NCBI GenBank assembly: GCA_027487795.1
Contig: JAIYCX010000005.1
Location: 1 to 52,900 of the forward strand
Source of the DNA: Pseudomonadota bacterium
GTDB taxonomy: Bacteria; Bdellovibrionota_C; UBA2361; SZUA-149; DAOLCO01
Direction: 5' to 3'
DNA length: 52,900 nucleotides
Numbering within the stretch: position 1 is the stretch's first letter; each line of letters opens with the position of its first letter. The position numbers were made by a program, and so were the translations under genes. Below are positions 1 through 52,900 of the stretch, piece after piece. The notes beneath the pieces are model-generated. The model was not told the DNA's origin and ran no database searches. It worked only from the letters and a program-made list of their open reading frames with translations.

Positions 1-63
1 GGCACGCATCTTATAAATCTCTTGACGCTCCTCTAGCGTTAAGTGAGTTACGTTTTTTTTCAT
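1..63 (-). CDS. IS30-family transposase, N-terminal fragment running off the window
   Basis: Read on the minus strand from the ATG at 63-61, the first 21 codons give MKKNVTHLTLEERQEIYKMR followed by A. This is the N-terminal signature of IS30-family transposases (hxLTxEERxxIYxLxxxG), which opens the helix-turn-helix that binds the element's inverted repeats. The rest of the gene lies outside the window. No inverted repeat could be defined because only one end is visible. The interrupted-looking reading frame just to the right (110 onward) fits an insertion boundary near position 100. The family call rests on a short stretch, so it is moderately sure. Confidence 0.6.
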   Translation of the reverse strand, partial: MKKNVTHLTLEERQEIYKMRA

Positions 64-64
64 A

Positions 65-105
65 AACACCTAAGATGATTATTCTTCTTAGGTGTTGCTT
101 TTTAT
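65..105 (+). terminator. Hairpin with T-tract next to the IS30-like start
   Basis: An 11-bp perfect stem (65-75 with 86-96, starting AACACCTAAGA) encloses a 10-nt loop and is followed by GCTTTTTATTT. It has the form of an intrinsic terminator on the plus strand. It lies directly upstream of the minus-strand transposase start, where a hairpin could also stop read-through transcription into the element or form part of the element's end. Confidence 0.55.
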
Positions 106-304
106 TTGAAAAAGTACCGTTAAAACTGGTCATCATTCCGTAATTGAAAAATTTGGTCTGCCAAAATCTATACTTAGTTTTGATCGTAGCTCCACAAAGT
201 GTCATGTTTCTTATGAGGGCAACAGAATTGAATCCATCTCTCTTAGTCCACATTATACTAGTCCTTTACAACTTGCTATAGAAGTAGGAAAAAGTAGATT
301 TGGA

Positions 305-1348
305 ATGGAGGGTAAGCAATCAAGTGATTATGCACAGATCACTGATCTTTCGAGCGCTCAAGCTTGGATAAGAACTTATTTTCCAGTTATTCGTAATCCA
401 AAAACTTTAACTGTTAGTTCTGATAGTTACGACTGGGAAGTTTTTCTTGGGTCTGAAAATGAAGAAAAAATGAATCCCTTAACCTTACTCATTAAACACT
501 TTGGATTTGAAGTATTCAGGGGGTTATTAAAGGATGAGTTAGTAGAAATTGCTAAAGGCACAGATGCAAATATTCAAAAACTTGCATCTGATCATTTTTC
601 TACTTTCTTTAAAATTATTGAAATACAAAATTGTAAGTTTTATGCACCATTAATTACGGATACGAATAATGCGCAACTTGTTCAGTTCTATGGTTCAATG
701 AAAAGAGATCCAGCAACTCTTCGATCTCTAGATTATTTATCTAGTATCATGGGTGAAGTTCCTACTTCGGAGTCATACTCTTCTTATCATGTTCCAGAGA
801 TTATTAAATACTTTGAAGCTCTTGGAGATACTATATTGGCACATGATTTAAAGTCAGACAGAAGTAGTATGAGATTCGAACCTGCTGGTCTATCTAAAAC
901 ATTGCAAATTGGAGATTCAAAAAAAGTTGCGGAAGAAGATAAAAAACTGCTTGCTGCTGATTGGGAATTCAGCTTTCATACCTTCTGTGAATCGTTTTCT
1001 GGAGGTGCAGTTTCCTATTCTCGTGAAAAGGATTCTGAGGGTCGTTTTATGCTAACACAGAGAACGAGTTCAGGTTTGGAATATATTAGAACCTGGAGTT
1101 ATTGTTGCATACCAGAGAATAGTATTTTTGTAGTCAAATTAATGATACTAAGGGATAAAGATGGAGCTGTCAAAGACTCTAAAATTGAGTTTCGAAAGTT
1201 CATAGGCAATCCAGATAAAATCGAATGGGAAGAAATTACTGGAGTTTCTTTTGCTGATTTGATTCTGTTTATTCCTTACGACTACAAGAGTGGTCAGCAA
1301 AATTACGTTTATCTTGGGCGAAAATTGGAGAAGGCAATTGAAAAATAA
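305..1348 (+). CDS. Unknown protein, probably truncated at the 5' end
   Basis: The protein is 347 residues from the first available ATG and I do not recognise it. It is soluble-looking, has no signal peptide or membrane segment and shows no known catalytic motif. The same frame stays open upstream from position 110 to 304 without ATG, GTG or TTG. It reads like real protein there (for example KFGLPKSILSFDRSS and SPHYTSPLQLAIEVGKSRFG). There is no ribosome binding site at 305. The simplest reading is that the true start lay further left and was removed when the IS30-like element inserted near position 100. The gene may therefore be a pseudogene, or it may be expressed from the ATG at 305. Confidence 0.55.
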   Translation: MEGKQSSDYAQITDLSSAQAWIRTYFPVIRNPKTLTVSSDSYDWEVFLGSENEEKMNPLTLLIKHFGFEVFRGLLKDELVEIAKGTDANIQKLASDHFSTFFKIIEIQNCKFYAPLITDTNNAQLVQFYGSMKRDPATLRSLDYLSSIMGEVPTSESYSSYHVPEIIKYFEALGDTILAHDLKSDRSSMRFEPAGLSKTLQIGDSKKVAEEDKKLLAADWEFSFHTFCESFSGGAVSYSREKDSEGRFMLTQRTSSGLEYIRTWSYCCIPENSIFVVKLMILRDKDGAVKDSKIEFRKFIGNPDKIEWEEITGVSFADLILFIPYDYKSGQQNYVYLGRKLEKAIEK

Positions 1349-1400
1349 GATGAAACGATTTAAGTATTGTTTCAACTGATAGCTTAAATTACGTTTTAAT

Positions 1401-1433
1401 TCAGATGTCCCTTAAAATAATAGGGACATCTGA
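1401..1433 (+). terminator. Strong hairpin downstream of the truncated gene
   Basis: A perfect 12-bp stem (TCAGATGTCCCT at 1401-1412 with its complement at 1422-1433) encloses a 9-nt loop, about 50 bp after the stop codon. There is no clear T-tract after it, so it may slow or stop transcription inefficiently, or stabilise the 3' end of the message. Confidence 0.45.
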
Positions 1434-1508
1434 TTCGGCAGTATCGCAAAATGTTTTTATCTTCAGCTTTTTTTAAATTATTTATTTGGGTAGAAGAGGA
1501 TTAATTCG

Positions 1509-1551
1509 TCCACAGAAAAAGAGAATTTGGTGATTAATCTTTTTGTGTGGA
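1509..1551 (+). promoter_or_regulatory. Leader hairpin upstream of the 1589 gene
   Basis: A 13-bp stem with one mismatch (TCCACAGAAAAAG at 1509-1521 with CTTTTTGTGTGGA at 1539-1551) lies just upstream of the Shine-Dalgarno sequence AGGAGG at 1573-1578. It may be a regulatory leader or a processing site. No known riboswitch class is recognisable. Confidence 0.35.
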
Positions 1552-1588
1552 TTTGAAGATGTTTCTTTTTTTAGGAGGTTTTTTTACT

Positions 1589-2176
1589 ATGTCGATGATG
1601 ACTACTTTGACTCAAGAACTCTCTGCAAGGATTATAGAATTGTTAGACCTTGAGTTTGCGCCAGTAATGTTAATACATGGCTGTGGTATCAATACTAATA
1701 CTTTTGTTCGAGGAAGTAATGATCTTCCGGGCCCTATTTTGGATCAAATAGTAGGTCGTGGGTATAGTACTCTTAGGACTGAGGATACTGTAGTTCTTGA
1801 AACTGAATTAGGTGGTCATGTTCAGGCTTTTGGCGCTGCCGCAGTTCTCAGAAAGAGAAAGTCGAGTACCTCGGGACCATTAGTGATTGATCTCAATGAT
1901 GTGAAAAAAACATCTTTGACTCAGGGGTTGGATCATATGTTAAATTTAGTAATTGGTACCGATGGACTTATAGAATCGTCCCAAGAGATAGAGTCAGGAA
2001 GAAGTACTATTATTATTTTAGTAGCTAGTCCTAGAGATGGAAAAAACGACTGTCCGTTTGCTAAACGACTTATGGACGGAGTTAAACGACACTATTCAAG
2101 GTTTAAATTTAGAGATATTGAACCCTTTGAGGATGATTTCTTCCTCTATCAAGGTCTGTTTGGTATTCAAAGCTAA
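1589..2176 (+). CDS. Unknown conserved-looking cytoplasmic protein
   Basis: The protein is 195 residues long if started at the ATG at 1589, chosen because a perfect AGGAGG lies 10 bases upstream. An in-frame GTG at 1547 has no such site. No known domain is recognised. It begins with a helical segment (TLTQELSARIIELLDLEF) followed by alternating hydrophobic strands and a glycine-rich middle (ELGGHVQAFGAAAVLRKRK). There is no signal peptide or membrane segment. The gene stands alone, with a hairpin before it and an intrinsic terminator after it, so it is probably a single-gene transcript. The function is unknown. Confidence 0.6.
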   Translation: MSMMTTLTQELSARIIELLDLEFAPVMLIHGCGINTNTFVRGSNDLPGPILDQIVGRGYSTLRTEDTVVLETELGGHVQAFGAAAVLRKRKSSTSGPLVIDLNDVKKTSLTQGLDHMLNLVIGTDGLIESSQEIESGRSTIIILVASPRDGKNDCPFAKRLMDGVKRHYSRFKFRDIEPFEDDFFLYQGLFGIQS

Positions 2177-2214
2177 CTAAGTTTCGCATCGTAGTATTTT
2201 GCTAAATTTACTTC

Positions 2215-2252
2215 GGGCTTCAGGGTTTTAAATCTTCAAGCCCACTTTTTTA
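2215..2252 (+). terminator. Intrinsic terminator after the 1589 gene
   Basis: A 6-bp GC-rich stem (GGGCTT at 2215-2220 with AAGCCC at 2238-2243) is followed by ACTTTTTTAC. It lies about 40 bp past the stop codon. Confidence 0.6.
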
Positions 2253-2352
2253 CTTAAATAAAATTTAGTAAACTAACCTTAATTTCTCTAGCCTAGATTA
2301 GATAAAACAAATATCATAACTCAATTAAAATAATAAAATAAAATACCTCTTC

Positions 2353-3435
2353 ATGTTTCACGGAAATACATTCGGCACCCTTTTTAAAACTACTACTTTC
2401 GGAGAAAGTCACGGTGAAGCTCTTGGTGTGATAGTTGACGGATGTCCATCTTTACTGAAATTAGATTTAGATAAAATTAGACATGAACTTAATCGCAGAA
2501 AACCGGGACAATCTAAGTTAGTTTCCCCAAGAAAAGAAGATGATGAATTTGAAATACTAAGTGGTGTCTTTGAAGGCCTGACTACAGGTGTGCCCATTGC
2601 GGCAATATTTAGAAATATAGATGCGAAGTCAAAAGATTACAGTAATATCAAAGATATGTTCAGACCAGGGCATGCTGACTTTACATACTTTAAAAAGTAC
2701 GAGCATAGAGACTACCGCGGTGGTGGAAGGTCTTCAGCTAGGGAAACAATAAGTAGAGTTTTTGCTGGTGCCATAGCGAGGCAGATTTTAGAAAAGTTTG
2801 GAATTAAAATTGTTGGCGGCCTTACACAGGTTGGAACTATTAAAGCTGATAAAAGAGTTTGGGAGTTTGTAGAAGATAGTCCTGTTCGCTCAACTGATCC
2901 AGAAGTAGCTGAGCAAATGATTTCAGCAATTGAAGAGGCAAGAAAAAATAGAGATTCAGTTGGAGGAATTGTAGAAGTACGAGCACTGGGAATGGTACCA
3001 GGTCTAGGAGATCCTGTTTTTTCAAGATTAGATGCGCTGATTGCAGGAGCTATGTTTTCTATGCCGGCCGTAAAAGGAGTAGAGATCGGTGATGGGTTTC
3101 AGTTAGTATCTATGCTTGGTAGCGAGTCAAATGATGAAATGACTAATAATGGATTTAAGTCTAATCGACACGGTGGTATCTTAGGCGGAATTTCTAGCGG
3201 AGAAGAGATAGTTGTTAAGATTGCAATTAAACCAACTTCTTCACTACCAAAAGAACAAGATACTATTAATATAGCAGGTGAGAATGTGATTGCAGTGACC
3301 AAAGGTAGACATGATCCATGTGTTGCAATTCGAGCAGTGCCAATTTGTGAAGCAATGTTATCTTTGGTTTTAGTTGATAGACTAATATCTCAGCTAGGTG
3401 ATGAAGCAGTAAGAAATAAAATAAGAGCGAACTAA
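2353..3435 (+). CDS. aroC: Chorismate synthase
   Basis: This enzyme converts 5-enolpyruvylshikimate-3-phosphate to chorismate, the last step of the shikimate pathway, in the cytosol and with reduced FMN as cofactor. At 360 residues it has the usual full length. Family signatures are visible: GESHGEALG near residue 18, RPGHAD near 103, YEHRDYRGGGRSSARET near 117-132 and KGRHDPC near 316. Its stop codon overlaps the start of mpl by one base (TAATG), so the two are translationally coupled. It is the first gene of a long co-directional run. The 5' leader is AT-rich with no strong Shine-Dalgarno sequence. Confidence 0.97.
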   Translation: MFHGNTFGTLFKTTTFGESHGEALGVIVDGCPSLLKLDLDKIRHELNRRKPGQSKLVSPRKEDDEFEILSGVFEGLTTGVPIAAIFRNIDAKSKDYSNIKDMFRPGHADFTYFKKYEHRDYRGGGRSSARETISRVFAGAIARQILEKFGIKIVGGLTQVGTIKADKRVWEFVEDSPVRSTDPEVAEQMISAIEEARKNRDSVGGIVEVRALGMVPGLGDPVFSRLDALIAGAMFSMPAVKGVEIGDGFQLVSMLGSESNDEMTNNGFKSNRHGGILGGISSGEEIVVKIAIKPTSSLPKEQDTINIAGENVIAVTKGRHDPCVAIRAVPICEAMLSLVLVDRLISQLGDEAVRNKIRAN

Positions 3436-4994
3436 TGGAGATAGAAAGAGAGTTTTCAGAAAATTCTAAATTAAGAATAAATTTTGTAAAAAATCTTACA
3501 AAGGGATCTAGGGTACATATTAGTGGAATTTGTGGAACAGGTACTGGTTCGATTCTAGTACTATTAAAGTCCCTAGGTTTTTATGTCTCAGGAAGTGATA
3601 AAGCTTTTTACCCTCCTATGGGAGAAGTTGTTCGACAATATGCAGATAAGGTTTATGAAGGTTATAGTTCATCAAATCTAGAATCAAAGCCAGATCTAGT
3701 AGTTATAGGTAATGCTCTTAGTCGAAACAATCCTGAAAGTGAGTATGTGTTTGAGAATAAAATTCCATTTTGTTCAATGCCGGAGTTACTTTCTGCTCTT
3801 TTGATAGGAGATCATGAAGATGTTGGTACTTCTGTAGTAGTCTCAGGAACTCACGGAAAAACTACTACTACTAGTTTAATTGCATCTATCTTAACATCAG
3901 CTGGACTAGAACCTGGTTATTTTATCGGAGGTGTTCCTACAGGAGAGGTTCTTACTACTTCTATAAAGACTGCAGGTCTCAATATTAAACCTCAGGATAG
4001 AGTTGTTGTATTAGAAGGCGATGAATATGATAGTGCATGGTTCTCTAAGTATTCAAAGTTTCATAGCTACCGACCAGATGTATTAGTTATTACTAATATA
4101 GATTTTGATCACGGTGATATTTTTAATACCATAGAAGATATTAAATTAGAGTTTTCCAAACTTATAAAAAGACTTCCATCTTCCGGATTAGTAGTCTGCT
4201 GTACTGATCATGAAAATGTTAGAGATGTTGTAGATAATGCTATTTCTCAGATGTCTACACCTCCTAAAATTATTAGTTACGGAGAAACAAATAATCCTAG
4301 TTTACTTCTTCAAAATAGAAGTTTTAAAAGAAGTACAAGTAATTCAAAATTCAGCGAAGCTATTCAAGAAATAGAAATTTTATATAATAATAAAAAAATA
4401 ATTCTAGAAACTACTCTAACTGGTAAGCATAATGCTCTAAATATTATTGCTGCTTATGCAGTAGCTAGTCATTTAGGTATTACGGAATCAGAAGTTAACA
4501 AGGCTTTACTAAAGTTTTCACCAATTAAGAGGCGTCAGCAAAAGATCTTTGAATCAAAAGATTATATTTTAATAGAGGATTTTGCCCATCATCCAGAAGA
4601 GGTTAAAACGACAATCTCTGGTATAAAGGAGAGTTATTCACCTAAGAGACTTCTTGCTATTTTTGAGCCTAGGTCTAATACCTCAAGAAAAGCATTTTTC
4701 CTTGAACAGTATAAACAAGCTTTCCTTGATGCTGATGTAGTTTTTATAAAGGAAGTTGATTTAGCCTCTAGTGGTTATCAGGGTCTAGCTAAAGATGTAG
4801 AAGCTTTAAATGTAGAAGAATTAAAACAATCACTGGTTAGTTTAGGTAAAATTGTTTATACAAGTAGCTCTGTATTGGAGCTAGAAAAAATGATTACTAA
4901 TGAGATTACTAGCGGTGATCTTTTATTAGTTATGTCAAATGGTGATTTTGGCGGATTACCTAAAAATCTAAGTACAATTCTCCATAATAAATAG
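3435..4994 (+). CDS. mpl: UDP-N-acetylmuramate:L-Ala-gamma-D-Glu-meso-DAP ligase
   Basis: Mpl joins recycled tripeptide L-Ala-gamma-D-Glu-meso-DAP to UDP-MurNAc, so it salvages murein peptide in the cytosol. The protein belongs to the Mur ligase family. Visible features are the N-terminal HISGICGTGTGSI (about 28-40) and GSD, the ATP P-loop GTHGKTTTT at 138-146, GDEYDSAWFSKYSKF near 195, DFAHHPEEVKTT in the C-terminal domain and NGDFGGLP near the end. GDEYD...SKF, DFAHHP and the terminal GG motif fit Mpl better than MurC. It is 519 residues, longer than the roughly 457 of E. coli Mpl. It overlaps aroC by one base and is followed 26 bp later by an ABC transporter module. Its presence implies meso-DAP peptidoglycan and a recycling route. 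Confidence 0.93.
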   Translation: MEIEREFSENSKLRINFVKNLTKGSRVHISGICGTGTGSILVLLKSLGFYVSGSDKAFYPPMGEVVRQYADKVYEGYSSSNLESKPDLVVIGNALSRNNPESEYVFENKIPFCSMPELLSALLIGDHEDVGTSVVVSGTHGKTTTTSLIASILTSAGLEPGYFIGGVPTGEVLTTSIKTAGLNIKPQDRVVVLEGDEYDSAWFSKYSKFHSYRPDVLVITNIDFDHGDIFNTIEDIKLEFSKLIKRLPSSGLVVCCTDHENVRDVVDNAISQMSTPPKIISYGETNNPSLLLQNRSFKRSTSNSKFSEAIQEIEILYNNKKIILETTLTGKHNALNIIAAYAVASHLGITESEVNKALLKFSPIKRRQQKIFESKDYILIEDFAHHPEEVKTTISGIKESYSPKRLLAIFEPRSNTSRKAFFLEQYKQAFLDADVVFIKEVDLASSGYQGLAKDVEALNVEELKQSLVSLGKIVYTSSSVLELEKMITNEITSGDLLLVMSNGDFGGLPKNLSTILHNK

Positions 4995-5020
4995 TATTGT
5001 TCCAGATGACTTTCTAAAAA

Positions 5021-5743
5021 ATGATAGAAGCAAAAAATATTAGTAAAAAGATTAGAGAACATGAGATATTATCTAATGTTAACTTTTCTATTCCTGCTGG
5101 ACAGCTAGTAGGTTTTCTTGGTCCTAATGGAGCAGGGAAAAGCACTACTATGAAAATTCTAACTTCTTATATAGAACCAACTGAAGGGGAAGTTCTTATA
5201 AGTGGTTCTAGTGTTAGAGATAATTTAGAAATAAAAGCACTTGTTGGATACCTTCCAGAAAAACCACCACTGTATAGTGATTTAAAAATACCAAAGTATT
5301 TAGAATTAGTTTTAAAACTAAAACAGGTGAACGGTAGATCATTAAGCAATTCTGAAATTAAAGAAAAAATAGATGAAGTAATTTCAAAATGTAGACTTCA
5401 AAGCGTAGTCGATAAGTACTCCTATATGCTCTCTAAGGGCTATAAACAAAAACTTGGTCTAGCAGGGGCGTTAATCTCTAATCCTAAAGTTTTAATTTTA
5501 GATGAGCCTACAAGTGGCCTTGATCCTGCTGAAGTGGTGGAGATTAGAGAATTAATATCTGGACTTAAAGGAAGTACAACGATTATTTTCAGCACTCATA
5601 TTCTTCAAGAAGTTAAACAAATCTGTGACAGAATTTTAATTCTTGTAAAAGGAAAAATTGTTCATGATCAAGATATCAGCGATAAAGCAATAAGCTTAAA
5701 CCTAGAAAGCATATTCCTAGATGCTATAGAGAAACATTCATAA
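5021..5743 (+). CDS. ABC transporter ATP-binding protein, GldA-like
   Basis: This 240-residue ATPase has Walker A GPNGAGKST at 34-42, Walker B VLILDEPTSGLDP around 157-169 and a switch histidine in FSTHILQE. The signature motif is LSKGYKQKLG instead of LSGGQ. That variant is typical of the GldA/NosF-like group of ABC-2 exporters. The next genes encode an ABC-2 permease, a GldG-like protein and a DUF4340 protein, a module found in many Gram-negative bacteria. In Bacteroidetes the related GldAFG proteins are linked to gliding, but outside that group the substrate is generally unknown. The neighbouring mpl and PBP1A genes suggest an envelope role, which is inference only. Confidence 0.88.
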   Translation: MIEAKNISKKIREHEILSNVNFSIPAGQLVGFLGPNGAGKSTTMKILTSYIEPTEGEVLISGSSVRDNLEIKALVGYLPEKPPLYSDLKIPKYLELVLKLKQVNGRSLSNSEIKEKIDEVISKCRLQSVVDKYSYMLSKGYKQKLGLAGALISNPKVLILDEPTSGLDPAEVVEIRELISGLKGSTTIIFSTHILQEVKQICDRILILVKGKIVHDQDISDKAISLNLESIFLDAIEKHS

Positions 5744-5754
5744 CATCAATTATT

Positions 5755-6543
5755 ATGTCTTACAGAAAGCTTTTTAGAGATACTAATTTAATAGCAAAGA
5801 AAGATTTTCTTTCGTCTCTAAATTCTCCAGTTTTATATTCTCTAACTTCAATGTATTTGTTCTTAAGTGGCTTTTTCTTTTTTTCCTACTTAAAAGTTTT
5901 TAACCCACTTCAAAAAATAGCAGCATTCTCTGAACAAGAACCTTTAAGTATAAATTCTTCTGTCATTATTCCATTATACGATGCTCAGGTAATGCTTATT
6001 CTCTTATTGCTTCCCATGATAACAGCCAAAAGTTTTTCAGATGAGAGAAGAGGTGGCACTATGGAATTATTATTAACTCTTCCTATCTGTAATATTTCTA
6101 TAATACTCGGTAAGTGGTTAGGGGTCGTATATCAAGTTTCGATAATGATATTATTAGGCTTCTTATTTCCTCTGTCGTTATGTTTTTTAAGTGATCCTGA
6201 GATTCTACCAGTTTTTTCGGGTCTACTAGGTTTGTTTTTAGTATCAGTAGTACTTTCTTCTTTAGGTATTTTATTTTCATCTATAACTAGAAGTTTTGTA
6301 ACAGCTTCAACACTAACTTTGTTCGTAAGTTTACTTTGGTTTATGCTCGATATTCCTTTTGAAAATCTTGATATATCATTTAGTGGTTTGATTGAAGATT
6401 TCAGTCTTTCTAAGCATTCTAATTTATTAGCCAAGGGTTTAATTTCTAGTTTAACTATTTATATACTTTTATTTGTATCGTTTCTTGCGATCCAATTATC
6501 AGTAATGAAATTTTCTAATCGTAGCAAAACTCAGGATGAATAA
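5755..6543 (+). CDS. ABC-2 type permease, GldF-like
   Basis: This 262-residue integral membrane protein has about six hydrophobic segments (for example around residues 25-47, 73-90, 118-145, 150-180, 188-205 and 230-252). The sequence FSDERRGGTMELLLTLPI near residue 95 is the hallmark of ABC-2/GldF permeases. It starts 12 bp after the ATPase and its stop is directly followed by the GTG of the next gene, so the module is certainly co-transcribed. It should form the membrane channel of the transporter with the ATPase at 5021. The substrate is not evident from sequence. Confidence 0.85.
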   Translation: MSYRKLFRDTNLIAKKDFLSSLNSPVLYSLTSMYLFLSGFFFFSYLKVFNPLQKIAAFSEQEPLSINSSVIIPLYDAQVMLILLLLPMITAKSFSDERRGGTMELLLTLPICNISIILGKWLGVVYQVSIMILLGFLFPLSLCFLSDPEILPVFSGLLGLFLVSVVLSSLGILFSSITRSFVTASTLTLFVSLLWFMLDIPFENLDISFSGLIEDFSLSKHSNLLAKGLISSLTIYILLFVSFLAIQLSVMKFSNRSKTQDE

Positions 6544-8079
6544 GTGAGTAAAAAAGAACCAAGTGCTATCAGATCGTTTTTTTTCTTAGCAAGTCTCGCA
6601 TTATTTATAGTTGGAGTGCTATGCTCCATACTTATCTCTGGTGAATTAATTTGGATAGCATATGCTCATTTCGCTGGAGCAGTAATATTACTAATTTTAT
6701 TTTTACTTAACGGTGGAGTTTCTAGTCTTAAGAAGAATAAAATTTCTAACTATTCTTTTTTCTTCAGTTTTATATATTTTGTTTTAATTATTAGCGTAGG
6801 GCTAGTTGGCTATAATATAGTTAGGGAGCATTTTAATGTCATATATGACCCTACAGAATTTCAAGCTTATTCTTTATCCAGTGATACAAAAAAAATTATT
6901 TCTGATCTTAAAGAAGAAGTAAATATTAGAGTATTCTCAGTTGGTGGGGTAGTACCCAAGGAAATAAGCGATGTTCTAGATCGTTATGTTAGAGATTCGG
7001 CTAAAATTTCTTGGAAAGCTATCGATACAGATAAAAATGCAACTCTAGTAGAGGCTTTGGGAATTAGTGAAAAAGATACTTTATATATAAACTTTAAAGA
7101 TAAAGATGATAAGGGAATAAAGGTATCAAGAGTAGTAAATGAGGAGACTGTTACTAACGGTTTAAGAAAGTTACTTCAGGGAAAAGCTGTAAAACTTTAC
7201 GCTGTAACAGGTCACGGAGAAGGAGATCTTTGGAATAAGGCTGAAGGTGGTTTTCTTTTTTTTAAAGAGGCTTTGGAAGGCGAAGGTTATAGCATCGCTA
7301 GAATAACTTTATCTGATTTGGATAAAATTGATCCTAAAAGTGCATGTTTGTTAATGATGTCACCAAGAAATACCATACTACCACTTGAGTTAGATAGCTT
7401 AAATCATTTTTTACAGTCCGGTGGTAAGTTAGTTTCATTCTTAGAGCAAAATACTTCAGCAGACTATATTTCATTTTTAGAAGAGCAGGGTTTTAGACTT
7501 CCTAATTCTTTAATAGTTGGTAAAGAAATGCTGAACTTCAAGGAAGCTCAGTTAGGGGTACAGCCAATAATCGATCAGTATGCAAGTCATCCAGCTATTC
7601 TTAATTTTAAGCAATCTATAATTTTAAGCACAGCAAGGCCGGTATTAAAAAAAGAAATGTCCGATGATGTCTCGGAGTTGGCTTTTAGTGCGGAGGAAAG
7701 TTGGGCAGAAACGAACTTAGAAGAACTAGTTTCAAAAACTCCTAAGGCTGTTAAGGAGGCGAGTGATATTTTAGGGCCTGTATCAATTGCCGCTGTAAAA
7801 GATCAAATAAATACAAAATCTCGTAGCCTAGTAATAGGGGATATAGATTTTGTAGCTAATATAAATCTTAGGCAGCTATTTAATAGAGATTTTGCGCTAA
7901 ATTTAGTTAACTGGACTAATGGTGAGGACTCTACAGTTGTTATAAGGGCTTCTACACTAAGGGAGTCTCAGAAAGTCATACCTCCTAATGTATTTAATGT
8001 TTTATTTATAGCCTTGGGTATCATTTTACCGGAGGCTATTATATTATTTGGTGCTTATCTTTGGAGTAAAAGACATTAG
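6544..8079 (+). CDS. GldG-like ABC-associated membrane protein
   Basis: The 511-residue protein starts with GTG immediately after the permease stop. Three hydrophobic segments occupy the N-terminus (about 10-33, 37-56 and 66-90). A large extracytoplasmic region of about 380 residues follows, then a C-terminal membrane segment near 485-505 and a basic end (LWSKRH). The layout and the pattern YxLSxxTKKIISDLKEEVNIRVF, then YAVTGHGEGDL, then GGKLVSFLEQ match the ABC-type uncharacterised transport domain of GldG/PF09822 proteins. That domain probably works as a periplasmic partner of the permease. Family membership is well supported, while the molecular role is unknown for the family. Confidence 0.8.
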   Translation: MSKKEPSAIRSFFFLASLALFIVGVLCSILISGELIWIAYAHFAGAVILLILFLLNGGVSSLKKNKISNYSFFFSFIYFVLIISVGLVGYNIVREHFNVIYDPTEFQAYSLSSDTKKIISDLKEEVNIRVFSVGGVVPKEISDVLDRYVRDSAKISWKAIDTDKNATLVEALGISEKDTLYINFKDKDDKGIKVSRVVNEETVTNGLRKLLQGKAVKLYAVTGHGEGDLWNKAEGGFLFFKEALEGEGYSIARITLSDLDKIDPKSACLLMMSPRNTILPLELDSLNHFLQSGGKLVSFLEQNTSADYISFLEEQGFRLPNSLIVGKEMLNFKEAQLGVQPIIDQYASHPAILNFKQSIILSTARPVLKKEMSDDVSELAFSAEESWAETNLEELVSKTPKAVKEASDILGPVSIAAVKDQINTKSRSLVIGDIDFVANINLRQLFNRDFALNLVNWTNGEDSTVVIRASTLRESQKVIPPNVFNVLFIALGIILPEAIILFGAYLWSKRH

Positions 8080-8084
8080 CCACC

Positions 8085-9524
8085 ATGAAAAATAAAGTCC
8101 TAATCTCACTTTTTGTTTTAGTAATTTTATTACTAGCTAATACCTTCTTGCTAAAAGGTACTAAAGAGCAAAAAGAATTTGGTGAGCTTTTATTTTCTGA
8201 TATTAAAAAAGAACAAATCACTGCGTTAAAAATAATTAAAGATTCATCTACGGTAGATTTAATAAGAAGTAGTGAAGTTGGAAAAGAATCACCAATACTT
8301 AAGAAAAGTAACTGGCTTTTAAGACAAAGTGGTCTTATTCCGGCAAGTGAAGAAGTTGTTGAAGATATAGTTACTAAAATATTAGCAATAAGAGCAGAAA
8401 AACAAAGCGACGCAGATCTTAACGGTATATCAGAAGCTGATTTAGGATTAACTCCTCCTGATGTTTTTATGTTACTCGAAAAACAAGATGGGAATAAAAC
8501 AGTTATAAGTTTTGGTATAGCTAATCCAGTTACGCATACTAGGTATATGCAAATAGAAGGTATTAAAGAGATTTATAAATATCAAGGAGATTTTTTAGAA
8601 TTTCTTGAAACAGCTAATAAGGGAATTCGTAGTAATAAAGTTCTTCGCATAGATCCTAATTCTGTTGTTAGTATTGAAGTATTAGAAGGTGATAATTACT
8701 TTAAGTTACATAACAAACCTTGTGATAGTTTAAGTTCTTGGTCGGTAACTTCAGCAAATATTGAGGATAGTATTGACGAGGTTTTCTTAAAAGAAAAAAT
8801 AGCTGCACTATCTAATATATCTGTCAGTCAAATTTACGAATCTCCTGGAGATATTCTTTCCTTCACAGGACTTGATAATCCTAAGCTTATTTTGACTTTG
8901 AAATTGAAAGATCAAGAAGCTCAAAATAAAGAAGTCTGTTCCTTAGATGAAGGTACAAAAGAAGTAATACTTCAGTTTGGAAAAGGAATTGGAGCTGCGC
9001 TTAGCGAAAAACAATTCTTTTTTCTAAAGATTAGTGGAAGACCTGTTATTTATGAATTAGAAAGATCTTTTATTGGGGACTGGTTACAGGGAGCTGATCA
9101 TTTTAGAATTAGAAAACCCTTAGAAAGTATTAATAGAAAAGAAGTAAAAACACTATCTATATCTGGTAATATTTCTGGTGCTGATATCTCTTGTTCTTAC
9201 AAACTTGATGATAGTAGTAAAAGTAATCAGGTTCTTGGCTTATTCAGTGAATTTGGTAATAGTCTTAAGTTTGATGCTATTCTTAAAGAATCCGAAATTA
9301 ACGCCTATCAAAATGATTTAGGATTTGATGTTACCGTTCAGATTGGCAGCGAAGTTCGCATTGTAAAAGTTGTAAAAAAAGCTGGGACAGATGCGGAAAC
9401 ATATTCTTCGATTTTAGAGTTTAAGAAAGATAATAAACCTTCATATTATGGCTCAATAAGCTCATTGCTTAAATCTGATCTTGAAAAGTATCTATTAGAT
9501 ATATGTAAAGTTTCTTCTAGGTAG
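8085..9524 (+). CDS. DUF4340 family protein of the Gld-like ABC module
   Basis: This 479-residue protein has one N-terminal membrane anchor (VLISLFVLVILLLANTFLL) and a periplasmic body. DUF4340 proteins contain repeats with the theme WxLxxxGxxPAxxxxVxxLLxxLxxL followed by FGxxNPxxxxRYxQ. Both occur here: NWLLRQSGLIPASEEVVEDIVTKIL near 84-108 and SFGIANPVTHTRYMQ near 145-159. In many genomes this family follows a GldG-like gene, as it does here 5 bp downstream. Its biochemical role is not established. It probably completes an envelope complex with the three preceding genes. Confidence 0.78.
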   Translation: MKNKVLISLFVLVILLLANTFLLKGTKEQKEFGELLFSDIKKEQITALKIIKDSSTVDLIRSSEVGKESPILKKSNWLLRQSGLIPASEEVVEDIVTKILAIRAEKQSDADLNGISEADLGLTPPDVFMLLEKQDGNKTVISFGIANPVTHTRYMQIEGIKEIYKYQGDFLEFLETANKGIRSNKVLRIDPNSVVSIEVLEGDNYFKLHNKPCDSLSSWSVTSANIEDSIDEVFLKEKIAALSNISVSQIYESPGDILSFTGLDNPKLILTLKLKDQEAQNKEVCSLDEGTKEVILQFGKGIGAALSEKQFFFLKISGRPVIYELERSFIGDWLQGADHFRIRKPLESINRKEVKTLSISGNISGADISCSYKLDDSSKSNQVLGLFSEFGNSLKFDAILKESEINAYQNDLGFDVTVQIGSEVRIVKVVKKAGTDAETYSSILEFKKDNKPSYYGSISSLLKSDLEKYLLDICKVSSR

Positions 9525-9533
9525 TACAGTAAG

Positions 9534-11939
9534 ATGAAAGCAATAATTAGAATTTTTTTATTTTCAGCAAGTATCTTCAGTATCTTTTTATTTATATTTG
9601 GTGGTCTCGCTGCTTTATATTTTTATAATAGGTTAGATAGAGATCTTCCTCGAATTGAAAAACTTAGTGATTATCGTCCAAGAGCAGTTTCTCAAATTTT
9701 AGCGGCTGATGGGAAATTATTAGCTGAAGTCTGGGATGAAAGAAGGTACCCTGTTACCTTAGCGGAAATACCGCCTCATGTTAAAAATGCTTTTTTAGCA
9801 GCAGAAGATGCTTCTTTTTATGAGCATTCTGGTATCGACTATATGAGTATTTTTAGAGCCGTATGGGTCAATCTTACATCTGGAGCTAATAAACAAGGAG
9901 CTTCTACTATTACTCAACAAATAGTTAAGGAGTTGTTACTAAGTAGAGAAAAAACTTATGAAAGAAAACTTAAGGAAGCTTTGCTTTCATACCGTTTGGA
10001 AACTTCATTAAGCAAAGATGAAATACTATCAATTTATTTAAATCAAATATTTCTAGGTTCCGGTGCATATGGAATCAAGGCTGCGGCACTTGTTCATTTT
10101 AGAAAACCTTTGAATGAAATTTCTATTGCGCAGGCTGCTTTTTTAGGGTCACTTCCTAAAAAGCCAAGCGAACTAACTAAGCCTGAAAATATAAAAATGG
10201 CTGAAAATAGACAAAAGTATGTCTTGAAACAAATGTATGCAAAGAAATTTATTACTGAAGAGGAGTATCAGACTGCACAGAAAGAAGAGCTTAAAATTTA
10301 TCCTCAATTAGAAGAAAATTTATTTGGAGCTCCATATTTTTCTTCATATGCAATAAAGGAAGCTGAAGAACTAATTCAAAATTATAATCCTGAATATTCA
10401 TTAAGAGATCCAGGAGGATTTACAGTTAGAACTACATCAGATTCCAGAGCTGAGACTATCGCTGATAGAGAGCTAAAAAAGGGCTTAGAGGAAATAGATA
10501 AGAGACAGGGATGGAGAGGGCCTTTAACCAGTATCAAGAAGCCAGAAAATTCTAAGAATCCTTTAAAGGTAACTTGGGATGAGTTTTATGGAGAAGAAAA
10601 GCCTAAATTTAACACTATATATAAAGCGTTGGTATCAGAAGTAATACGAGCTAAGGGGCGTATTAAGGTAAGTATGGGAGACTATACTTCTGAAGTAGAT
10701 CTAACCCAAGCTAATTGGATAAAAACAAAAGCTACTCTTGAGCCAGGTAGTCCTGAGATTAAAAAAGAACAGGTTAATCCGATTACATTAATTTCCCCAG
10801 GCGATATTGTTGAAGTTTCATTTCGAGAAGAAAAGAATCAAGTTGTTTGTGTGCTAAATCAAACTCCAGCAGTGCAGGGAGCTTTTGTATTAATACATGT
10901 TCCAACCGGCGAAGTTAGATCACTAGTTGGTGGTTATGATTTTAAATTAAGTAAATTTAATAGAGCGACTCAAGCTAATCTTCAACCTGGATCATCTTTT
11001 AAGCCTTTTGTTTATCTTTCAGCGATTCAGAAACTTCACTATACACCTTCTACATTAGTTCCTGATTCTCCTATTAGCTTTCAGACGGCTGAAGGAATTT
11101 GGGCACCTCAGAATTTTGATGAAGAGTTTTTAGGCCCGATAACTTTGCGAACCGCGCTTCAAAAATCTAGAAACGTAGTTTCTGTTTTTTTAATAAATAA
11201 AGTAGGAGTTGATACTGTTATTTCATTAGCTTCTAGGCTTGGTATTACTACAAAAATTCCGAGAAACATGTCTATTGCTTTAGGTACTCCAGAAGTTCAT
11301 GTTATAGAAATGGTAAGAGCATATTCTGCTTTTGCTAATGGTGGAGCGCTGCCTAAGCTGCAAGTTATTTCTTCTATAGATGATAGAGCGGGTCAGTCTG
11401 TTTATAAGGGTGTTCCTACTAATGAAGAAATAATAGATCCTCCTTCAGCTTTTATACTATCTCATATGATGAGAGGAGTTATCGATCGCGGTACTGCGCA
11501 GAATGTTAAAGAATTAGGAAGACCAATTGCAGGAAAAACTGGAACCACTAATGATCATATGGATGCTTGGTTCATAGGTTTTACTCCGGATTGGGTTGCG
11601 GGAGTTTGGGTAGGCTTTGATGCAAAAAGGTCACTAGGTAAATTAGAAACGGGCGGAAAGGCAGCAGCTCCAGTTTTTATAGGATTTATGAAAGAATTCC
11701 TAGGAGATTCGCCGGTTATTGATTTTGTTCCTCCTGAAGGAGTTGTTCCTGTCGCCATTGATGTTAATTCTGGAATTCCTGTAGATCCAAAAGCTCAAGG
11801 AGCATTTATAGAGTACTTTAAGGCTGATTCGGATGTTTTAAAGCATACCGCAAATACCGAATCTGCTCCTACAACTTCGGACTCTGAAAGTGAAAGGTCT
11901 AAGGAAGGTGGGGATTATCTTACGAACAGTGATTTTTAG
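9534..11939 (+). CDS. mrcA: Class A penicillin-binding protein 1A (transglycosylase/transpeptidase)
   Basis: This bifunctional murein synthase polymerises glycan strands from lipid II and cross-links peptides in the periplasm. The 801 residues show an N-terminal membrane anchor (about 7-30). A GT51 domain follows with EDASFYEHSGID, GASTITQQ, RKLKEALLSYRLE and IYLNQIFLGSGAYGI. A middle OB-like insertion comes next, then a transpeptidase domain with the active-site SSFK near residue 485, SRN, and KTGTT near 667. The tail after GFMKEFL is low-complexity and Ser/Glu-rich. The middle insertion is typical of PBP1A of diderms. It lies 10 bp after the DUF4340 gene in the same operon as mpl, tying the module to cell-wall growth. 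Confidence 0.95.
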   Translation: MKAIIRIFLFSASIFSIFLFIFGGLAALYFYNRLDRDLPRIEKLSDYRPRAVSQILAADGKLLAEVWDERRYPVTLAEIPPHVKNAFLAAEDASFYEHSGIDYMSIFRAVWVNLTSGANKQGASTITQQIVKELLLSREKTYERKLKEALLSYRLETSLSKDEILSIYLNQIFLGSGAYGIKAAALVHFRKPLNEISIAQAAFLGSLPKKPSELTKPENIKMAENRQKYVLKQMYAKKFITEEEYQTAQKEELKIYPQLEENLFGAPYFSSYAIKEAEELIQNYNPEYSLRDPGGFTVRTTSDSRAETIADRELKKGLEEIDKRQGWRGPLTSIKKPENSKNPLKVTWDEFYGEEKPKFNTIYKALVSEVIRAKGRIKVSMGDYTSEVDLTQANWIKTKATLEPGSPEIKKEQVNPITLISPGDIVEVSFREEKNQVVCVLNQTPAVQGAFVLIHVPTGEVRSLVGGYDFKLSKFNRATQANLQPGSSFKPFVYLSAIQKLHYTPSTLVPDSPISFQTAEGIWAPQNFDEEFLGPITLRTALQKSRNVVSVFLINKVGVDTVISLASRLGITTKIPRNMSIALGTPEVHVIEMVRAYSAFANGGALPKLQVISSIDDRAGQSVYKGVPTNEEIIDPPSAFILSHMMRGVIDRGTAQNVKELGRPIAGKTGTTNDHMDAWFIGFTPDWVAGVWVGFDAKRSLGKLETGGKAAAPVFIGFMKEFLGDSPVIDFVPPEGVVPVAIDVNSGIPVDPKAQGAFIEYFKADSDVLKHTANTESAPTTSDSESERSKEGGDYLTNSDF

Positions 11940-11989
11940 ATGAAAAGCAATAGGTTTCCTCATTTGTTACTTACAAGTATAGATAAGCA

Positions 11990-14281
11990 ATGAGTTTTTT
12001 TTTAACAATAAAATTAAATATAAAAAGTATTCTTTCATTCTGTGGGAGATTCGTAGTCCTATTTCTTGCTCTACATGTATTAGTTAACCTAGATACTGAA
12101 GGTTATATATTTACACAGGATTATGCCTACTCTGAGACTAAAAAGGCTGAAACAAAACCTGCTGAAAGAACTTTAAAGAGAAAGAAAAAAGAAACTAAAA
12201 AAGATGGCGCACATGAAGAAATCGTAGAGCCAAAAGCGAAATCTGAAGAGACGGAATTTCCGGCAGAGAATAAAAGTGCTCAGTTAAGCCAAGTTGTTGA
12301 TACCATTTTGATTTTAGACTCCTCAAGGAGTATGAAAAAAACTGATCCAAGTAGACTTCGAGATCAAGGAGCAAAGCTTTTTTTACAGTTTTTAGAAGCA
12401 GAAGATAGAATTTCTATAATCGAATTTTCTGATCAGTCAAATACTCTACTACCACTTACTCAAATTAAAGATATTTCCAACGACGAAATTAACTCAGTAC
12501 TACAAGGGATAAAAGACGAAGGTAATTTTACAAATTTTCTCTCACCTCTTAGTTCTGCTCTTGAGACACTATTAAATTCAGGAAAAGAAGGAGTGCCTAA
12601 GGTAGTTATTTTCTTAACCGATGGTCAAATGGATCCAAGTGGGGATCCAGCAGTGAGGGATACTCTACTAGCTAAACTTAGAGAGAATACTCTTCCTGAA
12701 TATTCAAAGTCAGGAATTAAAATTTTTAGTTTAGCACTAAGTTCTTTAGCAGATAGGGATTTATTAGAAGAGATTTCAAAGAAAACAGGTGGATTTTCTT
12801 CATATGCAGAGGATGTAAACTCAATACACAAAGTATTTTCAGATTTATTTCTATCTATAAAAAGACCTCAAGTTTTGGAGCTAGATAAAGGCGGCTTCCA
12901 AATAGATGGAGATACAAAAGAGGCAACTTTTTTTATAAACAGAAAGTTAGAAACAGATACAGTTACAGTTGTTGATCCTTCGCATAAAGAATATGTAAAT
13001 AAGGATTTCCCAGTTAGTTGGAAGTGGTTTAGGGGTGATTTATTTGATGTGATAACAATTCCGAAACCATTACCAGGTCGTTGGCTAATAAGGGGAGCTA
13101 GCACTGATATTATTGGTGATGATTTAAGTGGCTTTGCAAAGTTACTTTCTAATTTAAAATTAGAATATAGTTTTCCAGGTCCATCTTTTTCGGTAGGAGA
13201 TAAGGCTGTATTAAAAGTGCGAGTAGTAGAAGATGGAAAGATTCTTGATTCTAAAGAATTACAAGGACTGATATTTTTTACTTACAGAATTATAGACACT
13301 AAGAGTGGACAAATTTATGATCAAGGACAGTTACTTGATACTGGCGAGCATGGTGATGAAACTGCAAATGATTTTATTTTTTCAAATACTATAACATTAA
13401 ATGAAGAAAGTGATTTTAAGTTATATTTAGCAGCAAATGGACCTACTTTTGTTAGACAAGCACAGATACCAATAAGTGTATCAAAGGGAATTATTACAAT
13501 AGAGCATATTCCAGCAAATGAATTTACTCAGGTAAAGGATGTTTATCGAGTTGTGGTAAGGGCCGCAGGTAAAAAATTAACTAATAAAGTTGTTTATTTA
13601 CAAGCTAAAAGCGAAGGTCAAGATCTTGCTCATCGTTTAAATTTAGAAAATTTTAAAACAGGTGAAGATATTTATACTATACCACTTGAGAAGTTGAACT
13701 CTGGAGAAAACAAGATTCTTGCTATTATAAATGGAGTTGATTCCAATAAAGAAAAAATTAGTGCTCAGAGTGAAGAAATAAAAATTATTATTCCTGAACA
13801 TGCTGAAAAACATGATAAACTAGAGGAAGGGAAAGATGGTCATGTGGAAATTTTAGATGATCATACAGAGACTGTTGAAGAAGCTTCTCCTAGTATTATA
13901 TATGGAATTTTATCTATATTAGTATCTACTTTAGTATCTTTTTTCTTTGGTAAATTTTTACTTAATAAGTCCAATAGCGAAGGTGGGGTAAAGATAGTCG
14001 TTAGACCAGCATATACAATACCAGAAGATTTGATACAGGAGTTAGAAAATTTGAAAAAACTTAGTACTTCTTCAAGGAGAGCACCATACCAAGAAGAATC
14101 AGAAATTTTTAAACTTGTTCCTGAGATTTCAGAATCTTTAAGTCATAACACTGAAACTTCAAGTGATACTGGAGCAAAGTCTGGATCTAGTAATATTTCT
14201 TCATCTGATTCCGGGACTAGTAGTGAATCTATAGATGAAAAAGATTCGAATAAAACTGAAGAAATGTCTGAGTCGGAGTAG
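11990..14281 (+). CDS. Membrane-anchored von Willebrand factor A domain protein
   Basis: The protein has 763 residues. An N-terminal membrane segment (about 15-35) is followed by a Lys/Glu-rich linker and a VWA domain at about 105-290. The domain carries an intact metal-ion-dependent adhesion site: DSSRS near 109, a conserved threonine, and FLTDGQMDP near 210. After this comes a roughly 330-residue extracytoplasmic part with beta-rich, Ig-like character, a second membrane segment (IIYGILSILVSTLVSFFFGKFLL) and a Ser/Glu-rich cytoplasmic tail. VWA domains mediate metal-dependent protein contacts, so it probably organises an envelope complex. The partners are unknown. The next gene, starting 8 bp later, encodes a membrane-anchored coiled coil and is the first candidate. 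Confidence 0.78.
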   Translation: MSFFLTIKLNIKSILSFCGRFVVLFLALHVLVNLDTEGYIFTQDYAYSETKKAETKPAERTLKRKKKETKKDGAHEEIVEPKAKSEETEFPAENKSAQLSQVVDTILILDSSRSMKKTDPSRLRDQGAKLFLQFLEAEDRISIIEFSDQSNTLLPLTQIKDISNDEINSVLQGIKDEGNFTNFLSPLSSALETLLNSGKEGVPKVVIFLTDGQMDPSGDPAVRDTLLAKLRENTLPEYSKSGIKIFSLALSSLADRDLLEEISKKTGGFSSYAEDVNSIHKVFSDLFLSIKRPQVLELDKGGFQIDGDTKEATFFINRKLETDTVTVVDPSHKEYVNKDFPVSWKWFRGDLFDVITIPKPLPGRWLIRGASTDIIGDDLSGFAKLLSNLKLEYSFPGPSFSVGDKAVLKVRVVEDGKILDSKELQGLIFFTYRIIDTKSGQIYDQGQLLDTGEHGDETANDFIFSNTITLNEESDFKLYLAANGPTFVRQAQIPISVSKGIITIEHIPANEFTQVKDVYRVVVRAAGKKLTNKVVYLQAKSEGQDLAHRLNLENFKTGEDIYTIPLEKLNSGENKILAIINGVDSNKEKISAQSEEIKIIIPEHAEKHDKLEEGKDGHVEILDDHTETVEEASPSIIYGILSILVSTLVSFFFGKFLLNKSNSEGGVKIVVRPAYTIPEDLIQELENLKKLSTSSRRAPYQEESEIFKLVPEISESLSHNTETSSDTGAKSGSSNISSSDSGTSSESIDEKDSNKTEEMSESE

Positions 14282-14288
14282 CTACAAT

Positions 14289-14972
14289 ATGTTTTGGATA
14301 TTGATAATCTTATTAATCTATATTGTAGCGGTGATTTTTTTCTTTATTAAAATTAGAGAAAGTCGACTGAAAGTCGATCAAGCTCAGCAAGAAAATATAA
14401 GAGTCGCAAAAGAAGAGCATGCAAACAAAAAAAATAAATTAACAGAGTTTGCTTCTTTAGCACTGGGTTATGTGAAAACAGAAGAAATCACTGATGCTAA
14501 TAATCTTATTCAATCAATCGAAATGCAGCTTAATTCTGAAAAAGGAAAGCAGGCAATTGCGGAAGCGGAAGTCGAAGCATTGGATTTAAGACTTCGTGAA
14601 TTAGAAGAGTTAAAAAGAGAATTAGAGGTAAGTAACTTAGATGCTATAAAAGAAGTTGAAATGCTTAAAGCTCAACAACGAGATATGGCAAATCAAAATG
14701 AAGGTATTAAGTCTCAAATCAAGTATTCGCTTGATCAAATAGATTTATTAATCGGGATGCTTGAAAATAATGAAGCTGCGCAAGCTGAATTGAGCAAGTC
14801 TAGAGAACATTTAATAGAAGCAGAAAAGAAGATTCTTTTCTATGAAATAGAAATAACTAAGATTAATAAACAATATATTGGTCTGAAGAAAGCTTACGAT
14901 GCTTTAGATATCGAGTACGCGCAGTTGTACGAAAAGAGACAACAACAAATGGATAATAATAAGGATAACTAG
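14289..14972 (+). CDS. Membrane-anchored coiled-coil protein of unknown function
   Basis: The start is set at the ATG at 14289 (MFWILIILL), 8 bp after the VWA gene stop. An in-frame upstream ATG would overlap the VWA gene by 47 bases and put a charged leader before the membrane helix. The 227-residue product has one N-terminal membrane segment (about 1-22) and then almost continuous Glu/Lys/Gln-rich helical sequence with heptad character. This predicts a long coiled coil facing the cytoplasm or periplasm. I see no enzymatic motif. It probably acts as a scaffold with the VWA protein. Confidence 0.7.
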   Translation: MFWILIILLIYIVAVIFFFIKIRESRLKVDQAQQENIRVAKEEHANKKNKLTEFASLALGYVKTEEITDANNLIQSIEMQLNSEKGKQAIAEAEVEALDLRLRELEELKRELEVSNLDAIKEVEMLKAQQRDMANQNEGIKSQIKYSLDQIDLLIGMLENNEAAQAELSKSREHLIEAEKKILFYEIEITKINKQYIGLKKAYDALDIEYAQLYEKRQQQMDNNKDN

Positions 14973-14979
14973 GGCAGTT

Positions 14980-15516
14980 TTGGATCTTGATAAATCTTTA
15001 TTGACTAATTACTTGCTTGAAAAGAGCGCAAGTAAGGAATTATTAGATTCTTTAGATAAGTTAGATAAGCCACTTATTGATTTCTTAACTTTACTAGCGT
15101 CTGAACTAGGCCCTTCGGCAAACTCTATTAATAGTATATTACAGATTGTGCGAGAGATTTCTTTAAGAGACGGTACTAGCTCCTCTGAAGTTATAAAAGC
15201 TGTGAATATTCAGGCACTTATCGATACTAAGAGGGCACGAAAAGAGAAATTTTCGTTGATTAGGCAAGCTTTTGAACAAATAAGATTTCCGGAAAAAACA
15301 CGCATAGAAAAAGAGATTTATAGTCTGGTTTCTGATATAAAACGCGAGTTTAATGTCAAACTTGAGCTGCCACAAGATCTAGAGGGAGATATACTTTCGA
15401 TCTCTGTAAATTTTAAAGATCCAGAGAGCTTATTAGAAAATTCTAAACGGCTTGAATCACTTTCTAGTTCACCCAAGTTGACACAATTGTTTAAAGTGTT
15501 GAAGGGAGATATTTGA
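14980..15516 (+). CDS. Unknown small protein upstream of the SPL-like gene
   Basis: The 178-residue protein begins with TTG, preceded by AGGG at 14971-14974. It is predicted to be mostly alpha-helical and soluble, with a repeated Leu/Ser/Asp-rich start (SKELLDSLDKLDKPLIDFL) and a basic middle segment (DTKRARKEKFSLIRQAFEQIRF). The end contains SVNFKDPESLLENSKRLESL. I recognise no family. It overlaps the radical SAM gene by 4 bases, so the two are translationally coupled and may act together. Confidence 0.6.
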   Translation: MDLDKSLLTNYLLEKSASKELLDSLDKLDKPLIDFLTLLASELGPSANSINSILQIVREISLRDGTSSSEVIKAVNIQALIDTKRARKEKFSLIRQAFEQIRFPEKTRIEKEIYSLVSDIKREFNVKLELPQDLEGDILSISVNFKDPESLLENSKRLESLSSSPKLTQLFKVLKGDI

Positions 15517-16652
15517 GGTCAAAAAATAGTATTTATCCAAGATTGATATTTGTCGATGAGGCTTCAATTAAGGATGAAATTACACAAAGAGTTCTTGGTG
15601 CTTTACCTGATGCTGAAGTTAGGTACGTCTCGGATGTAAAAGATCCGATTTTGACTTATTCTGATGCTGCTTCTGAGCATGAGAAGTTTACAGATGGTAA
15701 GAGGGTCTTGTTTTTAACGAGACACAAAGGATCTTGGTTAAAGTCTTGTCCTGGAACTTCCTCGCACGTTTGTTGTAACTTATTCATAGTAAACCCTGGA
15801 GAGGGTTGTCCACTTGATTGTACTTATTGTTATTTACAATCTTATCTAAAAAAGAATCCTACTCTAAAGTTGTATACAAATACATCTGACTTGTTTAAAG
15901 AATTAGAAGAGCTTTTTATAGCTTCTCCTAATCGTTTATTTCGTGTTGGTACAGGGGAGCTAATAGATAGTTTGGTATGGGATGATTTAACTGCTTCTTC
16001 TATTGATTTTATCAGCTTTTTTTCTAAATTTAAGAATGCAGTACTTGAGTTTAAAACTAAAGATAATGGGGTTTCTAATATATTAAAAGCCAAGGATATA
16101 AACGCAGGTAATATCGTTGTTTCTTGGTCTGTTAATGCAAAAACGGTAACAACTCTAGATGAGAAAAACACCGCTAGTCTAGACGAGAGATTAGAGGCTG
16201 CTAGAGATGTAGCTGAAGCAGGTTACCGAGTAGGGTTTCACTTTGATCCCGTAGTGCATTTTAATGGCTGGGAGTCTGAATATACTGAAACAATAAATAA
16301 GGTTTTTAAATCTGTACCTAAGGAAAAACTAGCTTGGGTGAGTATATCTACCTTAAGGTATAAGCCAGAACTACAAACTATGATGAAACATAGGTTTCCG
16401 GAGAGTAAATTACCTTTTGGAGAACAATTACTTTCAGAAGATTCTAAGCTTCGGTATATACAACCAATTCGATTTAAATTAACTAGATTTATCTGGGATA
16501 AAATAAAAGAAAAAGATGCCGATGTTCCAGTTTACATGTGTATGGAAACTTCAGCCGCATGGAGAGAGATTGCCGGTGGAGCACCTGCTGCGGGATCTGA
16601 GTTAAGAGAGATTTTTAGTAGGAACGTTAAGTTACCAGTTTTAATGGGTTAG
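15513..16652 (+). CDS. SPL-family radical SAM protein
   Basis: The 379-residue protein starts with TTG inside the preceding stop, with GAAGGGAG just upstream. The iron-sulfur cluster motif is CPLDCTYCYLQ, with cysteines 99, 103 and 106 in CX3CX2C spacing. The context NPGEGC(P)xDCxYCYLQ is that of the spore photoproduct lyase family. SplB repairs the spore photoproduct thymine dimer in Firmicutes. Homologues in non-spore-forming bacteria are common and their substrate is unsettled. The C-terminus keeps the family pattern WVSISTLRYKPELQ and PVYMCMETSAAWR. Because nothing suggests sporulation here, a general DNA photolesion role or another substrate is possible. Family assignment is strong, function is tentative. 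Confidence 0.85.
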   Translation: MRSKNSIYPRLIFVDEASIKDEITQRVLGALPDAEVRYVSDVKDPILTYSDAASEHEKFTDGKRVLFLTRHKGSWLKSCPGTSSHVCCNLFIVNPGEGCPLDCTYCYLQSYLKKNPTLKLYTNTSDLFKELEELFIASPNRLFRVGTGELIDSLVWDDLTASSIDFISFFSKFKNAVLEFKTKDNGVSNILKAKDINAGNIVVSWSVNAKTVTTLDEKNTASLDERLEAARDVAEAGYRVGFHFDPVVHFNGWESEYTETINKVFKSVPKEKLAWVSISTLRYKPELQTMMKHRFPESKLPFGEQLLSEDSKLRYIQPIRFKLTRFIWDKIKEKDADVPVYMCMETSAAWREIAGGAPAAGSELREIFSRNVKLPVLMG

Positions 16653-16662
16653 AGTGAGTTAG

Positions 16663-19404
16663 GTGATAAAAAAGATTTTAAAATCTGTATTTGGTACAGC
16701 TAATGATAGAAGCTTAAAGGCGTTATGGCCTTTAGTTGATCAAATTAACAAGAGCGAGTCTGCTGTTAAGATGCTTAGTGACCAGCAGCTGCAAATGAAA
16801 ACAGCTGAGTTTAAAACTAAGTTAGATAACGGAGCTTCGCTTGATGATATTTTAGTAGAAGCTTTTGCTGTTGTCAGAGAAGCCTCTGTTAGAGCCCTTG
16901 GTATGAGACATTTTGATGTACAGCTTTTGGGTGGAATGGTTTTACATTCTGGTAAAATCGCAGAAATGAAAACTGGAGAAGGTAAAACTCTTACTGCGAC
17001 TGCTCCTGTTTATTTAAATGCTTTACTTGGTAAAGGTGTTCACCTTGTTACAGTTAACGACTATTTAGCAAAAAGAGATGCTGAATGGATGGCTAAGTTA
17101 TATGGCTTTCTAGGACTTACTACTGGATGTGTGCTTTCTGGTCTTGATCCTGATGAGCGTCAAGATGCATATCGTTCTGATATAACCTACGGTCAGAATA
17201 ATGAATTTGGTTTTGATTATCTAAGAGATAATATGAAACTTGATATTGCAGAAAGAGCTCAGAGAGGGCATTGTTTTGCTATCGTCGACGAAGTAGATTC
17301 TATTCTTATTGATGAAGCTAGAACTCCTTTAATTATCTCTGGACCAAGCGATAAGCCTGCACAAACTTATCAGATAGCTGATCAGATAGTACGAAGATTA
17401 GCAGACACTGATTATGAAGTTGAAGCAAAATCTAAACAAGTTACATTAACTGAAGAGGGAATAAGAAGTGTAGAAAAGATTGCGAATATTGATAATCTTT
17501 ACGAGCCTCAAAATATTGAATTAGTGCATCACATAACTCAAGCATTAAGAGCGCATATCACTACTAAGCGTGATGTTGAGTACGTAGTCAGAAATGATCA
17601 GATTATAATAGTAGATGAGTTCACCGGGCGATTAATGTCTGGAAGAAGATGGTCTGATGGATTACATCAAGCGATAGAAGCAAAAGAAGGAGTTACTATA
17701 CAAAGAGAAAATCAAACTCTTGCAACAGTGACATTTCAAAATTATTTCAGAATGTATTCTAAATTAGCAGGAATGACTGGTACTGCCGATACTGAAGCAG
17801 TGGAGTTTAAAAAGATTTATAATCTTGATGTTATAGTAATGCCAACAAATGTTCCGATGATTAGAAATGATCGGAATGATATAGTTTTTCTTACAGAGAA
17901 GGCTAAATTTAAGGCTGTTGTTGAGGATTTAAGATCAGCTAATGAAAAAGGACAGCCTGTTCTTGTGGGAACTGCAAGTATTGAGAAATCAGAATTACTT
18001 AGTTCCATACTTAAGGAAGAAAAAATTGATCACCATGTTTTAAATGCTAAGCAGCATGAAAGAGAAGCTGATATTATCGCCCAAGCTGGTAGAGTTGGTG
18101 CGGTTACAATTTCAACAAATATGGCTGGACGAGGTACCGATATCTTACTTGGTGGAAATCCTGAATTTTTAGCAGCAGCTAAGGCAGGAACAAGAGATCC
18201 AGAGAATGAAGATTATAAAATAGCTTTAGCAGAATTTAGAGAGATCTGCGCTAAAGAAAAAGAACAAGTAAAAAATTTAGGAGGGTTACATATTCTTGGT
18301 ACTGAGCGACATGAAAGTAGAAGAATTGATAATCAATTAAGAGGTCGAGCAGGTAGACAAGGCGATCAAGGTAGTTCTCAGTTTTTTGTGGCCTTTGATG
18401 ATGATCTCATGAAGCGCTTTGGTGGAGAAGGAATGAGAAACTTCATGCTAAGAGTAGCAGGTGAGGATGATGAGGGTATACAAGGCAGAACAATTTCTAG
18501 CTTAATAGAAAAAGCTCAAAGAAGAGTAGAGGGGCATCATTTTGAAGTTAGAAAACATCTTCTTGAATACGATGACGTTTTAAACAAACAAAGAGAAGTA
18601 GTTTACGGACTAAGAGAGCAGATATTATTAGGTAAGCTTACCGAAGCTGAAGTTAAAGAAGTTGTTCTAGATGTTATAGAAGATTTAGTTTCTACTAAGA
18701 TCGATATAAAACTATCTCCAAGTGATTGGAATATAGAAGAGATAGCTAAAGATTTTCATAGAATGACTGGTATTGAAGTTGATTTAGCAAAGCTTGAATC
18801 TTACAGAGAATCAGATTTTAAATCAGCTCCGCAAAAAATTTATGATGACTTTAAATTATTATCATTAACAAGATACGATGAGCGAGTAGCAGTTCTAGGT
18901 ACTGAAAGAATGAATCATCTAATTAGATTGGTTTATCTTCAGGCAATTGACTACTTTTGGAAAGATCACTTAACTCAAGTTGATCATTTAAGAGAAGGCA
19001 TAAATTTAAGAGGCTACGCTCAGAAAAACCCACTTCATGAGTATCAGAGAGAAGCTTTTGTATTATTTTCTACTATGATGGAAGTTGTAAAGTCTTCTTT
19101 AATACAGCATTTATTTTTAGCTGAGCTTCCTACTGAGGAGGAAATAAGAAGATTAGAAGAAGAGGAAAAGGAAAGACTAAAACTTAGAGAACAATCAGCG
19201 ATAGAGAAGCATGTAGATCCTACTGTAAATAATTCAGCTGAAGGTAAGGAAGTAAACAAGCCTGCTGGAAATCTTAGACCTAAAGCTAATACTTCAGACT
19301 ATCAGCCTACTAAGGTAGCAGAGTCTCAAAATCTTAAAGAAAAAAGATCTCAGTCTAGAAAAAAGACAAAAGATATAAAGAGCGCAAGAAAAAAGAATCG
19401 GTAA
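16663..19404 (+). CDS. secA: Preprotein translocase ATPase SecA
   Basis: SecA drives post-translational export of unfolded preproteins through SecYEG. The 913-residue protein starts with GTG and shows Walker A MKTGEGKT near 104, GQNNEFGFDYLRDNM near 176, the DEAD-like VDEVDSILIDEARTPLIISG near 208, ITTKRDVEYVV, and the helicase motifs STNMAGRGTDI and QLRGRAGRQGD. The C-terminus lacks the zinc-binding SEC-C motif (CxCxSGxxxxxCHG), which binds SecB in many proteobacteria. It ends instead in a Lys/Arg/Ser-rich tail (SRKKTKDIKSARKKNR). The gene lies 10 bp after the radical SAM gene and just before the mgtC-like gene. Confidence 0.97.
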   Translation: MIKKILKSVFGTANDRSLKALWPLVDQINKSESAVKMLSDQQLQMKTAEFKTKLDNGASLDDILVEAFAVVREASVRALGMRHFDVQLLGGMVLHSGKIAEMKTGEGKTLTATAPVYLNALLGKGVHLVTVNDYLAKRDAEWMAKLYGFLGLTTGCVLSGLDPDERQDAYRSDITYGQNNEFGFDYLRDNMKLDIAERAQRGHCFAIVDEVDSILIDEARTPLIISGPSDKPAQTYQIADQIVRRLADTDYEVEAKSKQVTLTEEGIRSVEKIANIDNLYEPQNIELVHHITQALRAHITTKRDVEYVVRNDQIIIVDEFTGRLMSGRRWSDGLHQAIEAKEGVTIQRENQTLATVTFQNYFRMYSKLAGMTGTADTEAVEFKKIYNLDVIVMPTNVPMIRNDRNDIVFLTEKAKFKAVVEDLRSANEKGQPVLVGTASIEKSELLSSILKEEKIDHHVLNAKQHEREADIIAQAGRVGAVTISTNMAGRGTDILLGGNPEFLAAAKAGTRDPENEDYKIALAEFREICAKEKEQVKNLGGLHILGTERHESRRIDNQLRGRAGRQGDQGSSQFFVAFDDDLMKRFGGEGMRNFMLRVAGEDDEGIQGRTISSLIEKAQRRVEGHHFEVRKHLLEYDDVLNKQREVVYGLREQILLGKLTEAEVKEVVLDVIEDLVSTKIDIKLSPSDWNIEEIAKDFHRMTGIEVDLAKLESYRESDFKSAPQKIYDDFKLLSLTRYDERVAVLGTERMNHLIRLVYLQAIDYFWKDHLTQVDHLREGINLRGYAQKNPLHEYQREAFVLFSTMMEVVKSSLIQHLFLAELPTEEEIRRLEEEEKERLKLREQSAIEKHVDPTVNNSAEGKEVNKPAGNLRPKANTSDYQPTKVAESQNLKEKRSQSRKKTKDIKSARKKNR

Positions 19405-19408
19405 ACTT

Positions 19409-19888
19409 ATGTTAGATTTTATAGTTCAAGCAATTTATCCCCTGTCATGGGTTCAAATAGGAACTGCTATGTTATGTGGTGGATTATTAGGGCTTGAGAG
19501 ACAAGCAAGAGGTCGACCAGTTGGAGTTCGAACAAGTATAATGATTTGTTTAGGGTGTGAAATTTTTGTTCACTTAGGTACTACAATTAGTGGGCCAGCT
19601 AGTGATCCTACCAGAGTACTAGGTCAGGTTATTACAGGGATTGGATTTCTTGGTGCTGGAGTAATGCTTGGAAGAGGAAATTATGTAATGGGAGTAACTT
19701 CTGCCAGCGTAATTTGGATCATGGCCGCAGTTGGTGCAGTAATTGGCCTTGGTTATATAAGTGCTGCAATAACTTTAACGATAATGACTATTACAGTTTT
19801 ACTTTTGTTTGATTATTTAGAATCTAAGCTTGGGTATGCAGAAGCTGGTAGAAAAGCCAGAACTCCAACTCAAACATTATCAGATTAA
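19409..19888 (+). CDS. MgtC/SapB family membrane protein
   Basis: This 159-residue protein has four hydrophobic segments and the family signature GLLGLERQARGRPVGVRTSIMICLG near residues 25-49, followed by TGIGFLGAGVML near 91-102. It represents the transmembrane domain of MgtC and lacks the C-terminal ACT-like domain of virulence-type MgtC, which makes it the short SapB-like form. MgtC proteins help growth at low magnesium, and in Salmonella MgtC inhibits the F1Fo ATPase; whether the short form does so is unknown. It begins 4 bp after secA, so it is probably co-transcribed. Confidence 0.85.
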   Translation: MLDFIVQAIYPLSWVQIGTAMLCGGLLGLERQARGRPVGVRTSIMICLGCEIFVHLGTTISGPASDPTRVLGQVITGIGFLGAGVMLGRGNYVMGVTSASVIWIMAAVGAVIGLGYISAAITLTIMTITVLLLFDYLESKLGYAEAGRKARTPTQTLSD

Positions 19889-19901
19889 GTAAGATAAATC
19901 A

Positions 19902-20816
19902 GTGTCTAATACTCAAATTAAATCCTTTCAAGTCGAGTCTAAAGAATTATCTAAGGCTGATAAAATAGTTATACATTTATATCCTGGACTTCCAAGGTCA
20001 AAGATTAGAGCATTTTTTCAAAATCATTGTGTTTATATAAATAATATTATTTGCATAAACCCAGGAACTTCACTTGCGATTGGCGATACGCTTGAAGTTA
20101 GGTCTGATGCCAATAGAAAATATAAAGAAAAACGACTACCCGATCCAAATTCTAATTTTAAAATAGTTTACGAAGATGGTAATTTACTTGTCGTTGATAA
20201 AGAAGCTGGGATATTAAGTGTTCCTGCAAAAAGTGGAAACATTACCAGCCTAATGGAGCAAATAGATAATTATTTGCCAAGTACTGTTAGTATCCATGTT
20301 GTTCATAGATTGGATAGAGAAACTTCTGGTTTATTAGTATTCGCGAAGAGTCCTGGAGTTTGTAGGAAATTAAAAGAACAATTTGAAAATAGAAAACCCG
20401 AAAGAGTCTATAATGCTTTTGTAAAAGGACTAGTGAGACCTGAAAAAAGTTTTTTTAGAAGTTTTATGGCTACAGACGAAGATTTAAATCAGTATTCTGT
20501 CGAAGATGGGGAAGAGGAGGAGGGGAAGCTAGCAGTAACTCATTATCAAGTTGAAAAATATTTAGACGATGCCACTTGGGTAAAAGTGAAATTAGAAACT
20601 GGAAGAAGAAATCAAATTAGAGTTCACTTCTCAGAGAATAAAAATCCAGTTATAGGTGATAAGAGATACGAAACTGAGCTAGCAAAACATCCAAGGTGGA
20701 CAGATAAAAATCTAGCACTTCATGCTGAAACACTAGGATTTACCCATCCAACAACTGGTAAGAAGCTATCATTCAAGTCAGAGATGCCTGATAGAATGAA
20801 AGAGTTTCTAGGCTAA
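19902..20816 (+). CDS. RluA-family pseudouridine synthase
   Basis: The enzyme isomerises uridine to pseudouridine in rRNA or tRNA. The 304 residues start with GTG. An S4-like RNA-binding domain occupies about 15-75 (SKIRAFFQNHCVYINN). The catalytic motif VHRLDRETSGLLVFAKS near 126-142 contains the essential aspartate. ETGRRNQIRVHF near 234-245 and LHAETLGFTHP follow, as usual for RluA/RluC/RluD. Which uridine is modified cannot be told from sequence. The 3' end overlaps the convergent pirin gene by 9 bases and no terminator separates them. Confidence 0.9.
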   Translation: MSNTQIKSFQVESKELSKADKIVIHLYPGLPRSKIRAFFQNHCVYINNIICINPGTSLAIGDTLEVRSDANRKYKEKRLPDPNSNFKIVYEDGNLLVVDKEAGILSVPAKSGNITSLMEQIDNYLPSTVSIHVVHRLDRETSGLLVFAKSPGVCRKLKEQFENRKPERVYNAFVKGLVRPEKSFFRSFMATDEDLNQYSVEDGEEEEGKLAVTHYQVEKYLDDATWVKVKLETGRRNQIRVHFSENKNPVIGDKRYETELAKHPRWTDKNLALHAETLGFTHPTTGKKLSFKSEMPDRMKEFLG

Positions 20817-21497
20817 GTCAAACATTAATATCTCAGCATTGCTGCTACTCGAAATATTAATTTCCTGTTCCTGCTCTACTATTAAAGCATCACCTTGTTT
20901 CAATTTCAAACCGTTAATGTCCGCTTCTCCTTTTGCCATTTGAAACCAGTGATATCTATTTGGATTTAGTTCAATACGTTTCTCGCTATTATTTTCAATC
21001 CCAATTGCATAGAGCTTTACATCCTGACTAACGCTAACAGCTCCACCGTCTCCTTTGGGAGATCCAAGTAACGCCATATTATTTTCAAATGTAAAATCAG
21101 CCTCTTCGTAACTAGGAGGAAGATTTGTAGCATTTGGTATTATCCAAATTTGAAGTAAGTGCACAGGCTCAGTTTGTGAAGAATTAAATTCGCTATGAGT
21201 AATCCCGCGTCCAGCAGTCATTTTTTGAATAGTACCAGGTTTTATTATGGACCCACTACCTAGACTATCTTTATGTTGAAGTGCACCACTAAGAACAAAA
21301 GTTATGATCTCCATATTCTTATGTGGATGAGTACCAAAGCCTTGTCCTGGCTCAACTATATCTTCATTTATAACCCTAAGAGTTCTATATCCCATATTAT
21401 TAGCATCATAATAATCCCCAAAGGAAAAACTATGCTTACTATCAAGCCAGTCTGTTTTCGTTACTCCTCTATCTTCACTTTTTATTAGCTTTAACAT
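20808..21497 (-). CDS. Pirin family protein (cupin fold)
   Basis: The protein has 229 residues, close to the size of E. coli YhhW, a pirin with quercetin 2,3-dioxygenase activity in vitro. Typical features are RGVTKTDWLDSKHSFSFGDYYD at the start, the metal-binding GTHPHKNMEIITF near 56-68 and RGITHSEFN near 97-105. The glutamate of the fourth ligand position in YhhW is present in THSE. The N-terminal cupin is intact and the C-terminal cupin (VKLYAIGIENN to the end) is complete. The biological role of bacterial pirins is mostly undefined. The gene converges with the rluA-like gene and overlaps it by 9 bases. Its upstream region carries the two unusual inverted-arm elements. Confidence 0.9.
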   Translation of the reverse strand: MLKLIKSEDRGVTKTDWLDSKHSFSFGDYYDANNMGYRTLRVINEDIVEPGQGFGTHPHKNMEIITFVLSGALQHKDSLGSGSIIKPGTIQKMTAGRGITHSEFNSSQTEPVHLLQIWIIPNATNLPPSYEEADFTFENNMALLGSPKGDGGAVSVSQDVKLYAIGIENNSEKRIELNPNRYHWFQMAKGEADINGLKLKQGDALIVEQEQEINISSSSNAEILMFDLA

Positions 21498-21618
21498 ATC
21501 TACTCTTGTTTAATGTTTTTGATATTGTAATCACTAAATACTAACTTTGCCAGTATTAGAAGTGTTTACTATTACTCACATGTTTTCAAGCACACTAATT
21601 TATTCATTTAAATCAACG

Positions 21619-21784
21619 GTAAGAGAGGGATAATTATTCTTTTTTTTGCCCTTGCAAGCACCCCGCGCATTAGTCTGCAAAGAGCTTTTTTTGCATAGCA
21701 AAAAAATCTCCAGACTAATTGCTCCACCATGCCCTACCCAATCCCCTACGGGTCTGCAAAAAAGAATAATTATCCCTCTCTTAC
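21619..21784. repeat. Variable-arm element A1 (conserved core, unique perfect inverted arms)
   Basis: Arms of 27 nt at 21619-21645 (starting GTAAGAGAGGGATAATTATT) and 21758-21784 are perfect inverted complements. They enclose a GC-richer core of about 112 bp. The core contains an internal hairpin formed by ATTAGTCTG at 21669-21677 and CAGACTAAT at 21711-21719, with a T7/A7 inner stem. It begins with CTTGCAAG and ends with CCCCTACGGGTCTGC. The core matches the reverse complement of element A2 closely, but the arms share no sequence with A2. It lies in the gap upstream of pirin and downstream of the HI0933-type gene. No coding sequence was found in the 21498-22146 gap. Confidence 0.85.
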
Positions 21785-21933
21785 TTTTTATTTTTTTAAC
21801 AAAATCTAATTTGTTTGTTTAAAAAGTTCTTTATTAACACTAAATAAGTTATCAATAATTCTTATTACTTCATTGTTGATATAAGACTATTAAAAATCAT
21901 AGAATAAATTCAGTATAGAAAAAGAAAAAAAAT

Positions 21934-22095
21934 GAGCGTAAGCCAATAATGCTCGTTTGCCGACCCGTAGGGGCTGAGGTTGGTGGCGGTGGAGCAATTA
22001 GGCTGGAAATTTTTTTGCTCTGCTAAAAAAGTTCTTTGCAGACTAATGCGCGGGGAGCTTGCTAGGGCAAAAACGAGCATTATTGGCTTACGCTC
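21934..22095. repeat. Variable-arm element A2, opposite orientation to A1
   Basis: Arms of 25 nt at 21934-21958 (starting GAGCGTAAGCCAATAATGCT) and 22071-22095 are perfect inverted complements and differ entirely from those of A1. The core, read as reverse complement, carries the same landmarks as A1: CTAGCAAGC, CCCCGCGCATTAGTCTGCAA, the T/A-rich inner hairpin, CTAATTGCTCCACC and CCCCTACGGGTC. A1 and A2 are about 150 bp apart and inverted relative to each other. Confidence 0.85.
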
Positions 22096-22146
22096 TGTAA
22101 GTTATGAGAAGACTGGATTTATGAATTAATAGAATTCTTGGTAAAA

Positions 22147-23391
22147 TTAACTACTTGCACTATGGCCTGCAATATATCCAGTACTCCAAGCTGCTTGAAA
22201 ATTAAATCCCCCTGTTACACCGTCTATATCAAGCACTTCTCCGGCAAAGAATAAACCAGGGCAAATTTTACTTTCCATGGTTTTAAAATCTACTTCTTTC
22301 AGATTTATACCACCTGCGGTAACAAATTCTTCTTTAAATTTACCTTTGCCAGAAACTTCCAAATTTAAACTTATTACATATTTGGTGATTTGTTTTAGTG
22401 TCTTATTTGGAGTCTCTGCCCATATTAAATTTTCTTTAATTTCTAATAGTTCTGTTATCCTAGTCCAAAATGAGTTAGGTATATTTTGAAAATTTAGCAT
22501 TGAGAAAGGATTATTTTTTACAACCATTTTCTTGGGATTCTCTAATTTAATCTTTAGTAGACTTTCATAAACGTGATCAAAGTTTTTATTTAATAACAAG
22601 TTTATTTTTAAGTTAGCTTTATAATCATTCTCAAAGAGCTCTCTTGCTGCTATTGCCGAGAGAACTATTACGGCAGGACCACTAAGACCCCAATGGGTTA
22701 TTAAGAGTGGACCAGTATTCTTAAAAGCTTTATCTTTTACTTTAAGATTAACTTCAACATCTTCAAAGCTAACTCCAGATAAGCCTTCTAGGACTGGGCT
22801 TTTAATTTCAAAAGTAAATAAAGAAGGAACAGGATTAATTATACTATGACCCAAACTCTTAGCCATTTCGAAACCTTTTTGCTGACTACCACTAGCTAGT
22901 ATAATTTTAGAAAAATATTTCTCTTCGTTATTTGCAAGATTAATTCTGAAGCTTTCATCGACTTTATTAATTGAAGTTACTTTTGAATTAATATTAAGTT
23001 TTATATTTAAACTTTTAGCAGTATTTTTTAAACAATCAGCTATAGTGCTGGAGCTATCAGTAATGGGAAAAACTCTATTATCTTTTTCGACTTTAAGTTT
23101 GACTCCTTTTTTCTCAAACCACTCCAAAGTATCTTGGACTTTAAATCTACTAAAGGCCCCTAGTAATTCTTGCCCACCTCTAGGATATTTAGTCGCTAGG
23201 ATCTTAGGATCGAGAGTGTGGTTTGTTACATTACATCTACCCCCACCTGAAATTAGAACTTTTGATAAAACTTTTGTACTAGCTTCGAATATTTCTATAT
23301 TGCAGCCATTATTCAGCTCTGCAGCAGCTATCGCTGCAAAATACCCCGCCGCACCCCCGCCGATTATTGCTAATGATTTATTATTGTTCAT
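22147..23391 (-). CDS. HI0933-family FAD-dependent oxidoreductase
   Basis: The 414-residue flavoprotein belongs to the HI0933/TIGR00275 family (YhiN-like). The N-terminal dinucleotide-binding motif is SLAIIGGGAAGYFAAIAAAE, followed by KVLISGGGRCNVTNH near 46-60 and a C-terminal FAD site CPGLFFAGEVLDIDGVTGGFN. GGYNLQ-type ends are typical, and here the sequence reads GGFNFQAAWSTGYIAG. The enzymes are conserved in bacteria but the reaction is not established. The gene is transcribed towards the A2 element, whose hairpin could serve as its terminator. Confidence 0.9.
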   Translation of the reverse strand: MNNNKSLAIIGGGAAGYFAAIAAAELNNGCNIEIFEASTKVLSKVLISGGGRCNVTNHTLDPKILATKYPRGGQELLGAFSRFKVQDTLEWFEKKGVKLKVEKDNRVFPITDSSSTIADCLKNTAKSLNIKLNINSKVTSINKVDESFRINLANNEEKYFSKIILASGSQQKGFEMAKSLGHSIINPVPSLFTFEIKSPVLEGLSGVSFEDVEVNLKVKDKAFKNTGPLLITHWGLSGPAVIVLSAIAARELFENDYKANLKINLLLNKNFDHVYESLLKIKLENPKKMVVKNNPFSMLNFQNIPNSFWTRITELLEIKENLIWAETPNKTLKQITKYVISLNLEVSGKGKFKEEFVTAGGINLKEVDFKTMESKICPGLFFAGEVLDIDGVTGGFNFQAAWSTGYIAGHSASS

Positions 23392-23492
23392 TTATTATCG
23401 TAAAATTAATAAAGCTATAAAATACGATTTTTTCTTAGCACATAAATAGAAGTAAACGTAAGTATCAAGCGGACTATAGCATATAACTAAAA

Positions 23493-23984
23493 ATAGGTTT
23501 TTATACGAAATATTTTACACTACTTATAGCTTTATTTGTCTCTTCAATAGCAACAGCTCAAAGTATTCCAGGTGGTGGTTATCCTTGGAATAATGGAGGG
23601 AATAATGCTGGAAATAATGGAGGTGGTATAGTAATTGGATTTCCTAGAATTAGGGTACCAGTGATTGGTGGTAATATAGGTGGAGGTTTATTCTGTTCAG
23701 GACCAGTAACTCAGATTAGTTTAGATTATGGAACTGCAGCAGGTTGCATTGGCAGAGTATGTGCTGCGGGTGCTGGAGTCAATGTTACTTGTACTATGAA
23801 TAATAGAACAGGTAATATTGATTGCACGTTTTCAGCTGCTGCGGGGGCAGGATTACCTGGAGTCGGCGGTGTTAGTATACAAATCACACCAGGTCAACCA
23901 GCGAATATTACTGTTGATTGTAATGGTATAATTAACGTTATCAAAAATAATAAAGCTATTTACGCTCCAGTTTTTAATTTCTAA
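23493..23984 (+). CDS. Small secreted Gly/Asn/Cys-rich protein with no standard start codon
   Basis: The frame encodes a clear Sec signal peptide (KYFTLLIALFVSSIATAQ, predicted cleavage after ATA or TAQ), then a Gly/Asn-rich stretch (IPGGGYPWNNGGNNAGNNGG). The beta-like body has six cysteines, which would allow three disulfides. The frame is open from 23487 but contains no ATG, GTG or TTG before the signal peptide. The best candidate start is ATA at 23493, and a GTG at 23661 would remove the signal peptide. Either ATA is used, or the start codon was lost by mutation, or there is a sequencing error. No family is recognised. The protein is probably exported to the periplasm or the outside. Confidence 0.5.
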   Translation: MGFYTKYFTLLIALFVSSIATAQSIPGGGYPWNNGGNNAGNNGGGIVIGFPRIRVPVIGGNIGGGLFCSGPVTQISLDYGTAAGCIGRVCAAGAGVNVTCTMNNRTGNIDCTFSAAAGAGLPGVGGVSIQITPGQPANITVDCNGIINVIKNNKAIYAPVFNF

Positions 23985-23993
23985 ATAAAAAAG

Positions 23994-24093
23994 CAAGCCG
24001 CACTTTGTTATTTTAACCGTGTTGTTTTAACTGGATAGTTTAACTTGAAAAACCTTTTAACTAACTTAGTTAAAACTTACAAAGTGCGGCTTG
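23994..24093. terminator. Long hairpin between convergent genes
   Basis: A perfect 15-bp stem (CAAGCCGCACTTTGT at 23994-24008 with its complement at 24079-24093) encloses 70 nt. The enclosed part is AT-rich and contains several copies of TTTAAC in both orientations, which allow an inner stem. It sits between the stop codons of the convergent genes at 23984 and 24121 and could terminate both. It resembles the variable-arm elements in outline but lacks their core. Confidence 0.55.
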
Positions 24094-24120
24094 GTAAATT
24101 AGTTTTTGTCTTGATGTTTA

Positions 24121-24660
24121 TCAAGGATAAGAAACAACTATTTTCCTTCCAGTATCAATAAACTCATAGTCTATACTTAATTTAACTTGATTATTTGAAG
24201 AACTAAAACCAGAAGCGATAACAATATCATCTTTGATAATGATGCTAACAAAACTCAAGTTGTTAAGACTGCCCTTGAGACAAATAACTATACCACATGT
24301 TTCAGCGCATATAATTTCAATGCTTTTCGTTGCAAGTCCTCCCGATGTCTCGTCTAATACAGTTAGGTCTCCGTTAATTACAGCCGAAACTTTGAGTTCT
24401 AATTTTCCACCAACAGCACCTTCTTTTCTGTTAGTTGTGATCAAAACGTCACCAGCGACATAAGCCAAAATATCAACATTGAGCTCGGACCCACCTAACA
24501 AAAATTGATTATTGACTCTGTAAGTACCATCAATATTAGCTTTTGTGGTGAATGTACCTTTAAAGTTTGGGAAAATAGGTAAGGCATCGGGATTTTGTCC
24601 CGGAAAAATTTGAGGACCTCTTCCATCAAATACTAAACTCTTAGCAACTACTGTGCTCAT
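24121..24660 (-). CDS. Unknown beta-rich protein
   Basis: The start is placed at the minus-strand ATG at 24660 because GGAG lies 8 bases upstream, inside a nearby in-frame ATGGAG that cannot use it. The 179-residue product begins MSTVVAKSLVFDGRGPQIFPG, has no signal peptide and is rich in alternating hydrophobic residues, Thr, Asn and Gly, suggesting an all-beta fold. Segments such as VDILAYVAGDVLITTN and KLELKVSAVINGDLTVLDE look like successive beta-strands. A cysteine cluster (CAETCGIVICLKG) lies near residue 120. I do not recognise a family. Confidence 0.6.
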   Translation of the reverse strand: MSTVVAKSLVFDGRGPQIFPGQNPDALPIFPNFKGTFTTKANIDGTYRVNNQFLLGGSELNVDILAYVAGDVLITTNRKEGAVGGKLELKVSAVINGDLTVLDETSGGLATKSIEIICAETCGIVICLKGSLNNLSFVSIIIKDDIVIASGFSSSNNQVKLSIDYEFIDTGRKIVVSYP

Positions 24661-24822
24661 TTTGATCTCCATAAAAAAACCTTGAATAGGTAAAACCCTA
24701 ATAAATGCGACTTTGCATTTTTACTTAAAAATACAAAGTTTACTTCTTCCCTGATAAGCGTATGAATTTTCCTATATAAGTATTATAGAAGAGCTAAAAA
24801 ATCTATTTTTCTATAGTAAATA

Positions 24823-25707
24823 GTGAATCAAGAACATAAAATCATAGAAGCTAATCTCTGGAAGTCTGCAAAAGATAAGCACATCAATAAGTTATCAAAA
24901 TTTATTGAAGATCATAGAGTTAACAGAACTCTGGGACTAAAACATCCAGTTCATGATTTTTTATTTAGTTATTATAGTTTTAGTAGAGGGCAATTACTTA
25001 GGTGGAGTCCGGGAGTTGGGGTTTCACTGAAGGTTGAAAATATTAATGAGTTAGACTGGTCTGAATTTTATAAGGTAGACCATAAGTTCGCATCACTTGA
25101 TATAGGCCAGTTTCCTGAAAGAAGAATACCTTATCTGAACTGGGCAATAAACTTTTTTAAACTAACTATAGAACGTCCTCCAGTATTCCACTGTTTTGGT
25201 CTACATGAATGGGCTATGGTTTATAAGACTATGAATAGACAACATCCGAATATTCCCCTTAGGGTTAATAATTCTATAATTGAAAAACTCATAGAAGAGA
25301 GCGCACTTTGTTGTACTCATTATGATGCTTTTAGATTCTTTTCAGATGAAGCTAATACTTTGAATAAAAATAACTTAGAGAGAACTAATGTGGTCGATTT
25401 TGAACAAGCAGGATGTATTCACTCTAATATGGATTTATATAAATTTGGCTATAAAATAGCTCCGTTTATATCTTCAGATCTTTTAGCTGATTTATTTCTA
25501 CTAGCAAGAAAAGCTAGGGAAATTGATATGAAAGCGAGTCCTTACAATTTAAGTAATTTTGGATTTTCACCAATCGCGATAGAAACTAAAGAAGGGAGAG
25601 AGGAGTATGTGTTAGAACAAAGAAATTTATATCAAGAATCTCTATTTCTTAGACAAGAACTTTTGAGTGTTTATGAAAATTTACTCTCACTTTGTATGAA
25701 GATCTAA
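24823..25707 (+). CDS. Protein of the family annotated as 3-methyladenine DNA glycosylase
   Basis: This 294-residue protein starts with GTG. It carries motifs of a conserved family often labelled 3-methyladenine DNA glycosylase, particularly in actinobacteria: HPVHDFLFSYYSFSRGQLLRWSPG near 42-65, PVFHCFGLHEWAMVY near 119-133, CCTHYDAFRFFS near 162-173, EQAGCIHSNMDLYKFGYK near 193-210 and MKASPYNLSNFG near 235-247. I know of no direct biochemical support for glycosylase activity in this group, so the name should be treated as a label only. The conserved His, Cys and Asp residues suggest an enzyme. A decayed copy of its last codons occurs at 37139-37193 on the other side of the polysaccharide locus. 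Confidence 0.7.
   Translation: MNQEHKIIEANLWKSAKDKHINKLSKFIEDHRVNRTLGLKHPVHDFLFSYYSFSRGQLLRWSPGVGVSLKVENINELDWSEFYKVDHKFASLDIGQFPERRIPYLNWAINFFKLTIERPPVFHCFGLHEWAMVYKTMNRQHPNIPLRVNNSIIEKLIEESALCCTHYDAFRFFSDEANTLNKNNLERTNVVDFEQAGCIHSNMDLYKFGYKIAPFISSDLLADLFLLARKAREIDMKASPYNLSNFGFSPIAIETKEGREEYVLEQRNLYQESLFLRQELLSVYENLLSLCMKI
25623..25687 (+). repeat. Direct repeat, left copy (3' end of the 24823 gene)
   Basis: This stretch, including AATTTATATCAA and AGACAAGAACTTTTGAGT, lies within the last 30 codons of the gene at 24823. It is found again in the same orientation at 37139-37193, with about 9 bases missing and several substitutions. The two copies bracket the polysaccharide locus. Confidence 0.6.
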
Positions 25708-25850
25708 AATTTCTTAACTGGATTAGTGGACAAAATCCTAAACAATTTGTACACTGCTATTTTTGTATCTCTAGACTTCCATAAAATGGGAGATTGTCAC
25801 TTACGGCTGAAAACCACCTAGGTTAATTTTATATTTCAAAGTTATTGAAG

Positions 25851-28499
25851 ATGAAAGTCATACAATATTTTTTACCTCTTGTACTAGGATTAATTGTAAT
25901 ATTCATATTACAAGCAGTTTTTACTCCACTACACTTTGCTATTGTTTCCTCTGGTGATAGCCCTTCAACATCATTGAGTATTGGTTCTCGTAAATTCAAT
26001 TTGATTAGAAGGGACTTGTCTGAGAAAAGTAAAATCGAGGTTCTATCTTTAGATCATCGTTCCAATTTGAATGAAGTTCAAATGACACCACCAAGATTTC
26101 TAGATGGCAGAGAAATCAAGATGGCACCAGTAATGATGGATTTTGTATATGATAAAGACTTGGGACGTTTTGTATCAAGTAAAGTAAAAGCTTCTTTGGC
26201 ATTTGATGGAGAATTTGGAGATGTTAAAATTGATTTTCTATGCTTTCAAAGAGGAGGATTAGTTCAAATAAAAAGAAACTCCCATACAGAGGAAGTTAAT
26301 TTAAACTGCCCAACCGAAACTTGGAAAAGCGTTATTTTAAAGAGCGGACTTTCATATAATCATACGAGCAGATTCTTTTTTTTAAGAGATCAAGAAATTA
26401 GTTCTCTGAATGATACATTCTTGGGTGACAGGCTAGTAATTGCAGTAGGCGGTAAAAATATTTATGACTCGACTATAAGTAGTATTTCGAACATTCTGAT
26501 TGATAGGTGGGAAATTCTTTTTTTCACTATAAATCAATTCCAGGATTTTTTATTACTCAGTTTAATGACACTTGTTTTATTGTTCGTTAGTTATTCTATC
26601 GGCGATTGGCTAGTGTGGAAGTTTCAAAGTCAGAGCTATCTTTCAGGGGAGATACTTTTAAAGATGGTATTGGGCTTTTTTTTTCTAGCCGTACTATCAG
26701 GATCGCTCTCGTACTTTATTCCAACACAAACTCAGAAATTTATTATATATCTGCTATTACTGCTAGTTTTTACAAGTCGATGGAGAGCGAATAAGCTAGA
26801 TCTTGATATTTTCGTTTCTTATATAAATCAGAGAAAACTATTTTTATCATTCGTTGTAATTAGTTTTTATCCAATCTTATATTATGGGGCTAGATTTTTA
26901 GGCCAATATCATACTGATATATATGAATATTCGACTTTAGCTGATTTGATAAGGCAGAAGTCTTTAATAAATCTAAGGGGAGATTTTGAAAGTCTTCGTT
27001 CAGGGGTAGTAACTTCTGGAGCGGGATTTGAGTGGAGAGCTATTGATTCGGTATTTGCTTCTTTTGTTTCTGAAGTTTTTTATATGCCGACTAGATTTGG
27101 GTTTATTATATCTGCAATTATATTTTATATTCTATATGGATTAATGCTTTCAGACTATATTTCACGTAAAGTGAATTATTCAAAGTCATGTGAAATACTA
27201 GTGACCCTAATTGCTAGTACTATGGTTGGAGTTATCTTCACATATGATGAAGGCTACTGGTCACAATATTATTTTTCCTGTGCCCTAGGGATCCTAATGG
27301 TCCTGTGGCCAAATATATTTTTAAATTTACAAAATAAAACCTATAATTTCTCAATCGAGATTTTGGCATTTATTTTCACAGCATCATATGCACTATCTGT
27401 ATATCCTTATTTTCTACTGCCTGTAATAGCCGGAGTCGTATTTGTATTTATTAGGGATTTATTAAAAAGCTCAAAGAGTGATTTTAAATATTTAGCTAAA
27501 ATTTGTATTAGCGTTGCATTGCTTTCAAATTTGAATCTCATTACGCTTTATGGATTTTTTGATACTAAACAATTTTTTGAATCTTTGGATGCACTAGCGG
27601 TTGGTGTTGTTTTTACGCCATACCTAGATTTGAAAGGATTTTCGCTGTTGACCGGAATCATTTCTTGGCATGTACGATCTAATTACTGGTCACAATTTAG
27701 TGAAGAGTTTCCTTTTTTCTTAACATATCTTAGTTCATTTTTTAATTTCCAACAGAGTAGTTTTGTAACATACACATCAATTTTTCTGATAGTTGCTCTT
27801 CTCGTGCAACTTTTACTGAAATCCTTTAAAAAACAAGAATCTAAATATGAGGCAGCGTTATTAAAAATAGTATTCTCTCAAGCGTTGGTCTGGTCTGTAT
27901 TTATTTTATATTACTATTTTCAAAATAGACCTTATGTATATTTTAAATCTCTCCTCCAATTAAGCTGCCTGATACCGATTTTCATAGTTGTACTTTTTGG
28001 CTTTACTAATAAAAGTCTGCTCACTCGAAAAGTTATTTCTTCCTTAATGATAGGGATATTTTTTATATTTCAGTTTATTGGAGGATCTTTCGATAAGATC
28101 TCATATTTTTCTGATTTGAGTGGGCGTTCTAGTTTATTAATTCATGTCGGCTTAATACCAACTCTAGAGTTTCAAGAAAAAACATTGATCTCTAGTCCAA
28201 AAAGTAAAAATTTTTATTTGGCGATAGGGGACGAGCAAATGAGTGGGACCGACAGGGATAGAGTTCTTTTAGCTCACCTAAGATCTACAATACGGTATAA
28301 TCAAGGCAATTGTGTTAATTGCGCAGGAATCGAACTACCAATAACCAGTATTAAGCAAATGGGGGAAGACTGTTCCAGCTTTAATCATGAGATAGATGCG
28401 GTTATTAGCATCGGTAAATCAAAATTAAACTGCTCAGGATATCAAAGTTTTGATATGCCCTACGTTCAGTCCTCAGTTTTTACAAGGACTCAAAATTGA
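25851..28499 (+). CDS. Large polytopic membrane protein of the polysaccharide locus
   Basis: The ATG at 25851 was preferred to an in-frame TTG two codons upstream. The product has about 882 residues. A first membrane segment (VIQYFLPLVLGLIVIFILQ) is followed by an extracytoplasmic domain of roughly 200 residues. More than ten hydrophobic segments follow from about residue 225 to 760, then a soluble tail with cysteine pairs (NCVNCAG, DCSSFNHE, LNCSGY). The architecture is that of a GT-C type glycosyltransferase or a polysaccharide polymerase, which fits its place before GT2, Wzm and Wzt genes. I see no decisive motif, so function is inferred from context only. Confidence 0.6.
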   Translation: MKVIQYFLPLVLGLIVIFILQAVFTPLHFAIVSSGDSPSTSLSIGSRKFNLIRRDLSEKSKIEVLSLDHRSNLNEVQMTPPRFLDGREIKMAPVMMDFVYDKDLGRFVSSKVKASLAFDGEFGDVKIDFLCFQRGGLVQIKRNSHTEEVNLNCPTETWKSVILKSGLSYNHTSRFFFLRDQEISSLNDTFLGDRLVIAVGGKNIYDSTISSISNILIDRWEILFFTINQFQDFLLLSLMTLVLLFVSYSIGDWLVWKFQSQSYLSGEILLKMVLGFFFLAVLSGSLSYFIPTQTQKFIIYLLLLLVFTSRWRANKLDLDIFVSYINQRKLFLSFVVISFYPILYYGARFLGQYHTDIYEYSTLADLIRQKSLINLRGDFESLRSGVVTSGAGFEWRAIDSVFASFVSEVFYMPTRFGFIISAIIFYILYGLMLSDYISRKVNYSKSCEILVTLIASTMVGVIFTYDEGYWSQYYFSCALGILMVLWPNIFLNLQNKTYNFSIEILAFIFTASYALSVYPYFLLPVIAGVVFVFIRDLLKSSKSDFKYLAKICISVALLSNLNLITLYGFFDTKQFFESLDALAVGVVFTPYLDLKGFSLLTGIISWHVRSNYWSQFSEEFPFFLTYLSSFFNFQQSSFVTYTSIFLIVALLVQLLLKSFKKQESKYEAALLKIVFSQALVWSVFILYYYFQNRPYVYFKSLLQLSCLIPIFIVVLFGFTNKSLLTRKVISSLMIGIFFIFQFIGGSFDKISYFSDLSGRSSLLIHVGLIPTLEFQEKTLISSPKSKNFYLAIGDEQMSGTDRDRVLLAHLRSTIRYNQGNCVNCAGIELPITSIKQMGEDCSSFNHEIDAVISIGKSKLNCSGYQSFDMPYVQSSVFTRTQN

Positions 28500-28563
28500 G
28501 ATATGAAATAAATCATTGTAGCAAGTTATAATAATAAAATTTAGTATCTAATCATCTCAATCT

Positions 28564-29553
28564 ATGAACTTACCTGAGCGTGGTTTCCCGAACTTAACCT
28601 TAATCGGTGTTTTTTCAACTATTTTTGCGATATTTTTATACAGTTTTGGTACTATATTAGGGTTTTTTAATTTTATCCTATCAAGACCACGCTTCTTGAC
28701 TGTAATGGCAGAAAACCTTGTTTGGTACAGTGGAGTGCCTCTTATTATTGGTATTTTTTCAATTGCTATTGGTCTTTTATTCTTCTTAGAAAATAAAAGA
28801 GGTCGGACTCCAGTTAGATTTGATAATGTAAAAGTAGATTCTGTCACTGTATGTTTAACCGCATATAATGATGAACTAAGTATTGCTTTATCGGTAAAAG
28901 ATTTTTTAAATCACCCAAAAGTTGCGCGAGTTATCGTTGTTGATAATAACAGCAAGGATAGAACTTCTGAATTTGCTAGGGAAGCAGGAGCAATCGTAGT
29001 TCTTGAAGAAAAGCCAGGATATGGTCAATGTGTTTATCGTTGCTATCAGGAGGGATTAAAATATACTGACACTGAACTTACTCTACTCTGTGAGGGTGAC
29101 ATGACTTTCAGAGCATATGATATAGATAAATTTCTTGCTTACATACCACATGCTGATATTGTAAATGGTACTCGCATAGTGGAGCAACTCCGTGAGTTTT
29201 CAACGCAGTTAACAAGTTTCATGTATTATGGAAATTTTGCTGTTGGTAAACTACTAGAGTTAATACACTTAGGTAAGGGAACTTTTACAGATGTTGGGAC
29301 TACGTATAAGTTGTGCAGAAATGATGCGTTGAGGAAAATTATTCCGTACTTAGATCCTCAAATTAATCTAGAGTTTAATGCCTATTTTATGGATGCAGTA
29401 TTGACTTTAAATCATGTTATTGTTGAATGTCCCATTACCTTTTCTCCAAGGATAGGAGTTAGCAAAGGGGGAAATGTTAATGATATGCGTGCATTAAAAG
29501 TTGGGTTAAGAATGATAAGAGGATTACTATTTGGTTTCAAGAGATATGAATAA
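28564..29553 (+). CDS. Family 2 glycosyltransferase with N-terminal membrane segments
   Basis: The protein has 329 residues. Two hydrophobic segments (about 12-38 and 56-77) precede a GT-A domain that opens with VTVCLTAYNDELSIALSVKDFL near 93-114. The sugar-nucleotide-binding VVDNNSKDRTSEFAREAGA lies near 123-141, and the DXD-like EGDMTF near 178-183. NGTRIV and TDVGTTYKLCR further on resemble polyprenyl-phosphate sugar transferases. It probably transfers a sugar to a lipid carrier or growing glycan at the inner membrane. The donor is unknown. The next gene overlaps its end by 8 bases. Confidence 0.85.
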   Translation: MNLPERGFPNLTLIGVFSTIFAIFLYSFGTILGFFNFILSRPRFLTVMAENLVWYSGVPLIIGIFSIAIGLLFFLENKRGRTPVRFDNVKVDSVTVCLTAYNDELSIALSVKDFLNHPKVARVIVVDNNSKDRTSEFAREAGAIVVLEEKPGYGQCVYRCYQEGLKYTDTELTLLCEGDMTFRAYDIDKFLAYIPHADIVNGTRIVEQLREFSTQLTSFMYYGNFAVGKLLELIHLGKGTFTDVGTTYKLCRNDALRKIIPYLDPQINLEFNAYFMDAVLTLNHVIVECPITFSPRIGVSKGGNVNDMRALKVGLRMIRGLLFGFKRYE

Positions 29554-30208
29554 TTTGGCACATAATTTACAAGAATCTTATCACGATACTAGATTTACTT
29601 TTGATGAAAGAAGGGAAACCCTCTGGAAAGCACTATGTGATTTTTGGTTTTCTAAATATGTTGATAGCAATTCTGTTATATTGGAACTTGGAGCTGGGTA
29701 TTGTCATTTTATAAATAATATAAGTGGTAAAACAAAATATGCTCTTGACCTATGGGATGGAGTTACTAAGTTCGCGAAGCCAGAAGTTACACCTATAGTT
29801 GGTACGGCGTCACAACTAAGTTCTATTAAAGATCATTCCGTTGATTTTGTTTTTGCAAGCAACCTATTTGAACATTTAACAAAGGAAGAGTTTGCAGAAA
29901 CATTGAAACAAGTTCGTAGGATTTTAAAACCTCAGGGAACGATTAATATTTTGCAACCTAACTATAGATTTTGCTTCGACGAGTATTTTGATGATTACAC
30001 TCATGTTGCAGTTTGGTCTGATCGAAGCATTAAGGATTTCGTTGAAGCTAACGGGTATAAGGTTATCGATATTTGGCCAAGATTTTTACCTTTAACGGTT
30101 AAGTCTATTTTCCCAGTATCAAGAACTTTAATTCGACTATATTTAATGCTTCCTTTTAGACCTATGGGTAAGCAGATGTTTATTAGATGTAGCCCTGATC
30201 TAGGCTAG
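29546..30208 (+). CDS. SAM-dependent methyltransferase (class I)
   Basis: The start is the ATG at 29546 (MNNLAHNL), overlapping the glycosyltransferase by 8 bases. The 220-residue protein shows motif I VILELGAGYCHF near residue 45 and the motif II/III region DHSVDFVFASNLFEHLTKEE near 98-117, followed by RRILKPQGTINILQPNYR. This pattern is common in methyltransferases of surface-glycan loci, which methylate sugars or cap chains. The overlap with the GT2 gene supports a joint role in glycan synthesis. The acceptor is unknown. Confidence 0.82.
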   Translation: MNNLAHNLQESYHDTRFTFDERRETLWKALCDFWFSKYVDSNSVILELGAGYCHFINNISGKTKYALDLWDGVTKFAKPEVTPIVGTASQLSSIKDHSVDFVFASNLFEHLTKEEFAETLKQVRRILKPQGTINILQPNYRFCFDEYFDDYTHVAVWSDRSIKDFVEANGYKVIDIWPRFLPLTVKSIFPVSRTLIRLYLMLPFRPMGKQMFIRCSPDLG

Positions 30209-30213
30209 GTAGT

Positions 30214-30406
30214 TTAGCTTATAGTCTCATAACCTTTAATGCCATATTTACGACTTGCTGATTCTAGGCTCAAGCCTTCTTTTGATAATTTATTTACTAC
30301 TTCGTATTTAAATACTTCTGGGTATTTAATTTGCGAGTTTACTACTCTGTTTCCATCGATTTTATTCTCTTTTTCTCCTCATAGGTAGTCAACCTATTTG
30401 AGGACA
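30214..30406 (-). mobile_element. IS3-type element remnant (OrfA N-terminal part)
   Basis: On the minus strand a frame runs from 30378 to a stop at 30214-30216 with no start codon. It reads NSQIKYPEVFKYEVVNKLSK, then EGLSLESASRKYGIKGYETIS. This is the helix-turn-helix start of IS3-family OrfA transposases (xxFKxxVVxxxLxxGxSxxxxAxxYGI). The sequence starting TGTCCTCAAATAGGTTGA at 30406 may be the element's terminal repeat. Only about 55 codons remain, so the element is inactive. It fills most of the 270-bp gap between the methyltransferase and wzm. Confidence 0.6.
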
Positions 30407-30478
30407 TGACGCTTTGCTATCGCTGGATTATATCGTCTAATTATTATACTAGATTGCTTGATTAATTAAGAAATTCTA

Positions 30479-31294
30479 ATGCGAATAATTTTATCTTTTA
30501 TTGCCTTTCTTTCCGAGATTTACTCTAGGAAAGCTATGTTAGTTCAGCTGGCAAAAAGAGACTTTAAGTCTCGCTATCTGGGATCTGCTTTTGGGCTTTT
30601 CTGGGGATACATTCAACCAACAATCACTATTCTAATTTTAATTTTTGTTTTTGAAGTAGGCTTTAAAGCTCAGCCTATTAAAGATGTTCCCTATGTTCTT
30701 TGGTTTGTTACTGGGATGATTCCTTGGTTTTTTATTTCTGAAGGAATTCAAAATGGCACAGGTGCAATTTTGGAATATAGCTTTTTAGTAAAAAAGATTG
30801 CTTTTAGAGTTAGCTTACTTCCTGTGATAAAAATCATATCAGCATTTTTAATTCATATTTTCTTTGTCTTCGGACTCTTCATTTTGTTTCTTATTTATAA
30901 ATTTCCGCTCGGCCTAGAAAGCATTCAAGTGTTTTATTACTTATTTGCTGCAGTGGTACTTCTTCTTGGAGTTAGTTGGATCACATCAGCGCTTATCGTT
31001 TTTCTTAAAGATGTCGGTCAGATTGTAACTATGCTTCTTGGTTTTGCTTTTTGGTTAACACCAATTATGTGGGACATCTCTAGTCTTAATCCGAAATACC
31101 AGTCTTTTTTTAGTCTTAATCCTGTTTTTTATATAATTGACGGTTATCGGCAAAGCTTAATTTATAAACAATGGTTTTGGGAAGGAGATTTGCTTTTTAG
31201 AACATTTATTTTTTGGACTATTAGTATGCTCATTTTTATTGGAGGAGCTATACTTTTTAGACAGCTGAAACCACATTTTGCAGATGTTATTTAG
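30479..31294 (+). CDS. wzm: ABC-2 polysaccharide export permease
   Basis: The 271-residue integral membrane protein is the channel half of a Wzm/Wzt O-antigen or capsule exporter. It has about six hydrophobic segments. The N-terminal RDFKSRYLGSAFGLFWGYIQPTI (about 28-50) and the later FWLTPIMW near 196-203 and LNPVFYIIDGYRQSL near 218-232 are diagnostic of the family. It starts right after an IS remnant and is followed 8 bp later by the matching ATPase. It moves lipid-linked polysaccharide across the inner membrane. Confidence 0.9.
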   Translation: MRIILSFIAFLSEIYSRKAMLVQLAKRDFKSRYLGSAFGLFWGYIQPTITILILIFVFEVGFKAQPIKDVPYVLWFVTGMIPWFFISEGIQNGTGAILEYSFLVKKIAFRVSLLPVIKIISAFLIHIFFVFGLFILFLIYKFPLGLESIQVFYYLFAAVVLLLGVSWITSALIVFLKDVGQIVTMLLGFAFWLTPIMWDISSLNPKYQSFFSLNPVFYIIDGYRQSLIYKQWFWEGDLLFRTFIFWTISMLIFIGGAILFRQLKPHFADVI

Positions 31295-31302
31295 AGAGAT
31301 AA

Positions 31303-32547
31303 ATGACTAGAGAAATAGCAATACAAGCATCAAAGCTATCTAAAACCTACCGCCTCTTTGCTGAGCCTGTTGATCGATTAAAAGAAGCTTTGCATCCTTT
31401 TAGAAAAAAGTATCATACCGACTTTAATGCTCTAAGTGACGTAACCTTTGATGTTTATAAAGGTGAGACACTTGGCATCATTGGTAAAAACGGAGCAGGT
31501 AAGTCTACTCTACTAAAGATATTAACAGGAGTCCTAACTCCATCAAGTGGGTCGTATTCAGTACGCGGTAGAATTTCTAGCTTATTAGAGCTGGGTACGG
31601 GATTTAATCCAGAATTAAGCGGCTTAGAAAATGTTTTCTTTAATGGAATGCTTTTAAATATTTCTAAAGAAGAGCTAGATACTAAGCTAAGTTCTATACT
31701 CGCATTTGCCGACATTGGTGATTTTATTTATCAACCTGTAAAAGTTTATTCAAGTGGAATGTTTGCACGTTTAGCTTTTTCAGTAGCGTTTCATGTTGAT
31801 CCAGATATTTTAATAGTTGATGAAGCTTTGTCGGTTGGAGACATGGTGTTTCAAAAAAAATGCTTCGACAAGTTTCATGAAATAAGATCTAAGGGCAGCA
31901 CTATCCTTTTTGTGTCCCATGATCCATTTCAGGTTAAAGGCTATTGTCAGAGAGCTTTGTATTTAAAGAACGGCGAAGTCGTTATCTTTGGAAGTTCTAG
32001 TGAAGTTGTTGATTCTTATTCATATGATCAGGAAAGTGAAATACGAGCTAAGGCATCAAAAGCAAAGCAGATAAGTGATATCAGTGCCGAAATACAAGAA
32101 GACAAAAACGCAGTCAGTGAATCTTCTAATAATCACCACATTTCAATAACTCATGCTAGGCTAGTTAACTTGCAGGGCGAAGAAGTAAGTGAAATAAAGA
32201 CTGGTGACAGCATAGTGTTATGTTTTAATTATAAAGTAGTAGGGGACTTTCAAGGAAAGCTTTCTTTTGTATTTAATTTATATAAACATAATGATTTTTA
32301 TATATGTGGAGCCACTTCTGTGATGGATAAGATTCCAGCTCATGCACCTGGTGAAGTTGGAGAAGTTAGAGTAATGTTTAAAAAATTGCCACTACTTGCA
32401 GGTAAGTATAAGTGGAGATGTGCAGTTAATGATGAAGAAGGACTGGGTATTTATACTGAAGCAGTACCGGTCTGTGAGTTTAGTATTAAGGATAATTTTG
32501 AAGCAGTAGGTTTGATTGATCTTAACCGAAGCTGGGAAATTATATAG
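31303..32547 (+). CDS. wzt: Polysaccharide export ATPase with C-terminal carbohydrate-binding domain
   Basis: The 414 residues consist of a nucleotide-binding domain (1 to about 240) and a beta-sandwich C-terminal domain (about 275-400). The ATPase shows IGKNGAGKSTLLK (Walker A, about 61-73), ELGTGFNPELSGLENV, the signature VKVYSSGMFARLAFS and Walker B ILIVDEALSVGD. The C-terminal part (ITHARLVNLQGEEVSEIKTGD and SFVFNLYKHN) resembles the Wzt domain that recognises the finished, end-capped glycan. Such a domain usually goes with a chain-terminating modification, which could be supplied by the adjacent methyltransferase. GAGAGATAA before the ATG gives a Shine-Dalgarno sequence. Confidence 0.92.
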   Translation: MTREIAIQASKLSKTYRLFAEPVDRLKEALHPFRKKYHTDFNALSDVTFDVYKGETLGIIGKNGAGKSTLLKILTGVLTPSSGSYSVRGRISSLLELGTGFNPELSGLENVFFNGMLLNISKEELDTKLSSILAFADIGDFIYQPVKVYSSGMFARLAFSVAFHVDPDILIVDEALSVGDMVFQKKCFDKFHEIRSKGSTILFVSHDPFQVKGYCQRALYLKNGEVVIFGSSSEVVDSYSYDQESEIRAKASKAKQISDISAEIQEDKNAVSESSNNHHISITHARLVNLQGEEVSEIKTGDSIVLCFNYKVVGDFQGKLSFVFNLYKHNDFYICGATSVMDKIPAHAPGEVGEVRVMFKKLPLLAGKYKWRCAVNDEEGLGIYTEAVPVCEFSIKDNFEAVGLIDLNRSWEII

Positions 32548-32554
32548 GGACGTA

Positions 32555-33577
32555 ATGGAAAGAATCAGCTTAGAGTTTGATAGAAAAGCAATTATACAAG
32601 AACATAGGCATCGCTATAAGTTAAGTTCTATTTTATCAAGAGGAAAAGTCTTAGATATTTCTTGTGGTATAGGGTATGGATCTCAGATAATTAGTGAGTT
32701 TTTAGAAGTCGAGTCCTGTATTGGAGTTGATATCTCAAAAGAAGATGTTGATTATGCAAATCTAAATTTTAAATCAGACAAGACTGAATTTGTTACGGGA
32801 GATATCTGTAAGCTTGATTTCCCTGATAATTCTTTTGATACTATAGTTTCTTTAGAAACTTTAGAACATATAGCAGATCCAAAGACAGCTTTAAAAGAGT
32901 TGTCTAGAGTACTAAAGAGTAATGGGCTTTTTATTGGCACTGTGCCGGAGGCTAGTTATGATGAAAAGTGTGAGCGAATTTACGGCCCAAATCCTTATCA
33001 CTTACATAAATTCTCAAAGAATCAATTATTTGAATTTCTTAAAACTGATTTTTCTGAAGTGGAGATTGTAACTGTAGGTTTTATGATAGGCTCATTTATA
33101 GAGGGCCAAAGATATGACACTTCAGATATCCAATATCAAAAACCAGAAGGATCTTATTTTTTTCTCGCATCAAAAGAGAATTTGGATCTTAAAAATAAAA
33201 TGAACAGAATTAGCGGCGCTTTTCTTCCTGCTCTTAGCATGGTTGAATATGATGAAGAATTAACTTGTCCTTTAAGAGAGGCATTAAAAAGTCAGCAAGA
33301 ATTAATAGATCAGAAAGATAAGCTAATTCTAACTACTGAAAAGTTAGTAGATTCTAAGGATGAAATTATTGCTAGTATGAAGATTGCAATTGATAGTAGA
33401 GATGAAGCTATTAACAGTATGAAAATTGCCATTGAGAGCAGAGATGAAGCTATTGCTAGTATGAAGATTTTTATTGATAGCAGAGATGAAGCTATTAAAT
33501 CAATGGAAAAAGTACTTGAAAAACGTTGGGAGATTATTCAAGAATACGACGCTAAGTTGAAATTGTTAGAGGGCTAA
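32555..33577 (+). CDS. SAM-dependent methyltransferase with C-terminal tandem-repeat coiled coil
   Basis: The start is the ATG at 32555, after ATAGGGA, and gives 340 residues. The class I methyltransferase domain shows VLDISCGIGYGSQI near 33-46, GVDISKEDVDYA near 60-71 and TIVSLETLEHIADPKTAL near 96-113. From about residue 265 the protein becomes a coiled coil with 14-residue repeats (MKIAIDSRDEAINS, MKIAIESRDEAIAS, MKIFIDSRDEAIKS), preceded and followed by weaker copies. A methyltransferase fused to a coiled coil next to a Wzt with a C-terminal domain resembles the WbdD-type chain-length ruler that caps O-antigen. No kinase domain is present, so the analogy is partial. Confidence 0.82.
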   Translation: MERISLEFDRKAIIQEHRHRYKLSSILSRGKVLDISCGIGYGSQIISEFLEVESCIGVDISKEDVDYANLNFKSDKTEFVTGDICKLDFPDNSFDTIVSLETLEHIADPKTALKELSRVLKSNGLFIGTVPEASYDEKCERIYGPNPYHLHKFSKNQLFEFLKTDFSEVEIVTVGFMIGSFIEGQRYDTSDIQYQKPEGSYFFLASKENLDLKNKMNRISGAFLPALSMVEYDEELTCPLREALKSQQELIDQKDKLILTTEKLVDSKDEIIASMKIAIDSRDEAINSMKIAIESRDEAIASMKIFIDSRDEAIKSMEKVLEKRWEIIQEYDAKLKLLEG

Positions 33578-33578
33578 T

Positions 33579-35666
33579 ATGAATTCTTTAACTTTAGAAA
33601 ATTATCGATATATGAATAATGATGTTTTATTAGTCGACTTCTTCGATACTTGTGTAACTAGAGATGTTCATCCTGAATATATTAAGTATCTTTGGTCAGC
33701 AAGAATTAGAGAAGCTTTAGGCTTAAAAATTTCCAGCGAAGAAGTTTATCAAATTAGAGCTGCACTGGAGCTTCAATTATGTATCAGAAATAAGAATGCA
33801 GGACATGATGATGATTTTTATTTCCCAGAATTCTCTAGGTTTTTTTATGATTATATTTCAATACATTATAAAACTATAGAGTCCTTAAGTTCTTTATATA
33901 CTATAAGTGAATTCGTAGCGCTTGCTTCTAAGATAGAATTAGATTTAGAGTTTGAACATCAGATTCTTCTTGATGAAATGATAAATTACCTAAGAGAGGA
34001 AAAAGAGTCTGGGAAAGTTCTGATATTGGTATCAGATTTTTATCTTTCAAAATCTGAATTCGCTCAAATTTTAAGACATCATAAAATTGAAGATTTATTT
34101 TCAGAGTTATATGTATCAAGCGAGTATTTAAAAAATAAACGAAGTGGCAATCTATTTGATATTGTAATTGCTGAATGTGCCCTAGATCCACAAAAAACTA
34201 CAATGATAGGAGATAATTTACATTCTGATTTTGAATCTCCTAAAAGTAAGGGGTTAAAAGCAATTCATCTTGATAAATCAGACAAGAAAAGATCTGATGA
34301 AAAACTACTAGAAGATGTCCTTTCTCAATCAGTGACAAGCCAGAATATTTGGAATCAGGTTAATGATAGAATTAGAACAGGGGTACTCTTTTCTAATATG
34401 TCTTTAACTTTTTATTCTTACATTGCAAGATTATATAATAGATTGAGAGAGGATAATGTTAAGGATGTTTTTTTTCTTTCTAGAGAAGGAGAGTTTTTAA
34501 AGAAGATATTCGACTGCTATCAAGAATCTTTGAATATTAATAATCCGATTAATTCTCATTATTTTTTAGCTTCCAGAAGGTCGACATTCTTGCCTTCTCT
34601 TAGGCCGATAGGAGAGGAGAATTTTGAAATTCTTTTTAGACAGTATGTACGTATTTCCGGTAAGGAGTTTTTATTAAGTCTCAATCTTGATGAATCATGG
34701 ATAGAAGGTTTTCAGAAAGAAATTTCAGAAAACATTGAAGTCAGAGAGATAGATTTTCCTAATAGCGAAGTTTTTACCAAAATTATAAAGCATTCAAGCT
34801 TTATTAGAGAATATGAGAGAAAAAGACTAGAGCAAAAAGAATTATTCTTAAAATATTTAGATTCTTTCGGAGCTAATTTAGAGGGAGGTACATTCTCGCT
34901 TGTTGATGTCGGCTGGAAGGGTACTATGCAGGATAATATTCGTAAGTTGCTTCCAGATAGCATCAGTATTCATGGCTATTATTTTGGTCTAATGACGAAT
35001 GTGAATATTAACCCATCAAACAGAAAAGAAGGAATAAAATTTTCACCACCTGCTGAGGCAACACAATATGGAGCATGGATATATAGTAATACTATAACGG
35101 TATACGAAATTCTACTTGGAGCTTCACACGGAAGTGCTACGGAATATTTTTTAGATTCTAATAATTCTTCTGAAGGTAGTAACTCTGTAGGGGTTTCTTT
35201 AACTGCGCATCCGTATGAAACACAACTGTATAATGAAAAAATTTCGCCTCTTTTAGATTCCTATTATAAAACTTTCAAAGAGCTATGCTCCGTATTTAAC
35301 AGTACGCATTTTAATATAGAATTTTTTGATCGAATGATAGCAGAATTTCATGCTCAAATGGTTCTGATGCCTAAAGAAGAAGAGATGGCTTTTGTTGAGA
35401 GTATTTCTCATTTTGAAAATTTTGGTGTTTTCGAGTTCACTGAGTTTAGGAGAGAACGAATTAATCCGCTTACAAGAGTTGTGAATTTAGTTAACTTTAT
35501 AAAGAATCCACAAAAAATACTAACTTATAGTATGTGGCCTGCTATCACATTAAGAAAACTTGGTTTAGGTTTCCTTCAGCATTTCTATGGATGGTATTTG
35601 TTTAAGCTTGCCTTTGATCAGCAATCTAAACCATTCAATATGGTTAGAAAGGTATGGCGAATATGA
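33579..35666 (+). CDS. HAD-superfamily protein of the polysaccharide locus, large
   Basis: The 695-residue protein opens with a HAD-like hydrolase domain: motif I VLLVDFFDTCVTRDV near 16-30 with D20 as likely nucleophile, motif II VSDFYLS near 150 and motif IV MIGDNLHSD near 207-215. The remaining 450 residues contain YSYIARLYNRLREDNVKDVFFLSREGEFLKK and LVDVGWKGTMQ. These occur in large HAD proteins encoded in surface-glycan gene clusters. The substrate is unknown, possibly a phosphorylated sugar or glycan carrier. It starts one base after the methyltransferase stop. Confidence 0.75.
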   Translation: MNSLTLENYRYMNNDVLLVDFFDTCVTRDVHPEYIKYLWSARIREALGLKISSEEVYQIRAALELQLCIRNKNAGHDDDFYFPEFSRFFYDYISIHYKTIESLSSLYTISEFVALASKIELDLEFEHQILLDEMINYLREEKESGKVLILVSDFYLSKSEFAQILRHHKIEDLFSELYVSSEYLKNKRSGNLFDIVIAECALDPQKTTMIGDNLHSDFESPKSKGLKAIHLDKSDKKRSDEKLLEDVLSQSVTSQNIWNQVNDRIRTGVLFSNMSLTFYSYIARLYNRLREDNVKDVFFLSREGEFLKKIFDCYQESLNINNPINSHYFLASRRSTFLPSLRPIGEENFEILFRQYVRISGKEFLLSLNLDESWIEGFQKEISENIEVREIDFPNSEVFTKIIKHSSFIREYERKRLEQKELFLKYLDSFGANLEGGTFSLVDVGWKGTMQDNIRKLLPDSISIHGYYFGLMTNVNINPSNRKEGIKFSPPAEATQYGAWIYSNTITVYEILLGASHGSATEYFLDSNNSSEGSNSVGVSLTAHPYETQLYNEKISPLLDSYYKTFKELCSVFNSTHFNIEFFDRMIAEFHAQMVLMPKEEEMAFVESISHFENFGVFEFTEFRRERINPLTRVVNLVNFIKNPQKILTYSMWPAITLRKLGLGFLQHFYGWYLFKLAFDQQSKPFNMVRKVWRI

Positions 35667-35676
35667 TATCGAACCT

Positions 35677-36963
35677 ATGATAAAAATAGCTATTCTTATA
35701 GGTTCTGCTGATATCAGTGGTGGTACCTATGTGATCTTTCAACATGCAAGTTTTCTTCAGGAGTCTGGACTTGTTGATGTTACAATTTTAACAGAAGACC
35801 CAGTAGATCCAGAAACTCCCCTATGGCATGATAAGGGTTCTACTTTTAAATATAAAACGATTGAAGAAGTAGAGTCTGAAGAGTTTGATATAGCTATGGC
35901 AACATGGTGGGTAACTGTTTATAAGCTACATAAGGTAAACGCAAAAAAATATTCTTTCTTCACTCAATCAGTTGAATCAAGATTTTATTTGCCAAATGAC
36001 TACGCAACAAGAAAATGGGCAGATGGAGTGTATACTTTTAACTTACCAATTATCACAGAGGCTAGCTGGATACAGGAACATGTAAAAACTTTTTTTAACA
36101 GAGACTCTCAACTTGTTTTAAATGGGATCAGGAAAGATATTTATAATACAAGTGGAGAAGCTTATTCTCAGAAGGAAGAAGGTAAGTTAAGAGTTCTTAT
36201 TGAAGGACCTTTAGGAGTATTTTTTAAAAATACAGAGAAGGCAATAGAGCTTGCTAAAAAAAGTAATGCCGATGAAATCTGGCTTCTAACATCGTCAAAG
36301 AATGTAGAGTTGATCGAGGGTGTTGATAGGATATTTTCTTCCGTAAAGAATGTAGAGACTGCAAAAATTTATAGATCTTGTGACGTGCTAGTTAAGCTTA
36401 GTTATGTTGAAGGTATGTTTGGACCGCCGCTTGAAATATTTCACTGTGGAGGGACTGCTATCATCTATAATGTTACAGGACATGAAGAGTATATGAAGAA
36501 TGATATTAATAGTATTATTCTTGATGTTGATGATGAAGCAGGTGTTATAGCATCAATAAATAAATTAAAAGCTGAGCCTGAATATTTAAAGCGTTTAAAG
36601 CAAGGTGCCTTAGAAGAAGCTCAAAATTGGCCAGATTGGGCAACTAGTTCTAAGTCTTTCTTGGAGAGTGTTTATAAAATTAAAGATCTTGAATGTGAGT
36701 CGCAAAAAGAGATAAAATTAAAAACAGAATATCTTTCAGACTGGTATGGTAAGCATTTGCAGGTTCAAATAGCCCACGGTGAACTTGTAAATAAAATTGT
36801 GGAAGGGGAAAATGTACTCAATGAACTAAGATCGGAAACTCAATCTTTCAGAAATTTCCACGATCAAATCGTAGGATCTTTTAGTTTTAAATTTGTTAAT
36901 TGGGTAAGAATAAATCCATTTTTAAGACTACTCATCAAGATTAAGAAAGCAATCATTTACTAA
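35677..36963 (+). CDS. GT-B fold glycosyltransferase (GT4-like)
   Basis: The start was placed at the ATG at 35677 (MIKIAILIGSADISGGTYVI), 10 bp after the HAD gene; the frame is open further upstream but overlaps it. The 428-residue protein has an N-terminal Rossmann-like domain (IGSADISGGTYVIFQHA). The C-terminal donor domain carries VLVKLSYVEGMFGPPLEIFHCGGTAIIYN near 244-272, whose EGxxxPxLExxxxG pattern is that of retaining GT4-type enzymes. The tail is helical. It is the last gene of the polysaccharide locus and probably adds a sugar to the exported glycan. Confidence 0.8.
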   Translation: MIKIAILIGSADISGGTYVIFQHASFLQESGLVDVTILTEDPVDPETPLWHDKGSTFKYKTIEEVESEEFDIAMATWWVTVYKLHKVNAKKYSFFTQSVESRFYLPNDYATRKWADGVYTFNLPIITEASWIQEHVKTFFNRDSQLVLNGIRKDIYNTSGEAYSQKEEGKLRVLIEGPLGVFFKNTEKAIELAKKSNADEIWLLTSSKNVELIEGVDRIFSSVKNVETAKIYRSCDVLVKLSYVEGMFGPPLEIFHCGGTAIIYNVTGHEEYMKNDINSIILDVDDEAGVIASINKLKAEPEYLKRLKQGALEEAQNWPDWATSSKSFLESVYKIKDLECESQKEIKLKTEYLSDWYGKHLQVQIAHGELVNKIVEGENVLNELRSETQSFRNFHDQIVGSFSFKFVNWVRINPFLRLLIKIKKAIIY

Positions 36964-37138
36964 AAATCTCTATAATTTCTGACACCTTAAGTCCTAATCG
37001 ACTATTTTTGGGGACTTCCTGGGGAACTTAAGTATTGCTATTATCCACAAGTCATAATTGCACCTCCAATTTAAACCCTTCGACCATATTCTGAAACCAG
37101 ATTAAAAAATCTTAAAAAATATCTTTATCCTCCAACGT

Positions 37139-37219
37139 AATTTATATCAAATTTGTTAGACAAGAACTTTTGAGTACTTATGAAAAATTACTTAAATTTA
37201 AGGAGTTTCAGACTAACTA
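37139..37219 (+). pseudogene. Decayed 3' fragment of a second copy of the 24823 gene
   Basis: Translation gives VRQELLSTYEKLLKFKEFQTN, closely matching the end of the protein encoded at 24823-25707 (LRQELLSVYENLL). At DNA level AATTTATATCAA and AGACAAGAACTTTTGAGT are shared, with about 9 bases missing between them. The rest of the 36964-37355 gap holds no gene. It includes a perfect tandem repeat of CTAACTAACTAT at 37213-37236. Confidence 0.6.
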
Positions 37220-37355
37220 ACTATCTAACTAACTATAGTTTTTATAGATAAGTTTTAAGATTATCTCTTGGCTATTTTAAATTAATCAAGTAACATTTTT
37301 CTGGGTAGATGGTCACATTAAGGTTTTTCTCTTTATGATGAAGAGGGAGGTTGTT

Positions 37356-38690
37356 ATGAACGATTTGACAGTGTCTCCAGCAAAAGTAGCTCCATTGCAT
37401 GTTAAGAAAGGTAAGATATATTTCCAATTCGTCTATGACGTCGGTAGTGAAATTAATTTAGATGAAGTACTTGAGCAGAATGAATTCGAAGGTGCAACTC
37501 CTGAAGAAATTCTACCAAGACACGTTGAAAGTGATTTATTTAAATTTACTACAGGACTTCCTATTTCTTGGAGAAGTAATGTTAGAAGTTTATATTCGTT
37601 TTCTAATCTACAAATTGAATCTAAAGCAAGATTCATGCTTTGGCCAAATGGTTATGTAGGAGTAGAGTTTTCGGTTGATCTTGCAGCGCAGAATAAAAAA
37701 ATTACTCTAACTAACATTTCCCATTTTTTGTTTGAAATGAGATATGATTCTACTTTAAGAGAAGAGTCCAAGATTTTTGTAGATTCAATATTATCAAGAG
37801 TAGATAGTTCTATTATTGATATGCATAAGCCTACTTATTGCGAGGACTATGTATCGGTCGAGATTTCCTCATTTAGTAAGAATATTTCAGAAGAAACACT
37901 TTTAAGAAAGTATCGTTCTCAAATAGCTCATATTGTAAGACAAGAGAGATTTTGCAAGGGACTTATGTCATTATCTGAGAGCCAAATTGAAGAGGTTTGG
38001 AAACAAAAACTTTCTTACAATAGACGAGAGTTGATTATTGTTACATATGATGTCGCTTTTTTATATGGTAAGAATAACGATGATGAGAAACGACTTGTTG
38101 AATTAATCAATCTACATATGATTGAACTTAAAACACTGTTGAAGATTTTGAGAGGAAAACGGGCAGAGTTTGCAGAGCGCCACACGGAAATTCTCAAAGA
38201 GGATACTATACCAAGATTTTTAAAAGTCATAAGATTTGTATTCGGGTTTATGAATGTGAGGAGATTCTTTCGTAGATTATTGAGAAGGATTCCTAGGGTG
38301 CTTCCAATTGAAAACATGATGTGTTCAATTATTGAGCTAAAAGAGAGAGCAGATGCTGTACTTTCAGCCTCTCAAAGATCACTAGAGATAACACAGGATC
38401 CTTTTTTGTCTTCAGTTTATCGAACAGCTGGAGAAGCATTTGATTTGAAAGCAATGAGATCTCAAGTCAAAACTCAACTTGCAAGCTTAACCGAAACTTA
38501 TGACAGTCTGATAGAAATTAAGAGGCATAAGTGGGGTTTCATTTTAGAAATCGTTGTGATTCTTTTGATTTCAGTTGAAGTTGCAATACCTGTTAGTATT
38601 TGGACATTTAACTTAATTAAGGAGCTTGGTTGGGGAGGGATTTTAAATAATCCTTACATTGAGATCTTACAGAGAATCTTCACTCACTGA
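37356..38690 (+). CDS. C-terminally membrane-anchored protein, possibly RMD1/DUF155-like
   Basis: The start at 37356 (MNDLTVSPAKVAPL) is chosen because GAGGGAGG precedes it; the upstream ATGs at 37335 and 37338 lie ahead of that site. The 444-residue protein has a mixed alpha/beta N-terminal half and helices in the second half. A single hydrophobic segment near the C-terminus (GFILEIVVILLISVEVAIPVSIW) makes it a tail-anchored protein. The ending, helix then HK-W-xxx-LEIxVxxLI-xE, recalls the DUF155/RMD1 family, but the match is weak. It is a single gene, with a terminator after it. Confidence 0.5.
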   Translation: MNDLTVSPAKVAPLHVKKGKIYFQFVYDVGSEINLDEVLEQNEFEGATPEEILPRHVESDLFKFTTGLPISWRSNVRSLYSFSNLQIESKARFMLWPNGYVGVEFSVDLAAQNKKITLTNISHFLFEMRYDSTLREESKIFVDSILSRVDSSIIDMHKPTYCEDYVSVEISSFSKNISEETLLRKYRSQIAHIVRQERFCKGLMSLSESQIEEVWKQKLSYNRRELIIVTYDVAFLYGKNNDDEKRLVELINLHMIELKTLLKILRGKRAEFAERHTEILKEDTIPRFLKVIRFVFGFMNVRRFFRRLLRRIPRVLPIENMMCSIIELKERADAVLSASQRSLEITQDPFLSSVYRTAGEAFDLKAMRSQVKTQLASLTETYDSLIEIKRHKWGFILEIVVILLISVEVAIPVSIWTFNLIKELGWGGILNNPYIEILQRIFTH

Positions 38691-38718
38691 TTTTGGTAAA
38701 TTTAAGAAAGGAGTTTCT

Positions 38719-38777
38719 AAAAAGGTTCTGATCAGTTCTGAGATTCATTTCTCAGTTAATGTGACCAGAACCTTTTT
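38719..38777. terminator. Bidirectional terminator between convergent genes
   Basis: A perfect 12-bp stem (AAAAAGGTTCTG at 38719-38730 with CAGAACCTTTTT at 38766-38777) has an inner 6-bp hairpin (CTGAGA with TCTCAG at 38738-38755). It has T-runs on both strands and lies between the 37356 gene and gnd. Confidence 0.8.
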
Positions 38778-38786
38778 AATTTTTAC

Positions 38787-40241
38787 TTATATTGAATAAG
38801 TTGTTGATGAAGTATTTCCGCCTCTTCCAGTCCAATTAGTATGGAAGAACTCTCCTCTAGGCTTATCAAGTCTTTCGTATGTATGAGCACCGAAAAAATC
38901 TCTCTGAGCTTGTAGAAGATTTGCAGGAAGTCTATCAGCTCTGTATCCATCGTAGTACGAAAGTGCAGAACTTATAGCAGGAACTGGAATTCCGTTTTCA
39001 ACAGCCGTCATAACTATTTTTCTCCAGCCTGTGTGACCCTTTTCTAGAACCTCACTGAAGAATGGATCTAACATTAAGTTATTTAAGTCCGCATTATTAT
39101 CAAATGCTTCTTTAATTTTCCCTAGGAATTTAGATCTAATAATACAACCACCTCTCCACATTAAGGCAATGCTTCCGTAGTTTAGTTTCCAGTTTAGTTC
39201 TTTTGCTGCAGCGGCTAGTAAACTAAATCCTTGTGCATAAGAAATAATCTTTGCACAGTAGATAGCATCTTTAGCTGCATCAATTAGTTCTTGTTTCTTA
39301 GTGCTAAGAATTGGCTTAGGACCTTTTAGAACTTTACTAGCTACAACTCTTTCTTCTTTGACTGCGGATAGACATCTTGAAAATACAGCTTCACCTATTA
39401 AAGTAACAGGTATGCCGCAATCTAGACCAACGTTAACTGTCCATTTACCAGTCCCTTTTTGACCAGCTGTATCAAGTATTAGATCTATCAAGTCTTTGCC
39501 TGTTTCTTCGTCTTTTTTGCCAAAAATTTCAGCAGTAATTTCTATTAAGAAGCTATCAAGATCGCCCTTATTCCATTCTGTGAAAACTTCATGTAGGTCT
39601 TTGTTTGTTAGTCCACCAACTGCTTTTAGTACGTGATAGGCTTCGCAAATTAACTGCATATCGCCGTACTCTATTCCATTATGAACCATCTTCACAAAGT
39701 GTCCTGATCCTTCAGGTCCTACCCAGTCACAACAAGGAGACCCGTCTTCTACTTTTGCAGCGATAGTTTGGAAAATTCCTTTTACTAAAGGCCAAGCTGA
39801 TTCATCTCCACCAGGCATAATCGAAGGTCCAAGCAGAGCACCTTCTTCACCACCTGATACGCCGGCTCCAATGAAGTGAATTCCTTTTGCTTTAAGATCT
39901 TTTGTTCTTCTATTTGAATCTGGATAGTGTGAGTTTCCACCATCGATAATTACATCACCTTTTTCTAGAAAAGGAAGTAGTTGTTCGATCACGCCATCGA
40001 CTGCACTTCCGGCCTTAACCATAATCATTACTTTTCTCGGCCTCTTAAGTGACTTGCAAAATTCTTCTACAGTAAAACAACCAGTGATTGTTTTTCCTTT
40101 TGCCCTATCGTCAATAAATGATTGAACTTTGTCTGTACTTCTATTGTATACGGCTACAGAAAAGCCCTTTGAGGCCATATTGAGAACCAAGTTCTCTCCC
40201 ATTACCGCAAGTCCTATTAAACCTATATCACAGCTGCTCAT
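38787..40241 (-). CDS. gnd: 6-phosphogluconate dehydrogenase, decarboxylating
   Basis: This enzyme of the oxidative pentose phosphate pathway makes ribulose 5-phosphate, CO2 and NADPH. The 484 residues are the long, dimeric form. Visible motifs are the NADP-binding GLIGLAVMGENLVLN at the start, GGNSHYPDSNRR near 101-112, GAGVSGGEEGALLGPSIMPGG near 125-145, KMVHNGIEYGDMQL near 184-197 with the catalytic Lys and His-Asn, and DTAGQKGTGKWT near 259-270. The C-terminal FFHTNWTGRGG is intact. AAGGA precedes the ATG. A repeat pair at 40264-40288 lies just upstream. Confidence 0.97.
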   Translation of the reverse strand: MSSCDIGLIGLAVMGENLVLNMASKGFSVAVYNRSTDKVQSFIDDRAKGKTITGCFTVEEFCKSLKRPRKVMIMVKAGSAVDGVIEQLLPFLEKGDVIIDGGNSHYPDSNRRTKDLKAKGIHFIGAGVSGGEEGALLGPSIMPGGDESAWPLVKGIFQTIAAKVEDGSPCCDWVGPEGSGHFVKMVHNGIEYGDMQLICEAYHVLKAVGGLTNKDLHEVFTEWNKGDLDSFLIEITAEIFGKKDEETGKDLIDLILDTAGQKGTGKWTVNVGLDCGIPVTLIGEAVFSRCLSAVKEERVVASKVLKGPKPILSTKKQELIDAAKDAIYCAKIISYAQGFSLLAAAAKELNWKLNYGSIALMWRGGCIIRSKFLGKIKEAFDNNADLNNLMLDPFFSEVLEKGHTGWRKIVMTAVENGIPVPAISSALSYYDGYRADRLPANLLQAQRDFFGAHTYERLDKPRGEFFHTNWTGRGGNTSSTTYSI

Positions 40242-40263
40242 GAATTATCCTTTCAATAATTAA

Positions 40264-40288
40264 ACTAATTAGTTGCATTACTAATTAG
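40264..40288 (-). promoter_or_regulatory. Paired ACTAATTAG repeats upstream of gnd
   Basis: The sequence ACTAATTAG occurs at 40264-40272 and 40280-40288, spaced 16 bp apart, 23-47 bp ahead of the gnd start. The first copy extends to the palindrome ACTAATTAGT. The pair could be an operator or part of the promoter. The regulator is unknown. Confidence 0.3.
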
Positions 40289-40485
40289 CGCCTAATTGAA
40301 CAATTCTCAAAGTATCTTTGCAGAGGCGAAAATATTTTTAAATGCTTAGGTTAACATGCTGTATTTATTGAGATAAAATAAAAAGACGACAAATATAGAA
40401 GCATTTAGCAGGGATGTCATGACTAGTGTTTGCTAAGCAGTGTTCGTTTTATTTTAGGTGTTAACGGTATTTTTAAGGGGGGTAA

Positions 40486-41199
40486 ATGACAGTTTTAATT
40501 TTTATTGCTCTTGGAGTAGTTGGTTTGATGCTAACTGTTTGGGTAGTTTTAGAACTGAAGAAAGCTAATAATAGTTCTGATGATATGTTTATTAATGCCC
40601 AAGGCCTAAGAGGGATTTCTAGTAGCTCTTCTGGAAATTTAAAAAATGATGAAGATCGCACAAGTTTTATTTCTCACACTAGAACTTCAGTAAGTAAATT
40701 AAATTCAAGTAAAAGTCAGATAGTTGTTAATAAGATAGAAGATAAAGTTGTAGAAAAAGTTGATATTGATTTTAAACTTTTTACTAAAGAAAACTTAGCA
40801 AGATTGTCTTATTATCTACAGATAGAAATGAGTTCAATAAATAATGTACTCTCAGAGCATAGAAGTTACGCAACCGAGGTATTAGCAAGTAGTTTAAGTG
40901 CATCAAAGGAAGTTATTATTGCTAGAGCATATATTGAATCTTTGACCGTAAGAAAACAAGAAATAGATTCAGTAATCGAAGAAATTATAACCGAAGAAAA
41001 AAAATCACTATTCATAGATAATAAAGATAAGATAGCGGTAGTATTTAGACCTTTAGAATTTTCTGCTGATACTATTTCTTCTCTAATTAGTTTTTCATCG
41101 ATACCTAGTACCGAACTAGTAAAAGTAAGGTCAGAAGTGAAACAACTTTTAGATCGTATTCAACAAAGTACGGCTTCAATTAAAAGAAGAGTAGCCTAG
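40486..41199 (+). CDS. Unknown protein with one N-terminal membrane segment
   Basis: The 237-residue protein starts at the ATG at 40486, after GGGGGG. A membrane helix covers about residues 2-22 (VLIFIALGVVGLMLTVWVVLE). A Ser/Lys/Asn-rich linker of about 60 residues follows, then a helical domain from about 95 to the end (FTKENLARLSYYLQIEMSSINNVL, KEVIIARAYIESLTVRKQEID). It looks like a bitopic protein with a cytoplasmic coiled coil. I recognise no family. It is followed by a separate promoter for hemF, so the two are probably independent transcripts. Confidence 0.6.
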   Translation: MTVLIFIALGVVGLMLTVWVVLELKKANNSSDDMFINAQGLRGISSSSSGNLKNDEDRTSFISHTRTSVSKLNSSKSQIVVNKIEDKVVEKVDIDFKLFTKENLARLSYYLQIEMSSINNVLSEHRSYATEVLASSLSASKEVIIARAYIESLTVRKQEIDSVIEEIITEEKKSLFIDNKDKIAVVFRPLEFSADTISSLISFSSIPSTELVKVRSEVKQLLDRIQQSTASIKRRVA

Positions 41200-41210
41200 T
41201 TATAGAGATC

Positions 41211-41238
41211 TTTACAATAGTTCCTATCGGCGTATAAT
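41211..41238 (+). promoter_or_regulatory. Sigma70-type promoter of hemF
   Basis: A -35 hexamer TTTACA at 41211-41216 and a perfect -10 hexamer TATAAT at 41233-41238 are separated by 16 bp. They lie 28 bp ahead of the hemF start codon. Confidence 0.6.
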
Positions 41239-41265
41239 TCAGATGTAACCATCTAAAAAATTTAT

Positions 41266-42180
41266 ATGTCAGAACTAAAAATACAAGCGATATCTTTTCT
41301 AAAACAGCTTCAAACAGATATTTGTAATGAGTTAGAGCGCCATGAAGGTGATAAGTTTTTCATTACGGATGAGTGGACCAGAGAAGATGAAACTGGGGGG
41401 CACGGCGGTGGGGGTATTACTAGAATCTTAAAAGAAGGTAATATTTTTGAACAAGCTGGAGTAAATTTCAGTGAAGTTTATGGAACGTTACCACTTGCTA
41501 TGTCTAGTAAACTAGTTGGAGCCACTACTCCGCAAACTTTTTTTGCTACAGGTGTATCTTTAGTATTTCATCCTAGGTCACCGTTAATACCAACAACTCA
41601 TGCTAATTTTCGTTATTTGGAAGTAGCTGATAAGTGCTGGGTTGGAGGAGGGATCGATCTAACTCCATATGTTTTATTTAAAGAAGACGCAGTATCTTTT
41701 CACCAAACATTAAAAAATGCATGCGATAAATTTTCAGATTCATATTATCAAGCATTTAAGAAAGAATGCGATGAGTATTTTTATATAAAGCATAGAAAAG
41801 AAACCAGAGGAGTAGGTGGTCTTTTCTTTGATTACTTAGGTCGAGATGAGCCTCAAAGAATAGAGCATTATTTTGATTTTGTTAAGACAACTGCTAAAAG
41901 TTTTATCCCATCTTATTTCCCGATAGTAGAAAAAAGAAAGTCAGCTAGCTTTTCGGAAAGAGATAAGGAATTTCAACTTGCTAGAAGAGGACGCTATGTT
42001 GAATTTAATTTAGTATATGACCGTGGCACTCAATTTGGTTTACACACTAATGGTAGGACTGAATCTATTTTAATGTCCTTGCCTCCGATTGCTACGTGGC
42101 AGTATGAGAATAATCTTGCTCAAACTGAGAAAGAAAAAGAGTTAGAGAATATTTTGCGGAATCCGATAGATTGGGTTTAG
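41266..42180 (+). CDS. hemF: Oxygen-dependent coproporphyrinogen III oxidase
   Basis: HemF converts coproporphyrinogen III to protoporphyrinogen IX with O2 in haem synthesis, so the organism meets oxygen. The 304 residues are the usual length. Motifs include GGHGGGGITRIL near 44-55, FHPRSPLIPTTHANFRYLE near 103-121, WVGGGIDLTPYV near 125-136, RGVGGLFFDYL near 181-191 and the nearly invariant RRGRYVEFNLVYDRGTQFGL near 238-257 with NGRTESILMSLPP. A good promoter lies directly upstream and a terminator about 100 bp downstream, so it is probably transcribed alone. Confidence 0.97.
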   Translation: MSELKIQAISFLKQLQTDICNELERHEGDKFFITDEWTREDETGGHGGGGITRILKEGNIFEQAGVNFSEVYGTLPLAMSSKLVGATTPQTFFATGVSLVFHPRSPLIPTTHANFRYLEVADKCWVGGGIDLTPYVLFKEDAVSFHQTLKNACDKFSDSYYQAFKKECDEYFYIKHRKETRGVGGLFFDYLGRDEPQRIEHYFDFVKTTAKSFIPSYFPIVEKRKSASFSERDKEFQLARRGRYVEFNLVYDRGTQFGLHTNGRTESILMSLPPIATWQYENNLAQTEKEKELENILRNPIDWV

Positions 42181-42285
42181 GTAGTTAGTTTTTATGTTTG
42201 TAAGTATTTTTATTGCTTTTAAACTGTAACCCCGTACCACTGAGCTTAAAAAAGAAGTAGAATAGATTTCTTGAATTTCCTAAGG

Positions 42286-42312
42286 TGCGGTTTTCCTTTA
42301 AAAAAAACCGCA
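42286..42312. terminator. Hairpin between hemF and the formyltransferase gene
   Basis: A 9-bp stem (TGCGGTTTT at 42286-42294 with AAAACCGCA at 42304-42312) has T-rich and A-rich sides, so it can act in both directions between the convergent genes. The overlapping sequence TAAGGTGCGG at 42281-42290 is repeated in inverted form at 43075-43084, on the other side of the formyltransferase gene. Confidence 0.6.
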
Positions 42313-42347
42313 TGTAAAAATAGTCATTTAAAGTTTTATACAGCTTT

Positions 42348-43031
42348 TCAAGCAACTTGAATTTCTTTCGTCGTTCTTGTCGAATCGTACTGGATGATCT
42401 CTTCTGGCAACACTTGAAAAACTCGATGATCCGGTTCGGATTGTCTCAGAGTTCTTAGAGTCCTGCCTAGATAGTTCGCTGAGATATATCGATCGCCCCA
42501 AGATCGTGAAAGTTTTTCAGCTTCGTTTGCAAGACCATCTTCCAACTCTTCAATGCATAATGTATTTACGAATCGTTTAGCAAAGTCTTCTAACATTTTA
42601 AGACAGAGAGCTTGATTTACGCGACGAAAATTCGTGTAGTTTATCCCTTCAGGAATCTTTTGTTCTTTGACCTGAATGATATTCCCTGCATCGATTGCTT
42701 CAGTAACATAATGTAACATGATTCCGTGAGTTGAGTGGTTTTCAATTAACGGGATCGTGTCATATCCGCGCCCTCTTTCCAATGACGGATGGATATTTAC
42801 GGCAAGACGAAATTTACTAAGTTCTTCTGGTTCAAAGATGTAGTCATTGTAAAACGAAAACAGAACGGATTGAGGGTTGCTTATGATATCCCTCTTGATC
42901 GATTCTTTACCAGCCTTGTCGCCGCGTTTCCAGATGTAAGAAACGGCGTTAGGTATATATCGTCGAATTATCTCAAAGCCTTCGTATCCAAGATTTGGGC
43001 ATCCCACAAAACAAAATTGCGCATTCTTCAC
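42348..43031 (-). CDS. Stand-alone formyltransferase-family protein
   Basis: The 227-residue protein matches the N-terminal formyltransferase domain (FMT/PurN/sugar formyltransferase fold, which uses formyl-tetrahydrofolate). The catalytic triad pattern Asn-x-His plus Asp is present: NIHPS with N79 and H81, followed by THGIMLHYVTEAIDAGNII with D114. FSFYNDYIFEPEELSKF precedes it, as in sugar N-formyltransferases. The FMT C-terminal tRNA-binding domain is missing, so it is not a methionyl-tRNA formyltransferase. The substrate is unknown; an amino sugar or a peptide precursor is possible. Arginine codons are largely CGN and G+C is higher than in neighbours, suggesting transfer from another organism. 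Confidence 0.75.
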   Translation of the reverse strand: MKNAQFCFVGCPNLGYEGFEIIRRYIPNAVSYIWKRGDKAGKESIKRDIISNPQSVLFSFYNDYIFEPEELSKFRLAVNIHPSLERGRGYDTIPLIENHSTHGIMLHYVTEAIDAGNIIQVKEQKIPEGINYTNFRRVNQALCLKMLEDFAKRFVNTLCIEELEDGLANEAEKLSRSWGDRYISANYLGRTLRTLRQSEPDHRVFQVLPEEIIQYDSTRTTKEIQVA

Positions 43032-43074
43032 GGCAAATCTCCTCTGCCATTAGAGCTTTAAAACCAAAATTATT

Positions 43075-43112
43075 CCGCACCTTACGGAGGAAAAGCGATT
43101 TTCCTCCGTAAG
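43075..43112. promoter_or_regulatory. Strong hairpin at the 5' side of the formyltransferase gene
   Basis: A perfect 14-bp stem (CTTACGGAGGAAAA at 43081-43094 with its complement at 43099-43112) has a GCGA loop. It is joined to CCGCACCTTA at 43075-43084, the inverted copy of 42281-42290. Because the gene is transcribed away from it, it is a boundary structure, a leader element or a terminator for transcription coming from the right. Confidence 0.5.
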
Positions 43113-43235
43113 ATAGATTAGTCTTCTACCCATAGTCTATATTTTGAAAGCTTTTTAGTGCCCTTGCGGGAGAAAGGTCAATTTTATTAGAATAAATATC
43201 AATAAATATAACATTTTGTTATGTTTATAACAAAG

Positions 43236-43436
43236 CTAAAATAATTTTGCTCCATCAGGTACTTTTTTATTGGGAGAAACCAAAACAACAGCACTAGCTT
43301 CGCCTGGTAGGCCGGTAATTAAACATTCGGAAAAGAAATTTGCAATCTGTTTTTTTTTAGGGAAGTCTTTAACCTCTATAATAGTACCAACACGTAATTC
43401 AGCTTTCTCAAAATCTTCCAATGTTATTTCTTGCAT
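43236..43436 (-). pseudogene. CsaA-like tRNA-binding protein with an internal in-frame deletion
   Basis: The 66-residue frame begins like CsaA (FEKAELRVGTIIEVKDFP) and ends like CsaA (IANFFSECLITGLPGEASAVVLVSPNKKVPDGAKLF). CsaA proteins are about 110 residues, and the middle of roughly 45 residues between these parts is missing. In CsaA both break points carry a similar FP(K)-type sequence, so recombination between short repeats would explain an in-frame loss. CsaA is an export-related chaperone with a tRNA-binding OB fold. The fold would be broken here because central strands are gone. It is probably a pseudogene, though a shortened functional protein cannot be excluded. Confidence 0.65.
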
Positions 43437-43615
43437 ATGTATAAATTTTTAAGGTTTACTCCTAACTTATTACAGATTCTCAAAACAAAAATACATAAAT
43501 AGTTGAATATTATTAGCATATTTATCGATTTGACTATTTAGCCAGTCCTAGTAGAGTTATTTAGTTAATTTTCAGGTTCTCTAAGGAATCTATTCTTGGG
43601 TAGAAGGAAGGTTTT

Positions 43616-44611
43616 ATGACTCGGAAAAAGGCTTTGAAAGTTACTCCTTTTGACGTAGATGCAAAATTCAAAATTGTTTATGCATCTACTATACAGCAGG
43701 CTAGGCGTTATCGTGATAAGGGATATGTCCCCATTGAGTGTTCCTTTGGAGGAGAAAGCGTGGTTGATGATGTTTTTAGCATGGATCACCACGGAGCACT
43801 TAGTCACCAGGAAAGTGTCGCAGTTCGTGCTTACAGAGATCATTTTGGAGCTCGAAGACACGACCCTAGATTTGTGGTTACGGGATTTCCTGATGAAGAT
43901 GCCACATTTGCGATTTGCTCATTGGCTGGTTGCATACCTCATCAGTCACTTGCTAATCTTTTTCCTAATGCACCATCTGGTATTTTGCTCTCCGCGCGTC
44001 AAAACATGCTTCACGTTGCTGAGCTGATCGCGGAAGCTGATATCGATCCGGATAGTGCATTAAAGTTAGTGGATACATTTTTTGGACGAATGGTGCTTAA
44101 CTGGAGGCTTGAAACTCATGCGACAGCTCGTGATATACTTGCATGGTATGGTGGCGTCAGTCGTTGGAGAAGTCTGCTTACTACTCAAGGTGACCGTTTT
44201 GTTGAAGTTAGTCGGGAAGTTCAAGAGCAGCGTATAGAGCGATTGATTGGAGCTCGACAAAAGCAATGTGGGGAAGGAATTTTAGTCGTCGACTTTTCTG
44301 AGTTTGGCCCGAATTCGGCTTATTATAGAGCTTGGTTTGAAAGGTCGAATATTAATGTTCTGGTTGCCTTTATTGGTGGACCAGAGGGTGTTGGCAATTG
44401 TTCTTTTGTCTGTCGCGACTTTGCTACAGCAACTGAGCTTTTTGGAGATGGGGGGTTATTGTCGATATATTCACAATTAACTCCGTCTGGATCGGGTGGT
44501 CGAGAAATTATAGGAGGAAGTCGTAGGGGCGGTTTCTATACGTGGGACACGGCAGTATCTTTTGGTGAGCAGTTTCAATCTCTTTCAAAGAAAGTGAAAG
44601 TTCTAAAATGA
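43616..44611 (+). CDS. DHH-superfamily phosphoesterase-like protein
   Basis: The 331-residue protein starts at the ATG at 43616 after GAAGGAAGG. The motif VFSMDHHGALSHQESVAVRAY near 53-73 carries the DHH signature, and GGREIIGGSRRGG near 298-310 matches the glycine-rich DHHA1 motif. Other aspartates of the family are less obvious (FPDEDATFAI near 90). DHH proteins hydrolyse nucleotide phosphodiesters or pyrophosphate. This is an atypical member and the substrate is unknown. CGN arginine codons and higher G+C separate it from the host genes. Its stop overlaps the start of the next gene (ATGA), so the two form a small operon. Confidence 0.65.
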   Translation: MTRKKALKVTPFDVDAKFKIVYASTIQQARRYRDKGYVPIECSFGGESVVDDVFSMDHHGALSHQESVAVRAYRDHFGARRHDPRFVVTGFPDEDATFAICSLAGCIPHQSLANLFPNAPSGILLSARQNMLHVAELIAEADIDPDSALKLVDTFFGRMVLNWRLETHATARDILAWYGGVSRWRSLLTTQGDRFVEVSREVQEQRIERLIGARQKQCGEGILVVDFSEFGPNSAYYRAWFERSNINVLVAFIGGPEGVGNCSFVCRDFATATELFGDGGLLSIYSQLTPSGSGGREIIGGSRRGGFYTWDTAVSFGEQFQSLSKKVKVLK

Positions 44612-45033
44612 AAAAGTATTTGATGGGAATGGACGGTTGGCGATTTGTTGTCGCGCAACTCGAAAAAGAATCTAATGGATGGAGGAAATATTTACCTTGG
44701 AATAGTCATATTTCTCTTCAGAATCGTTCGAAATGTAAGCGATCAGATTTCTTGCGCGTCGTCAGCATTATTTTGGATCTCTGGAAAGAAGGGAAGCAAA
44801 ATTTGATCGATTCCCTTGCTCTGGTATGTGATCACGGTGGAAACCCTATACCTAAAGAGCTTGAATCTAGCTTAGACAGGGAGGGGTTAAGGCAAACTGG
44901 TCTTGTCGATGAAAAGATGAAACTTTCGACTATTGATCAGCCCATTGTGTATTCACTTCTTGGGGGAGGAATCGATAGCTTCTCTGGTATGTGGGATCCA
45001 TGGGATTCTCTCTGCCACCGAGTTAATGTTTGA
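44608..45033 (+). CDS. Unknown small protein coupled to the DHH-like gene
   Basis: The 141-residue protein starts at an ATG overlapping the DHH-like stop by 4 bases. It is soluble, Trp-rich (WRFVVAQLEKESNGWRKYLPW at the start and GMWDPWDSLCHRV at the end) and contains VCDHGGNPIPKELESSLDREGLRQTG and QPIVYSLLGGGIDSF. No family is recognised. Composition matches the DHH-like gene and not the surrounding host genes, so the pair was probably acquired together. The end sequence may form the C-terminal part of a nucleotide- or RNA-binding unit, but that is only a guess. Confidence 0.5.
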   Translation: MKKYLMGMDGWRFVVAQLEKESNGWRKYLPWNSHISLQNRSKCKRSDFLRVVSIILDLWKEGKQNLIDSLALVCDHGGNPIPKELESSLDREGLRQTGLVDEKMKLSTIDQPIVYSLLGGGIDSFSGMWDPWDSLCHRVNV

Positions 45034-45149
45034 TAATAAATAAAGGTTTACTTGGCAGTTATATGAACAATTGTTTGTGTAGCTGCGTAATTTTTTTACG
45101 AGACAAAGTTAACAATTTCGGATTACGATTAACTGATCATGTCACAGGC

Positions 45150-45531
45150 TCAAACAATAATGGGCGTGCATAGTTCTACCAATGTTCCGTCAGGACAACG
45201 AACATACGACACGGTTTGACCCCAAGGCTTTTCTTTGGGTAGTTGCACCTGCTGCTATTGCACGTTTATGAGCAGTGGTAACATCAGAAGTAACAAGTGC
45301 TATCTCTATGCCTAGTGGTTGAGCTGAGCTATGTGCCTTTATGTGACCTGTAGGAAAATTCATCTCTCCAAGTTCGTGCGATGCGAATGCAAGAGTAGTT
45401 TCGCCAGTTTCAAGTTCACCATAGGTCCCAGACTCATGTAGAAAACGACGCTCAAGACCAAATGCACGATTAAAGAATTCTAGTGATGTAGCTACGTGAG
45501 GCACATAGATGATTGTATATCCAAATTTCAT
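45150..45531 (-). pseudogene. VOC/glyoxalase-like protein disrupted by a frameshift
   Basis: On the minus strand the first frame (ATG at 45531) reads as a vicinal oxygen chelate domain: MKFGYTIIYVPHVATSLEFF and later LGIEIALVTSDVTTAHKRAI. Around 45238 the frame departs and ends after an unrelated [12 protein letters not shown]. The next frame continues with [20 protein letters not shown] and then ELCTPIIV before a stop at 45150-45152. That is the expected ending of this family, including the metal-binding glutamate. The lesion lies near CCCAAAGAAAAGCC, an A-rich run. It is either a real frameshift making a pseudogene or a sequencing error. Confidence 0.8.
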
Positions 45532-45597
45532 TGTAATTTCCTTTTTAATACTTGCTAGTATAGCGAATATTATCTCTGGTTTAATAAATATTTATTG

Positions 45598-45762
45598 AAC
45601 CGTCTGTTTGAACAAAATTTAAATAATCTTGCGCAAGACTGAAGCCACCACAAGCTCCGGAACATACCTTGCAGTTGCAAGGTGGTTTCCGGAGTCTTGT
45701 CCGCGCAATTAAGCCACCCCCTTGCGTCTGCAATAATTTAAATTTTGTTCAAACAGACGGTT
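45598..45762. repeat. Variable-arm element B1
   Basis: Arms of 27 nt at 45598-45624 (starting AACCGTCTGTTTGAACAAAA) and 45736-45762 are perfect inverted complements. The 111-bp core contains a two-part hairpin: outer stem CTCCGGAA with TTCCGGAG (8 bp) and inner stem ACCTTGCA with TGCAAGGT (8 bp). It begins with CTTGCGCAAG and ends with CCCCCTTGCGTCTGC. Core landmarks are shared with element B2, which is inverted relative to it, and partly with the A elements. It lies between the VOC remnant and the duplicated membrane protein gene. Confidence 0.85.
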
Positions 45763-45934
45763 TTTGCTTTTCTATATTTAATTAAAAAAGTTCATAGATT
45801 TAAAATAATTTATTAAGTATGCGTATTGTTATTTGAAAGTATTTTTTACTATTCTTTCTTCTGTAACTTCACACTAGTAAGACAGAAAAATAATTAAAAG
45901 TTTCAATTTTTTATATCACGACGTTCTTCTTTGA

Positions 45935-46513
45935 TTATAATACTTCAAGAAATTGTTGGATACATCGATACAAATAGAAGAATAGAAATGAGAAAACAAA
46001 AAGTAAATTAATCTTTTCTGATTTTTCCAAAGGCAGCTTATTACTGCGCAACGACGGATCAAGGAGAAGCACTAAGCCTCGACATATTATTACCCCGTAT
46101 ATTGCTACTAAACTAAGTACTATTAAAAAAAATTTCGCCTGAATTAACGGGAGACTTAGATGTTGAATTAAAGCTCCTAAAATACACAAAAAGCATATGC
46201 TTAACGTTGCAATATAACGACTTTGAGAACCAGCAACATATTTGGATCTCTCTGACATTTTTAAAGGCGTTCCATTACTAATTAGCGATGGACTAAAGAG
46301 AAGCAACAAGCCCCGACTTGCGATAATTCCATGTATTGCTACCGAACTCAGTATTATTAAAAAAATATCACCCGATTTAACGGGAGACTCGGACATCGAA
46401 ATTAGGACTCCTAAAAAACATAAAAAGCATATACTTAGTGTTACTATATATCGAGAACGAGAGCCGACTAGATATTTCGACCACTTTAGAGGATCGTTAA
46501 AAAAGTTCGACAT
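45935..46513 (-). CDS. Internally duplicated membrane protein of unknown function
   Basis: The 192-residue protein starts at the ATG at 46513 (AAGGAAATATCT upstream). It consists of two copies of a unit of about 80 residues: SKYLVGSRSRYIVTLSICF...RGLLLLFSPSL (about 12-78) and SKYVAGSQSRYIATLSICF...RGLVLLLDPSL (about 90-155). A final membrane segment (LLFVFSFLFFYLYRCIQQF) follows. Each unit has two membrane helices, so five are predicted. I know no family with this exact unit. The duplication is recent at protein level and looks conserved, so it may be functional. Confidence 0.6.
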   Translation of the reverse strand: MSNFFNDPLKWSKYLVGSRSRYIVTLSICFLCFLGVLISMSESPVKSGDIFLIILSSVAIHGIIASRGLLLLFSPSLISNGTPLKMSERSKYVAGSQSRYIATLSICFLCILGALIQHLSLPLIQAKFFLIVLSLVAIYGVIICRGLVLLLDPSLRSNKLPLEKSEKINLLFVFSFLFFYLYRCIQQFLEVL

Positions 46514-46901
46514 AGATATTTCCTTTTTTCGGGAGGGCTAATATAATTTTACACTAATTGACTTGTTCTAGTATTTTCAATGAAATAAATATCATAAAAT
46601 ATTTGTAGGATCTACTTAAATACTTACCACTATTAATTATCCTTCACCTCATACTAGTTAACAACTTTCCATGAACTGATAAAATATTTCAGTTTGTATT
46701 AGAGAAATCGTAATTCTAATATTTACATGTTTGATATTTATACTGCATCCTTATTTTCAAAGGGATGACGTTGTTGTCGTAAGTGTAAGGGGTATGGCGT
46801 GTAAGTATCGAGATTACAGTTTGAAAAAGATTAATGAATCGAAATCAATTATCACAAGTTTTTAACTAAATGGTCAAATAAAATAAGTGATGCGCGGGGC
46901 A
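46514..46901. other. Intergenic region without recognisable gene
   Basis: This 388-bp AT-rich stretch lies upstream of the duplicated membrane protein gene and left of element B2. I found no coding sequence, tRNA, or convincing terminator in it. Confidence 0.5.
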
Positions 46902-47049
46902 AGAGGTATTAGATCTAGTCTCTTCGCAGATGGCGAGGGGAGGTTGTTGCGCGGGCTTGATTTCGGAAACGCCGTTGCTCAGCAAGGGCTGTTCCGAAAC
47001 AAGCGGTGGCTTCAGTTCGACACAAGAAGAGACTAGATCTAATACCTCT
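46902..47049. repeat. Variable-arm element B2, opposite orientation to B1
   Basis: Arms of 24 nt at 46902-46925 (starting AGAGGTATTAGATCTAGTCT) and 47026-47049 are perfect inverted complements and unrelated to other arms. The 100-bp core carries GCAGATGGCGAGGGGAGG and TTGCGCGG, and the hairpin TTTCGGAA...TTCCGAAA enclosing TTGCT-C-AGCAA. It ends with GGTGGCTTCAGT. Compared with the reverse complement of B1, the outer hairpin pairs C-G are replaced by T-A on both sides. It lies just past the 3' end of mnmC. Confidence 0.85.
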
Positions 47050-47103
47050 GGGGGGGAACTATATGCTAATTTTTTGAATAATGCGTAGGCAGTAAAGTAA
47101 TGC

Positions 47104-49020
47104 TCAGCTTCTCCAAATAAAAGACGCAGGATATATTTCTTGAATACTGATTCCTCGCTTCTTCTCTCTGTTCTTAAATCTAACAGGACTAAGTTCTTTT
47201 AAAAGATCAGCTTCAACTGGACTAGTGGTATTTAATATTTCTGCTGCAATAATTTCAGCTGCTAGAAAAGTAGAAACCATTCCTCTTGAACCATGTCCTA
47301 AGGAAAGATGAATTTTTGAATTTTCTGAAATGCGTCCAATTATCGGTACCCTATCAGGGCTGGTTGTTCTGAAACATACTCTACCTTCTTTGTATTCAGC
47401 TCCAAGTGGGTTTTTATCTTGTAGTTTAGTTTCTGAATCCGAATTTAAGTTTAATGTTTTTTCTAGTCTATGAATTAGATCGTCAAAAATTTTTGGATTT
47501 GTTTCTTCGATATGACTATTATGTTCGTAAGTTGCTCCTAAAACAAATTCATTGTCGTTTACTGGTACTAGATAGCCATCGTAACATAAGGGCATTTCTG
47601 GGGAGAAGTTATTTAGAGTAATATGACAGAGTTCACCTTTTATTTTTTCTACGGGAACCCATTCTAGAATTTTTTGAAAAGCGCTATCAAAACCACCTGC
47701 AAATATTAGATGATCAAACTCGTATTCGGCTCCTGAGCAGGTTATTGTGACTTTACTTTCTGATTCTTTGATATCTTCTATTTTAGAATTTAACTTTAAT
47801 TCTATGTTTTTTTTACCTAGTTCTAATATTGCCTGTAACAACTCTTTTGGCTGAATTGATCCTCCTTCTTTAAAAAGTAGACTATCCGGATCGTTTTGTT
47901 TTGTAATTATACTTTCTAAACCAAGTTCTTCTATTTTAGACCAAACTGATTTCCATTTTTTTACATTACAATAACGTAGTGCCCCGTTAAGTGATAAGGT
48001 TTTTATTTTTATTTGTTTGTTAATTTGAGCGATGAGCCTTAGAGAATATAAATATCCAGCTAGATAGTAGCGACATTGCATGTCTGGCACCGATGAGATT
48101 TGAGGCATTATTACAGCTCTTAAATTACCTGAAGCTTTGGTGGAGAAGTCTGGTTCCTTTTCGAAAATAGTAACTTCTAATCCTCTCTGACTTAAGGAGT
48201 GAGCAGCAGCAATACCTGATAGTCCGCCACCTATTATAGCTACTTTTTTATTTTGTATTTTTTTCTGTTCTATTGAAACATTATCTAAGCATAGCTCACC
48301 AATTGTCATTTCTTTTTTCTCGCCATGCCCTTTGATTTTTGTGCATTTGAAGCCAGCCTCTTCAGCGGCTTCTATGACGGGTCTTGAGCAGGAATATGTA
48401 GAGAAAGTAGTTCCTAGTTTCGAATTCTTTCGGATATTATTAAAAACTTCCTTGCTCCACATTTCTGAATTTTTCTTTGGACTAAATCCATCTAAATACC
48501 AAGCATCAAATTTAGAATTAATATTATGTAGAGCAGTATTTATTTTGTTAAAAATTAATGTTAGTGAGCAGCGACCATTAGCTAATAAGATTTGATGATG
48601 ACCTTTTATTCTAGGAGGATAAAGTTCAATTAGTTCATTTGTGAATTCTCTTAAAGATTCTAAAGTAGTGTCATTATTTTCGTTTATTAATAATTTATTA
48701 TAAAAATTTTCTAGATCTAATTTGCTTACTGGAAAGCCTTCAATTGAAGTATATGATAAATATAGATCAGGATATTTTTGTAATTGTTGCCATGTGCTAA
48801 GTAGTGAAACACCGAAACCAAATCCTAGTTCACAAATAGAAAAGTATTTGGGTGATTCTAATTTTTCTAATCTTTCATGCAAAAAGTTACCGTTTACAAA
48901 AACATGACTGGCTTCTTCAAGCGCGCCATTCTTTGAATGGAAAATGTCTTGAAATAACTCGGAATAAGGCGAGCCGTTTAATTTTGAAATTATATGATCT
49001 GGTAGCTTAAAGGAGTCCAA
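47104..49020 (-). CDS. mnmC: Bifunctional tRNA 5-methylaminomethyl-2-thiouridine biosynthesis protein MnmC
   Basis: MnmC completes the wobble modification mnm5s2U34 of tRNA: the oxidase domain converts cmnm5U to nm5U and the methyltransferase domain makes mnm5U. The 638-residue protein starts with TTG at 49020, after TTAGGAC. The N-terminal methyltransferase half shows ICELGFGFGVSLLSTW at about 62-77 and AWYLDGFSPKKNSEMWS near 172-188. The FAD half starts at KKVAIIGGGLSGIAAAHSLSQRG near 258-280 and ends with SLGHGSRGMVSTFLAAE. Both halves are complete, as in many proteobacteria. The gene is divergent from the HDOD-like gene. Confidence 0.93.
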   Translation of the reverse strand: MDSFKLPDHIISKLNGSPYSELFQDIFHSKNGALEEASHVFVNGNFLHERLEKLESPKYFSICELGFGFGVSLLSTWQQLQKYPDLYLSYTSIEGFPVSKLDLENFYNKLLINENNDTTLESLREFTNELIELYPPRIKGHHQILLANGRCSLTLIFNKINTALHNINSKFDAWYLDGFSPKKNSEMWSKEVFNNIRKNSKLGTTFSTYSCSRPVIEAAEEAGFKCTKIKGHGEKKEMTIGELCLDNVSIEQKKIQNKKVAIIGGGLSGIAAAHSLSQRGLEVTIFEKEPDFSTKASGNLRAVIMPQISSVPDMQCRYYLAGYLYSLRLIAQINKQIKIKTLSLNGALRYCNVKKWKSVWSKIEELGLESIITKQNDPDSLLFKEGGSIQPKELLQAILELGKKNIELKLNSKIEDIKESESKVTITCSGAEYEFDHLIFAGGFDSAFQKILEWVPVEKIKGELCHITLNNFSPEMPLCYDGYLVPVNDNEFVLGATYEHNSHIEETNPKIFDDLIHRLEKTLNLNSDSETKLQDKNPLGAEYKEGRVCFRTTSPDRVPIIGRISENSKIHLSLGHGSRGMVSTFLAAEIIAAEILNTTSPVEADLLKELSPVRFKNREKKRGISIQEIYPASFIWRS

Positions 49021-49201
49021 GCTAGGTCCTAAGGTTTAAATTTTTGGTATGTAGTTTTTTCATAGCATTCTAGTAGTCTAAGTAACAATTCAAGCAACTC
49101 TGAAATTATTTATTAAAGATTTTAAATACTTATATATTGGATAAAGTTGGTACAGTATCCGCATTATAAATATTAACACAACTGCTTCGAACACCCCCGA
49201 A

Positions 49202-49254
49202 GGCAAGGTATGGAATTTAATTTATTAAATCTCATATCTTGCCTCTTTTTTTTC
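49202..49254 (+). terminator. Intrinsic terminator inside a divergent promoter region
   Basis: A stem of 11 bp with one G-T pair (GGCAAGGTATG at 49202-49212 with CATATCTTGCC at 49233-49243) is followed by TCTTTTTTTTTCTT. It faces the plus strand but lies between two divergent genes, with no upstream gene on that strand. It could end a small RNA starting near 49150 or act as an attenuator in the leader of the 49322 gene. Confidence 0.65.
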
Positions 49255-49321
49255 TTAAAATCTGCCGATTACATTCTACAACTAAGAAGGACGTAATCAA
49301 GAATATGGATTTTAAGAAATA

Positions 49322-50758
49322 ATGAGTGAAGACTTATCACCTCTCGATAGAGCAACAAATCTAGTTTCTACGCAGTGGTTCCCGTACTCAAGAACTAATG
49401 CAGAAGCTTTGTTAGGAACATTAAAAGAAAGTAGCTTCTCTGCAAATCGAGATTTATTCTGGGACCGTTTATCTTCTGACCCTTCTTTGTTTCTTTTATA
49501 TTTAAAATTCTATTCAGCTTCTAAGGATAGAGATGAGAATCCGGTTACTACATATGAAGAAATGTATGAAGCTAGTCCTGATACCATAAGTAAATACTTG
49601 GTCGAGGCGATTAATCATCCGATTGGTCATCAGATGAAAGATCTTACAAAGGTTCAAGAAATAAGATTAGCGGAAACAACTTTAAGCAGATTAGTAACAT
49701 CAAAGCTTGCATCAAAAGCTCAAGTTTCAAAAAACCTTTCTATTTCAACTTCACTTCTTAGGCAGCTAGGACTTAGTTTAATAGCATGGAATTATCCTAG
49801 AGTTTTTGAAAAAATATGGCTTACAAAAACTGTTGATGTTAGTATAGATTCTGAAATTAGAAAAATATTAGGTTTCACTCCATTATTATTAGCTCACTCT
49901 GTAATTAAAAGTTGGGAAATAAATAAGCTTTTTGAATCACTAGTTACAGAGAATCCAAATGAGGCAAATCTTAAGAAAGAAAATAACGATCTTGCATTAT
50001 ACTTATTAACAGTATGCAGAGTAGGAGAGTCCTTTTCTAGGGCTTTAAATCCAAGCGTATACGAGAGTGCTCAAGTTGATGCTTTTAATTCTTTTCAATT
50101 TTTAGCAAAAGCTTTTGGAACTTCTATAGTATCTAGAATAGTTACTGAAGCTAAGGTTAGTTTAGATTCTTGTTCAGAGGGCCTTTCGCAGTTAATATCA
50201 GATACGTTTGAAAGTGATTTTACGGAATTAGTATCTTCTGAGAAAAAAGTTAGAAAAATGTTTTCTACTAATCCTTGGGTTCAATATTTGGAGCCAACTG
50301 TTAAGGATTTATTCAGAAAAACATATGGAGCAATTGTAAAACAATCAAATCCCTCAGAATCTTTGAAGATATTTTCTAAGGAAATTTTCCCAGCCTCAAG
50401 TTTTAATAATTTTGTTGTATACCTATTTGATCCTTTGGAGGCTATCTTATATCCATCATTATCACTTGGTAAGTTTTCTACTGTGAAGCCAAAGGTTATA
50501 CCTTTGTATGGTGCAAAAAATCCATTTCATGATTTAGTTGTTTCGTCTCTTGAAATGACAATGCCAGTTAGGCAAAGCATCAGTATAAGTGATACTGGAG
50601 CAGCGGGTAAAAAGGAAATTTCAGTCGTAGTTGGTGGCTTCGGTGAGAAATCTAGGGTCGGAGTACTTTATGGTGAGCTTTCAGAAGGAGCTACTGAAGA
50701 TCCAATTAAATATTTTAAAGCTTTTCAAATGATACTTAAGGATAGCTTAGGACTTTAA
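49322..50758 (+). CDS. HDOD-like domain protein, tentative
   Basis: The 478-residue cytoplasmic protein contains LLRQLGLSLIAWNYPRVFEKI near 155-175 and EIRKILGFTPLLLAHSVIKSWEIN near 188-211. This spacing, LLRxLGxxLIAxxYP then ExxxLGFxxxxLAxxVIxxW, is that of the HDOD domain, a metal-less relative of HD phosphohydrolases used in signalling. The N-terminal DLFWDRLSSDPSLFLLYLKFYS could be the first HDOD helix pair, where a locus of HDOD proteins selects modules. The C-terminal part (about 330-470) is a separate unrecognised domain. There is no output domain such as GGDEF. The family call is moderate. Confidence 0.5.
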   Translation: MSEDLSPLDRATNLVSTQWFPYSRTNAEALLGTLKESSFSANRDLFWDRLSSDPSLFLLYLKFYSASKDRDENPVTTYEEMYEASPDTISKYLVEAINHPIGHQMKDLTKVQEIRLAETTLSRLVTSKLASKAQVSKNLSISTSLLRQLGLSLIAWNYPRVFEKIWLTKTVDVSIDSEIRKILGFTPLLLAHSVIKSWEINKLFESLVTENPNEANLKKENNDLALYLLTVCRVGESFSRALNPSVYESAQVDAFNSFQFLAKAFGTSIVSRIVTEAKVSLDSCSEGLSQLISDTFESDFTELVSSEKKVRKMFSTNPWVQYLEPTVKDLFRKTYGAIVKQSNPSESLKIFSKEIFPASSFNNFVVYLFDPLEAILYPSLSLGKFSTVKPKVIPLYGAKNPFHDLVVSSLEMTMPVRQSISISDTGAAGKKEISVVVGGFGEKSRVGVLYGELSEGATEDPIKYFKAFQMILKDSLGL

Positions 50759-50773
50759 AAAAATTGCAAAAAT

Positions 50774-51223
50774 TTAGTTGTTATTTAAACCAACTCTATT
50801 GACCAAGTATTTAATAATTTTTCCCAGAATTGGAATTTCCGAAAACAAAATAGAGCTGTCCCAGTAATCTATATGTGCACAAATTAATTGTTCTGAATTT
50901 AAAAGTATCTCAGAGCAGCCTTTAATCTGTATTTTTTTTTGTGTTATTAGTTTGCTACTAGAGATAAAATTTAAAGTCCAAGTACAGAGGCATATATTTT
51001 CCGTGAAGCTTTTTGAGTGGATTTTGAAGTCCATGTATTTTGTATCTGTAAAAGCTTTTTCAAAAATACCTCGGTAAGCAGCCTTGCCTTTAACGTTATT
51101 GAAGGGATCTTTGAATTGAACATCTTCGCTCAAGATGTCCAATATTGGACTTATTTTTTCTAAAGTCAGCCCCTCTAGTTTTTCTAAATATTCGTTAAAA
51201 ACATTTTCTTTGACATTTATCAT
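50774..51223 (-). CDS. NTF2-like/SnoaL-like fold protein
   Basis: The 149-residue protein carries the pattern of small alpha+beta barrel proteins of the NTF2 superfamily: LSEDVQFKDPFNNVKGKAAYRGIFEKAF near 31-58, then a sheet and SEQLICAHIDYWDSSILFSEIPILGKIIKYL near 109-139. The FxDPFNxVxG and DYWD parts are typical of stand-alone SnoaL-like proteins in proteobacteria. Such proteins bind small hydrophobic ligands or act as isomerases, but the reaction is not known here. It converges with the HDOD-like gene. Confidence 0.6.
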   Translation of the reverse strand: MINVKENVFNEYLEKLEGLTLEKISPILDILSEDVQFKDPFNNVKGKAAYRGIFEKAFTDTKYMDFKIHSKSFTENICLCTWTLNFISSSKLITQKKIQIKGCSEILLNSEQLICAHIDYWDSSILFSEIPILGKIIKYLVNRVGLNNN

Positions 51224-51703
51224 TAAAATGGACAGTAAAAAAGTAAGTAATTACGGTTCGTTGTTCAACTAATAAGACGTTCTCGGTCCAATTTCTTTTC
51301 TAAGTATCTACTTTAAGTAAAAAAAACTAATACAGGAAAGCTTTTTTTTGATACATATCTAGTTGACAGAAGGGCTCCGTTTATGATCTTTTTTGTCGAC
51401 GATTGAAATTCAGATATATTCAAATTTATTCGTATGTGTCTGGAATTATTTTTAATCGACTTAAACTTAAGAAAGCTCGCATTGTTCACATACGCTGTGC
51501 TCTGCTGAGAAAAGGTTCTGCTAAACTAAGAGTTGTTCTTTTTTAAGCAGATCACTAGTGTCCGTGGGCTTTGTGCTAAGCTCGAGTTAGTTTATTTTCT
51601 AACTAGATCTTTTGCAGTTTAGTTCACATCGGTGCAGTTTTTAGTTTTAGTTGATTAATATTTATTCGTTTTTGTTTGTTTATTTATATTTTAAGGAGAT
51701 ATT
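51224..51703. other. Long upstream region of the OmpA-like gene
   Basis: This 480-bp stretch has no coding sequence that I can support. A TTGACA at 51363-51368 has no well-placed -10 box. The last bases contain AAGGAGAT, the Shine-Dalgarno sequence of the next gene. A long 5' leader is possible. Confidence 0.5.
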
Positions 51704-52681
51704 ATGCGTAACGGTAAGATAAGTTCTATACTTGCAGCCGGTCTAGCATCTCTCTGTGTTGCTACTAGCACAGTTGCAGATACTACTACTGACTACAAGG
51801 GTTGGAATGCTAACCTTGGTGGTGGGATGTTGTTTTATGAAGGCGATGAAGAAGTTGATTCATCTCCAATTTACCAAATCGGAGCTGGTTATGATTTCAA
51901 TAACAGATGGACTCTAGAAGGTAACGTTGGTTATTTGCCTCACATGAATGCAAATGACGATCATTTAAGACCTGATCAGTTCAGACTTAGTGATGATACT
52001 TTTGGTCTTAGATTCTCGACTAACATGCTTTACCACTTAGTAAGTAACCCAGCTAGCAACTTCGATCCTTTCGTCGGTCTAACTGGTGGTTTAATGTACT
52101 ACGGTGATAAGATGGAAAACGATCAACGTTGGGATCCGTACGGTGGTCTTAATCTTGGTATGACTTATTACTTAACTAAAGGTTTTGGATTAAGAGCTGA
52201 TTATCAAGTAGTTGTAGTTGGTCACGATACTGAGTTTAATCAACAGGCATTACTATCTCTAACTTACAGTTGGGGTAGAAGAGCTAAGGCTATTGCTGCT
52301 GCAGAAGCTTCAGATGTTGATAATACTTCAATGGGCAAGAAGAATCCTAATCTAAAGAACATATACTTTGGATTTGATTCATCAAACCTAACAGCTGCTT
52401 CAAAGCAAACTCTAAAAGAAAATGCTGACTACCTAGCTAAGGTTCCAGGTAGCAAGATCGTTCTTGAAGGAAATTGCGACGAAAGAGGTACTGACGAGTA
52501 CAATCTAGCTTTAGGAGAAAGAAGAGCGAGATCAGCATTTGAATACCTAAGAAGTTTGGGTGTTGCAAAGGATCGTATGAGCACTGTAAGCTATGGTGAA
52601 TCAAAGCCAGCTGAAGCAGGTCATAACGAAGCTGCTTGGTCAAAGAACAGAAGAGTTGAGTGTGTAGAATTAGATAAGTAG
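51704..52681 (+). CDS. OmpA-type outer-membrane protein with Pal-like C-terminal domain
   Basis: The 325-residue protein has a Sec signal peptide (ISSILAAGLASLCVATSTVA, cleavage about residue 25). An eight-stranded beta-barrel follows (about 30-190, for example WNANLGGGMLFYEG, YQIGAGYDFNNRWTLEGNVGY and LRADYQVVVVGHD). The C-terminal OmpA/Pal domain (about 215-325) carries IYFGFDSSNLTAASKQTL, the peptidoglycan-binding signature NCDERGTDEYNLALGERRARSAFEYL and SKNRRVE. It lacks the lipobox of Pal, so it is a barrel protein tied to the cell wall. AAGGAGAT gives a strong start. It is probably abundant, judged from its strong Shine-Dalgarno sequence and terminator. Confidence 0.92.
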   Translation: MRNGKISSILAAGLASLCVATSTVADTTTDYKGWNANLGGGMLFYEGDEEVDSSPIYQIGAGYDFNNRWTLEGNVGYLPHMNANDDHLRPDQFRLSDDTFGLRFSTNMLYHLVSNPASNFDPFVGLTGGLMYYGDKMENDQRWDPYGGLNLGMTYYLTKGFGLRADYQVVVVGHDTEFNQQALLSLTYSWGRRAKAIAAAEASDVDNTSMGKKNPNLKNIYFGFDSSNLTAASKQTLKENADYLAKVPGSKIVLEGNCDERGTDEYNLALGERRARSAFEYLRSLGVAKDRMSTVSYGESKPAEAGHNEAAWSKNRRVECVELDK

Positions 52682-52706
52682 TTTTTGCTACTGGTATCTA
52701 ATACCT

Positions 52707-52765
52707 ACTCGTTAATTTAACGAGTTCTTTAAAGGCGCTGAGAGCAATCTCAGCGCCTTTTTTAT
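52707..52765 (+). terminator. Double-hairpin intrinsic terminator of the OmpA-like gene
   Basis: A first small hairpin (ACTCGTTAA at 52707-52715 with its complement at 52717-52725) is followed by a perfect 13-bp stem (AAAGGCGCTGAGA at 52731-52743 with its complement at 52748-52760), a GCAA loop and TTTATTT. The remaining bases to 52900 hold no recognisable feature. Confidence 0.9.
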
Positions 52766-52900
52766 TTAGTTTATAGATAGAAAAAAACAGGAAGCGACTG
52801 TGTTAAAAATCAAGCCTAAAAATGAAAAAAAGTAAAAAATATTATTAGTAGAAAAATATCTCGCTTACGATAAGCAATAAAGCTCTATAGCACCAAATAA

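What the first reader, a model, noticed from the sequence alone, without database searches (positions are those of the whole stretch)
21619..22095. Two elements with the same core but different perfect inverted arms (A1 and A2)
Seen directly: A1 (21619-21784) and A2 (21934-22095) share a core of about 110 bp in opposite orientation, with landmarks CCCCGCGCATTAGTCTGCAA and CTAATTGCTCCACC. They are enclosed by 27-nt and 25-nt arms. Each arm pair is perfectly complementary within a copy, but the arms of A1 and A2 share no sequence. In ordinary transposons and MITEs the terminal repeats are the conserved part. Here the core is conserved and the ends are copy-specific, so the complement must be made anew for each copy. 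Inference: the element may insert by a mechanism that copies about 25 nt of the target in inverted form (for example hairpin-primed DNA synthesis), or each copy has a co-evolving closing stem of a structured RNA. I know of no described family with this design.
Basis: partly seen in the sequence, partly recalled or inferred. Interest (0 to 1): 0.93.

Follow-up and report, generated by a model that had tools for sequence, protein, structure and literature searches.

The report
Scattered hairpins with co-changing arms
One unnamed bacterial genome carries more than fifty scattered copies of small hairpin elements whose middle part stays largely the same within a subfamily while the two arms change together and still match, likely because one strand has to fold, so the set is a natural record of how a probably mobile structured sequence evolves.

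Summary
In detail: A1 and A2 share a 112-nt core in opposite orientation inside 27- and 25-nt perfect arms. The reading is partly right. The arms are not unrelated or freshly made from the target: they are homologous, diverged stems in which most changes are mirrored. At least 53 copies with both arms lie in this genome (types A-E); two more are in the window. None was found in 44 other genomes of the phylum or in the plasmid, phage and viral searches made. In 18 A copies, 24 base pairs show two-sided changes (0 of 500 shuffles). Among near relatives 75 arm pairs changed on both sides and stayed paired, 17 changed on one side. Residual mismatches are strand-biased (23 G.T, 2 A.C on strand R), so folding of R, as RNA or single-stranded DNA, is likely under selection. 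The R 3' end lies within 70 nt of a gene 3' end in 22 of 45 copies, the R 5' end in 2. No clear target duplication; no match to TnpB or IS110 domains; the Y1 transposases present have other ends. Best reading: a dispersed, probably non-autonomous hairpin family, a new variant of the REPIN/MITE kind. Transcription and mobility are untested.

The parts
21619..21645 (+). A1, low-coordinate arm (3' arm on strand R, which is the - strand here)
21646..21757 (-). A1 core, 112 nt; strand R is -
21758..21784 (+). A1, high-coordinate arm (5' arm on R)
21785..21933 (.). AT-rich spacer between A1 and A2; a diverged A1-spacer-A2 composite recurs at C40:11375-11859 of the same genome
21934..21958 (+). A2, 5' arm on R (R is +)
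21959..22070 (+). A2 core, 112 nt
22071..22095 (+). A2, 3' arm on R; 51 nt from the stop codon of the gene at 22147-23391 (-)
45598..45762 (-). B3-type copy, 30-nt arms (45598-45627 and 45733-45762), 105-nt core, R is -
46902..47049 (+). B1-type copy, 24-nt arms (46902-46925 and 47026-47049), 100-nt core, R is +; 54 nt behind the stop codon of the gene at 47104-49020 (-)

Best explanation
A1 and A2 are two of at least 53 dispersed hairpin elements of one design in this genome whose two arms change together while the roughly 100-nt core is largely conserved within a subfamily, likely because one particular strand (R) has to fold as a single strand, probably RNA, and the copies would have spread by an enzyme acting in trans that is not identified. 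Shown: copy number, dispersal, mirrored arm changes, strand bias of the mismatches, and for about half of the tabulated copies a position just behind a gene end with R antisense to the gene. Inferred: selection on the R fold, with G-U and purine-purine mismatches as tolerated intermediates. Inferred: that R exists as RNA rather than single-stranded DNA. Inferred: non-autonomous movement with a preference for the stretch behind stop codons.
For: 18 A copies: 97.9% of cells paired; 24 pairs with two-sided change (shuffle mean 10.7; 0 of 500 reach it; slid controls 5-12). 9 B copies: 30 such pairs (shuffle mean 13.2, 0 of 500; slid 4-10). In both the structure came from the alignment itself. 45 copies: arms hold 1172 Watson-Crick, 23 G.T, 2 A.C and 26 other pairs on R (binomial P 2e-5, copies not independent). 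Internal mismatches: 22 G.T, 2 A.C, 14 purine-purine, 4 pyrimidine-pyrimidine. Helix 3 (GGGG with GGCUU) keeps two G.U pairs on R, each in 17 of 18 A copies and in 9 of 9 B copies. Dispersal. R 3' end within 70 nt of a gene 3' end in 22 of 45 copies, R 5' end in 2. Mean divergence of A arms is 2.3 times that of A cores. In 280 kb, 3 of 3 hairpins with arms of 20 or more and loops of 40-260 were of this family.
Against: No expression data, and no promoter or terminator of an R transcript was shown. Read-through from the gene in front would give the C strand, not R. The higher predicted stability of R (53 of 53 copies) is, for the core, no more than base composition gives. Low G.T (about 2% of arm pairs) and the many double changes that are not transition-type (32 of 75) suit arm-to-arm copying better than slow compensation. 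Other mismatches (26) are as common as G.T. No mobilising enzyme, clear target duplication or empty site was found. Of 42 neighbours on the R 3' side, 11 face the element with their 5' end, and E copies show little of the behind-the-gene preference.
Confidence: 0.5

Rival explanations
1. The arms match because one arm is rewritten from the other (hairpin-templated copying during replication or during movement of a folded strand), not because pairing is selected.
For: 75 paired double against 17 single changes between nearest relatives, 32 of the 75 not transition-type; C63 and C60 differ at 2 of 112 core sites and at 2 arm pairs, both mirrored; C55 and C60 differ at 7 of 111 core sites and 8 arm pairs, all mirrored. 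Arm and core trees disagree: C53 and C55 have identical arms but cores nearest to C26 and C60. C40:11697-11859 has one A1-type and one main-type arm that do not match, as a fresh recombinant would.
Against: Predicts no strand bias of leftover mismatches, yet G.T exceeds A.C 23 to 2 on R. Some paired positions inside the core also show two-sided changes (helix 4: 3 of 15 pairs in A, 6 of 21 in B).
Confidence: 0.3
2. The elements are fixed 3'-UTR devices of the upstream genes (termination or mRNA-end protection) in the C orientation, and the copies are not mobile.
For: 22 of 45 copies sit within 70 nt behind a gene 3' end in the same orientation, including thiL-, rne-, yebC-, ffh-, parB- and thrS-like genes; many A copies have a T-rich stretch after the C-strand stem.
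Against: The tolerated mismatches belong to the opposite strand; the B stems are not followed by a T run (flanks); cores are near-identical at unrelated loci; E copies are mostly not so placed.
Confidence: 0.15
3. Ordinary MITEs with several terminal-repeat subfamilies, each moved by a different transposase.
For: Short, dispersed, intergenic, long terminal inverted repeats, several arm types.
Against: Arms grade into one another by mirrored point changes; no clear target duplication; of 24 matches to the main arm (up to 3 mismatches), 21 lie in listed full or partial copies, so no larger parent element with these ends was seen.
Confidence: 0.1

Closest known systems
REPINs (paired inverted REP sequences moved by RAYT/TnpA-REP)
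   Same: Many short dispersed hairpins, folded as single strands, with compensatory changes on both sides of the hairpin (PMC3116915, passages read), and inverted pairs of elements.
   Different: In REPINs the ends are the conserved part and the spacer compensates; here the core is conserved and the ends compensate. No Y1 transposase with matching ends was seen.
Bacterial MITEs (ERIC/NEMIS-like repeats, names recalled)
   Same: Small, non-coding, dispersed, inverted ends, often directly behind genes (stated in PMC2674063, passages read).
   Different: Ends not conserved between copies; no clear target-site duplication.
Multicopy structured RNAs of mobile elements (HEARO/omega RNA, bridge RNA; recalled)
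   Same: Structured single-strand product with conserved core, many copies.
   Different: No Rfam match to the elements at gathering score; no match to the TnpB C-terminal domain or to IS110.
Borrelia plasmid repeat motifs with compensatory changes
   Same: Repeated stem-loops, some behind genes, with two-sided changes (PMC2674063, passages).
   Different: In the passages seen, stems of 11-21 bp and no large conserved core between inverted arms.

Membership tests
REPIN | conserved, REP-containing ends | tested here: not met
   A arms diverge 2.3 times more than the A core
REPIN | cognate RAYT next to copies | tested here: not met
   6 Y1 frames; around five of them neither model finds a copy; the sixth has two copies nearby, one of them interrupted beside IS-end-like sequence
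REPIN | long single-strand hairpin with compensatory changes | tested here: met
MITE | terminal inverted repeats shared by copies and by a parent element | tested here: not met
   arms vary between copies of a subfamily; no parent seen
MITE | target-site duplication | tested here: inconclusive
   44 copies: mean longest word shared by the two flanks 5.27 against 4.98 (sd 0.16) for swapped flanks, no adjacent shared word of 8 or 9; exact element ends uncertain
HEARO / TnpB omega RNA | associated TnpB-type nuclease | tested here: not met
   PF07282: 0 matches in this 91%-complete assembly; IscB was not searched
IS110 bridge RNA | IS110 recombinase in genome | tested here: not met
   PF01548: 0 matches in this 91%-complete assembly
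Any Rfam family | score above gathering cut-off over an element | tested here: not met
   window and 12 further loci only
Integron attC site | cassette array and integrase | not tested
   copies are dispersed singly or in pairs; integrase not searched

The most novel reading that the evidence does not exclude
Each time the element is copied, its folded strand primes synthesis on itself and remakes one arm from the other, so every new copy starts with perfectly matching arms whatever its parent had picked up: a small mobile element that corrects its own ends by snapback synthesis, with the R strand as the folded intermediate.
Probability: 0.25. Interest if true: 0.85.

Novelty: new variant of a known kind. 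Interest (0 to 1): 0.6.

Why it matters
It inverts the usual layout of small mobile repeats: the middle is kept and the ends vary in step. With more than fifty copies in one genome at graded divergence, it offers a direct data set for telling compensatory selection from arm-to-arm copying, and the strand bias of the mismatches points to which strand is the working one. The same stem design around a core not relatable by sequence (E) suggests that the stem, not the core, is what the spreading machinery or host function needs.

Tried and rejected
Rfam at gathering and relaxed thresholds: nothing credible on the elements (a microRNA family at E 5e-4 over the A1-A2 inverted pair scores 29.9 bits against a cut-off of 230 and was dismissed). 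Exact scan of genome contigs with an A-core 18-mer: 5 single hits in unrelated organisms, judged chance; B was not scanned there. Viral contigs, exact patterns: 0. One B copy in plasmids and phages and A2 in plasmids: 0 (A was not searched in phages). RAYT as mobiliser: one Y1 frame has copies nearby, and the nearer copy (C10:239246) has lost its R 5' part at a junction with sequence resembling the end of the IS; four of the six Y1 frames share an upstream motif (CGATAACGGTAGG) that does not match the arms. Target-primed retro-insertion judged from 5' truncation: dropped, since C10:239246 is better explained by an IS, C11:23338 keeps the R 5' part instead, and the only reverse-transcriptase match is the likely group II intron. 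Target duplications: none clear. R-strand fold energy as evidence: rejected, composition explains the core difference. Deamination alone as cause of the G.T bias: several G.T pairs look like A to G rather than C to T changes (read by hand); a strand-biased mutation process is not excluded. Kinship by model R2: A copies score 31-63 bits, but reverse strands of B copies reach 46 bits from the stem alone, so only the better A scores, C (76-80) and D (58-60) exceed that baseline; E (29.6 bits with R1) does not and is grouped by architecture only.

Full report
What is there. A1 (21619-21784) and A2 (21934-22095) are as described: perfect 27- and 25-nt arms around 112-nt loops, cores 86% identical in opposite orientation. 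Two more window copies lie at 45598-45762 and 46902-47049. I call R the strand on which A2 reads as +, and C its complement.

Copies. The A1 core has 23 matches in the genome, on 16 contigs. A covariance model of 18 A copies (R1) gave 45 matches, counting both strands of the same copies and weak ones. A search for the inner-hairpin signature GGAAATT-N14-22-GTTC gave 41 matches against 25 for the reversed-pattern control, and exposed a second subfamily, B. A model of 9 B copies (R2) gave 61 matches, again counting both strands. I tabulated 45 copies with both arms. Dropped before that count: C67:141312 (no matching arms), the chimera C40:11697, the truncated C10:239246 and C29:37878, the copy split over C41 and C52, and fragments at C11, C5:157891, C60:118300 and C60:146662. 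A direct look for hairpins in part of the genome found 8 more: seven of a further architecture E and one D, so 53. In a 280-kb survey (14 stretches of C33 and C5, seed of 14 exact bases) hairpins with arms of at least 20 and loops of 40-260 numbered three, all family members.

Kinship. A and B share the inner-hairpin motif GAAA..GTTC (39 of 45 copies). R2, built from B alone, scores A copies at 31-63 bits, D at 58-60 and C at 76-80; reverse strands of B copies reach 46 bits through the stem alone. I therefore count A-D as one probable superfamily and E as sharing architecture only.

Arms. In 18 A copies the 24 outer pairs hold 412 Watson-Crick, 8 G.T, 0 A.C and 12 other pairs on R. RNAalifold finds 24 pairs changed on both sides and still paired. 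In the count test 24 are observed, shuffle mean 10.7, 0 of 500, slid controls 5-12. For 9 B copies: 30, shuffle mean 13.2, 0 of 500, slid controls 4-10. The structures were derived from the same alignments, which favours them in these controls. In 14 nearest-relative comparisons by core, 97 arm pairs differ: 75 double changes that stay paired (43 transition-type, 32 not), 17 single, and 5 doubles that do not stay paired. Mean divergence is 0.319 in arms against 0.138 in cores; arms exceed core in 135 of 153 pairs of copies. So the arms look private because they change fast and in step, not because they are unrelated.

Which strand. Over 45 copies the arms hold 23 G.T and 2 A.C on R (one of the two A.C lies in an outward extension of the A1 stem). 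Internal mismatches are 22 G.T, 2 A.C, 14 purine-purine and 4 pyrimidine-pyrimidine. The 8 further copies add 7 G.T, 2 A.C and 6 purine-purine; both A.C and two of the G.T lie in an inner stretch of one copy that is probably not stem. Mismatches that a folded strand tolerates thus sit on R. Helix 3 contains conserved G.U pairs that only R can form. Copies are not independent, so P values are guides. Against over-reading: R is predicted more stable than C in 53 of 53 copies, but shuffled cores give as large a difference.

Place. With open frames of at least 90 codons (no gene caller), a gene 3' end lies within 70 nt of the R 3' end in 22 of 45 copies and of the R 5' end in 2. Of 42 nearest neighbours on the R 3' side, 31 face the element with their 3' end and 11 with their 5' end. 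For B the upstream genes include thiL-, rne-, yebC-, ffh-, parB- and thrS-like genes (names inferred from Pfam domains). R is then antisense to the gene in front. E does not follow this clearly: 2 of 7 within 70 nt.

Movement. Copies stand at many different loci, but no clear target duplication is visible: the mean longest word shared by the two flanks is 5.27 against 4.98 (sd 0.16) for swapped flanks, and no adjacent word of 8 or more is shared (44 copies). A diverged A1-spacer-A2 composite recurs on contig C40. One copy is split by a likely group II intron (intron type judged from the reverse transcriptase and recalled end motifs). Six Y1 frames exist; four share an upstream motif unlike the arms, and one IS appears to have inserted into a family copy. 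TnpB and IS110 domains have no match. The mobiliser is unknown.

Spread. No match in 56 other genomes by core DNA, nor in the 44 other genomes of the phylum by R1 or R2 (with strict filters), nor in the plasmid, phage and viral-contig searches made. No genome of the same family is among those searched, so the range is not well tested.

Two mechanisms remain. Selection on the R fold explains the strand bias and the compensated core pairs. Arm-to-arm copying explains the speed, the double changes that are not transition-type, the conflict of arm and core histories (C53 and C55 have identical arms but different nearest cores) and the mismatched chimera at C40:11697-11859. I prefer the first, at about 0.5, and keep the second as the bold reading.

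Literature. Four searches were answered and listed no family described as having a conserved core and co-varying ends; I read passages of PMC3116915 and PMC2674063 and otherwise saw only listings with abstract beginnings. Most subscription papers are not held, so absence from print is not shown.

Noticed in passing
G000:C41:9615-9759 and G000:C52:2-1922: A likely group II intron (reverse transcriptase at C52:481-1143, the only RVT_1 match in the genome) sits inside the inner hairpin of an A copy, split over two contigs.
   Followed up: partly
G000:C10:238236-239421; also C2, C32, C50, C60, C62: Six Y1/IS200-like transposase frames; four share an upstream CGATAACGGTAGG..GTTATC motif; one IS appears to have inserted into a family copy.
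   Followed up: partly
G000:C40:11697-11859 (L098): Chimeric A copy whose R 5' arm is A1-type and R 3' arm main-type, not complementary to each other.
   Followed up: partly
G000:C18:510-740 and C5:1815-1990: Two B copies carry an extra short palindrome (CTGTCCCGAGCTTGTCGAGGGA-like) in the G-rich loop, resembling a repeat common in other bacteria (recalled).
   Followed up: no
flanks of B1 copies, e.g. window 46890-46901 and 47050-47060: G-runs on both outer sides of the B1 stem on strand R, plus a G-rich inner loop; possible G-quadruplex, untested.
   Followed up: no
L131:5587-5749 (G000:C27): A glmS ribozyme (Rfam 96.3 bits) upstream of a glmS-like gene; a B2 copy lies 260 nt behind that gene.
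   Followed up: no
G000:C60:80001-120000: E copies are dense here (six in 40 kb) although none was found in 280 kb of C33 and C5 stretches.
   Followed up: no
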